DNA of 44,783 nt from Lentisphaeria bacterium (GTDB lineage Bacteria > Verrucomicrobiota > Lentisphaeria > Victivallales > UBA1829). The notes below the pieces were generated by a model. That model had not been told where the DNA came from. It was given only the letters and a program-made list of their open reading frames with translations, and did not search any database. Made by a program: the position numbers and the translations under genes. Shown here piece by piece: positions 1 to 44,783 of the stretch; the first letter of the stretch is position 1, and every line of letters begins with the position of its first letter. The DNA is taken from assembly GCA_017503545.1 (NCBI GenBank), contig JAFVSW010000141.1:1-44783 (forward strand). The letters are read 5' to 3'.

Positions 1-187
1 GAAAAAGGATTGTTGAAGAGATGGAAATGGTAGTTTGATCCGGCGTCGCCTTACGGCTATGCCGTGACAAGGCGTGGAAAATAACCATCCACCTTCGCCA
101 AGGCTACGGCGGACAAGCCTCAAACGCTCCGTTTTCAGATCTCAACAAGAGTTTTCAGGCATTTTTGAAGACTTTTGAAATTGCCTC
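1..187 (+). repeat. MITE-like repeat, copy 1 (left end outside window)
   Basis: The right terminus is ACTTTTGAAATTGCCTC, the terminal sequence shared by three other copies (7764-7985, 8961-9125, 26352-26391). The left terminus is cut by the window edge. The interior is closely similar to the 7764 copy, including the G+C-rich core with CCGGCGTCGCC near 40-50 and GGCGGACAAGCC near 108-119. It ends 22 bases before the amidohydrolase start at 210. There is no coding potential of note. Confidence 0.8.
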
Positions 188-209
188 AAAAAGAAAGCGA
201 TTATAAATC

Positions 210-998
210 ATGCTCAAAAATCCTGCAGATTTTGAAATTATTGATGCCCATACGCACCCGTTCCTGAATTTTGCCGATGGTTGCATCGGACCCTACGGGA
301 AACCGGAGGATATGGCAGAGTTCGACCGGGAAATGAAAAAAGTCGGAATCAATTGCTATTCCGGATCCCCGCTTGTCAAACACGTCATCACTGATTTTGC
401 CGAAATCAAACAGTTGAATGAGGATGCCCTGCGGATCCGTGATCAATTCCCCTCTTACATCCCGGCTATGCAAGTGCATGGTGATTTCCCTCAGGAATCC
501 ATTGAAGAAATGCACCGGCTTTATCAGAATGAAAATATCCGGTACATTGGCGAACTTGTCCCGTACATCATGGGGACCGGTGAATTCAATTCTCCCGGAA
601 TGTTGGAAATCTTCAAAGCAGCAGGGGAATTGGGAATGACCGTTAATCTTCACGATGGCAGCCGGGAGACAGTTACGCCTGTACTTGAGTTCGCCCCCGG
701 ATTGAATGTCATCCTTGCCCATCCCGGCGAACCCTGGGGCCCGACAGGTGCAAAAGAACGGTTCCAATTTGTTTCTGAATACGCCAATCTTTATATGGAT
801 ATTTCCGGGTACGGCTTATTCCGCTGGAATATGCTGCGTTATGCCGTGGATGTCTGCGGGGCAGAAAAGATCATATTCGGTTCTGATATGCCGACCTGCA
901 GTGCGGGAATGTACCTTTACGGTGCATTATCGGAAAACATGACCGATGAAGAATTCCGTCTGATTCTCGGCGGTAACTTCCGGCGTCTGCTCGGATAA
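210..998 (+). CDS. Amidohydrolase family protein (TIM-barrel metal-dependent hydrolase)
   Basis: This 262-aa protein has no signal peptide and is probably cytoplasmic. The N-terminal IDAHTHPF carries the H-x-H metal-binding pair (about residues 13-17). Later motifs are NLHDGS (about 148), ILAHPGEP (about 172) and FGSDMPT near the C-terminus (about 225), which supplies the catalytic/metal Asp. This order of His, His and Asp is that of the Amidohydro_2 family (PF04909), which hydrolyses or decarboxylates small cyclic or acidic compounds. The substrate cannot be told from sequence. The start at 210 follows a weak purine-rich site (AAAGAAAG). It reads toward the GntR-type regulator, so it may act in the same catabolic programme, but it has its own leader formed by a repeat element. 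Confidence 0.85.
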   Translation: MLKNPADFEIIDAHTHPFLNFADGCIGPYGKPEDMAEFDREMKKVGINCYSGSPLVKHVITDFAEIKQLNEDALRIRDQFPSYIPAMQVHGDFPQESIEEMHRLYQNENIRYIGELVPYIMGTGEFNSPGMLEIFKAAGELGMTVNLHDGSRETVTPVLEFAPGLNVILAHPGEPWGPTGAKERFQFVSEYANLYMDISGYGLFRWNMLRYAVDVCGAEKIIFGSDMPTCSAGMYLYGALSENMTDEEFRLILGGNFRRLLG

Positions 999-1030
999 AA
1001 AAAATGTAACCTATTTTTTCTGAAAAATAT

Positions 1031-1087
1031 TTGCATTTGAGGATTTCTGCTGTATATTAATGGTATAATACCATTAATACCATTAAT
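1031..1087 (+). promoter_or_regulatory. Promoter with palindromic operator upstream of the GntR-type regulator
   Basis: A -35-like TTGCAT (1031-1036) and -10-like TATATT (1053-1058) are separated by 16 bases. Overlapping the -10 and likely start site is a perfect palindrome, 1056-1078: arms ATTAATGGTAT and ATACCATTAAT around one central base. A third half-site, ACCATTAAT, follows at 1079-1087. It lies just before the regulator gene at 1097 and is well placed for autorepression. The operator role is inferred; the symmetry is directly visible. Confidence 0.75.
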
Positions 1088-1096
1088 AGAAGGTCA

Positions 1097-2551
1097 ATGA
1101 TGACAGAGACTCGAATAGCAGAACTTTTCAGTATCAATCCGACATCCGCAGAACCGTTCCGAATCCAACTGGAACGGAAACTTGCGCTATTCATCAACTC
1201 CTCTGCGCCGGGGACTCCGATCCCTCCGGAACGGATTCTGGCAAAATGCCTCGGCATATCCCGGGTAACAGTCCGGAATGCTATAACGCCATTTCTGACA
1301 TCAGGCAGGATCATCCGTCATAACCGTAATGGGACCGTGGTAGCGGAGAAACAGCAGCAGGAACCGGAACTCAATGTCAACGAACTGGCGATTGGTCTGC
1401 CGTGGCATCTTGCGCCGGTAGTGACATTAAAATTTCTGTGTTATGAAACTTTGCCGGCGCAACGTGTTTTCTGGGAAAGTGTGGTCGGGGAATTCAATGC
1501 GGCACATACCAATTGCCAAATAGAAACAGTCTGGATTGACAAAGTACTGAAGGGACAGGCGATGCGCAATTTTATTACCCAGAACGGGATTGATATCATG
1601 CTCCATTCGCCGATGTATGAACTGCCATTGGAATCATTGGCGGCGGAATTACCACAGGATATTCAGGATATTGCAGAGCATGACCAATACATATTCCATG
1701 AGATCAAGATCAGTGAAAAAGCGCAATTCCGCCGGATGTTTCCTTATCAAATAGTATACAGCCGGATATTTTACAACAACGGGCTGGCAGAAAAATGCGG
1801 TCTGAAAAATGTCAGTGAACGGCTTTTTCATAATGACAAAACGGGGTTGATGCGGGAAGCATTACCAAAACTCGATAAAGGGAAAACAGCATCCTCCCAC
1901 ATCTGGTGTCATCTGGCTTATCAGGGGATCATACCGGATGAAAAAAATTTGCCGCTTATCATGACTGTGCTTGAAAAATTATGTTCGGTAAAAGAATTTG
2001 ACAATGCGTTCATGCTCAAACAGGAATATTCACTTGATGATGCCGTCAAATTTGTCAACGGTAATATGCTTTTCTTTAACGGGCTTTCCTCCCAACTGCA
2101 AACGGTCGGAATGCCTGCATTTGATATGAAACAACAGATTGCAGTACAGCTTGAAGGGACATTCAAATTTGGAACTCCGGTAGGAATCATTATTGCGGAA
2201 CAATGCAGCAACCGGGAAGCGGCAGGAGACTTCATCCGTTATCTGAACACTGACAAGGTACAGAAAAAAGTGGCAGATATCAAAAATGAATTTCCGGTGA
2301 AAAAAGATTTGTTCCGTTATGCGGCAGAAAAACAATGCGGACTGGATGCAGAACGCGCGGATATGTTATTGAAAAAAACATTTCTGTTCCAAAACACATC
2401 ATGCGATCAGGAGTCGGCAGTCTTTTTCTGCATATTCAAGTGTCGTGATCTATTGATAAAGATGATGGAAGGTGAACTTTCTGCCGCAGATTGTGCCGCT
2501 GGAATTCTGCAATATTGGAAATTGTTCAAGGAAGGAAGCCAGACCTCATGA
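1097..2551 (+). CDS. GntR-type HTH regulator fused to a solute-binding-protein-like sensor domain
   Basis: This 484-aa protein has no signal peptide or membrane segment. Residues about 20-88 form a GntR-like winged helix (IPPERILAKCLGISRVTVRN, then a wing ending GTVVAE). After a short linker, about 110-440 resembles an ABC sugar-binding protein of the MalE type: VTLKFLCYE opening strand, VVGEFNAAH, a central IVYSRIFYNN segment, and the C-terminal AAGDFIRYLNTDKVQKK helix typical of family 1 binding proteins. Ordinary GntR regulators carry FCD, UTRA or aminotransferase domains, so this is a one-component regulator that probably senses a sugar in the cytoplasm. The start at 1097 (ATGATG) follows AGAAGG. 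It probably controls itself through the operator at 1056-1087 and perhaps the exported-protein genes downstream. The ligand is unknown. Confidence 0.8.
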   Translation: MMTETRIAELFSINPTSAEPFRIQLERKLALFINSSAPGTPIPPERILAKCLGISRVTVRNAITPFLTSGRIIRHNRNGTVVAEKQQQEPELNVNELAIGLPWHLAPVVTLKFLCYETLPAQRVFWESVVGEFNAAHTNCQIETVWIDKVLKGQAMRNFITQNGIDIMLHSPMYELPLESLAAELPQDIQDIAEHDQYIFHEIKISEKAQFRRMFPYQIVYSRIFYNNGLAEKCGLKNVSERLFHNDKTGLMREALPKLDKGKTASSHIWCHLAYQGIIPDEKNLPLIMTVLEKLCSVKEFDNAFMLKQEYSLDDAVKFVNGNMLFFNGLSSQLQTVGMPAFDMKQQIAVQLEGTFKFGTPVGIIIAEQCSNREAAGDFIRYLNTDKVQKKVADIKNEFPVKKDLFRYAAEKQCGLDAERADMLLKKTFLFQNTSCDQESAVFFCIFKCRDLLIKMMEGELSAADCAAGILQYWKLFKEGSQTS

Positions 2552-2596
2552 ATAACGTTTCCAGTGTTCAGACGGCATAATCGGGAAAATATAAAA

Positions 2597-2624
2597 TCGA
2601 CAATATCAAATATAAAAATATAAT
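2597..2624 (+). promoter_or_regulatory. Probable sigma-70 promoter for the exported-protein genes
   Basis: TCGACA (2597-2602) and a consensus TATAAT (2619-2624) are 16 bases apart, 30 bases before the prepilin-like gene at 2654. A good ribosome binding site, AGGAAAGGA, lies at about 2639-2647. The palindrome of the upstream regulator is not repeated here. Confidence 0.55.
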
Positions 2625-2653
2625 AACCACTCCTTAACAGGAAAGGACAAAAA

Positions 2654-3391
2654 ATGAAGAAAAAATTCACACTCATCGAACTGTTGGTTGTGATTGCCAT
2701 CATCGCAATTCTCGCCGGCATGTTGCTCCCCGCTTTGAACAAGGTAAAAACAAAAGCGCATTTGGCTTTCTGCGCCAATAACCTGAAACAGATTTCACTT
2801 GCGTTCAGTCAGTATACGACTTCATTCAATGATTATTATCCGTCTGTCCGCACTGCAACGGGCAATACCGGCCTCTGGAGTTGGATGCTGAGCAATGAAT
2901 TGAAACTTATTACATCCGCCTCCTTTGTTTGTCCCGGCGCAGCAAACTTCACGATTCGCGACCGTGTTGAAGCATTGAAAAAAGGCAATGCCAGTGTCGA
3001 TATTCAAGTCAATTCCATCTCTTACGGATATAATCCGGGTATCCCGGGGAATGCCGATGCCGCCGGGTTGAATCCCGGGGATGCCTTGAAAACGGCAGAC
3101 CCGGAAATCCCCACAGGCCGTTTCAAAACAAGCCGTGTTGTCAGGCCGAGTCTTACGATCATCAGTGCAAGCCGGGCTGGAATCGGTAGTGGCGACAGCA
3201 ACAAATCCATGCATTCCTTTATAGGCAGTTTTCCGAATCCGGCGACCGAAAATTATCATGACCGTACTGCCGGTATTCTCTGGGTGGATGGACATACCAG
3301 CACCGTTGTAAGACCGGAAATGACCCTGATTAAAGCGGATGCCGACACAAAACTCAAGAATGTATATTATCATTACTCCCTTGCAAAATAA
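2654..3391 (+). CDS. Prepilin-type N-terminal cleavage/methylation protein with H-X9-DG C-terminal motif
   Basis: This 245-aa protein begins [20 protein letters not shown], a short basic leader followed by the type IV pilin/type II secretion pseudopilin hydrophobic helix with the conserved Glu at +5. The residue before the cleavage point is Lys, not the usual Gly. Near the C-terminus, [12 protein letters not shown] matches the H-X9-DG motif of a large prepilin-like family that is expanded in Planctomycetes, Verrucomicrobia and Lentisphaerae. Such proteins are exported and probably inner-membrane anchored or surface associated; their role is unknown. No pilus assembly genes are nearby. It is 9 bases from the glycosidase-like gene downstream, so the two are likely cotranscribed. 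Confidence 0.88.
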
Positions 3392-3400
3392 GAGGACAAC

Positions 3401-6400
3401 ATGAAATTCTTCCTGAACATTCTCTTATTGGCACTCGGTTTCACATTGTGTGCCGGAACAGCATTTTCTTTCGGCAGCAATGCATCATGGAAAAAGAGCG
3501 TTCCTTTCGGAAATTTTTCCATTTCGAAAGATAATATTTTAACTCTTGATGGAAGAAGTGCCGGGATCGATCTTGAAACAAAACGACTCCATAATCCCGA
3601 AAAAGGGATCACTCTGATGGCAGTTGTCAAAATCAAAAAGTTCCCGTATCTTACCGCAGCGGAAAAGCAGCACGATGCCATTTTCTGCCGTCAGCATCAA
3701 TTTATCATGGGAATTGATTTTGACCGCTTTTATGTCAATTTCCATAACGGGAAAAAATGGTTTGCTCCGTTATTGGTCAATGTAAAACTCAACGATGATC
3801 AGTTTCACTCCTATGTCATGACGGCACAGCGGAATCGTGTGGAATCCCAGGGAGATGACAAGCTGAATATCAAAATGTATTTTGACGGGAAACTGGTGTT
3901 GGAGCAGAATATTCCTAATGCAGCCATAGCTGACAGTTCCGGCAAAATCAATTTAGGTTATTCCTCCAGTTTTGGGAAATTGTGGTATCTGGGCGGCGAA
4001 ATCATAGACGCAAGAGCATATAACAAAGTTCTTACCGTCAACGATGTTGAAGATTACACAGCAAAATTCAAAGAAATCAAAAATCAGCCGCAGCGCAGTT
4101 TACGCCTTAATAAACAAAATCAGGCGTTACTGGATTCTCTCCCGAAAGAAGGTTCGCCACAACTCCTTGCGGCAGTATCAGCAATCCGGAACACTGCCTT
4201 CCGAACAAAAAAAGTCAATTGGCAGAAAGCTGCAAAACTCCTTAAAACGGCAAAAGTCAATGACCGTCTTCTGGCGGAGCATGGTGTTTACCAGTACAAA
4301 CTGGAAACTGCGCTCCTGACCGTTATTACCGGCAAAGATTTTGCCGATGCTGTTTCTCTGTATGACACCGTAAACAAACGGGAACTGCTGATGAACGACA
4401 ACCCGTTTTTCCGTTTGCGGATCAAAAATGAAAAACTCTCGCCGGTCACTCCGGGGACAGTTTCTGATTTTGTAAAGATCAATGACAGACAATTTACTCT
4501 GCGCTATAAATTCAAAAATGCCTCTGCCGCCGTAAATTTTGATTGCACGGGGAATAAAATACAGTATTCACTGAAAGCAGTTCCGGGGAAGGATGTCAGT
4601 TTCGATAACGTGGAATTCCCGGCACTTGAATTGAAAGCATTGGATCCGGCAGCCGCTTTGTTCGCCCCGGTAATGTCCGGCGTAGAACATCCGGAAGCCA
4701 TCAAAAATAATATCAGTTATGAACTGGAATACCCCCGTGGCATTGCCTCCATGCAATACGGTGCATTTTATGATAAAAACGGCGGCTTATTCTGGTCGCC
4801 TGCCGATCCTCTTGCCCGGGCGAAACAATTGAGTTATGCGGCAGGTGGCAACCGGGTCAAAATCGTATATCAATGGTATCCGGTGGAGAATTCCGTGTTT
4901 GCCCCGGGATGTCCGGTACGGTTGGAACTGTTCAAAGGGAATTGGTATGAAGCCACCATGCTTTACAAGCAGATGCTGAACGATATTGATGCTCTTTACT
5001 GGATCAAAAAGCCCCTGCCCCGTAAAGATTCTCCGGAATGGTTGAAAAACAATACTCTCTGGTTCCTTCACGGCGGTTCAAAACTGGATTCCATGGCGCA
5101 ATTCAAAAAGATCCGGGAATATCTCGGGCTGCCATTCGGCGTACACGTATACCGCTGGAACAGCAAAACATTCGACAGGGATTATCCGCATCACCGTGGA
5201 TTGCCATCCTTCCGGGATCTGATCGCAGAATGTCACAGCATGGGTATCCGGATCACACCGTACATCAACGGCAGATTATGGGAAACTCTTGACCGGCGGG
5301 AAGAAGATTACCTGTATTCCAAAGTCGGGAAAGCCAATTGCGTGCAACGCAAAGACGGCACGATTGCCATGTCCGTTTTCAATAAAGCCAATTTCGGAAT
5401 CATCTGCCCCTACACACCGATTTATGAAGCAATGATGCGTAAATCCTGTTTTATGTTGGAAAAAATGGGTGTCGACGGCATCTATATTGACCAGATCGGT
5501 GCCGCTCACCATATCGTCTGTTACAATAAAAAACATGGACATGCTGTCCCTGACGATACTGCCTGGTTTGAAAAAGGACATCATAAAGTCTTTTCACGCA
5601 TCCGGGCGGAAGCAAAAGCAAGAACCCCGGACATGATCCTGACCACGGAAGACAATGCCGAAACATGCATCCGGAACTTTGATGCCCTTCTCTGTTGGCG
5701 TTGGATGTATAAATGTCAAGTACCCGCATTCTCTGCTGTATATACAGGAAAAACGCAACTTATCGGGTTGACTTATGACTATAAAAAGGATGCGGAAGCC
5801 TCTTTCGCGAAAGCCGCATGGCAGATTATCGGTGGAGGGCAGATCGGCTGGTTTACCAAAGATTATTTCTGTGCGCCGGAAAAACATGATTTCCGTGTCT
5901 GGGTCAAACAATTGATGCGTTTGCGCCTTGCATTGATCGACTTTTTCAATGAAGGCGAAATGGCTGCACCCGCAAAATTCAGTAAAACGGTCAAAGAAAA
6001 AATTCTGTTCTGGGGCAGTCATGGCACTCTGCATGTGAATACTCCGGAATTGTATTCCACCTCCTGGCGCAACAACAAGATTCATGCCACGATCCTGACT
6101 AACAATACATCAAAAACGGTCACCAACAGTATGACGTTCACCCCATGCGGGAAACAGGGCAAAGTCTATGTTTTTGAAAATACCGGTACAGAAAATACTT
6201 TCGCGTATACCGGGAAAGTAAAGTATGATTTCAGTCTGAAACCGCAGACCTTCCGGATCCTGTTGAGTATTCCGGATTCAGAAAATGCCAATACGTTACT
6301 CAATGCAGTACGTATGCAGTTCAAACTGATTGCTGCCATCCCGGCAGAAAATGACCCGTTTGTCAAAATTCAGAAAAAAATGGCAGTTTATGATCCTCTC

Positions 6401-6874
6401 TCTATGATCACAGAAGTCAAAACAGATCAGTTTGAATGTCAATTCTTCCCCGGTGCAATGTATCCGACCTCTTTCACGCGGAAAGACGGTTCCCCGCTTC
6501 CGCAGGTACGCTTTTCCGATCAGGTAAAAATCGGCAGTAATGTTTATTATCTTGACTGCGATCGCTGGGCAGAACGCAAAATATTGGAAAATACCCAGGA
6601 TAAGTTTACCATTGAGCTGAACGGAACATTCTGCACTTCCGCCAGAGAATATGCCGCAAAAGGAGTAAAGGCATGTTACCGCTACACATTCCACCGGACA
6701 AAAGCGGAAATCGAAGTGGAAGCAAATGTCACAATGCCTGCGGGGACTGCCGCCGAACCACAACTGCTGCAACTGGAATGTAACAGCAAAACAACACCAC
6801 TGACCTGGAATTTTGAACCACTGCAGAAACGGCAGAACATTTATTCAAAGAAAGGAAAAATCCGGATAAAATGA
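3401..6874 (+). CDS. Large exported LamG + DUF6259-like glycosidase-type protein
   Basis: This 1157-aa protein has an N-terminal signal peptide (MKFFLNILLLALGFTLCAG). Residues about 30-230 look like a concanavalin/LamG sandwich, with a DGRSAGIDL strand, MYFDGKLVLEQN and GGEIIDARAYNKVL. Residues about 330-540 look beta-rich, like a glycosidase super-sandwich. About 545-900 is TIM-barrel-like: WFLHGG, FGVHVYRWN, GIRITPYINGR, DGIYIDQIG (about 690) and LTTEDNAE (about 746). The Asp and Glu of the last two are the best candidates for catalytic acids. The arrangement matches DUF6259 proteins, which are related to retaining glycosidases. It is probably periplasmic or surface exposed and cuts or binds a glycan; the specificity is not evident. 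Its stop overlaps a possible ATG at 6871, but the next gene starts more convincingly at 6913. Confidence 0.8.
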   Translation: MKFFLNILLLALGFTLCAGTAFSFGSNASWKKSVPFGNFSISKDNILTLDGRSAGIDLETKRLHNPEKGITLMAVVKIKKFPYLTAAEKQHDAIFCRQHQFIMGIDFDRFYVNFHNGKKWFAPLLVNVKLNDDQFHSYVMTAQRNRVESQGDDKLNIKMYFDGKLVLEQNIPNAAIADSSGKINLGYSSSFGKLWYLGGEIIDARAYNKVLTVNDVEDYTAKFKEIKNQPQRSLRLNKQNQALLDSLPKEGSPQLLAAVSAIRNTAFRTKKVNWQKAAKLLKTAKVNDRLLAEHGVYQYKLETALLTVITGKDFADAVSLYDTVNKRELLMNDNPFFRLRIKNEKLSPVTPGTVSDFVKINDRQFTLRYKFKNASAAVNFDCTGNKIQYSLKAVPGKDVSFDNVEFPALELKALDPAAALFAPVMSGVEHPEAIKNNISYELEYPRGIASMQYGAFYDKNGGLFWSPADPLARAKQLSYAAGGNRVKIVYQWYPVENSVFAPGCPVRLELFKGNWYEATMLYKQMLNDIDALYWIKKPLPRKDSPEWLKNNTLWFLHGGSKLDSMAQFKKIREYLGLPFGVHVYRWNSKTFDRDYPHHRGLPSFRDLIAECHSMGIRITPYINGRLWETLDRREEDYLYSKVGKANCVQRKDGTIAMSVFNKANFGIICPYTPIYEAMMRKSCFMLEKMGVDGIYIDQIGAAHHIVCYNKKHGHAVPDDTAWFEKGHHKVFSRIRAEAKARTPDMILTTEDNAETCIRNFDALLCWRWMYKCQVPAFSAVYTGKTQLIGLTYDYKKDAEASFAKAAWQIIGGGQIGWFTKDYFCAPEKHDFRVWVKQLMRLRLALIDFFNEGEMAAPAKFSKTVKEKILFWGSHGTLHVNTPELYSTSWRNNKIHATILTNNTSKTVTNSMTFTPCGKQGKVYVFENTGTENTFAYTGKVKYDFSLKPQTFRILLSIPDSENANTLLNAVRMQFKLIAAIPAENDPFVKIQKKMAVYDPLSMITEVKTDQFECQFFPGAMYPTSFTRKDGSPLPQVRFSDQVKIGSNVYYLDCDRWAERKILENTQDKFTIELNGTFCTSAREYAAKGVKACYRYTFHRTKAEIEVEANVTMPAGTAAEPQLLQLECNSKTTPLTWNFEPLQKRQNIYSKKGKIRIK

Positions 6875-6912
6875 AAAAAATCATTCTCAACTGCATAAAG
6901 GAGTCAAACAAA

Positions 6913-7755
6913 ATGAAAAAACTTACAATGCTTGCTTGTCTCTTTGCCGCAGTCACGTCCTTTGCGGCTCTCCCGGATTCCATCATACTGGAATCCGGAA
7001 ACGTCCGGGTACGCCTTGACAGCAGAAAACGGTGGAATATGAACCGGATCGAATACAAAGGAGAATTATTGTGTGTCGATAATTCCCATTCTCATTATGG
7101 TGCAGTCTGCCGTCCGATCGATTTCAAATTCGGCGTAGGCTCCGGACATGATGAATCCGGCTTTGCCGAACAGGTGGATTCGCTTAAAATTTTTGCGGAC
7201 GGGCAAGAAATCAAGCCGCAAAAAAATATCCCTGTCACCGGAAAGAAAATAGAAGTTGAGAAACACTCAAAACTTCTCACGATCAGCGTAAAATACAGGA
7301 TCGTTCTTGAAAATGATTTGATTTTTGAATTTGCAGAAGCGGTTGCTGAAAAAGATATAAAATTACATCATTTTTACTTTTTCATGCACCCGTGGAGTCC
7401 GCGGTTTACCAATGCGTACCTCAAATACAAAGATCAAACCACATTGAATATCACATTCAAATCCAATCATTCTTTCCCGAACCGCAAATTCGCACCCTAT
7501 TGTGCATGGTATGACAAAAAATCAGGTTTCGGTGTGGCGACCATGTTCGCCACGGTCAAAGGCGGAAAAAAACTGCAGCGTTTTATCTGGGACAGACCCC
7601 AATACCGCAAAGATTATCTCTGCGACTATTTCATGGCGAAATTACCGGCAGGATATGCCATTGCCTATCGCTCAACAACCGCATTTTTCTGTCAAAAAGA
7701 CAATCAGAAGTGGATCTCTGATGCAGATAACGTATTCGAAAAAATCAAATTTTAA
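6913..7755 (+). CDS. Exported protein of unknown family (paralog 1)
   Basis: This 280-aa protein has a signal peptide (MKKLTMLACLFAAVTSFA). The start at 6913 is preferred over an in-frame ATG at 6871 because AAAGGAG lies 9 bases upstream and the signal peptide begins here; the paralog at 8015 has the same leader sequence. The mature part looks like a beta-rich fold. Landmarks shared with the paralog are SIxxESGNVRVRLD, RWN (about 36), SGHDESG (about 77), FFMHPWS (about 156), FKSxxSFPNR, AWYDxKSG and DRxxYRKDYLCDY (about 228). I do not recognise the family. The conserved His, Asp, Trp and Arg residues would suit a carbohydrate-active or binding protein, but that is inference from the glycosidase-like neighbour. 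Confidence 0.85.
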   Translation: MKKLTMLACLFAAVTSFAALPDSIILESGNVRVRLDSRKRWNMNRIEYKGELLCVDNSHSHYGAVCRPIDFKFGVGSGHDESGFAEQVDSLKIFADGQEIKPQKNIPVTGKKIEVEKHSKLLTISVKYRIVLENDLIFEFAEAVAEKDIKLHHFYFFMHPWSPRFTNAYLKYKDQTTLNITFKSNHSFPNRKFAPYCAWYDKKSGFGVATMFATVKGGKKLQRFIWDRPQYRKDYLCDYFMAKLPAGYAIAYRSTTAFFCQKDNQKWISDADNVFEKIKF

Positions 7756-7763
7756 CATTGTAT

Positions 7764-7985
7764 GAGGTAATTTCAAAAGATCGGAAAAATTTGACTGAAA
7801 AAAGATTGTTGATGAGATGAAAATGGTAGTTTTGTTCCGGCGTCGCCATACGGCTATGCCGCGACAAGGTGAGGATTATTTACCATCCACCTTCGCCAAG
7901 GCTGCGGCGGACAAGCCAAAAACGCCCCGTTTTCAGATCGCAACAAGAGTTTTCAGACAGTTTTGAAGACTTTTGAAATTCCCTC
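7764..7985 (+). mobile_element. MITE-like repeat, copy 2 (complete, 222 bp)
   Basis: The ends are GAGGTAATTTCAAAAG and CTTTTGAAATTCCCTC, imperfect inverted repeats. Both flanks read TGTAT (7759-7763 and 7986-7990), a likely 5-base target duplication. The interior has an outer shell shared with copy 3 (GACTGAAAAAAGATTGTTGATG, CGTTTTCAGATCGCAACAAG) and a G+C-rich core from CCGGCGTCGCC to GGCGGACAAGCC that can fold into imperfect hairpins. It separates the two exported paralogs and ends 29 bases before the second. No transposase is encoded, so it would have to be moved in trans. Confidence 0.85.
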
Positions 7986-8014
7986 TGTATCCAATAGAAA
8001 GGAATCAAACAAAA

Positions 8015-8845
8015 ATGAAAAAACTTACAATGCTTGCATGTCTCTTTGCCGCAGTCACATCGTATGCGGCGATCCCCCAATCCATCACCATCGAATCCGG
8101 TAATGTCCGGGTTCGCCTGGATGGAAAAAAACGCTGGAACATCAATAAAATCGAATGGAAAAACCGTCTGTTCGGTATTGATGAAGGCGGCGCACATTAC
8201 GGAACTGCGTTCCAACCCCAGGGAAGTAAATTCTTTATCGGCTCCGGCCATGATGAATCCGGCGTAGGAGAAAAATTCATTTCTCTCAAAATCATCGTTG
8301 ATGGAAAAGAGATAACACCGGTGGGAAAAAATGTGATCAAAGGCAAAAAAGTCCGGGTCGAAAAAATTTCAGAAATCACAACTCTGAAAGTAAAATCCAC
8401 ATTCACAATTGAAAATGATGTCCTTTTGGAAACGACAGAACTCACTGCTGCAACACCGGTCAAAATCAATTTTCTCTACTTCTTCATGCACCCGTGGTCA
8501 ACCCGGTTCAATAAATTCCACACAATAAAAACGGATGGTTCCAAACTGGATATCACATTCAAATCTGATAACTCATTTCCAAATCGCGATTTCGTCCCCG
8601 CAGCAGCATGGTATGATACAAAATCCGGACTGGGTGTAGTCTCAGTCATCAGAAATATCAAAGGTCAGAAAAAACCTATGCGTTTTCTGTGGGATCGTAC
8701 CAGTTACCGCAAAGATTATCTCTGTGATTATGCCCATTCCACTTTCCCTGCCGGCAATATCGTGATCTATGAATGTAAAACAAGATTCTTCCAGCAGCTT
8801 GATCCGAAAAAATGGATTGCCGATGCAGAAAAACTTTTCCAATAA
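8015..8845 (+). CDS. Exported protein of unknown family (paralog 2)
   Basis: This 276-aa protein is clearly a tandem duplicate of the gene at 6913. The signal peptide MKKLTMLACLFAAVTSYA is nearly identical, and the same landmarks follow in order: SGHDESG, FFMHPWS, FKSDNSFPNR, AWYDTKSG and DRTSYRKDYLCDY. The start at 8015 has GAAAGGA upstream. The upstream in-frame extension would begin with TTG inside the repeat element's terminus, so it is rejected. The C-terminal halves are best conserved, while the region around residues 100-150 has diverged, consistent with an older duplication kept for related but distinct targets. It is exported; the function is unknown. Confidence 0.85.
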   Translation: MKKLTMLACLFAAVTSYAAIPQSITIESGNVRVRLDGKKRWNINKIEWKNRLFGIDEGGAHYGTAFQPQGSKFFIGSGHDESGVGEKFISLKIIVDGKEITPVGKNVIKGKKVRVEKISEITTLKVKSTFTIENDVLLETTELTAATPVKINFLYFFMHPWSTRFNKFHTIKTDGSKLDITFKSDNSFPNRDFVPAAAWYDTKSGLGVVSVIRNIKGQKKPMRFLWDRTSYRKDYLCDYAHSTFPAGNIVIYECKTRFFQQLDPKKWIADAEKLFQ

Positions 8846-8960
8846 TTCCTGTGACGGAATATAATCTGCGGGAAAGAGAAAATGAATTTGAAAAAAATGA
8901 AATCTGACTTGCAATAATTGAAAGGCGGCGTACGTTATATGAGGTAAGGTAAAATCATAA

Positions 8961-9125
8961 GAGGCAATTTCAAAAGTCTTCAAAAATGCCTGAAAAACCT
9001 TGTTGCGATCTGAAAACGGAGCGTTTTCGGTAGTTATTCTACGAATAGCTACACTCAAACTACCATTTTCATATCATCAACAATCTTTTTTCAGTCAAAA
9101 TTTGCCGGACTTTTGAAATTACCTC
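8961..9125 (-). mobile_element. MITE-like repeat, copy 3 (165 bp, opposite orientation, different core)
   Basis: The ends are GAGGCAATTTCAAAAGT and ACTTTTGAAATTACCTC. Read on the minus strand it aligns with copy 2 in its outer parts, but the G+C-rich core is replaced by a short segment holding an inverted repeat (GTAGTTATTC / GAATAGCTAC, about 9031-9053). No clear target duplication is seen. It ends 24 bases before the macA-like start at 9150. The remaining bases 8846-8960 show nothing I can assign. Confidence 0.82.
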
Positions 9126-9149
9126 GTAAAATAAAGGATGTGATTTATT

Positions 9150-10466
9150 ATGAAAAAAATTTTATCCGTACTGCTCCTCATTATCGTTGCCGCTGCCGTG
9201 ATCTTCGGTGGAAAAATCCTCTGGAAAAAATTCTTTACTGAAAAAATGATCACGGTCCATTCCAGTCAGCCTGTCATCAAAACCAACCTTTGTAAATTCA
9301 TTGAAGCTACCGGAACGGTGGAACCGGAAGAACTGGTCAATGTCGGCGCACAGATCGGCGGGATGGTGATCCGGTTCGGACCGGATACCGATGGCAAGCC
9401 CATTGATTATGGATCAAAAGTCAAAGCAGGCGGGATTCTGGCACAAATCGACGATTCCCTCTACCTTGCCGAACGGGATATTGCCAAAGCCAATTGTGAA
9501 CAGGGAGAAGCCGCCATTGCCAGCGCAGAAGCAAGTTTGAAAGAAACAGAAGCACAATTGGCATTGGCAAAAGCCGAATGGGAACGGACCGTTCATCTTT
9601 TCGGGCATGGAGCCGCCACAAAAAGCGAAAAAGACAATGCTACTTCCACTTACGAAAAAGCAAAAGCATCCCTTGCATTGTACAAAGCAAAACTGCTTCA
9701 GGCAAAAGCACAACTCTCCGCGTCCAAAGCAACATTGGCAAAAGCCGAACGGAATCTGGGATATTGTGTCATCACCTCCCCTGTGGATGGTGTGATCATT
9801 GACCGCCGGGTGAATATCGGGCAGACAGTCAATGCCAGTATGAACGCTCCCAGTCTGTTCCTGATTGCTAAAGATCTGCGTAAAATGCAAGTCTGGGTCT
9901 CTGTCAACGAAGCCGATGTGGGTGTGATCCGCCCCGGACAGAAAGCCGAATTTACCGTGGATGCGTTCCCCAACCGGATTTTCAAAGGAACCGTCAAAAA
10001 AATCCGTCTCAACGCAACCATGTCACAAAACGTGGTCACTTATGTGGTGGAAATCGACACCGATAATGCAGACGGAACACTGCTGCCCTATTTGACTGCA
10101 AATGTAAAGTTCATTCTGGAAGAACGCAACCAAGTCACGGCAGCCCCCAATGCCGCATTCCGTTATGCGCCTGTGGGAAATAAAAAAGTACCGGCATTGG
10201 AAAAAGGACAGCGTCTGCTGTGGGTCAAAGAAAAAAATTCCCCGGTCCTGCGCCCCGTTGCAGTGCGTACCGGATTGAACGATGGAACCCGGACGGAACT
10301 TCTTTCCGGTGACATCAAGCCGGGGGAAATGGTTGTCACCGGCAGCCGTGTTATTTCCGAACGGGAATTGAAGGGGAAAAAGAAAAATGCATCCATGGGC
10401 AGCAACAGTACCAATCCATTCCTGCCGCAAATGCCGAAACGGACAAACCGGAGCAAGAAAAAATGA
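9150..10466 (+). CDS. macA: MacA-like periplasmic adaptor (HlyD/membrane fusion family)
   Basis: This 438-aa protein has an N-terminal membrane anchor at about residues 4-24 (ILSVLLLIIVAAAVIFGG). It then has the first half of the barrel-sandwich domain (IEATGTVEPEELVNVGAQIGG), an Ala/Lys/Glu-rich coiled-coil hairpin at about 105-200, the second half (ITSPVDGVIIDRRVNIGQTV), and beta-barrel and membrane-proximal domains. This is the order of MacA-type adaptors, which link an ABC permease in the inner membrane to an outer-membrane channel. AAAGGA precedes the start. It overlaps the ATPase gene by four bases (ATGA), so the three genes form one translationally coupled unit. The basic tail RTNRSKKK is unusual. 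No TolC-like channel gene is in the window, so the third partner must lie elsewhere. The cargo is unknown; MacAB systems export macrolides, lipopeptides or small peptides. Confidence 0.88.
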   Translation: MKKILSVLLLIIVAAAVIFGGKILWKKFFTEKMITVHSSQPVIKTNLCKFIEATGTVEPEELVNVGAQIGGMVIRFGPDTDGKPIDYGSKVKAGGILAQIDDSLYLAERDIAKANCEQGEAAIASAEASLKETEAQLALAKAEWERTVHLFGHGAATKSEKDNATSTYEKAKASLALYKAKLLQAKAQLSASKATLAKAERNLGYCVITSPVDGVIIDRRVNIGQTVNASMNAPSLFLIAKDLRKMQVWVSVNEADVGVIRPGQKAEFTVDAFPNRIFKGTVKKIRLNATMSQNVVTYVVEIDTDNADGTLLPYLTANVKFILEERNQVTAAPNAAFRYAPVGNKKVPALEKGQRLLWVKEKNSPVLRPVAVRTGLNDGTRTELLSGDIKPGEMVVTGSRVISERELKGKKKNASMGSNSTNPFLPQMPKRTNRSKKK

Positions 10467-11179
10467 CAGTGCAACGGAAACTGATCGAACTGGAAAATAT
10501 CGGCAAGGTATACCGGGTCGGGGAAATGGATGTCCCCGTCCTGCGGAATATCTCATTGCAGATCGAAAAAGGGGAATATGTCGCCCTCATGGGAGCCTCC
10601 GGATCCGGAAAAAGTACATTGATGAACATTCTCGGCTGTCTGGACCGCCCGACATCCGGTCAATATTATCTTGACGGGGAGGAAGTGGGCAATCTCAGCG
10701 GCGATGCCCGTGCTTTGGTACGGAACCGGAAAATCGGCTTTGTCTTCCAGAGTTTCAATCTGTTGGCGCGTACAACGGCACTGGATAATGTGATCATGCC
10801 TTTGGCATACACCAACGCAAAACTTTCCGCAAAAGAAGCAAAACAGCGCGGCATGGAAATTCTGGAACGGGTCGGACTGAAAGACAGAATGAAACATTTT
10901 CCATCTCAACTTTCCGGCGGACAGCAGCAGCGTGTGGCAATCGCACGTGCATTGATCAACCGTCCGCCGGTCCTGTTTGCCGATGAACCGACCGGAAATC
11001 TGGACTCCAAAACCAGTGTGGATGTAATGAACATGTTTGAAGAACTCCACAAGGAAGGGATTACCATGATCCTGGTCACACACTCCGCCGAGGTTGCAAA
11101 ATGTGCAAAACGGACCATTCAGATCCGGGACGGCGAAATCATCAAAGGGATTTTCGGAGAGGAGGAAAAAGTATCATGA
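10463..11179 (+). CDS. MacB/LolD-type ABC transporter ATPase
   Basis: This 238-aa protein is a complete nucleotide-binding domain: Walker [10 protein letters not shown] at about 43-51, Q-loop VFQSFNLL, signature [15 protein letters not shown] at about 149, Walker [15 protein letters not shown] at about 168, and the switch His in LVTHS. This sequence pattern is typical of the MacB/LolD/FtsE subclass that couples to FtsX-like permeases rather than to transport-channel permeases. It overlaps both neighbours by four bases (ATGA at each junction). In E. coli, MacB joins ATPase and permease in one chain; here they are separate, as in many other phyla. Confidence 0.93.
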
Positions 11180-12537
11180 CCTTTACATCTACGGTTACAG
11201 GTTCTTTCCGCGCTCTGCGCCGGAATCCCACACGTGCCATGCTCACCACACTGGGAATCGTGATCGGAATCGCTGCCGTCATCACCATGATGGAGATCGG
11301 GAACGGTTCCGCCACTGCCATGAAACGCAATCTGGAAAATATGGGGGCGACAACTCTGGTAATCATGCCGGGTGCCCCGCGCCGCCCCGGAATGGTCTCT
11401 CAGGGCAAAGGAGCTGCCGTCTCTCTTACGCCGGATGATTGCCGTGCCATTCAACGGGATTGCGTCAATGTCTCCTATGTAGCACCGATCGTCAATGCTG
11501 CCGGTTTACAGCTGGTATTTGCGGGAAAAAACTGGACGCCTCGGCAAACGGTGGGGACAGGACCCGATTATTTCAATATCCGGAACTGGGAAGTGGAACA
11601 GGGCAGATTATTTACACAGGAAGAAGTGGATTCCAGAGCACGAGTCTGCGTCGTAGGCAGTTCCATCGTCAAAGAACTGTTCGGCGGTGCCAGCCCGGTG
11701 GATTGCACCATTCGCATCAAAAACGTCACGTTCACCGTCATTGGCGTACTTAAAACAAAAGGGGCAAATATGATGGGGATGGATGAAGATGATGTGGTCA
11801 TTGCCCCATGGACAACCGTCCGTTTACGTATTACAGGGTTGAAAACCGGAACGGCGACAAATACCACCAGTACCGCCTCCACCTCGCCCAGTGCCTGGTA
11901 TCCGGGAACCGGTGTGGCATTTTACCCGGAACAGGCGGATAATCTGGAAAATGATACCTTACTGATCCCGAAATTCACGCAGATCGATCAAATCATGGTC
12001 AATGCATTGGATTCCTCAAAAGTCATGGCGGCACAGTTTGAAATCACATCTCTGCTGCGGGACAGACACCGTTTAAAGGATGATGAGGACAACGATTTCT
12101 GGATCCGTAATACTGCCGCTTTCATGCAAACCTTATCCAGCACAACCACTCTCATGAGTAATCTGCTGCTGGTCGTTGCCCTGATCTCCCTGATCGTCGG
12201 CGGCGTCGGGATCATGAATATCATGCTTGTTTCGGTGACGGAACGGACACGGGAAATCGGCTTGCGTATGGCAGTCGGTGCCAGATCCCGGGATATCCTT
12301 CAGCAATTTCTGACGGAATCCATTATTCTGTGCGCAACAGGCGGAATCATCGGGATCATCCTGGGACATTCCGCGGCGTTACTGGTCAATGTCTATTTGA
12401 AATGGCCGGTAGAATCCAGCCCGACTGTGGTTGCGGCAGCCTTTCTGGTATCCGCTGCGGTGGGGATCGTTTTCGGATTCTATCCGGCATGGAAGGCATC
12501 CCGTCTTGACCCGATCGAAGCGTTGCGTTACGAATAA
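11176..12537 (+). CDS. MacB-like FtsX-family ABC permease
   Basis: This 453-aa protein begins [20 protein letters not shown]. The start at 11176 is preferred because GGAGG lies 10 bases upstream and the ATGA overlap couples it to the ATPase; an in-frame ATG at 11101 would put 25 unrelated residues in front. The first membrane helix lies at about 20-42 (TTLGIVIGIAAVITMMEIG), followed by a large periplasmic MacB core domain (about 45-320). Three more helices follow near 328-350, 380-402 and 415-438, including the FtsX signature GGVGIMNIMLVSVTERTREI. It moves no substrate through itself but transmits force to the adaptor. The C-terminus overlaps the convergent AraC-type gene by 10 bases. Confidence 0.92.
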   Translation: MTFTSTVTGSFRALRRNPTRAMLTTLGIVIGIAAVITMMEIGNGSATAMKRNLENMGATTLVIMPGAPRRPGMVSQGKGAAVSLTPDDCRAIQRDCVNVSYVAPIVNAAGLQLVFAGKNWTPRQTVGTGPDYFNIRNWEVEQGRLFTQEEVDSRARVCVVGSSIVKELFGGASPVDCTIRIKNVTFTVIGVLKTKGANMMGMDEDDVVIAPWTTVRLRITGLKTGTATNTTSTASTSPSAWYPGTGVAFYPEQADNLENDTLLIPKFTQIDQIMVNALDSSKVMAAQFEITSLLRDRHRLKDDEDNDFWIRNTAAFMQTLSSTTTLMSNLLLVVALISLIVGGVGIMNIMLVSVTERTREIGLRMAVGARSRDILQQFLTESIILCATGGIIGIILGHSAALLVNVYLKWPVESSPTVVAAAFLVSAAVGIVFGFYPAWKASRLDPIEALRYE

Positions 12538-13442
12538 ATCTTCTGTTTCCCGTTTTTCTTTTGCATCTGTTTACGGTGATGAAGCGGGGAATGTTTCATT
12601 GCCTGTTTGAATGCCCGGCTGAATGTGAATTGGTCTTTATACCCGCACCGGCTTGCAATTTCTGCAATGGAAGTTTCTGTGTGTTCCAATAATTCCACAG
12701 CCAGTTGAAGGCGCAGCCTGGCGATTAATTTTCCCGGCGTCAAACCGGTCCCGGCTTTATGGAATTGCCGCCGTACTGTTTCCGGTGTAATACCGAAAAC
12801 ATCGGCAAGGGACTTCAGGGAAAGCGGCTGTTCAAAATGATTCCGGATATAATTGCAGAGTTTGGAAAAAAGATCTTGCTGTTCCCGTTCGCCGGATAAG
12901 AGCTGTTGTACTTTTCTCCGTTGATTCAGCAAAATTTCCAGCAGAGAGAAAACGCATCGTTCCGGCGGAAATTCCGGTGTTGTTCCCGATGCCCGGATCA
13001 GCGTTTTTATGTTGGAAATATCATTCTTGCCAGGTGTCAGCAGATGATTTTTCAGTGGGAGAAACGAGGAATAATTCCGTTTCTGTTCGGTGAAACTGAT
13101 GGCAAGAAAAGAATATTCATTACGTTGACACTCCAATTTTGTGGAGTGAAATTGAAAGGGAAAAAGACAAATCATATCCCCTTTTTTCATAGGAATCTGC
13201 AAACCGTCGACCGTCATCATGCACGCGCCGGAAAGAATGATTTTGAGGATCATGCGCTGATGAATGGATGTATCGGAACAGTTTAATGTATTGGAAGATC
13301 TCCACACAATAATATTTGCCGGCATAAAATCAAAGTCCGCACTGATCCCGCCTGAAAAATAGGATTTTTGCATCCCGGTATGTGTTTCTGTAAACAATTT
13401 ATCAATGTGTGTTATTGCTATATTATTCTTCATTTTTATCAT
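12528..13442 (-). CDS. AraC-family transcriptional regulator
   Basis: This 304-aa protein has an N-terminal cupin-like ligand domain (about 30-150; GDMICLFPFQFHSTK is the typical metal- or sugar-binding hairpin). The C-terminal double HTH lies at about 195-295: LSLKSLADVFGITPETVRRQFHKAGTG, then SIAEIASRCGYKDQFTFSRAFKQ. The second motif is the hallmark of AraC/XylS activators. It is divergent from the Gfo/Idh/MocA oxidoreductase at 13526, with 83 bases between, so it probably activates that gene in response to a sugar or polyol. Two in-frame ATGs nine bases apart (13442 and 13433) both lack a strong ribosome binding site; the first is used here. Confidence 0.9.
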   Translation of the reverse strand: MIKMKNNIAITHIDKLFTETHTGMQKSYFSGGISADFDFMPANIIVWRSSNTLNCSDTSIHQRMILKIILSGACMMTVDGLQIPMKKGDMICLFPFQFHSTKLECQRNEYSFLAISFTEQKRNYSSFLPLKNHLLTPGKNDISNIKTLIRASGTTPEFPPERCVFSLLEILLNQRRKVQQLLSGEREQQDLFSKLCNYIRNHFEQPLSLKSLADVFGITPETVRRQFHKAGTGLTPGKLIARLRLQLAVELLEHTETSIAEIASRCGYKDQFTFSRAFKQAMKHSPLHHRKQMQKKNGKQKIYS

Positions 13443-13525
13443 TTTCTTTTGCCTGTTTCTGTGTTATAATATAGCATGTTGCAGGAGAAATACAATTTCC
13501 AAAGCTGTGAAAGGTCAGAAAAATA

Positions 13526-14569
13526 ATGAAACAGACTTATCATCAAATCGGTGTAATCGGATTCGGCGCAAGAGGACAACAGCTTGCCAAAATGGTTGTC
13601 AGTCAGTTGCCCGCATACGGGAGAATCAAAGCCTGTGCGGATCACGATGAAAATATGGTGATCCCTGCGGATCTCTACCATAATTGTCATGGCTTGAAAC
13701 GGTATCTGAATTATCAGGATCTTTTGCAGGATCCGGAAATCGATACCGTGATTGTGACCACTTACCCGGAAACGCATGCGGAAATTTCCATTGCCGCTAT
13801 GGAAGCGGGGAAAGCCGTTCTTTGCGATAAACCGGCAACCGGAAATGCGGATGATGCAGTGAAACTTTATGATTATGTGAAAACACATTCCTGTTATTTT
13901 GCCGTCGGCTTGAATCTGCCCTTTTATCCTTCCGCAAGAAAAATGAAAGAATTGATTCAGAACGATACCGTCGGCAAACTCCTCTGCATCCGCGGAATGT
14001 GCGATGTAGGAGCATCCTTCGGCGAAGGCGTGATCATGCGGAAATTCGCCGGTCAGCCGGAAGGATTGATCCTCGGTAAACTCACACACGATACCGACCT
14101 GATTCAGTATTTTGCCGATTCCTATGCGGAAAACGTGACCGGTCACACTGCAAATTTTCTGTGGAAACGCCATGGCGATAATGCCGGTTCCCATGATACT
14201 GCTGTCATTTCCGGGGTTATGAATAACGGCATCCTCTTCAGTCAGTCTCTGACCAGCTGCGGTGCGACTTATGGTCGAGTGGTGGAGTTGTGGGGCGAAA
14301 AAGGTTTGATCCGTGCCGACATCAATTCGGAAACGATTACGATTGCCGTGAACGGCAAACCGGAACAGACCTTACAACTTCCGCCGGAACCGGGTTCTCA
14401 TCGCGGCGGTGACAAAATCATGTTTGCGGAATTTCTGGATTATGTGGATTCCGGCGTTGCTGCGCCCTTGCGTCCGGAACGCATTCTGACTTCGACCATG
14501 ATTCCTCTTGCGGCGATGCAGCAGAAAACGGTCGAAACCGGGGAATGGTATCGTTCACACAAGCGGTAA
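13526..14569 (+). CDS. Gfo/Idh/MocA-family NAD(P)-dependent oxidoreductase
   Basis: This 347-aa cytoplasmic protein has an N-terminal Rossmann fold with IGVIGFGARG (about 6-15), VIVTTYPETHAEISIAAMEAGKAVLCDKP (about 76-104; the DKP replaces the usual EKP), and a C-terminal alpha/beta dimerisation domain with HDTDLIQYFA. Members oxidise or epimerise sugars, inositols or amino sugars with NAD(P). The substrate cannot be assigned. It is preceded by AAAGG and by a TATAAT (13465-13470) in the region shared with the divergent AraC-type gene, which most likely controls it. Confidence 0.88.
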   Translation: MKQTYHQIGVIGFGARGQQLAKMVVSQLPAYGRIKACADHDENMVIPADLYHNCHGLKRYLNYQDLLQDPEIDTVIVTTYPETHAEISIAAMEAGKAVLCDKPATGNADDAVKLYDYVKTHSCYFAVGLNLPFYPSARKMKELIQNDTVGKLLCIRGMCDVGASFGEGVIMRKFAGQPEGLILGKLTHDTDLIQYFADSYAENVTGHTANFLWKRHGDNAGSHDTAVISGVMNNGILFSQSLTSCGATYGRVVELWGEKGLIRADINSETITIAVNGKPEQTLQLPPEPGSHRGGDKIMFAEFLDYVDSGVAAPLRPERILTSTMIPLAAMQQKTVETGEWYRSHKR

Positions 14570-14681
14570 TGATAAAACGGATGCGGTTTGGAACAGATAC
14601 CGACGGGGTAAGAATGTGTTAATTTTGCACACATTCGGGCGTGATTGCACATAATAATAGAAGATTTTTTCAAAAATCAAC

Positions 14682-14710
14682 TTGAAAAAAAAGAGAAAAA
14701 AGGATATATT
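14682..14710 (+). promoter_or_regulatory. Strong sigma-70 promoter of the aminotransferase gene
   Basis: TTGAAA (14682-14687) and TATATT (14705-14710) are 17 bases apart, with a spacer made almost only of A and G. The transcript would start near 14717, leaving a leader of about 70 bases. The gene's ribosome binding site is AAGGAG at about 14774. Confidence 0.75.
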
Positions 14711-14788
14711 ATAGTCTTGTATGTGTCCGGGACACTGTATATATCCCGGTTTGTAGTCAAATTTATTTCATACAAGGAGAAAAACAAC

Positions 14789-16063
14789 ATGAATAACGTA
14801 TGCGCTTATTCAAAAGCTGATTTGCTTGCACTGAAAAGCAAATTGGAACTGGAGTACGCTGCCTATCAGGCACGCAATCTGAAACTCGACATGTCACGCG
14901 GTAAACCCGCAAGCACCCAACTGGATTTGTCTAACGATATCCTCACATCTACATTGACTACATACACAACAGATGATAAGACAGATACCCGTAATTATGG
15001 CGGTCTCGTTGGTATTACAGAAGCAAGAAAGCTTTTCTCCGACCTTCTTGATATCCCCGTCGAAAAAATCATTGTCGGCGGTAATTCCAGTTTGAACATG
15101 ATGTATGACAATATGATCCGTCATATGCTTTTCGGAACCCATGGTTGCACCCCGTGGAGCAAGTTGGATAAAGTCCGTTTCCTCTGCCCTGCCCCCGGTT
15201 ATGACCGCCATTTTGCCATCTGCGAAGAACTGGGTATCGAAATGATCAATGTTCCCATGACCTCCAATGGTCCGGATATGGATTTTGTGGAACAGGCATG
15301 TGCCGCCGATGATTCCATCAAAGGGATCTGGTGCGTACCTCTCTATTCCAACCCCCAGGGGATCTGTTACAGCGATGAAACAGTGGACCGTCTGGCTAAA
15401 ATGAAAGCCGCTCCCGATTTCCGTATTTTCTGGGACAATGCCTATGGTGTGCATCACATTTTTGCAGAACGCAAATTGAAAGATATTTTCAAGGCTTGTG
15501 AAGAAGCCGGCAATCCGAATCGTCCGTATTACTTCTTCTCCACTTCCAAAATCACATTCCCGGGTGCCGGGATCGCATTGCTGGCAACCAGCACAGATAA
15601 CCTGGAAGAAGTGAAGAAACACATGGGAATCCAGACCATCGGTTATGACAAGATCAACCAGCTCCGCACCGTCAATTTCCTCAAAAATGCGGAAAATGTA
15701 CGCGCTCACATGCGCAAACAGGCGAAAGAACTCAAACCGAAATTCAATGTCGTTCTGGAAACTCTGGATCGGGAATTGACCGGTTCCGGTCTCGCAGAAT
15801 GGGAAAAACCCGATGGCGGTTACTTTGTCGCCGTCGATACCCTTGATGGCTGTGCAAAAGCAACGGTCAAACTGGCAAAAGAAGCCGGTGTCACCATGAC
15901 CGGTGCCGGTGCAACGTTCCCCTATAAGAAAGATCCCCGTGACCGCAATATCCGTATTGCTCCCACGTATCCCACATACGAAGAATTGAAAGTTGCCATC
16001 GAACTGTTCTGTCTGTGTGTCAAACTGGCAGGCGTGAACAAACTGTTGGAAACTGCAGAATAA
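14789..16063 (+). CDS. Aspartate aminotransferase, AspT type (class I, PLP-dependent)
   Basis: This 424-aa protein carries the signatures of the AspT subgroup of fold-type I aminotransferases (PF12897), described in Corynebacterium: MSRGKPASTQLDLS (about 32-45), NYGGLVGITEARKLFSDLL, VGGNSSLNMMYDNM, PGYDRHFAI, and the PLP-lysine segment STSKITFPGAGIALL (about 252). It interconverts aspartate and 2-oxoglutarate with oxaloacetate and glutamate. The start at 14789 is chosen over an in-frame ATG at 14645 because AAGGAG lies just upstream and the promoter at 14682-14710 would fall inside the longer version. It is a single-gene unit closed by the terminator at 16094-16140. Confidence 0.88.
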   Translation: MNNVCAYSKADLLALKSKLELEYAAYQARNLKLDMSRGKPASTQLDLSNDILTSTLTTYTTDDKTDTRNYGGLVGITEARKLFSDLLDIPVEKIIVGGNSSLNMMYDNMIRHMLFGTHGCTPWSKLDKVRFLCPAPGYDRHFAICEELGIEMINVPMTSNGPDMDFVEQACAADDSIKGIWCVPLYSNPQGICYSDETVDRLAKMKAAPDFRIFWDNAYGVHHIFAERKLKDIFKACEEAGNPNRPYYFFSTSKITFPGAGIALLATSTDNLEEVKKHMGIQTIGYDKINQLRTVNFLKNAENVRAHMRKQAKELKPKFNVVLETLDRELTGSGLAEWEKPDGGYFVAVDTLDGCAKATVKLAKEAGVTMTGAGATFPYKKDPRDRNIRIAPTYPTYEELKVAIELFCLCVKLAGVNKLLETAE

Positions 16064-16093
16064 AATCGGAAAACGATTTGCTGTAAATAAATC

Positions 16094-16140
16094 ATGCGGT
16101 GAAAAACGCAATTCGCGTTTTTCACCGCATTTTATTTTTT
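16094..16140. terminator. Intrinsic terminator between convergent genes
   Basis: A perfect 16-base stem (ATGCGGTGAAAAACGC, 16094-16109; partner 16115-16130) with a 5-base loop is followed on the plus strand by TTTATTTTTT (16131-16140). On the minus strand it is followed by a weaker T-rich stretch. It ends the aminotransferase gene and probably also the long nusA-to-truB transcript. Confidence 0.9.
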
Positions 16141-16161
16141 CAAAAAATCAAACAGGAACGA

Positions 16162-17886
16162 TTACTGCTGATCCAGAGCATCGTTGAGACGGTCGGACAA
16201 TTCTTCCCATTCCGATTCCAAATCGTCGATCCGCAATTCCAACTGTTCCAGATCCTCATCTTCCGGAAGCGGAGCATCGGAACAGAATACTGCCAATGTT
16301 TCGCAGACATTCCGGTGGAACCGGGCAAGAGGACGTGCCAGATTTTTCGGCACTTCATTTTTGAATTTCTGTAAAAGTTGAATCGAAAGATCCACACGCT
16401 GTTCGCAAAGATCCAACAGACGGCGGCGATACGGTTCTTTATCCGCTTCAAACGTGGGATTGAAATATTCCTGTGTCACTTCCCAATCATCTTCCAGATA
16501 ATTCAGGAATGTTACTTCCTGCGCTTCGTCCGCAAAAGTGATTCCCAGCAGCGATTCAATGGAAGAATGGAAGTCCGCAAAGTTTTCCACCCCATTGGCA
16601 AGTGCATCCAGCAGGAATGAATGGACTTCCACCGGGTCCAGCGGCGCATTGCGTTCCGCCAGAATGGCATCCATGGATTCCAGAGTACCGGAGGAGGCGG
16701 AAAAATCTTCCGGGCGGATTTCCGGCAATTGATCCGCATCATCGCCACCGTCATGGTCATGATTCCGGCAATGACATTCATGATCCTCTCCGCAATGACA
16801 TTCATGATCGGCACCGTGATGATCGTGTCCGCAATGACATTCATGATCGGCACCGTGATCATGTCCGCAGGAACAATGATGTTCTGCTGCCGGTACATCA
16901 TCTGCATCCTCCTCATCCTCCTCATCATCCTGATATGTCTGCGGTTTTTCCGCCTGCTTCATGGTATCCATACCGGGATCGACAACAGAGTCGGCAGAAA
17001 CAAAAGTCCAGTCCGGACCTTCCTTGCGGATGGCGATCTCAAACATATTGTTGGAATATTCATCCAGAGAGAAATCAGGAGTATAGCGGAGATCTTCTTT
17101 CCGCAGATACGCTTTCAGATAGGCAAAAGCAAGCTGCAGAGGGAGTTCCACCGGGTCACGCTCATCGTCACAAACTTCAAGCAAAGCTGCTTCCAAACGC
17201 TGAAGGAATTCATCTTTTGCAGCTTTTTGCGGTGCATTTTCCGCTTTTTCGCAAGTCAAAGTAAAAATACCATCCTGCCAGCTTTCCACCGTGGCGACAA
17301 TACTGTCTCCATAATGGAAATCATGCTTTGCATAAAATTCCGTCATATCAAAGGCTGTGGTATCCAGTGTTTCCCGTTCGATATTGACCGATTCACGCAT
17401 TTTCCGGTAATTGGCATCAGATTCTGCACAAAGCGTATCCAGCATCCCCGCTCTGCCCAACAGGAAAAACGCAGATACCATTTCCGTAAACGGCAAAACA
17501 ATAGACGTTGCGGGACACTTGATTCCATCGTCAGAAGTCAGTTGGAATTCATCACAAAACTGTTCTTCGGAGGAAAACGGGGCGAAACGGGCACCGGGGA
17601 GCAGAATATTGCGCTTGATTTCTTCCCGTCCGGGGACAATACGGAATTGTGCCTTCCGGAAAAATACATCTCTGGGATAACACAAATCCTGCGTAAAAAA
17701 CAAACGCGGGTCATTGGCAAGAATCAATTCCGTTTCTTTCTGCACACGGAGCTTATCATCTCCTTCCGGGATCTTGAGTTTATCCGTGACAGCGTTCGTA
17801 AAACCTTTCAGCGGGAATGCTTCATAAAGAAAAGCGGGTAAAAGTTCAAGAACCGTATCTTCAATACGGGAAACAGGAATTGCCAT
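16162..17886 (-). CDS. Unknown acidic protein with a His/Cys-rich metal-binding repeat tract
   Basis: This 574-aa protein is of no family I recognise. The start at 17886 (MAIPVSRIED) is chosen because AAAGGAG lies 9 bases upstream; an ATG 21 bases earlier lacks this. The first 300 residues look globular, with LANDPRLFFTQDLCYPRD and GIKCPATSIVLPF. A very acidic stretch (DDEEDEEDADD, about 320-330) then leads into a tract at about 335-385 made of repeated ADHECHCGHDHH-like units with many His and Cys, clearly suited to binding zinc, nickel or copper. The C-terminal 190 residues are helical and acidic. It is the last gene of the nusA-infB-rbfA-nrnA-truB run, 33 bases after truB, so a role linked to translation or metal storage for it is possible but unproven. 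Confidence 0.85.
   Translation of the reverse strand: MAIPVSRIEDTVLELLPAFLYEAFPLKGFTNAVTDKLKIPEGDDKLRVQKETELILANDPRLFFTQDLCYPRDVFFRKAQFRIVPGREEIKRNILLPGARFAPFSSEEQFCDEFQLTSDDGIKCPATSIVLPFTEMVSAFFLLGRAGMLDTLCAESDANYRKMRESVNIERETLDTTAFDMTEFYAKHDFHYGDSIVATVESWQDGIFTLTCEKAENAPQKAAKDEFLQRLEAALLEVCDDERDPVELPLQLAFAYLKAYLRKEDLRYTPDFSLDEYSNNMFEIAIRKEGPDWTFVSADSVVDPGMDTMKQAEKPQTYQDDEEDEEDADDVPAAEHHCSCGHDHGADHECHCGHDHHGADHECHCGEDHECHCRNHDHDGGDDADQLPEIRPEDFSASSGTLESMDAILAERNAPLDPVEVHSFLLDALANGVENFADFHSSIESLLGITFADEAQEVTFLNYLEDDWEVTQEYFNPTFEADKEPYRRRLLDLCEQRVDLSIQLLQKFKNEVPKNLARPLARFHRNVCETLAVFCSDAPLPEDEDLEQLELRIDDLESEWEELSDRLNDALDQQ
16766..16866. repeat. Short tandem repeats encoding the His/Cys tract
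   Basis: Three consecutive units beginning CCGCAATGACATTCATGATC (first unit CCGGCAATG...) occur at about 16766, 16790 and 16829, with lengths of 24-39 bases that stay in frame. They encode the ECHCGHDH-type units on the minus strand. Such in-frame repeats can gain or lose copies by slippage. Confidence 0.75.
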
Positions 17887-17919
17887 ACAATAAAACTCCT
17901 TTGTCAATTACATTACAGT

Positions 17920-18681
17920 TCAGAAACTGTTGAAACGCTGCATATGAGACAGACGGTTGAACAGAAAATCATCCAGTTTTGTACTCAGATCTTCCTGTGT
18001 CCAAGTCTTGATATCTTCCATGGAATGTGCATCAACCAGAGAGAAATCGCCGGAATGGATCCGGTTCAAACGGTAAAGAACCGCGCCGCACCCCAACTTT
18101 TTCCCCACATCGGAACAAAGTGTACGGATATAAGTACCTTTGGAACATTTCACTTCAAAATCCGCATAAGGAAGACGGGCATTGGTGATCTTGGCATGAT
18201 GGATCGTAATCTCTTTCGCTTCCCGTTCCACTTCGATTCCCTGGCGGGCAAGTTTATACAACCGTTCCCCGTCTTTTTTCACAGCGGAAACCATGGGCGG
18301 GGTCTGAAGAATGTCACCTTCAAAAGAACGGAATGCGTCGATCAACATTGCCTCATTGACGCCGGACCAATCAGCAGTACGCACAACTTCCCCGTCCATG
18401 TCCTGGGAATCCGTTTCCGTCCCCAGCAGAATCGTACCGGTATAGGTTTTATCTTCGCCGGAAAATTTCTGGCTGAGTTTGGTGAATTTACCGAAAACAA
18501 CAACCAGCAAACCGGTTGCCGCCGGGTCAAGCGTACCGCAATGGCCGACTTTCACCGCATTGAATCTGGCACGCATAAAAGATACCACATCATGACTGGT
18601 CCAGCCAGCCGGTTTATCTACAAGAAGTACCCCGTTTTTCTGGAACGGAGGAAGACGGTGTCTGTCAGGGTTGTGTCTCAT
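17920..18681 (-). CDS. truB: tRNA pseudouridine(55) synthase TruB
   Basis: This 253-aa protein makes pseudouridine 55 in the T-loop of tRNAs. Visible motifs are GVLLVDKPAGWTSHDVV (about 17-33), the catalytic HCGTLDPAATGLL (Asp at about 51), KTYTGTILLGTETDSQD, GDILQTPPMVSAVKKDGERLY and FEVKCSKGTYIRTL. It is somewhat short and has little beyond the catalytic domain; the PUA-type tail seen in E. coli TruB is reduced or missing. Its start overlaps the end of the upstream nrnA-like gene by 17 bases, so the two are coupled. The place after rbfA and the DHH gene is the common bacterial order. Confidence 0.95.
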   Translation of the reverse strand: MRHNPDRHRLPPFQKNGVLLVDKPAGWTSHDVVSFMRARFNAVKVGHCGTLDPAATGLLVVVFGKFTKLSQKFSGEDKTYTGTILLGTETDSQDMDGEVVRTADWSGVNEAMLIDAFRSFEGDILQTPPMVSAVKKDGERLYKLARQGIEVEREAKEITIHHAKITNARLPYADFEVKCSKGTYIRTLCSDVGKKLGCGAVLYRLNRIHSGDFSLVDAHSMEDIKTWTQEDLSTKLDDFLFNRLSHMQRFNSF

Positions 18682-19681
18682 TTTTCATTTCCTGTTCAAC
18701 ATGTTTCAGGAGGATGTTTTCCGCATCCTCCAGGGATTTTGCATAAATCGTACCCCCTGCTGCCATTTCATGACCGCCGCCATTCAGACGCCGTGCCACT
18801 TTCCCCACGGAAATACGGGGATCTTTGGAGCGGAGAGAAATTTTGAATATTCCGGGAGATTTTGTGCATTTCAGCAATGCGGCAACCGTTACGCCATCAA
18901 TGCTGCGGAGATTTTCAATCAGCTGTTCCGTGTTCCGGATATCAATGGAATACTTTGCCAGCAATTCCCCGGTAATCGTAAACCAGGCAAATTTACCTTC
19001 CAATGCCGTCCGTAAGCCGCTGCGGAACAATTCCGCTTCAAATAACGCCATCGGGAACGGTTTGGAAAGATAAGCACGGTCAATGATACGGCTATGATCC
19101 GCTTTCAATTCCAATAAATCCGCCGCGATCCGCAAACAACGGGGCATCGTATTGGAAAAACGGAAACAACCGCTGTCCGTTACGATCCCGAGCAGCAAAT
19201 ACGTGGCTGCCTGCGTTGTGATTTGCCAATCGGCATACCGGGCAAAACAGTAAACCACTTCACACGCCGAACATGCTTCCGGGTCAACATAACTCCAAGT
19301 GCCGAAATGTTCGTTGTCCGGATGATGATCCAGTGTTACTACCGGAATCGTGATCTCTGCAAAGGAAGCAGGGCCGATCCCGATCCGTTTCACCGTGGAG
19401 GCATCCACATTAAAAATCAAACTGTACCGTTCATTCACTTCGGCAGCAGTTGTAAACTCCGCATTTTCTCCGGAGAGAAATGTGCTGTAACAATCCGGTA
19501 CGGGATCCTGTAAATGCCAGGCGGCGGCATATCCGTTGGAACGGAGCAATTCCACCACGGCAGAAAACGACCCGACAGCATCACCATCGGGGCGTTCATG
19601 GGTAACAACAAGGATCTCTTTTCCGGACTCCCGGACCTGATTCAAGGTCTGGAGAATTGCAGAAAAATCATTGGTTTTCAT
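18665..19681 (-). CDS. nrnA: DHH/DHHA1 phosphoesterase, NrnA-like (nanoRNase / pAp phosphatase)
   Basis: This 338-aa protein has the DHH catalytic motifs in order: VVTHERPDGDAVGS (about 25), FNVDAST (about 91), LDHHPDN (about 117) and GIVTDSGCFRFSNT (about 165). The C-terminal DHHA1 domain carries GGGHEMAAGG. NrnA enzymes degrade 2-5-nt RNAs and dephosphorylate pAp in the cytoplasm with Mn2+. The second motif reads DAS where DTS is usual. The gene overlaps rbfA upstream by 14 bases and truB downstream by 17, so it is tightly embedded in the translation operon, as in Bacillota and other phyla. Confidence 0.92.
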   Translation of the reverse strand: MKTNDFSAILQTLNQVRESGKEILVVTHERPDGDAVGSFSAVVELLRSNGYAAAWHLQDPVPDCYSTFLSGENAEFTTAAEVNERYSLIFNVDASTVKRIGIGPASFAEITIPVVTLDHHPDNEHFGTWSYVDPEACSACEVVYCFARYADWQITTQAATYLLLGIVTDSGCFRFSNTMPRCLRIAADLLELKADHSRIIDRAYLSKPFPMALFEAELFRSGLRTALEGKFAWFTITGELLAKYSIDIRNTEQLIENLRSIDGVTVAALLKCTKSPGIFKISLRSKDPRISVGKVARRLNGGGHEMAAGGTIYAKSLEDAENILLKHVEQEMKNETQP

Positions 19682-20057
19682 TCGATTCCTGTTCTTCCAA
19701 TTTCCGGATCAATGCCAATACACGGTCGCCTTCCGCAATATTATGATCCGGACGGAAGTGGAGGACCGGGGTATATTTCAGCACGATTACGCGGGAAACA
19801 TCATCCTGGATTTCCGCCTTGCGGCGTTCCAATGTACGGACGATTTCCGGCGACAAATCTGCGCCGAGACAACTGATATACACTTCGGCTGTTTTCAGAC
19901 CGGGGGAACATTCCACTTTCGTTACAGAAAGAATGGTCCCTTTTTCGTTCAAACCGTGAAGTTCGATCCAGGACGCAATTTCCCGTTTCAAAAGTTCGTT
20001 CACCCGCATAATGCGGTCCGTACAGCCTTTTTCCGACTGTCTGGGATTTTTACGCAT
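19668..20057 (-). CDS. rbfA: Ribosome-binding factor A
   Basis: This 129-aa protein has the KH-like RbfA fold signature: RIMRVNELLKREIASWI at about 18-34, SVTKVECSPGLKTAEVYIS at about 44-62 and a C-terminal LKYTPVLHFRPDHNIAEGDRV. It assists maturation of the 30S subunit and cold adaptation. It lies 16 bases downstream of infB and overlaps nrnA, the standard cluster position. Length is as expected. Confidence 0.95.
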   Translation of the reverse strand: MRKNPRQSEKGCTDRIMRVNELLKREIASWIELHGLNEKGTILSVTKVECSPGLKTAEVYISCLGADLSPEIVRTLERRKAEIQDDVSRVIVLKYTPVLHFRPDHNIAEGDRVLALIRKLEEQESNENQ

Positions 20058-20073
20058 AAGAAACGATCCTTTC

Positions 20074-22251
20074 TCAGCTCAATGTGGCTTTCTTCAATTC
20101 AATTTCGTAAAGCTGAATCACGTCACCTTCGGTAAAGTCCATAAAGTTATCCAGCTTGATACCACATTCCAAACCGGCATGGACTTCTTTCACGTCATCC
20201 TGGAACCGGCGCAAGGATTTCACTTCACCATTGAAGATCAATTCCTTATCACGGTAAACACGGGCTTTTGCTCCAACTTTGGCAGAACCTTTTTCCACCA
20301 GACATCCACAGATTTTCGGACCTTTGGAAAGCTGGAAGATCTTCAGAATACGAACCGTACCCAAATCTTTTTCACGTTTTTCCGGAGCAAGACGACCTGT
20401 CAGCGCGTCTTCAATATCTTCCAGAAGTTCGTAAATAATAGAGTACAGGCGGATTTCCACCTTTTCTTTCTTTGCAAGATCATTCACACCCGGATTGACA
20501 CGAACGTGGAACCCGACAACGATGGCTCCCGCAGAAGCCGCAAGCAAAACGTCGTTTTCAGAAATCGCACCGACTCCGGCATGAAGCACATCCACACTGA
20601 TCTTTTCAGACGGCAGTTTTTTCAACGATTCCACAATCGCATCGGCAGAACCGCGCACGTCCGCTTTTACCACAACTTTCAAATTGTTCCGTTCGCCGGT
20701 ATCCATCTGGGAGAACAAATCTTCCAGAGATGTTCCGGGAAGACGGCTTGCCAACGCTTCTTCACGATTTTCAACAGAACGCTGCGCTGCCAATTCTTTC
20801 GCCTCGGAAAGAGATTCACAGGTGGCAAGTTTTGTCCCCGCTTCCGGTACGCCGGAAAGACCAACCACTTTCACCGGAGTGGCAGGTCCTGCCTGCGGAA
20901 TCCGTTTGCCGCGGAAATCAATCAAAGAACGGACTTTACCAAAATATTCACCGCAAATCACCGCATCACCGACACGGAGCGTACCGTTACGGACAACAAC
21001 GCTGACTGTGGGACCAAGCCCCTGTTCCAGTTCCGATTCCAAAACAAATGCCAGTGCCGGACGTTTCGGGTTGGCTTTCAATTCCAACATTTCAGCTTCC
21101 AGCAGAATACGTTCCAACAAATCATCAATACCGTCACCGGTACGGGCGGAAACACGGATCGCTGCCGTTTCACCACCCCAGTCTTCACTCATCAAACCAT
21201 TCTGCTGCATGTGAAGAAGAACTTTATCCGGATTGGCTCCCGGCAAGTCCATTTTATTGATCGCAACAATAATCGGCACTCCGGCGGCTTTCGCATGGTT
21301 CATCGCTTCGATGGTCTGCGGCATAAAACCGTCATCCGCTGCAACGACCAGGACGACAATATCCGTCACATTCGCCCCGCGGGCGCGCATCTGTGTGAAT
21401 GCTTCGTGTCCGGGCGTATCAACAAAAGTAATGGTCTTTCCGTCAATATTCACAACGGAAGCACCGATATGCTGGGTAATACCGCCCGCTTCACCGGCTG
21501 CCACTTTGGTCTTGCGGATCGTATCCTGCAAAGAGGTTTTCCCGTGGTCAACGTGTCCCATGAATGTAACAATGGGAGGACGCATCTTCAAATCGGCAGG
21601 ATTATCTTCATACACTTTATCTTCCGGAGCGACTTCGGTTTCCTCATCTTCTTTTGCTTCTGCACCGCCGCGTTTATCAATAACCAGAATAACACCGGAC
21701 TGTTCCGCCACTTTGATCGCAATTTCATTGTCAACCGTCTGGTTGATACTGGCAAGAACATTCATCATCATAAGAGATGTGATCACTTCATTGGGCTTTT
21801 TGCCGATCGCTTCGGCAAGATTTTTCACCACAACCGGACCTTTTATATGCACTTCGCGAATCTCATCGGTATCGACAGAAACGGGAGCAGCCGTTTCTTT
21901 GGCAAAGGAATTTTTACCTTTTCCTTTGTTGCGTTCACGGAATTTTTCATTATCCTCATCATGCTTTTTATTTTTTGCATTGCCGGATGATGATTTGATC
22001 TTTTCTTTCCGTCCGAAACTGTCATCGTCATCATATTCATCTGCAACAGATGCAACCGTTTCTTTCGGTTTGACCTTGCCGGTCAATTCATCAAAATAAG
22101 CAGTGATCAGTTCCAAATCCTCGGCGGGGATGTTACTGGTTGCAGTGCGGATCGCTGTGAATCCCTGATCTGCAAGTTCTTTCAACACTTCTTTGGACGT
22201 CATACCGTACAAATCGGCGAACGCCTTTACTTTCATACTTTTCTTTTCCAT
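20074..22251 (-). CDS. infB: Translation initiation factor IF-2
   Basis: This 725-aa protein brings fMet-tRNA to the 30S subunit. The N-terminus starts with an IF2_N-like domain ([20 protein letters not shown]), then a charged, low-complexity linker (about 75-125) and a second IF2_N-like domain with [18 protein letters not shown]. The G domain follows from about 228, with [17 protein letters not shown] and NKMDLPGAN, then domains II, III and IV ending in the conserved [10 protein letters not shown]. The linker is short compared with enteric IF-2. It is the second gene of the cluster, 60 bases after nusA. Confidence 0.97.
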
Positions 22252-22311
22252 ATTCTCTACATACCTCCGGGAATTTCAAATCTTCTTTTCCGCTTAACCG
22301 ATGTATCAGGA

Positions 22312-23547
22312 TCAGCTCAACGCCTGTTCAATGGCATTTACCGTCGCTTCATCAAGACCTTCAATTTTCGCAAGGTCTTCAACGGAGACTTCTTTCAAAC
22401 CGTCAAGAGAAAGATAACCATTGTTCACCAGGATTTCCGCCTGTTCCGCAGAGACCGCAAGACTGGATGCAAGTTCTTCCACAGCCTGCTGTTTCTGTTC
22501 TTCAAAATCAGGTTCTTCTTCCGGCGCATCGATCACAATGTTGATCGTCCACTGCAAAAGTTTCTGTGCAAGACGGACGTTCTGCGCTTTTCTGCCGTAT
22601 GCCAGACGGTAATTTTCTTCGTTCACATATACCGTGTACTGTTTGCGGATACGGTCTTCTTCCACACTCAGAATCTTCGCCGGCTGCATCGCATTCGCCA
22701 GGTAAACCTGCGGGTCATCATCATAACGGATAATATCCACACGTTCATTGCCAAGTTCATTGGTGATGTTACGGACACGCAAACCGCGTACACCAACACA
22801 TGCACTTACCGCATCCACACGGGAATCCGTGCTGCGGACTGCAATCTTGGTACGGACACCGGCTTCGCGGGCAATACCTTTGATTTCAACAATACCATCA
22901 TGGATTTCCGCAACTTCACGTTCAAACAGTTTACGGATGAAATTCTGAGAAGTACGGGAAAGAATCAATGGCGGACCGGATGTTTCGGTATCAACTTTGA
23001 CCAGCAATGCACTGATACGGTCACCCACATGATAACTTTCTCCGGCTACACGGTCTTTTGCACCGATCACACCTTCGGCTTTCTGACAATCCACAATCAC
23101 ATTACCGGCATCAACACGGCGGACTGTACCGCTGATCAATTCACCGATCTGTTCACGGAATTCTTCACCGACCAATTCTTTTTCCGCTTTCCGCAACTGT
23201 GCGCGGATCGCCTGCCCGGCATTCTGTGCAGCAATACGGCCGAAATCACTGGGAGTTACTTCCCATTCCACAATACTGCCGATTTCGGCTGTGGGAATAC
23301 GGGTTCTTGCTTCTGCCAGACTGATCTGATCGTTATTTTTTACAACATCCACCACACAAAGTTTTGCCCATGCCTTGATCGCGCCCGTCTTACGGTCGAT
23401 CCGGATCGACAAATCACTTGCAGGGTGAATGACTGCTTTCTTTGCCGCGCCCATCAACGCATTTTCCACTGCCTGGATCAATTGTTCCTTGCTGATCCCG
23501 CGTTCCTGTTCAATGTTTTCCAATATTGCAATCAATCCACTGCTCAT
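22312..23547 (-). CDS. nusA: Transcription termination/antitermination factor NusA
   Basis: This 411-aa protein contains the N-terminal RNA-polymerase-binding domain (to about 125), an S1 domain (GELISGTVRRVDAGNVIVDCQ, about 135), two KH domains (VRTKIAVRSTDSRVDAVSACVGVRGLRV, about 235; then the segment with VYVNEENYRLAYGRKAQNVRLA), and a C-terminal helix-hairpin-helix tail (LAKIEGLDEATVNAIEQAL). The start at 23547 (MSSGLIAIL) has GTGAG upstream and matches the usual NusA start. A longer in-frame version beginning at 23715 would add 56 residues without homology. It is the first gene of the cluster; rimP, which precedes nusA in most bacteria, is not present here. Confidence 0.95.
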   Translation of the reverse strand: MSSGLIAILENIEQERGISKEQLIQAVENALMGAAKKAVIHPASDLSIRIDRKTGAIKAWAKLCVVDVVKNNDQISLAEARTRIPTAEIGSIVEWEVTPSDFGRIAAQNAGQAIRAQLRKAEKELVGEEFREQIGELISGTVRRVDAGNVIVDCQKAEGVIGAKDRVAGESYHVGDRISALLVKVDTETSGPPLILSRTSQNFIRKLFEREVAEIHDGIVEIKGIAREAGVRTKIAVRSTDSRVDAVSACVGVRGLRVRNITNELGNERVDIIRYDDDPQVYLANAMQPAKILSVEEDRIRKQYTVYVNEENYRLAYGRKAQNVRLAQKLLQWTINIVIDAPEEEPDFEEQKQQAVEELASSLAVSAEQAEILVNNGYLSLDGLKEVSVEDLAKIEGLDEATVNAIEQALS

Positions 23548-23702
23548 ATTCTCACCATTCTCCGTCGTTATCCGGAATATTTCTTCTGCTCCGGAATACT
23601 GCTGCTCCATAGAAAAAAACGCTGCAAATCGACAAAAAACAAGACGAGACCGCCGGGGCAGCCCGCCTTCCTGATGCCGAAATACAGTGTTACCGACACC
23701 AT

Positions 23703-23730
23703 AACATACAACCATTCATGGATTTTTCAA
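23703..23730 (-). promoter_or_regulatory. Probable nusA operon promoter
   Basis: On the minus strand TTGAAA (23725-23730) and TATGTT (23703-23708) are 16 bases apart. Transcription from here leaves a leader of roughly 150 bases before nusA. No clear attenuator hairpin was made out in that leader. Confidence 0.5.
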
Positions 23731-23792
23731 CCTTATTCTATTATTTTTTTAAATATTTTTGCCCCTTATTCCTCATTTTTGCCCTTTTTTAC

Positions 23793-23821
23793 TTGACTTT
23801 TCTATTTTTTTGCAGTAGATT
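23793..23821 (+). promoter_or_regulatory. Promoter of the sigma factor gene
   Basis: TTGACT (23793-23798) and TAGATT (23816-23821) are 17 bases apart, in a very T-rich stretch (23740-23815). The gene starts at 23858. Confidence 0.65.
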
Positions 23822-23857
23822 ATTCAGGAATTTTAATCAGAACGGGGCTCAACTGCC

Positions 23858-25189
23858 ATGGATCAGGATAATTTTTACAATAAATCAAACGCGAATAATC
23901 ATTCGCTGAAATACAGCGATGATGCCAATTCTCTCGGCATTTATTACAAACAACTGGCCGACAGTAAACCTCTTTCCCCAGATGAAGAACTGGACCTCTG
24001 GAAAAAAATGGAAGACGCGTCCACTCAAGTCAGAAATATCCTGTACCGTTTCTCTTTCCTCATTCACGAACATATCCGGCTGTTCAAACATACCACCCCG
24101 GAAGAACTCGGTGAAGATTTCTGCATCCCAAGATCCGATACATTGCGCTATCCTATCAAAAAAATCACAAAATGGATCAGCGATCTGGAAAAACATGCAG
24201 AGCAGCTCCCGGATTTTCAAAAAAATCCGCCCACGGACGAACTTGAAAATTTCCGCAGAAAATCCGTCGGTCTCCTCTCGGAATACCCCGCCCGGATCAA
24301 CAAACTTTATGAATGGCAGAATGTCATAAATGTTTATCGCTCTCAATTCCTTTCCGCCGATTTCCCCGACGAAGAAAAGAAATTCCTCGAAGAAAAAATC
24401 ATGATGTCTGCCACGGATTTCCTCGAAGAAATGAACAAACTCGACAACATTTACAACGAACTGGATCGGATCCGGCAGCAGATCCTTACCGCCAACCTCA
24501 GACTCGTTGTCAGTATCGTTCAACATTTCAAACGGAATACACTCCAGACCGGTGACCTGATCCAGGAGGGTAATTTAGGTCTGATACGCGCACTCGAACG
24601 CTTCGATTACCGGCTCGGACACCGGTTCGCAACTTACGCAACATGGTGGATCAAACAGGCAGTATCACGCAATGTTGCCGCTCAAACAAGAATTATCCGT
24701 ATCCCCGCACACATGCTTTCCATTATCGCAAGAATCAACCGCGCAGAACGGACTTTTATTCAGGAAAACGGACAGGATCCAACCATCGATCAACTTGCCG
24801 CGATCCTGGAAATGCCAAGAGAAAGAATCAATTCCATCAAAAAAATGGCGGCTCAGGCGATCTCACTCCATGCGCCCGTCTCCGCCGATTCCAATGCGCC
24901 GGAACTGGAACAGCTGCTCGCCGATGATGATGACGAAAACCCCGTCCGTCAACTCGCCTTCAAATTATTAAAAAAACGTCTGAATGAAGCACTGGGACAT
25001 CTCACCGAACGGGAACAGCAGATCATTCGTCTCCGTTTCGGACTCTCCGGAAATAAAGCAATGACATTCGTCGAACTCAGCGAACTCTTCGGTTTGACAA
25101 AGGAACGGATCCGGCAATTGGAAATGCGTGCATTGCAAAAACTCCGGGAACCCGATATTTCAAATTCATTTGAAGATTATTTCCTCTGA
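23858..25189 (+). CDS. RNA polymerase sigma-70 family factor (RpoD/RpoS type)
   Basis: This 443-aa protein has all group 1/2 sigma regions: region 1.2 (SLGIYYKQLADSKPLSPDEELDLWKKME, about 25-52), a non-conserved segment of about 140 residues, region 2 (NLRLVVSIVQHF, GDLIQEGNLGLIRALERFDYRLGHRFATYATWWIKQAV, about 215-270), region 3 and region 4 (LTEREQQIIRLRFGL, then FVELSELFGLTKERIRQLEMRALQKLR). The LGHRFATYATWWIKQA core is that of sigma factors recognising TTGACA/TATAAT promoters, consistent with the promoters seen in this window. Region 1.1 is missing or much reduced, so it could be the housekeeping factor of this lineage or an RpoS-like second factor. It is divergent from nusA. Confidence 0.92.
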   Translation: MDQDNFYNKSNANNHSLKYSDDANSLGIYYKQLADSKPLSPDEELDLWKKMEDASTQVRNILYRFSFLIHEHIRLFKHTTPEELGEDFCIPRSDTLRYPIKKITKWISDLEKHAEQLPDFQKNPPTDELENFRRKSVGLLSEYPARINKLYEWQNVINVYRSQFLSADFPDEEKKFLEEKIMMSATDFLEEMNKLDNIYNELDRIRQQILTANLRLVVSIVQHFKRNTLQTGDLIQEGNLGLIRALERFDYRLGHRFATYATWWIKQAVSRNVAAQTRIIRIPAHMLSIIARINRAERTFIQENGQDPTIDQLAAILEMPRERINSIKKMAAQAISLHAPVSADSNAPELEQLLADDDDENPVRQLAFKLLKKRLNEALGHLTEREQQIIRLRFGLSGNKAMTFVELSELFGLTKERIRQLEMRALQKLREPDISNSFEDYFL

Positions 25190-25286
25190 AATCTTCCTCC
25201 ATCCACACCTGTAAAAAAATACTGCGGCAAAGATTTTTACATCATCACCGCAGCGGATCAAGGAGTCAAAATTTCAAAAAATCCAT

Positions 25287-25661
25287 TCAGGATACTTTGA
25301 TCCGGTGTACTTTGGCATGTTCCGATTTCGGAAGCGTCAATGTCAGAACTCCATCCTGTGTCACCGCAGTAATACCCTGCACATCAATGCAGTCTGACAA
25401 CTGAAATTCACGATGGAAGACGATGGGTACCCCGCCTTTCCGCAAACAGCTTTCCGCACGCATCTTCATCACACGGTCTTTTACTTCAATGGTAACATGA
25501 TCCTTGCACGCGCCCGGAATTTCAAACCAGACCGTAACAGCATCTTCTCCATCCAGAACATCCGCAATCGCCATCATTTCATGCATCTGCACTTTCGCAG
25601 TTTGAACCGCATTTTTTTCTTCATTTGCCATACAGCATTTTTTGTCATTTCCATCCATCAT
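25287..25661 (-). CDS. Hsp20/alpha-crystallin family small heat-shock protein
   Basis: This 124-aa protein has an alpha-crystallin domain over about 35-122, with VTVWFEIPGACKDHVTIEV, the FHREFQLSD strand and the closing DGVLTLTLPK. It is an ATP-independent holdase that binds unfolding proteins in the cytoplasm. The N-terminal arm contains a CC pair and is short. It lies 30 bases downstream of a second Hsp20 gene on the same strand, so the two are likely one heat-inducible unit. Confidence 0.9.
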   Translation of the reverse strand: MMDGNDKKCCMANEEKNAVQTAKVQMHEMMAIADVLDGEDAVTVWFEIPGACKDHVTIEVKDRVMKMRAESCLRKGGVPIVFHREFQLSDCIDVQGITAVTQDGVLTLTLPKSEHAKVHRIKVS

Positions 25662-25691
25662 TGTTTCTTTCCTTACTATGTTTGTTTTTTC

Positions 25692-26135
25692 TTATTTCAC
25701 TTCTACAATACGGTGATTGACCTGTTCCGTTTCACGGGGCAATACAACCGTCAAAATACCATGTTTATATTCCGCTTTTGTTTCCGAACCACGTACCGGA
25801 ACCGGAAGCCGGACCGTTTCCGCACAGGTACGACAGGAACGTTCACGACGCAGGAAACGCCCTTTCAAATCGGACGGATACGCCACACTTTCCGCTGATA
25901 CCATCAACTGATTCCCCGTAACTTCCACGTGAATATTATCCGCTTTGTAACCCGGAAGCGGAAAATGTACTTTCACTTCCTTATCATCCGTTTCCATTTG
26001 AATACCGGGCATCCCGTGTGATCCGATACATTCCGGCGAAAAATCGGAAAATGTATTGAACACATTTCTCAAAAAACGGTCAAACTCTGCAAAATTACGG
26101 TTCTCCATCCATCTGTTACTCATCAATTCATGCAT
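25692..26135 (-). CDS. Hsp20/alpha-crystallin family small heat-shock protein (first of pair)
   Basis: This 147-aa protein has an N-terminal arm (RFLRNVFNTFSDF) and an alpha-crystallin domain with VKVHFPLPGYKADNIHVEVTGNQLMV and the closing HGILTVVLPRE. It contains RRERSCRTC, two cysteines in the middle of the domain that are not typical and might allow redox sensitivity. The tandem Hsp20 arrangement is frequent; the two differ enough to form mixed assemblies. AAGGAG lies before the start. Confidence 0.9.
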   Translation of the reverse strand: MHELMSNRWMENRNFAEFDRFLRNVFNTFSDFSPECIGSHGMPGIQMETDDKEVKVHFPLPGYKADNIHVEVTGNQLMVSAESVAYPSDLKGRFLRRERSCRTCAETVRLPVPVRGSETKAEYKHGILTVVLPRETEQVNHRIVEVK

Positions 26136-26351
26136 CTTTTTCTTCTCCTTATCTTATTGTTCTCTGTTCAGCGGCTCTACCGCTATTTCAATCTTCATCT
26201 GCATTAAAGCAAGTCCCATGCCAACTTTTTTGGGTTTAACAATTGCGTCATTATGTCGCTATCCATAAAATATATTTATGTGTCAATTTGTCACTATTAC
26301 ACACAAGCAACTTGACTTTTTCAAAAATGAAGATACATTTAACGGTGATAA
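26136..26351. other. Intergenic region upstream of the Hsp20 pair
   Basis: On the minus strand it carries a TTGACA (about 26281) with no convincing -10 at normal spacing, and an A/T-rich inverted repeat (CATAAA/TTTATG, about 26264-26280). It probably holds the heat-shock promoter, but neither a CIRCE element nor a clear sigma-32-type site was found. Confidence 0.4.
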
Positions 26352-26391
26352 GAGGTAATTTCAAAAGTTGCCGGACTTTTGAAATTACCTC
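26352..26391. repeat. MITE-like repeat, copy 4 (40-bp, perfect palindrome ends only)
   Basis: GAGGTAATTTCAAAAGT, then TGCCGG, then ACTTTTGAAATTACCTC: 17-base perfect inverted ends around 6 bases. ATAA directly flanks both sides, a possible 4-base target duplication. It is the terminal sequence of the larger repeats with no interior. In RNA it would form a 17-bp hairpin in the leader of the zinc-ribbon gene, 37 bases before its start. Confidence 0.9.
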
Positions 26392-26428
26392 ATAAAATAA
26401 AAAAAATCGTAATTGGAGACTTATTCTC

Positions 26429-26827
26429 ATGAAAGCCGGACAGCTTTTTGATTGCCCGCACTGCGGCAACAATACATTTTTAATGAAAGAAGCCGTAATG
26501 GATGGATGGACAAAAAAGTGTGACATTCTGAAATGCTCCTCCTGCGGTACTGTAATCGAAGAAATCAAAGACGATACGACAAAAAACACAGACACCGCAA
26601 AGGACAAACAGAACGAAAAGCGCAATGCTCTGGCTGCATTATTCGGCGAAGAACCGGAAGACTATAAAGCAACAAACACAGACCTGTTCAACACAGAAAA
26701 ACGATTCTGTCGCGATTGTCAATACCGGGTCATGAATGCATTCCGCATCCGTTGCGGAAAACATGAAAAAGATGTAAACCCTATGGACGACTGTCCCGAT
26801 TTCAAACCCAGAACGGAACAAGCATGA
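26429..26827 (+). CDS. Small zinc-ribbon protein of unknown function
   Basis: This 132-aa protein has two apparent zinc sites. The first is a ribbon with FDCPHCGNN and LKCSSCGTV (about residues 9-42). The second, at about 93-125, has FCRDCQYR, IRCGKH and DDCPDF. A charged linker (about 46-75) separates them. The stop overlaps the start of the 5'-3' exonuclease gene by four bases (ATGA), so the two proteins are made together. It may act with nucleic acids or the exonuclease, but this is inferred from adjacency alone. TTGGAGA lies before the start. Confidence 0.8.
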   Translation: MKAGQLFDCPHCGNNTFLMKEAVMDGWTKKCDILKCSSCGTVIEEIKDDTTKNTDTAKDKQNEKRNALAALFGEEPEDYKATNTDLFNTEKRFCRDCQYRVMNAFRIRCGKHEKDVNPMDDCPDFKPRTEQA

Positions 26828-27750
26828 AACAAGTATTATTAATAGACGCATACGCGTGGATCTATCGTTCTTATTACGCGATCCGACTTTTAACAAACAG
26901 TCAGGGACAGCCCACCAACGCCATTTTTGCAATGCTCCGCTTCCTGTTAAAACTGGAAGACGAGTACCCGGATTTTGATGGAGTTTTCGTTTTCGACTGC
27001 GGAAAGCCGAAGCACCGTCTTGAATTGGCACCCCAATATAAAGCAAACCGTCCGCCAATGCCCGATGAACTCAAACAACAGACCGGAATCATCCGGGATT
27101 TGATTTGTGATTTCGGCTGGCAAATCATCGAACAGGAAAACTGGGAAGCGGACGATTTAATCGGCTGCCTCGTCAACACTTTCCAAAACCGGGATTTCCG
27201 TATTGTTTCCGGCGATAAAGACTTGTCCCAATTGATCCAGTCACCCAGAGTGGAAATGCTGATTCCGTCTCAAGACGGTAAGACATTACAGAAACGCGGT
27301 GATGCAGAAACGATCGAAAAGTTCGGCGTTCCACCGTGCGCGATCCGGGATTACCTTGCATTGATCGGGGATACTTCAGACAATATCCCCGGAATTGAAG
27401 GAATCGGCCCCAAAACAGCTGCACAACTTCTTCAGCAATTCGGCTCCATTGATGCCATGTTATCTGCGCCGGATCAAATCAAACGGGAAACATTACGCAC
27501 AAAAATCACCGGAAACTGCGAGAAATTGACCATCAACCGGCAATTGGTCAGTCTTCTGACCGAACCGGAACCGGGAATGACGCTGACAGAAGAACAATTC
27601 CTGCGGAAAGCACCGGACTATGCAAAAATTCTCAAAACGGCAGAAAATCTGGAATTACGCAGCACCTATAAAGATTTGCAAAAACGCTGTTCCACCTCCA
27701 TAAAAGCCGATGAAAAAGCTGGAGAATGGGAACAAGGTGAGCTTTTTTAA
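26824..27750 (+). CDS. Stand-alone 5'-3' exonuclease (PolA N-terminal domain / FEN-like)
   Basis: This 308-aa protein is the nuclease part of DNA polymerase I without the polymerase. Metal-binding acidic motifs are LLIDAYAWIYRSYYA (about 5-19), VFVFDCGKPKHR (about 54), WEADDLIG (about 109), IVSGDKDLSQLI (about 129), and the helix-hairpin-helix region IGDTSDNIPGIEGIGPKTAAQLL (about 182-204). It would remove RNA primers or flaps at 5' ends. Similar stand-alone enzymes (ExoIX/Xni or FEN type) exist in many bacteria, often alongside a full PolA. It is followed by a gap with the rpmH promoter. Confidence 0.92.
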   Translation: MKQVLLIDAYAWIYRSYYAIRLLTNSQGQPTNAIFAMLRFLLKLEDEYPDFDGVFVFDCGKPKHRLELAPQYKANRPPMPDELKQQTGIIRDLICDFGWQIIEQENWEADDLIGCLVNTFQNRDFRIVSGDKDLSQLIQSPRVEMLIPSQDGKTLQKRGDAETIEKFGVPPCAIRDYLALIGDTSDNIPGIEGIGPKTAAQLLQQFGSIDAMLSAPDQIKRETLRTKITGNCEKLTINRQLVSLLTEPEPGMTLTEEQFLRKAPDYAKILKTAENLELRSTYKDLQKRCSTSIKADEKAGEWEQGELF

Positions 27751-27781
27751 CCGTTTTTTCCTAAAAAAAAGACTTCCGGAC

Positions 27782-27809
27782 TTGCAAAGTGAAAAAAAAG
27801 GTTTATATT
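27782..27809 (+). promoter_or_regulatory. Promoter of the rpmH-rnpA-yidC cluster
   Basis: TTGCAA (27782-27787) and TATATT (27804-27809) are 16 bases apart with a spacer of eight consecutive A residues framed by G. It resembles the aminotransferase promoter at 14682-14710. A leader of about 55 bases precedes rpmH. Confidence 0.7.
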
Positions 27810-27868
27810 ATAAGGATTTTGTAATTCAGATTTATTATTACTTACATGAATAGAAAGGTCAAAAAACA

Positions 27869-28003
27869 ATGAAAAGAACGTATCAGCCTTCCGTGATCAA
27901 AAGAGCACGCAAATTCGGTTTCCGCGCCAGAATGGCAACCCGTGGCGGACGCAAAGTCCTCGCACGTCGTCGTCAGAAAGGTCGTAAAACTCTGACTGCC
28001 TGA
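27869..28003 (+). CDS. rpmH: 50S ribosomal protein L34
   Basis: This 44-aa, very basic protein begins [19 protein letters not shown] and ends [18 protein letters not shown], matching L34 along its full length. GAAAGG lies upstream. It is followed after 8 bases by rnpA, the near-universal bacterial order. Confidence 0.98.
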
Positions 28004-28011
28004 GTGTTACG

Positions 28012-28440
28012 GTGATTAGTCCCGGTATTGACGAACCTGTTGTTTCCAGAAAACGCCGTTTGCAAAAGAATGACAAGTTAAAGACAAAACAGGATTTCGA
28101 TTTTCTTAAGGAAAATGGGAAACGGGTTACACACCCGTATTATACCTTACTTGTTGTTCCGGATTGCCCTGCCGGATTCGGTCTGGGCATTATTTGCAGC
28201 AGAAAATTCCATAAACATGCAGTAGTTCGCAACCGGGCAAGACGTATTCTCTCAGAAGCTGTCCGACTCCTGAAACCAAGGATGCAATCGTGCCGGATTC
28301 TTTTGATTCCACGCAGAAAAATTTGCAGTGCGACCATGCCGCAAGTCAAAGAAAGTCTGGAAAAGACATTGACTCAAGCGGGTATCAGGATTCAGAACAT
28401 AGAGTCAGATCCCGGTTTTCCCCAGCCGGAATTGCAATAA
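28012..28440 (+). CDS. rnpA: Ribonuclease P protein component
   Basis: This 142-aa protein (GTG start) supports the RNase P RNA in 5' maturation of tRNA. Motifs are [16 protein letters not shown] (about 24-39), a central [28 protein letters not shown] (about 58-85) containing the RNR signature, and a C-terminal basic helix. The start lies 8 bases after rpmH, probably with translational coupling as the ribosome binding site is weak. The last 150 bases overlap, in another frame, the region encoding YidD. Confidence 0.95.
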
Positions 28441-28643
28441 GTTGTATCAACTTATACCGTAAATGGCTCTCCCCTCTTTTTCCGCCGTGCTGCCGTTTTA
28501 CGCCGACTTGCTCCGCTTATGCTTTGGAAGCAATTGGCAGATTCGGTTTGTTAAAGGGCGGTTTTCTCGCCGTATGGCGTATTCTCCGTTGCAACCCATT
28601 CTGCCGGGGTGGCTATGATCCCGTCCCTGAAAAATTAAATTGA
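28290..28643 (+). CDS. yidD: Membrane protein insertion efficiency factor YidD (start uncertain)
   Basis: The conserved YidD core is clear: [37 protein letters not shown] and then [15 protein letters not shown], encoded at about 28440-28635. It helps YidC/Sec insertion at the inner membrane. The family normally starts about 15 residues before this, but the frame there has no ATG, GTG or TTG; only ATT at 28431 is near. The next upstream starts are TTG at 28323 and ATG at 28290, which would overlap rnpA by over 100 bases and add a 40-residue tail unlike other YidD proteins. An unusual start or frameshift from rnpA is possible. The coordinates given use the farthest ATG. Confidence 0.78.
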
Positions 28644-28661
28644 AACAACTGGAGATCTTCC

Positions 28662-30437
28662 GTGAAATTAGACAAAGAAAATGTCATCATCATATGTATT
28701 ACCATTGCCGTAATTATTGCATGGGCTTTGATTTATCCCAAATATCAGAAAGAACGTGCCGAAGAACGTGCAAGAATTCAGCAGGAAAAAGTTCAGCAGT
28801 ATAATACGCAAACAACTGCCGCACCTCAGACAACACCTGCCCCCACAGTGGTTTCTTCCACTGACACCCCCAAGACAGCTGCGCCTGTCACCCCTGCCCC
28901 GGCAGTCTCCGCAAAAGTCATTACCGGGCAGCGTTATGTTACCATCTCGAACGATTTATTGGAAGCAAAAATCGATGTAATGACGTCTGCATTGGATTCT
29001 ATCACTTTGAAAAAATTCAAAGTTGCCAATGCAAAAGAAGAAAAACTGGTCGTTACCTCTGCCAATACAAAATATAAATCTCTCCAGCCTGTGATAGGAA
29101 ATGCAAAATGTATTTCCGCTGCAGCAAAGAAAATCAATGATTCTTCCCTCCAAATCATTTCCAAATGGTCCGATGGATTGGAATTGATTCAACTGATTTC
29201 TCTTAAAGAAGGAAGTTATCTTATTGATGTTCAATACACATTCGTCAATTCCGCAAAAAATCAGTTGTTGATTCCTGAATTCCTCGTGTGGTCCGCTGGG
29301 GTCCCGCCGACACAATATCTTGCCGGTGACAAGATTTATTCGGAACGTCACAATATCGACTGGCACATTGCCGGTGCCAAATCCGTTGTGACCGGTGATC
29401 CGGAAGCAAAAGAAACCAAATTCAAAAATCTCAACTCCGATGAAAATGTTGATTGGGCTGGTTCCACCAACAAATTTTTCGCCTCCATTCTGTTCCTTGA
29501 TAAAGTCAACGGCGGAGTTGCCGGCGGTATGCGCGTGGATCGTACCTATCATGCAAAACCGGAAAAACCGTCCGATCAGTATGTACAGCCTTATGTCGGT
29601 TTGGCACTGAAAAATGTAACGCTTCCTGCCGGACAGAGCATGACGGTCAGTTCCATGCGTTACTATTTCGGCCCGAAAGAAATGAACGAAATTGCAAAAT
29701 TGCCGCCCACAGTAATGGATGCAATGCACATTTCCTATTTCTCCTGGTTTGAATTTCTCGCACGTCCCATGGTCCGTTTCCTTGTTTGGATGAACAGCCT
29801 TTGCAACTCCTACGGGATCGCGATCATTGTGCTGACACTTCTGGTCCGCCTGATTTTCTGGCCCATCACCCAGAAAGCCAATACTTCCATGCGGAAAATG
29901 AGCAAACTGAAACCGAAAATGGATGAAATCCGGGAAAAATACAAATCCAATCCGCAGGAAATGAATATGCGGATGATGGAACTGTACCGTGTGGAAAAAG
30001 TCAGCCCCCTTGGCGGCTGTCTCCCCATTCTCCTGCAGATCCCGGTATTCTTTGCCCTGTATTCCGCGTTGGATTCTGCCGTCGAACTCAGACAGGTCTC
30101 TTTCCTCTGGGCGGAAGACTTGGCGCGTCCTGACCTGATCGGACCGCAAATCAATCTGCCGTTCTTCGGCCCGACCGGGTTGCATCCCCTTGTGATCGCC
30201 ATGACACTGCTCATGGTACTGCAGCAGAAAATGACACCGTCCAATATGGACCCTGCCCAGCAGAAAGTCATGATGCTGATGCCGGTCATTATGTTGTTCA
30301 TGCTGTATAATCTGCCGTCCGGGTTGACCCTTTACTGGACAGTCAGCCAGGTCTTCAGTATTCTTCAGATGAAATACGGACAAATAATTGCAGAACGGGA
30401 AGAGGCAAAAAATGCCGCTGCCGGAACTGCGAAGTAA
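28662..30437 (+). CDS. yidC: Membrane protein insertase YidC (Oxa1 family)
   Basis: This 591-aa protein (GTG start, TGGAGA upstream) has an N-terminal membrane helix at about 6-23, a Pro/Thr/Ala-rich linker (about 50-85), a large periplasmic beta-sandwich domain (to about 350), and the conserved insertase domain at about 360-580. The latter contains YFSWFEFLARPMVRFLVW, GIAIIVLTLLVRLIFWPIT, the cytoplasmic loop with SKLKPKMDEIREKYK, and PLGGCLPILLQIPVFFALY. The long periplasmic domain is that of Gram-negative YidC, agreeing with a two-membrane organism. It follows yidD by 18 bases. Confidence 0.97.
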   Translation: MKLDKENVIIICITIAVIIAWALIYPKYQKERAEERARIQQEKVQQYNTQTTAAPQTTPAPTVVSSTDTPKTAAPVTPAPAVSAKVITGQRYVTISNDLLEAKIDVMTSALDSITLKKFKVANAKEEKLVVTSANTKYKSLQPVIGNAKCISAAAKKINDSSLQIISKWSDGLELIQLISLKEGSYLIDVQYTFVNSAKNQLLIPEFLVWSAGVPPTQYLAGDKIYSERHNIDWHIAGAKSVVTGDPEAKETKFKNLNSDENVDWAGSTNKFFASILFLDKVNGGVAGGMRVDRTYHAKPEKPSDQYVQPYVGLALKNVTLPAGQSMTVSSMRYYFGPKEMNEIAKLPPTVMDAMHISYFSWFEFLARPMVRFLVWMNSLCNSYGIAIIVLTLLVRLIFWPITQKANTSMRKMSKLKPKMDEIREKYKSNPQEMNMRMMELYRVEKVSPLGGCLPILLQIPVFFALYSALDSAVELRQVSFLWAEDLARPDLIGPQINLPFFGPTGLHPLVIAMTLLMVLQQKMTPSNMDPAQQKVMMLMPVIMLFMLYNLPSGLTLYWTVSQVFSILQMKYGQIIAEREEAKNAAAGTAK

Positions 30438-30495
30438 ATAGATAAGTAAAAGTTTCACCCTTAAAATTGAATGATTGGATGGGAGTTTAATTACC

Positions 30496-31200
30496 ATGGA
30501 AGAACAGGTTAATCCCGAACAGGAAAATGTAAATGCCGCTGTGGATGCTGCTGCGGAAGCATTGAATGATAATGCTGAAGTCTCCGCCGCCGCACCTGCT
30601 GTGGAAGAAGAGAAAAAAGAACGCAGAGAACGTGTACAAAAAGAAGTTACACAGGAAATGCTTGACCGCACATCTCAGGATTTGATGAAAATGCTTGATT
30701 TCCTCGGTCATGACGATGCAACCGTAAAACCCTCTGCTGTCAACAACGATATCTGCCTGGATATCATTTCCGAAGATGCCGGCCGTATCATCGGCAGAAA
30801 AGGTCAGTCTCTGGAAAGTCTTCAGCTGCTCATCAACCGCATGTGCCAGAAAGATGATCCCGATTATCCCCGTATCATGCTCAGCATCGACGGTTATTCC
30901 TCCCGCACTCCGGGTGGACGCCGCCGCGATGATAATGAGGATAACGGTGGACGCCGTTCTTCCCGCAAAGGCGATCGCAATGGACGCCGCCGGGATAACG
31001 ACAATGACGAAATCATCCGTCAGCAGGCTTTGGATGCTGCAAAAGAAGTCCGTCTCTGGGGCGAACCCAAAACGTTGCCCGCGATGAACGCACATGACCG
31101 CAGAATCGTCCATATCACGCTGAAAAATGATGCGGATATCATGACGGAAAGCGAAGGCGAAGGCGCAAAGAAAACAATCGTGATTTCCATGAAAAAGTAA
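30496..31200 (+). CDS. jag: Jag/KhpB-type RNA-binding protein (KH + R3H)
   Basis: This 234-aa protein has an acidic/alanine-rich start (about 1-40) and a KH domain with DICLDIISEDAGRIIGRKGQSLESLQLLINRM (about 85-120). An Arg/Asp/Gly-rich linker (about 145-180) follows, then a C-terminal R3H domain with MNAHDRRIVHITL (about 198-211). The start at 30496 is preferred over the in-frame codon at 30475 because GGGAG lies upstream and the longer version places the site inside the gene. The N-terminal Jag domain is not obvious. KhpB acts with KhpA on mRNAs and cell division in other bacteria. It is the last gene of the rpmH cluster. Confidence 0.9.
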   Translation: MEEQVNPEQENVNAAVDAAAEALNDNAEVSAAAPAVEEEKKERRERVQKEVTQEMLDRTSQDLMKMLDFLGHDDATVKPSAVNNDICLDIISEDAGRIIGRKGQSLESLQLLINRMCQKDDPDYPRIMLSIDGYSSRTPGGRRRDDNEDNGGRRSSRKGDRNGRRRDNDNDEIIRQQALDAAKEVRLWGEPKTLPAMNAHDRRIVHITLKNDADIMTESEGEGAKKTIVISMKK

Positions 31201-31230
31201 GATCACAGCACATTCTTTAAAAGAAAAAAT

Positions 31231-31267
31231 CCGGCAATGAATTAAATTTCATTGCCGGAATTTTTTT
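31231..31267. terminator. Bidirectional terminator after jag
   Basis: CCGGCAATGAA (31231-31241) pairs with TTCATTGCCGG (31248-31258) around a 6-base loop, followed by a run of T to 31267. On the minus strand the left flank reads ATTTTTTCTTTT, so it also serves rhaB, which ends at 31290. Confidence 0.92.
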
Positions 31268-31289
31268 ACTCTGATTTTCAGATATGGAA

Positions 31290-32702
31290 TCAATATTCCT
31301 TGATTTCACAAGATTTCTTGACCAATGCACGGGCTGCCTGACAATCTGCAATCGTTCCATCTGCCATCATCTGCGCCAGAATATTACCGGTGGATGTCGC
31401 TTCCAGCGGACCGGTCAACACTTTCATACCGGTGATTTTTGCAGTCAAGCTCATCAGGAAATCATCGCGGATGGCACCGCCAAGGATGTGCAGCACATCA
31501 AATTTTTCACCCAGCAATGTTTCCAATGCCTGAATGCTGTCACGGAAGCATACTGCCAATGAATCATAGATGGAACGGACCAATGCCGCATCTGTTTCCG
31601 GTACGGCTTTGCCATGATCCCGGAACCATTGTCTGATTCTGCCGGGCATATCGCCGGGCGCAAGGAACAGTTGATCGTTGGGCGGGAAGACCAGTCCGGC
31701 ATCCGGAGCAGCCTGTGCCATTTCCATCATTTCCTGGAAGGAGACATCTTTACCGCTTTCCTGCCAGATACGCCGGGTTTCCTGTAACAGCCAGGTTCCC
31801 ATGATATTTGTCAGGAAACGGATCTTGCCGTTTACAGCACCTTCGTTTGTGTAATGAGCGTCACAGGCTTCTTTTTTCAAAACAGGCTGTGCCAATTCCG
31901 CACCGAGCAATGCCCAGGTACCGGAACTGATATAAAGCCATTTTGTATCGGCATCGCACGGAGTGCAGGAAACAGCACTGGCAGTATCATGTCCGCCGCA
32001 TTTCACAACGCCCAAACGGGGAACTCCCAATTCTGCCGCCACTTTTTCCGAGAGACGGAACGTGCGCTGCGCCGGGAGTTCCACCGGAGGCAGGACGGAT
32101 GCCGGGATACCGGCTTTTGCCAACAGTTCCAAATCCCAGGTCCGTTTAGCGGGATCCAGCATAGCGGTGGTGGATGCGATGGTATATTCCGCAGAAATTT
32201 CACCGGTAAGAGCATAAATCAATGCATCCGGCATAAGCAACGCAACAGAGCCGTTTTCAAAGTCCTCCGGATGCATCGTCTTGTGGGCATAAAGCTGATA
32301 CAATGTATTGAACACCATCTGCTGAATACCAACACGACTGTAAAGATCTTCCACAGACATGACATTTTTATGAAATGCTTCCATGCCTTCCGCATTACGG
32401 GAATCACGATAGCAGTACGGATTGCGGATCAGTTCGCCATTACGGAAGAACGCATAGTCCACGCCCCAGGTATCCACAGAAAGAGATACGATATCAGGTG
32501 TAACCGCATATGCTTTTTTGATCCCGGTCTTGATTTCGCTTAACAGCGCATTGAAATCCCAACGGAAATGACCATCGGCTTCCATGGGGAAGTTTTTGAA
32601 CCGGTGGATTTCTTCCAGAATCAGTTTCCCGTTTTCATCAATATGCCCCAGGATCCCTCTGCCGCTGGATGCCCCCAAATCAAATGCAAGATAATATTTC
32701 AT
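31290..32702 (-). CDS. rhaB: Rhamnulokinase
   Basis: This 470-aa FGGY-type kinase phosphorylates L-rhamnulose with ATP. It has FDLGASSGRGILG at about 6-18 (nucleotide-binding strand), SVDTWGVDYAF (about 75), RNPYCYRDSRNAEGM, the ATP-site segment KCGGHDTASAV (about 240) and YISSGTWALLG (about 259). These, in particular the CYRDSR and the GASSGR loop, fit RhaB better than xylulo- or gluconokinases. It follows rhaA by 4 bases with its ribosome binding site (GGAG) inside the end of rhaA. No rhaD aldolase is in the window. Confidence 0.93.
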   Translation of the reverse strand: MKYYLAFDLGASSGRGILGHIDENGKLILEEIHRFKNFPMEADGHFRWDFNALLSEIKTGIKKAYAVTPDIVSLSVDTWGVDYAFFRNGELIRNPYCYRDSRNAEGMEAFHKNVMSVEDLYSRVGIQQMVFNTLYQLYAHKTMHPEDFENGSVALLMPDALIYALTGEISAEYTIASTTAMLDPAKRTWDLELLAKAGIPASVLPPVELPAQRTFRLSEKVAAELGVPRLGVVKCGGHDTASAVSCTPCDADTKWLYISSGTWALLGAELAQPVLKKEACDAHYTNEGAVNGKIRFLTNIMGTWLLQETRRIWQESGKDVSFQEMMEMAQAAPDAGLVFPPNDQLFLAPGDMPGRIRQWFRDHGKAVPETDAALVRSIYDSLAVCFRDSIQALETLLGEKFDVLHILGGAIRDDFLMSLTAKITGMKVLTGPLEATSTGNILAQMMADGTIADCQAARALVKKSCEIKEY

Positions 32703-32706
32703 GTTA

Positions 32707-33972
32707 TCAAACTCCGCGTGTTACCGCTGTTTTCTTTACGTAATCGACCGCTGCCGCAATATAATCAGCACCGACCGGAACATTATGTTTTAAACAATAG
32801 TAATCATACACATCACTCCAGGGCATCGCCTTGAGTTCTTCGGTCATTGCAAGACGGCGGGAGAAGTCTGCTTCCAATTCCCAGCCGGAGAGCGTGGCAT
32901 CCGGGGCCAGCAATGCTTTGCAAAGCGCTTTCTGCATATTGCGTGTGCCGGTACACCAGGCAAGAATACGGTTTACCGTACCGTCAAAATAATCCAAACC
33001 GATATTCACACGATTCACGCCGCAACGGACGATTTCCGCCGCGATTGCCTGCAATTCGTCATCAAACAATACCACATGGTCACTGTCCCAACGAACGGGA
33101 CGGCTGACATGGAGCAGGATCTCATCCATAAACAGAAGACTGGAACTGATCTTGTCGCTGATTACTTCCGTCGGATGGAAATGACCGGCATCCAGTGTGA
33201 GCATGACGTTCTTTTCCATGGCATACGCCATATAAAATTCATGGGAACCGATGGTACAACTTTCACAGCCGAGACCGAAGAGTTTGCTTTCCACCGCATC
33301 CGCCATGCAGGCAGGATCTTTCTTATCCGCCAACACCTGATCCAGAGAATCTTTCAACCGCTGACGTGCTGCCATACGATTGACGGGAATATCTTTGAAT
33401 CCATCGGGGACCCAAATGTTCATTACGCAACGTTTTCCCAGTTCTTTCCCCATCACTTCCGCAATTTCACGACTGCGTTTGCAATGTTCGATCCAGTATT
33501 TGCGGACTTCTTCTTTCGGACTGGAAAGCGTCATACCGTCAACCATCATGGAATGACCGAAACAGGTCGGATTGAAATCAAGACCGATCTGCTTTTCTTT
33601 TGCCCATTGGATCCAGTTGGCAAAATGTTCCGGTGCGATCATATCCCGTCCCACCGGTTTTTCACTTTCCAGATACATGGCATGAAGATTGACACGCATT
33701 GTGCCGGGGAGCATGGATAAAGCAAAATCCAAATCATCCCGCAGTTCACCGGCATTTCTTGCACGGCCGGGATAATTCCCTGTACTCATGATTCCGCCAT
33801 CGGCACCGCCAGCGGCAACTTCAAACCCGTTGACATCATCACCCTGCCAGCAATGCATGGAAACAGGGATCGATTCAAGTGTCTCCAAGACTTTTCCGGT
33901 ATCGACACCGAGAGCGGCGTACCGCTCCCGGGCGATCTCATAACTCTGAGTTATCTGCTTATCACAACGCAT
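32707..33972 (-). CDS. rhaA: L-rhamnose isomerase
   Basis: This 421-aa TIM-barrel enzyme converts L-rhamnose to L-rhamnulose. Family marks include [14 protein letters not shown] (about 37-50), [10 protein letters not shown] (about 64), [15 protein letters not shown], the [10 protein letters not shown] strand, [19 protein letters not shown] (about 233) and VRWDSDHVV. The metal ligands of the family (His and Asp of the DAGHFHPTE and RWDSDHV segments) are intact. AAGGAG sits 14 bases before the ATG, farther than usual. The gene starts only 23 bases after the stop of the giant protein gene, without an evident terminator between. Confidence 0.96.
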
Positions 33973-33995
33973 AATGACCTGTACAACTCCTTAAA

Positions 33996-36900
33996 TTATG
34001 CAAGAACCTGCATATTGTTTCTGTATTCGTCGTTATTCAACGCAATGGAAGCGGCTGCGCTGGTGACAAGAACATCATAATTGGTGTTGAGGTTTGCGGA
34101 CGCATCTGCATTGCCGATTTCCAGATAATAGGTTTCGCCGTAATGCATTGCCACATTATCCAGTTCACCACGTGCAACAACCATCAACTGACCATAGATT
34201 TCCTGCCACAATGTTGCCGTGAGCGGAACCGTATTACCTTCAATATCGAAGGAATAACTGCCATCGGCTTCCACTGTAATCTGACGGAAGTCACGATCAT
34301 CACTGAAGCCCAGCCATTCGTCGTCAACAATGTTCCGTTCCAATTCATTACCGGCAAGCGTTACACGGAAGGCGGCATTATCACGTGCCTGACCGAATGT
34401 GTTATCCAGAATATTGGATTCTGTATAATCCACTTTGGAGGCAGAGAGGATATAAGCCGTATCCACGGTACCATTGTGTGCCACAACTTCCAGGGTGTAA
34501 GTATTGCTCAAACTCTTTTCTTCATTCCAGAGGAACGTGCCGCTCCACTGACTGCTGCTGTTGATGGAAATGGTTTCAATGCTGATTCCGTTACTGTTGC
34601 GGATCACAAGGTCAACACCGGATTCCGCACCAAGCACTTGCAGATTGATCGTTACAGCTGCCGCAGCATATTCCCCGTCAGCCGATTCCCCGTCAAGAAC
34701 AATGTTCCATGTATCGGATGCACCGCCGTGGACGGTTCCGCCCACTGTACGATCACTCCATTTGAAGTTCGCTTCGGAAGCACCTTCCAGAACAAAGTTA
34801 CCGGACTTGACTGCGGCTGCGGCATTGCCGTGTGCATCGTATGCCATGATCGTGTAACTGTAAGTTCCAAAGTAAGGAATATTTTCCCAGACAAAGGAGG
34901 TGGCGGTGAGTTCCTGATTGATTTCAACCACGCCGCCTCTCTGGATCAGGATGGAATATTTGCCGGTTTCCAGATTGTCCGTCATAGCATCCCAGGAGAA
35001 TGCAGCGGTATTGCCGGTAACAGTGCAAGTCACAGATTCCGCATCAAATTCCGGACGGACTACGTCATAGGTAAAGCTGCACCGGGAAGAATATGCACCG
35101 TAATTTCCGGAGCAATCCAGTGCGCGGACGGCGAACTGATAGGAACCGTTAGCCAAATCATTCTGATTCAGATTCAGCAAACCGGCATCTTTTGCATTCG
35201 TAACAATGTTCTTGAGCAATGTTTTGCCCGTTGCATCATAGATTGCCACTTCATATTTATCCATACCGAAGGCATCGTTTACCGTACCCCAGGCAAGGGA
35301 GAGAAGGCCATCTTCCACTGCATCGTATACATTAAGTCCATCCGGAGCAAACGGGGCAACAGTGTCTTGGATGATATGATCCGCATCATTGTGTTGCGGA
35401 TCGATCAGTTTGAACGATGCACCGGCAAACCAGTCGGTCGCATTACCCAGAGAGTCGATCGCACGGACATCCCAGAAGACTTCATTGTTTGCCATACCCA
35501 TCAGATAACCGGCACCCTGTCCGGCTTTATCATCCAGCGTGAATGTGGTGGATGTGGTGGTAAAGGTGCGCATATTGATCTTTTCCTGATCGCTGCCGCC
35601 TTTGCCATAGGTCCGGATTTCATAAGTAATACCGTTTTCATCTGCAAATGTATTTTCCAGATTGAAGGTAACTGCAATCTCCTTCACCGTATAGGTGTAA
35701 GTGTAGAACGGATGTTCGTATTCTTCAACGATAAGCCAGTCAACAGTGAGAGCCGCACCATATGCCAGATTGAGGAATTGCCCATCCGGAGCCGCAGAGT
35801 CAACCGTGATCGTCTTATCAGAAACGAGTTCTTCTGTATTTCCGGCACTGTCATATGCCACGACTTTCCAGTTATATACACCATTTCTGCCAGAGAAAAT
35901 ATCTCCGTTGACCGTGATGGACAGCATGTCATCCTTTTCGGTGGTATTGCCGGGCAGAACAGCACGTGTGGAAACCGTTACAAATTCGCCGGAAGCATCG
36001 GTATAACCGCAAACGATTTCATATTTTGCAATACTCAAAATCGGGTGTACCGCCTTGCTCCAGGTGAATGTGGTCTGAGTCCGGGAATTATCCAGACTGT
36101 TGTATTCGTAAAGGACATCCGTTTCATTGGTAACGAAAGATAATCCTTCATTACCATTCCAGGTGCCGGAAGTTTTTGCAGAAACGTTGCCGACATAGTC
36201 CGTTGCCACGATTTCCCAAGTGTAGTTATCCACTGCCAGAGATTTTGCATGGGCTGTATACACACCGTTGTTGCATGTGATCTCAAAATTCAGATCGGAT
36301 GCATTACGGCCTTTTTCGATTTCAATAACGGTCCAGGTACTGTCATTTTCCCCACGATAACGGAAGGTGAAGGATTTGATACCGGAACCATCGTTTTTGC
36401 CGGTACCTTCATCCTTGGAAGTACGGGGATCATAGAACACAAATCCGTATTCGCCGTTTTCGTTCAGTGCCAGAGACTGATCATCGGAATAAGACCAGAC
36501 CAGTTTTGCATAAATCTTGTCTGTTGCCGTTTCAGATACTCCAAACCGGGATTCAATATCATTGACTTTGACCGGAGCAAGTGTATCCGCTACCCAGGAA
36601 TCTGTAAGTTTGCCGGATGTATTACCCGCATAGTCAACAGAACTCAGTGTCCAGGTATAAGTGCTGTTCGGCAGCTGCATGGTCAATTTGTAGTTGCCAG
36701 CCTGATCACCGTTCGCAGCCGTGTAGACCAACGACCACAATGTGCCATTGTCAAATTTGCCGTTCTGTGTATAAGTGGTCACGCCGGCTGAATTCTGACC
36801 GATCAGATAGCCATTGAACTCCTGACCTCTGTAAAGTTCAAAATCATAACCCGTGATCGTAATGGTTTCATTACTGCCGCCGCCGGAACAGGTGACAATA

Positions 36901-39900
36901 TAGGATTTAACACCGCAACCGGCGCTGTCTCCGGCTTCCTTGTAATCGTCAACCGCAGCATCCCATTCCAATTCACCCGTCAGAAATTCACTGGAACCGC
37001 TGAAGCCGGAAACGGTGGAATACCGGTCGGAAACAACACCATCTCCCAAATCCGGTTCTTCGATCCACGGTGCCGCTTTATCTGCTACGATTTCTGCACC
37101 TTCCACGTAAACAGATTCATTACCCGCATAGTCGATTGCCACAACACGGTATCTGTAATTGACCGTGAACAGACCATCGTCAATAATCAGACAATCGGTG
37201 TATTCACCGGCGGAAGCATTAATGGTCATGGAACTGTCATAAATACCGGATCCGGCAACACCCCATTCGATCCGGTACTGTGCAACACCGGAACCTGCCG
37301 CGGCTTCACCAGGCACACAGAAATCTCTGACAGCATTATTATTGATCGTAATCGTGATGTTGGCAATCGGAGTCGTCGCAGGGATACCATCTGCTGACAT
37401 TTCGGTCCGGTACGTATAGGCGATAGAACTGCTCAACGCATTCATATTGAAATCAGGCGCAACGGTATCACCGGTCCAGATGCCATTATTGAATACCAAA
37501 CTGTTTTCGCCATCAATTCCGGGGGCGGTTCCAACCGCATCCACATTCCAGGTGCAGGAATTTCCAACATCCGCATGGGAATATTCAAACGTGTACTTAC
37601 CGGTTGCAGCATTGTAAGAAATAACTGCGTTCTGACCATTGATGTCAACCGTATTACTGTAGTCCGCCGTCAACCCTGCCGCAACTTGACAGGTTCCAAT
37701 AACTGTACCGCTTTCATCATAAAGACTGATCACAAAACGTGTGACCGCAGCACCCGGAACCTGTTCCCCGATAACACCATTGACTTCTACGGCATCCCAA
37801 GTAAGAGACCCCATCAATACCCCGTTTTCAAAACGGGCGGCATCTGTAATCCGGAACATACTGGATCCTGCATTTCCGTTACCTTCCCAGGTTCCGGAAA
37901 GTTTTTCGCCGGAAACATTGCCCAGTTTATCCGTTGCAATGATTTCAAACTGATATGTGCCATTTGCCAATGTTGTGGAGTAAGAATAGGCGTTAAGACC
38001 ATCCTCCGCATTCACGGTAACAGAAATTTCATTGATCCGTTCGCCATTGCTGCCGACTTTCCAATAAGTCAGGGTGTAATAAGCAACACCGGAACCTGCG
38101 GCAGTGTCAAACATGGGGTTGTACCAGTAATCCGTTGCCGCATCCCAGGAAACACTCACGCTGATCAGATTCAGCATGGAATCACTATCGACAACCAGAC
38201 GGCTGTCCGCGGTGGATTCAAAAACCGGACCAAACTGGTCAGCAGTCCATTCACCGGCAAGAGCCTGGGATTTATTGCCCATAAAGTCAACCGCATAGAA
38301 CTTCCAATTGTATGCACCGTTGGCAATATTGGTAATGTGGTTCTGCCTGTTCAATTCAAACAGATCAAGCTGCCAGGTGTATTGATCATCTGCATTCAAG
38401 ACCAAATCTGCGGCATCGATGGTGATGGAATATTCTTTTCCGTTATCCATCCAGGTGAGAATGTAAGATTCCACACCGGAACCACTGCCGTTATCAATCC
38501 ATTCATCCCCGTCTTTGACCCAATATTCACCGGCTTTTGTCCAGGTGAAGACCGGTGCCAGACTGACAATGCCGTTACTTTCATTGACAGCCATTTCAAC
38601 AGAAATGTCTGTATAGTCCGGGTGATCCACCATAAATTCATCAACTTGTTGTTTGAACTGGGGTGCAACACGGTCCGCTTCCCATTTGCCGGTCTTGGCG
38701 GCAGAGGCTTTGCCCTGATAATCGATCGCAGTCAATGACCAGTTGTAATCCGCATTTTTCAGGTTGACGATCTTCAGCTGATAACTGCTGACACCTTCCC
38801 GATGGCCGATATAGATCTTGCCGTCTTTATATTCCAGTTTTACCCAGGTATTGCCATTATCATAGGAATAATAGTATTCGGCATATTCCATATCCGCAGC
38901 TTGCGATGTCGTATAACTGAACGCATATTCCTTGACCCCGGCTTTGTCGTCCACCGCAGGTGACCAGGTCAATACCGCATCCATCATTGCGGAGCCGCCT
39001 TCTTCCCGGACGATCCAGCTCTGCGTGCCTTGCGGATCACGGTTGAAGTTCGGGGCATTAATGTCTTCCAGGTAGACATGGAAGGGATCACCGACCGTCC
39101 AGGCGGATTTGTGCGGTGTACCGTCGAAATTATCCACCGCCTGAACACGCCAGTAAATGTACTGGGTATCTTTCAACCCGGACAATGTGATCTGATTGTT
39201 TGTAACTTCCAGACGGGAATAGGCATTGTTGCTGATTCCGCCATTGCCATTCGTATTATTGGTGAAATATGCGGTGATCGCCGCTTCTTCCAATACATCA
39301 GGAGACTGGAAGAATTCCACAACATAATTTTTAAGCCCGCAAGTGATATTTTCACCGGGTTCCCAAGCCAGAGTAACAACGGCAGATGCACCATCCTGTT
39401 CTTTTGTGCTGACACTGTTTTTAGCATCCGTCGGCTGATCGCAGAAATAAATATCCTGGAAGGCAGTTTCCATACCAGTATTAAGGTAAGACCATTCTTC
39501 ATAAGACCCGTCGCTGTTCACCGCAGTTACGCGCCATACAATATTACCGGCATTCTGAGTCGCTGCCAAACCTTTGATTTCGTGTGTAAAATATTTTTTG
39601 TCCGATGCCGCAAAATTCACGGCGACCGGATTGCTGTACACACCATCCGTTTCCACCACATATTCCAGACGATATGCTTTGCCCGGATTGTTGGATTCAA
39701 AAGACAATGTCACGGTCTTGCTTGCAATGTTGGTGATCGGGTCTGTTGCATCAGCAGCAACCGCACCCAGATTGGTCAGAATTTCAGAATCAGAGATCTG
39801 CCACGGATTTTCCGGATTGAAAGATTCTCCGACTTCTTCGTATACGCGCACGCGCCAGTCAATATCGTTCGCCGCTCCGGAGTTGACAAAGGAGAAATAC

Positions 39901-42900
39901 ACTTTTCCATCGTCACCATATACCGTTTTTCTGGAAACCGCAAAGGTGGCACCCGTCTTACGGTTGTAAACTTTGTCTCTGGAAACGATCAGAGAGGTAG
40001 TAACACCATTCAATTCGTATTCAAACAGATATTCCGCTTCCGGATCTGTGTAGTCCCAGCAGAAGGTCAATTCGTTTACCTTGCTGTCTTTATCGTAACT
40101 TTCTGTGGAGGCAACCAGATTTTCAGAGCCGTCAGCCATCAAATGACGGGAAGATTCCACTTCCACGCCGCGACTGTAAAGCGTTTCATCCCCGTTCCGC
40201 TGAACAACAGTCACACGCCACTGCAGGACTTTATCCCCCTGGGGCATGACCGGTAACGCAATCGTCTCAGAAATCCGTTCGATCAACTGAGACTGACCGG
40301 CAACATCAACGCTCGTCCAATCCAGATCCCAGCCCGCAACATCATTCCCCACACGGTATTCCAGAATGTAACTGACATCGGTCTGCGCAGAATTATCCCA
40401 GCTGAACTCAATTTCTCCGTTACCGTTGATCCAGGCATCCAAACCGCTGACGTCACTCAATACCGTTTTGTCCAGATGGAGATTGTTGTTGTTCACAACC
40501 GGAGCATTGACCATATCGTCCAAAGAGTACCATTCGCCGGTAATGTCGATCCCGCTGCCCAAAGACTGGCGGACACGCCATTCAATGCGCTGGTTGGTAT
40601 CGATACCATTGATCTGCAAAGAAGTCACAGGGTTCAAATCTGAACTCTTGAGTACTTCACGGGTGATCGTTTTTGTCCGTGTTTCATTTCCGTTTCCATC
40701 GGTGGTGATAATGTAATATTCAAAGATATAGCGGACTTCAGAAATATCCACATTGTCATCTTCCCAGGAAACCGTAACGGTACGTGTTTCTTTGTCATAC
40801 CATTCATGCAAATTGCTCAAACCAACTTCAAACGGAGATGCCTGATAGTTCTCGTCGGGCAGAACATCCACAATCACTTGAACATTACCGCTGACAAAGT
40901 CCGCATGAGCTTTGAAAATTTCCGTTCCGTTTGCGCTATCGTAAACGCGGATATAGTTACCGACTACGGCTCCATTATCTTGGATTCCAGCATGATAAGC
41001 AACACGTGCCGTAAAGTTGTTCTGGCGGAATTCATAACCGGTAAGATTATTGTCTGTTACAACCCACGTGCCGGATGCATCATAATAACCGATTTCCGCA
41101 ACAACATTCCCCTGTTCCAGAGTCTTCAAGCTGATTCCGTCATATTTCAATTCGATCGTCTTCAGCGCTTCGACAAAATAAGCATCCTGATTGTTCATCA
41201 ACGTGAAAGTACGGGCTTGCCCGTTATCCAGAACAACGTCGTTCAGATTGACAGAATACAGTACCGGAGAAACCTGACCGGATGTACCGGAAACTGTAAA
41301 GTTCCCGTTCATGATCGGACCACCAGTCTCATGATCTTCTTCACGCAAGGTCTGATTGTTCAGGTTGAAGATCACGTTCAACGTACCCATTGTACCGGTG
41401 ACCCAGTTACCGACTTCAACATCACCGGTAAGGCGTGCGTTGGAGTCAATGATCAAGGTATCAAAACCCGCCTGGAATGCCAGACTACCATAAAGTTCTG
41501 CCCCGGCTGCCAGTTCGATTTTATCGTTATAGACATTGTTCGTTGTATTACCGCCATCCACAGTAAGAATGACTCCATTATTCGCATCAATATCCCCGGC
41601 AATACGCAAATTCCAGGCAGAGGTCTGACCGCCAATGGCAATACCATCTGTATCAATCGTGGCAATAATGTCAAATCCACCCGTATCTCCGGTTGTGGAG
41701 ACGAACTTGCCGACATTCAATGCTGCACCTTCAAAAACAGCATTGTTATAAAAGTCTACGTGCACATTGAAAATACCGCCAAGAGCTTCCCCTTCAAAAG
41801 TGGAAACATCAATGCCCATCGTAGTAATCGCAACATCATCCGGACAGTCCGCATAATTCCCAACCGTAACAGTCGGCATGAAAAGTCCATCATTTACCGT
41901 GATCTTGCTTGCATTGATCCCGATGGCTTCCGAAGTCTGAACCATACTGTAGTCTACGCTGACATTGATCGTTTGCAGGAAGTTGCCGTTGATGGTAACA
42001 TTTCCGCTTGTATTGATCCCGTAAGCTGTTACATCATAAGCGTGAGCAGCAGTTTCAATTCTTTCGATCGTACGATCGACCAAGGTATAGTAATGGTAGG
42101 GGACTCCTTCTGCGTCCTTTTTCGTATACATCGCACCAAGCAAGGTCACATTCGCATCACCGGACCGACCAGTGTAGAAGCAGTTGCCGGGAGTAAGAGT
42201 CGTTTTGTCTGCATTCACCTGTCTGGGAGAAATTCCGGCAGCTTCCCTATAACCCACATATTCGTAGTTGAAAATGATTTCTTCTCTTCGGGCACTCAAA
42301 TCGCCAACTGTCACATTCAACGTTCCGGCAGTAGAACCATTCACAACAAGTTCGCTTGCTTCAATTGCAGTGGAAATCACCTTGTTATCTGCAAACATGT
42401 TTTCATCAGTGAACAAATCCGGGTCCATATAACCCGGCTCACGTCCCAACTGATGCGCATGAAGTGCATTTTCATCCACTTTAGTCAGATCAGTAAGTTT
42501 GCCGTCTATATATTCAGCGCGATTGAGTCCATCAGCAGAACCAATGTGCATGTACTCGCCATGAAGCGTAATATTGGAAACATCGGCATTGATCGTGGTA
42601 CCATCTTTCATGCCGCCCATTTCAATTTTGCTGCCGTTCATGCCCTGCGCAACAAAAGAGTGACCCGTCACTGCTGAATTGTTTGTATCAACCACAAAAT
42701 CCGGGTCGATCATGGATGTAATTTTATCACGAAGGGGGTTTTCTTTAGAATCGGTAGCAGTCCCGGTCATAAAGGTGTACATGCCATCGCCGTATTTATC
42801 GATGTTCTTTTTTGCCAAATAATACGTACCACCATTATTGTCAGCAAAAATTTCAGAACCGACTATAATATTACTGACCCCGGTACTCAAATTGCCGGTC

Positions 42901-43838
42901 CAGATCCCATTGATCGTCAAATTACCCGTTCCCTTTGCAACACCGGTCACACCCACAGTGGAATTGGTCAACATACCAACGGACTGGAAGGTGTTGCCGG
43001 TCACAATCGTGGTATTATAACTCCGAACTCTCTGCTGCCGAACATTCGCAATAACACTTCCGGACATGTTGTTTTCGATTGAAATACTGCTTGCACGCAA
43101 ACCGTTACCGAGAACACGGATATCGCTTGTAAGAGAATGAACAGAAACCGTTTTTCCATCCAATGTCGAGATTGTATTCGGCTCGTTTGTACGCGCACCA
43201 TCATAAGAATAAAGTGTTGTGAACGTGCCTACACCTGAGCCACCTTCCAGATACGTATGCAAACTGCCTTCCACCGTCAGAGAACCACCGGCGATCACTG
43301 CGGATACATCGATTTTTTCACTGGAAGAAATCAGGTCAGTATTGGTCATAACTTCCAGATTTTCATGATCAGCATAAATTCTGGAATACTGAAGTCCGAC
43401 ATTTTCTCCAGCATGGAGATAACCGGTTGCATTGGCAAAATCAATCACGCCATTACTGGAAAAACGAACGCCGGATGTCAAACCATCATAAATACCACAG
43501 CTTCTGACAAGGATCACATTTTCGTAATCGTAAGCACTGTCGCTTGTCCGTGTTGCACCGATCGTGATTGTATCGTTGCTGCCTTTAAAAGTCACACCGT
43601 TATACTCATCAAAGATTTTATCTTCCACAACGTAGAAAGAATGATCCATCATATTCTCTCTTAGGGTATAACCTTTTTTGTCGGTATCCGTATAAGCAGA
43701 GAATGTTACAGCGATATCACCTCCAGCATCACGATCACTTGCCCGGAGTATGTAAAAGTTAAAATTCGTTAAATCGGGAACTTCAAACAATGCAGGTGTT
43801 ACCTGAAACAAACGGTCCAGATTTTCATTGTACGCCAT
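33996..43838 (-). CDS. Giant modular repeat protein (beta-helix-like N-terminal part, FN3/Ig-like repeats)
   Basis: This 3280-aa protein has no recognisable signal peptide (MAYNENLDRLFQVTPALFEV). Residues about 1-930 are Gly/Asn/Thr-rich with many short beta strands (ITVNDGLFMPTVTVGN, TINGNFLQTINVSV), like beta-helix adhesins. About 950-1590 contain FN3-like modules with alternating TVSWEDD- and YIFEYY-type strands and IDWRVRV-type endings. About 1590-2930 has roughly ten units of 80-165 residues ending AxDxxGNxS...G.W.AD..AP.F (for example WEADRVAPQF, WTGDTVAPDF, WVADTLAPV). The C-terminal 250 residues are two jelly-roll, pre-peptidase-like domains. Such proteins are normally secreted adhesins or matrix proteins. 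AAAGGAA precedes the start. The C-terminus (NNDEYRNNMQVLA) may serve as an export signal; no exporter gene is nearby. Confidence 0.9.
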   Translation of the reverse strand: MAYNENLDRLFQVTPALFEVPDLTNFNFYILRASDRDAGGDIAVTFSAYTDTDKKGYTLRENMMDHSFYVVEDKIFDEYNGVTFKGSNDTITIGATRTSDSAYDYENVILVRSCGIYDGLTSGVRFSSNGVIDFANATGYLHAGENVGLQYSRIYADHENLEVMTNTDLISSSEKIDVSAVIAGGSLTVEGSLHTYLEGGSGVGTFTTLYSYDGARTNEPNTISTLDGKTVSVHSLTSDIRVLGNGLRASSISIENNMSGSVIANVRQQRVRSYNTTIVTGNTFQSVGMLTNSTVGVTGVAKGTGNLTINGIWTGNLSTGVSNIIVGSEIFADNNGGTYYLAKKNIDKYGDGMYTFMTGTATDSKENPLRDKITSMIDPDFVVDTNNSAVTGHSFVAQGMNGSKIEMGGMKDGTTINADVSNITLHGEYMHIGSADGLNRAEYIDGKLTDLTKVDENALHAHQLGREPGYMDPDLFTDENMFADNKVISTAIEASELVVNGSTAGTLNVTVGDLSARREEIIFNYEYVGYREAAGISPRQVNADKTTLTPGNCFYTGRSGDANVTLLGAMYTKKDAEGVPYHYYTLVDRTIERIETAAHAYDVTAYGINTSGNVTINGNFLQTINVSVDYSMVQTSEAIGINASKITVNDGLFMPTVTVGNYADCPDDVAITTMGIDVSTFEGEALGGIFNVHVDFYNNAVFEGAALNVGKFVSTTGDTGGFDIIATIDTDGIAIGGQTSAWNLRIAGDIDANNGVILTVDGGNTTNNVYNDKIELAAGAELYGSLAFQAGFDTLIIDSNARLTGDVEVGNWVTGTMGTLNVIFNLNNQTLREEDHETGGPIMNGNFTVSGTSGQVSPVLYSVNLNDVVLDNGQARTFTLMNNQDAYFVEALKTIELKYDGISLKTLEQGNVVAEIGYYDASGTWVVTDNNLTGYEFRQNNFTARVAYHAGIQDNGAVVGNYIRVYDSANGTEIFKAHADFVSGNVQVIVDVLPDENYQASPFEVGLSNLHEWYDKETRTVTVSWEDDNVDISEVRYIFEYYIITTDGNGNETRTKTITREVLKSSDLNPVTSLQINGIDTNQRIEWRVRQSLGSGIDITGEWYSLDDMVNAPVVNNNNLHLDKTVLSDVSGLDAWINGNGEIEFSWDNSAQTDVSYILEYRVGNDVAGWDLDWTSVDVAGQSQLIERISETIALPVMPQGDKVLQWRVTVVQRNGDETLYSRGVEVESSRHLMADGSENLVASTESYDKDSKVNELTFCWDYTDPEAEYLFEYELNGVTTSLIVSRDKVYNRKTGATFAVSRKTVYGDDGKVYFSFVNSGAANDIDWRVRVYEEVGESFNPENPWQISDSEILTNLGAVAADATDPITNIASKTVTLSFESNNPGKAYRLEYVVETDGVYSNPVAVNFAASDKKYFTHEIKGLAATQNAGNIVWRVTAVNSDGSYEEWSYLNTGMETAFQDIYFCDQPTDAKNSVSTKEQDGASAVVTLAWEPGENITCGLKNYVVEFFQSPDVLEEAAITAYFTNNTNGNGGISNNAYSRLEVTNNQITLSGLKDTQYIYWRVQAVDNFDGTPHKSAWTVGDPFHVYLEDINAPNFNRDPQGTQSWIVREEGGSAMMDAVLTWSPAVDDKAGVKEYAFSYTTSQAADMEYAEYYYSYDNGNTWVKLEYKDGKIYIGHREGVSSYQLKIVNLKNADYNWSLTAIDYQGKASAAKTGKWEADRVAPQFKQQVDEFMVDHPDYTDISVEMAVNESNGIVSLAPVFTWTKAGEYWVKDGDEWIDNGSGSGVESYILTWMDNGKEYSITIDAADLVLNADDQYTWQLDLFELNRQNHITNIANGAYNWKFYAVDFMGNKSQALAGEWTADQFGPVFESTADSRLVVDSDSMLNLISVSVSWDAATDYWYNPMFDTAAGSGVAYYTLTYWKVGSNGERINEISVTVNAEDGLNAYSYSTTLANGTYQFEIIATDKLGNVSGEKLSGTWEGNGNAGSSMFRITDAARFENGVLMGSLTWDAVEVNGVIGEQVPGAAVTRFVISLYDESGTVIGTCQVAAGLTADYSNTVDINGQNAVISYNAATGKYTFEYSHADVGNSCTWNVDAVGTAPGIDGENSLVFNNGIWTGDTVAPDFNMNALSSSIAYTYRTEMSADGIPATTPIANITITINNNAVRDFCVPGEAAAGSGVAQYRIEWGVAGSGIYDSSMTINASAGEYTDCLIIDDGLFTVNYRYRVVAIDYAGNESVYVEGAEIVADKAAPWIEEPDLGDGVVSDRYSTVSGFSGSSEFLTGELEWDAAVDDYKEAGDSAGCGVKSYIVTCSGGGSNETITITGYDFELYRGQEFNGYLIGQNSAGVTTYTQNGKFDNGTLWSLVYTAANGDQAGNYKLTMQLPNSTYTWTLSSVDYAGNTSGKLTDSWVADTLAPVKVNDIESRFGVSETATDKIYAKLVWSYSDDQSLALNENGEYGFVFYDPRTSKDEGTGKNDGSGIKSFTFRYRGENDSTWTVIEIEKGRNASDLNFEITCNNGVYTAHAKSLAVDNYTWEIVATDYVGNVSAKTSGTWNGNEGLSFVTNETDVLYEYNSLDNSRTQTTFTWSKAVHPILSIAKYEIVCGYTDASGEFVTVSTRAVLPGNTTEKDDMLSITVNGDIFSGRNGVYNWKVVAYDSAGNTEELVSDKTITVDSAAPDGQFLNLAYGAALTVDWLIVEEYEHPFYTYTYTVKEIAVTFNLENTFADENGITYEIRTYGKGGSDQEKINMRTFTTTSTTFTLDDKAGQGAGYLMGMANNEVFWDVRAIDSLGNATDWFAGASFKLIDPQHNDADHIIQDTVAPFAPDGLNVYDAVEDGLLSLAWGTVNDAFGMDKYEVAIYDATGKTLLKNIVTNAKDAGLLNLNQNDLANGSYQFAVRALDCSGNYGAYSSRCSFTYDVVRPEFDAESVTCTVTGNTAAFSWDAMTDNLETGKYSILIQRGGVVEINQELTATSFVWENIPYFGTYSYTIMAYDAHGNAAAAVKSGNFVLEGASEANFKWSDRTVGGTVHGGASDTWNIVLDGESADGEYAAAAVTINLQVLGAESGVDLVIRNSNGISIETISINSSSQWSGTFLWNEEKSLSNTYTLEVVAHNGTVDTAYILSASKVDYTESNILDNTFGQARDNAAFRVTLAGNELERNIVDDEWLGFSDDRDFRQITVEADGSYSFDIEGNTVPLTATLWQEIYGQLMVVARGELDNVAMHYGETYYLEIGNADASANLNTNYDVLVTSAAASIALNNDEYRNNMQVLA

Positions 43839-43891
43839 AATTCATTCCTTTCAGATTTGCAGTATTCCGCTGCTGTATTTTTATTATATAT

Positions 43892-43897
43892 ATTATA
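43892..43897 (-). promoter_or_regulatory. -10 element of the giant protein gene
   Basis: TATAAT on the minus strand, 54 bases before the start at 43838, lies in an A/T-rich stretch. No good -35 is seen at the normal spacing, which may mean an activator is needed. Confidence 0.45.
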
Positions 43898-44349
43898 TCA
43901 CCGTTAGTATACTCTGTGACAGGCAAAATTGCAAATAAAAAAAATATAATATTTTAATTTTTTTCTGATTTTTTTCTGATTTTTACTCTTTTTGCGGAAT
44001 TTTCCACGTTTCTATCCCACAAAAAGTAAAAAATGCGTTCTTTATGATGTGGAAGGAATACGCCGGATATACCGGATAAGCCGGTTTCGCCGGAAAAACA
44101 AGCCCCGGCGGGGCTGGTCTGATTCTTTTGCATAAACCGTCGAAGAGACAATATAAGTCCTCTTGCGGAGCTGTCTGACTCTTGCCATCCTTTCAGGACT
44201 TGTTTTTTTTGATTGATCCATGTTTTTCGTGCAGTCGTGACTTTGATTAGACTTGAGATAACATTTCTGCTCATAAACAAAAATCTGCCCAAATTACTTT
44301 TTTATAAACAATTGTCTCGCACTTAAACTGAAAAATTTCAATAATCAAT

Positions 44350-44377
44350 TTGAATTTTAGAAATATAGCATTATAGT
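44350..44377 (+). promoter_or_regulatory. Promoter of the small gene at 44423
   Basis: TTGAAT (44350-44355) and TATAGT (44372-44377) are 16 bases apart; a further TATAAT lies at about 44394. The small gene starts at 44423. Confidence 0.5.
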
Positions 44378-44422
44378 ATAACGAGATTTGCTCTATAATA
44401 ATTTTAGAAAGGACGGTAAATT

Positions 44423-44626
44423 ATGGCTATGCAAATTGCCGCAACTCCAGTATTGGAAGGTGCTGATGCCGCTCATTTCTTAAAAAGAATGGAGTTCTGG
44501 GCATCGAATCCAGTGTCTTTGAAAGAAGTGAATATTGATAATAAAGTCGTTGATAAAGCGGTTGAAGCGGTTAGAGCACGTCGGGCTGCCCGCATGAAGG
44601 CAGTCGAAAATGCAGAACAGAAATAA
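44423..44626 (+). CDS. Small hypothetical protein, possibly antitoxin-like
   Basis: This 67-aa protein (MAMQIAATPVLEGADAAHF...) has AAAGGA nine bases before the start and a promoter upstream. It has an alternating hydrophobic start and a basic C-terminal helix (VEAVRARRAARMKAVENAE). I do not recognise a characterised family; small proteins of this kind often precede a toxin gene, and a partner might have lain in the frame that overlaps its end (see findings). That link is speculative. Confidence 0.7.
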   Translation: MAMQIAATPVLEGADAAHFLKRMEFWASNPVSLKEVNIDNKVVDKAVEAVRARRAARMKAVENAEQK

Positions 44627-44783
44627 AATTGCCTCTTCGACGTTTTATGCCATAGAATCAGATCTCCTTTGAGCTTGAAAATTCCAGGAACTGCTAGATT
44701 TTCAATTTGAAGTACTCACGAAATCATGTAAGAAAAGACTCAATGTCCGAAAGAATTTAGAATCACTGTTAGACCAGCCCTGA

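Follow-up and report, generated by a model that had tools for sequence, protein, structure and literature searches.

The published subfamilies of GntR regulators are FadR, HutC, MocR, YtrA, AraR, and PlmA (PMC4494728). AraR resembles the protein described here in carrying a GntR head on a sensor derived from a sugar-binding protein and in the principle of autorepression and induction by sugar; however, its LacI/GalR-type sensor has the type I fold, whereas that of the present protein is of type II and MalE-like. Escherichia coli NanR and NagQ share with it the GntR head and the same TGGTAT half-site (TGGTATAW in NanR, TGGTATT in NagQ; PMC4494728), but their effector domains are of the FCD type and the UTRA type respectively, and the present protein has neither. 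NanR binds just downstream of the polymerase site, where its dimers stack on (GGTATA)3 and block transcription, and sialic acid weakens this binding (PMC8012715).

Other likenesses lie outside the GntR family. SgrR and DsvR are cytoplasmic transcription factors with a type II solute-binding domain and negative autoregulation (PMC13060122); they differ in their winged helix, which is not of the GntR type, in their peptide-type SBP_bac_5 domain, and in their gene neighbours. The MalE-type proteins GacH, TMBP, MalE3, and XylA have the fold of residues 109-484 of the present protein, which differs from them in having no signal peptide, an N-terminal DNA-binding head, and no adjoining sugar ABC permease. 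Finally, DNA-binding heads, including the GntR head of FadR, have been placed on periplasmic binding proteins and such engineered chimeras work (PMC6079105); these are man-made libraries, whereas the family described here is natural and conserved.

The window, that is, the whole stretch of DNA analysed, comprises 44,783 nucleotides of a Lentisphaeria contig, and the regulator that it encodes is organized as follows:

1097-2551, + strand: GntR-SBP regulator gene, a single ORF of 484 aa with an ATG start
1205-1342, + strand: GntR winged helix-turn-helix (Pfam match at residues 37-82, helices from residue 21)
1355-1420, + strand: flexible linker, residues 87-108 (pLDDT below 50 at 87-104)
1421-2548, + strand: type II (MalE-like, sugar SBP) domain, residues 109-484 (AlphaFold, Foldseek, Pfam matches of the family, and PDB profile search)
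1445-1474, + strand: family signature E117-x-x-P-x-Q122-x-x-F-W126 in the beta1-alpha1 loop (E117, Q122, and W126 invariant in 20 members)

The initial annotation had read this ORF as a GntR winged helix joined to a full-length MalE-like solute-binding protein (SBP) domain in a cytoplasmic protein, and this anatomy of head, linker, and complete type II domain free of an export signal is confirmed by Pfam, a family profile, AlphaFold, and Foldseek, which agree. Residues 37-82 match GntR (PF00392) with an E-value of 1.1e-7 and 31.8 bits against a cut-off of 27, while residues 215-405 match SBP_bac_8 with an E-value of 1.1e-4 and 22.6 bits, below the cut-off of 27; taken from the window protein by itself, the SBP call is therefore suggestive, and it becomes firm through the relatives, the family profile, and the fold. 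The AlphaFold model of the whole chain (17-sequence alignment, single chain) has a mean pLDDT of 87.5 and is composed of a winged helix at residues 1-85, a low-confidence linker at 87-104, and alternating strands and helices up to the end of the protein. Its top Foldseek matches in the PDB are GacH, MalE, MalE3, and the xylobiose- and cellotetraose-binding proteins, with E-values between about 1e-15 and 1e-14 and alignments of some 400 columns. A separate search with a profile built from 19 C-terminal parts retrieved from the PDB the trehalose/maltose-binding protein 1eu8 (E 2.4e-13), along with numerous further sugar SBPs. In a Kyte-Doolittle scan of the window protein neither a signal peptide nor a membrane segment was found and the N-terminus is not hydrophobic; the highest 19-residue value, 1.5 at residues 97-115, falls where the linker enters beta-strand 1 of the model.

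The statement that this effector part is distinct from the FCD, UTRA, YtrA, MocR, and type I LacI types also holds, as none of them matches the window protein. In particular, FCD, UTRA, and aminotransferase domains gave no Pfam match in it up to an E-value of 10, and its MalE-like C-terminal domain of 376 residues is not the short domain of YtrA and PlmA. Peripla_BP gave no Pfam match and the fold matches are type II SBPs, not AraR-like; likewise, Pfam detected in the window protein neither the SgrR-type HTH and SBP_bac_5 nor HTH_1 and LysR_substrate, the domains of the LysR family. The NCBIfam whole-protein models all scored far below their cut-offs and were confined to the HTH region, except FadR, which reached residue 211. 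No partner ABC permease lies beside the regulator, which is flanked by genes for an amidohydrolase, a pseudopilin, and glycosidase-like proteins. No paper describing the pairing of GntR with a MalE-like SBP, or naming it as a regulator subfamily, was found in a literature search with most subscription journals outside its reach, and the architecture is provisionally regarded as undescribed. Some Firmicutes may likewise have listed proteins in which GntR and SBP domains occur together.

A survey of the class found relatives in 22 of 198 genomes belonging to 16 genera. Matches in a phylum-wide sample came from 14 of 388 genomes, only one of the 14 being outside the class; in its protein (L145), read by eye, an SBP again appears to follow the GntR head. 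Of the 20 aligned members, all match GntR, 10 match SBP_bac_8, and 9 match SBP_bac_1 at E<1e-3; three single chains (L010, L012, L013) exceed the curated cut-offs for GntR plus SBP_bac_8 or SBP_bac_1. The closest orthologue (L109) is 69 % identical to the window protein. An alignment-based scan of genome contigs found 7 loci, all in Lentisphaeria; the same contigs gave no matches with the single window protein as query, and tblastn against plasmids with two GntR-SBP proteins gave half-matches only, either GntR alone or a transporter SBP alone. One further family member (L152, G007:C70:22747-23433) contains 3 in-frame TGA codons and is probably a pseudogene.

That the ORF is an artefact, namely a chance reading frame, an assembly chimera, or a misread exported binding protein, is negligibly probable. 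The source assembly is indeed a draft of 353 contigs with 5.6 % contamination, but twenty relatives of the same architecture come from independent assemblies, including a genome of 5 contigs (G045) with three copies, and the pairwise identities of the HTH and SBP parts are correlated (r 0.78, Mantel p 2e-4). The two domains thus diverge in step, as expected for an old fusion, and this co-divergence together with the independent relatives rules out a chance join or a misassembly.

Two residues of the head, T58 and G79, and seven of the SBP part, E117, Q122, W126, P216, N227, F319, and F379, are invariant in the 20 members. The latter group bears on the possibility that the SBP domain no longer binds a ligand and acts solely in dimerisation or contact with proteins, in which case the regulator would be a constitutive autorepressor. 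The SBP parts are in fact highly divergent, with 15-67 % identity to that of the window protein, as such a loss would allow; nevertheless, seven positions remain fixed, and E117, Q122, and W126 are located in the beta1-alpha1 loop, which by analogy with MalE-type proteins would line the sugar pocket, making a domain without ligand very improbable.

The organism is a gut-type Lentisphaeria whose 4.06 Mb genome contains 66 GntR matches. Most of these lie in frames about 360 aa long, which corresponds in size to GntR + LacI-type proteins, an identity assigned by Pfam in single cases (L061, and L054 with a weaker match). Besides the window protein, GntR-SBP proteins are represented by L053 (SBP_bac_1, E 5e-9) and L060 (E 0.007), with a weak match in L057. 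L056 has no Pfam SBP match, but a lower-confidence model of it (pLDDT 70), from an alignment that included the window protein, again matches MalE-type proteins; L058 is a relative of L056 with 26 % identity. Since Pfam, within its limited sensitivity, found only three SBP_bac_1/8 proteins lacking a GntR head in this genome, the sensor use of SBPs appears at least to rival their use in transport. The derivation of the regulator's domain from a transporter, proposed in the initial annotation, is no more than plausible, no transporter SBP having been recognised as its parent.

Further unusual frames were observed in the same genome. L065 (1026-1970, + strand) is a GntR-SBP paralogue that ends in mid-domain at 314 aa, which may reflect gene decay or an error in sequencing, and L063 (341-3073, - strand) is an exported-looking protein with an SBP_bac_1 match (E 1e-18) whose 910 aa far exceed the usual length of a binding protein. 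In three proteins of 872-879 aa, L064 (524-3160, - strand), L066 (1-2624, - strand), and L067 (985-3603, + strand), on contigs C215, C294, and C217, a GntR-type head is joined to an apparent GH38 alpha-mannosidase, and a pseudopilin gene follows two of them. The Pfam matches are those of L064 (GntR, E 3e-10; Glyco_hydro_38N, E 6e-33; middle and C-terminal domains), L066 and L067 being assigned to GH38 by the motifs that they have in common with it. The HxD and D-x-FG motifs are retained in these proteins, while what we take to be the metal-binding His before the G-x-Y-T motif seems to be replaced; perhaps such a protein is an enzyme turned sensor.

The region upstream of the regulator gene contains the following elements:

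1030-1058, + strand: promoter-like TTTGCA - 17 nt - TATATT, matching at 9 of 12 positions
1055-1079, unstranded: perfect palindrome of 12+12 nt, TATTAATGGTAT-A-ATACCATTAATA, predicted operator over the -10 box and start site (single genome-wide occurrence, half-sites enriched in promoters of orthologues)
1077-1088, unstranded: third half-site ATACCATTAATA, a direct repeat of the right arm with 9-nt spacing, abutting the ribosome-binding site AGAAGG (1088-1093)

The palindrome that had been placed near 1056-1087 thus exists, and its 25 nt at 1055-1079 occur only once in the genome within 3 mismatches. The predicted operator TATTAATGGTATAATACCATTAATA combines a GT-N5-AC palindrome with a direct repeat, which fits the operator symmetry of GntR regulators, and is enriched in the relatives. 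In fact, GGTAT/ATACC occurs 30 times in the 75 nt upstream of 18 members, against 3.9 +/- 1.9 expected from dinucleotide shuffles (maximum 11 in 1000), and 16 of these 18 promoters, which are not 18 independent events since some members are close relatives, have at least one half-site; the 75 nt upstream of L118 and L119 have none. As a control, the promoters of 30 other GntR genes in this genome contain the half-site 4 times. Promoter sites matching at 9 of 12 positions are weak alone, 3 being found in the region where 3.3 are expected; by eye, a TTGCAT/TTGACA box with a -10-like box occupies the same position relative to the TGGTAT sites in L109, L110, L111, L115, L117, and L122, and in most relatives the half-sites lie just downstream of a -35/-10 promoter.

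The neighbouring genes are:

210-998, + strand: amidohydrolase family 2 gene upstream of the regulator (Pfam; also upstream of L109)
2654-3391, + strand: pseudopilin with N-methylation motif, DUF1559-like, probable target operon (Pfam/NCBIfam)
3401-6874, + strand: secreted protein of 1157 aa, laminin-G-like plus DUF6259 (glycosidase-like), probable target operon (Pfam; homologues in the same place in L109, L110, and L112)
6871-7755, + strand: secreted protein with no Pfam match, overlapping the previous gene by 4 nt; paralogue at 7973-8845

Downstream of the regulator, the pseudopilin, the DUF6259 protein, and the two secreted proteins are therefore encoded on one strand. The locus of L109 retains the amidohydrolase upstream and the pseudopilin and DUF6259 homologue downstream, with a calcineurin-like phosphoesterase inserted. 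A pseudopilin motif lies within 250 nt of the regulator stop in 12 of 18 loci, usually together with a large secreted protein that is often glycosidase-like; the neighbours across the loci include DUF6259, GH28, and pectate-lyase-like proteins. This adjacency was considered as a hallmark of the GntR-SBP family and rejected, since a pseudopilin lies directly behind 25 of the 51 short-frame GntR genes of the same genome; it is a shared cassette layout and not the mark of a subfamily. With about half of the short-frame GntR genes preceding a pseudopilin, the SBP regulators occupy the same slot as other GntR regulators, and both AraR-type and SBP-type proteins are present in this genome, each often followed by a pseudopilin gene. 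Overall, the genome has about 140 pseudopilin N-termini (TIGR02532), and a pseudopilin starts within about 0.5 kb downstream of 29 of 63 GntR genes. Elsewhere in the window, an ORF of 3280 aa (33996-43838, - strand) looks like a surface or secreted protein of very large size and repetitive sequence.

The position of the half-sites also helps to distinguish between modes of regulation. SgrR, composed of an HTH and SBP_bac_5, activates sgrS and represses itself (PMC7786190), and the present regulator could in a similar way be a ligand-dependent activator or a dual regulator that represses itself and, when bound to sugar, activates the cassette. A promoter-like site of its own just before the pseudopilin (2597-2624, 11 of 12 positions) would suit this mode, which is unlikely all the same, because no half-site lies between regulator and pseudopilin in the window and those upstream, on or after the -10 box, have the position of a repressor's. 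Binding of the regulator before the pseudopilin as a second site was dropped on the same ground, half-sites being few there in the other loci too. No terminator-like site was found between the two genes in the window.

As for the ligand, the proposal of a sugar sensor draws its support from the fold family and the gene context, and a sugar is the putative ligand. Iron-binding SBPs are among the weaker matches of the C-terminal profile, which makes the ligand class tentative. These matches, the presence of the glycerol phosphate-binding protein UgpB among the fold matches of the paralogue L056, and the reported binding of glutamate by SgrR (PMC13060122) would be compatible with a repressor controlled by something other than an oligosaccharide, for example a sugar phosphate, glycerol phosphate, an amino acid, or a metal. 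Against this stand the best profile and fold matches, which are oligosaccharide SBPs, and the glycosidase-like neighbours, so that a ligand of this kind is rather improbable.

The reading favoured here, and held to be reasonably probable, is that of a cytoplasmic, ligand-controlled GntR autorepressor with a MalE-type sugar domain, which would control the pseudopilin-glycosidase operon by read-through and be relieved by a sugar fragment. To the observed domain anatomy, family, conserved half-sites at their promoter position, and gene order, we add by inference dimerisation, repression over activation, read-through, the sugar ligand, and the direction of the allosteric effect. A dimer or stacked dimers would occupy the TGGTAT half-sites, both in the palindrome and in the third half-site, and would cover the -10 box and start of the regulator's own promoter, with consequent self-repression that would extend by read-through to the operon behind; read-through is open to doubt since the promoter-like site at 2597-2624 could uncouple the operon from the regulator. 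The inducer would be an oligosaccharide, probably a fragment freed by the operon's own enzymes and then imported, that may close the two lobes of the SBP domain and shift the geometry of the DNA-binding heads, lifting repression. The regulator is thus probably an intracellular sensor of sugar fragments and switches on the genes for sugar degradation that follow it.

Taken more broadly, chances are about even that these proteins form an undescribed, Lentisphaeria-centred GntR subfamily in which the oligosaccharide sensor is of the MalE type and the TGGTAT promoter-operator design is conserved, as part of a cassette scheme (GntR regulator, pseudopilin, large secreted hydrolase) whose sensors are interchangeable: LacI-type, MalE-type, or whole GH38 mannosidases. 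GntR regulators are classified by effector domain, and the GntR-SBP architecture adds a type absent from the published list; it is also a natural counterpart of the switches that engineers have made by hand from sugar-binding proteins. If their ligands are found, these regulators would be usable as they stand as intracellular biosensors for oligosaccharides of plant or host origin, and would help to reveal the substrates of the many poorly studied pseudopilin-hydrolase cassettes in gut Lentisphaeria.
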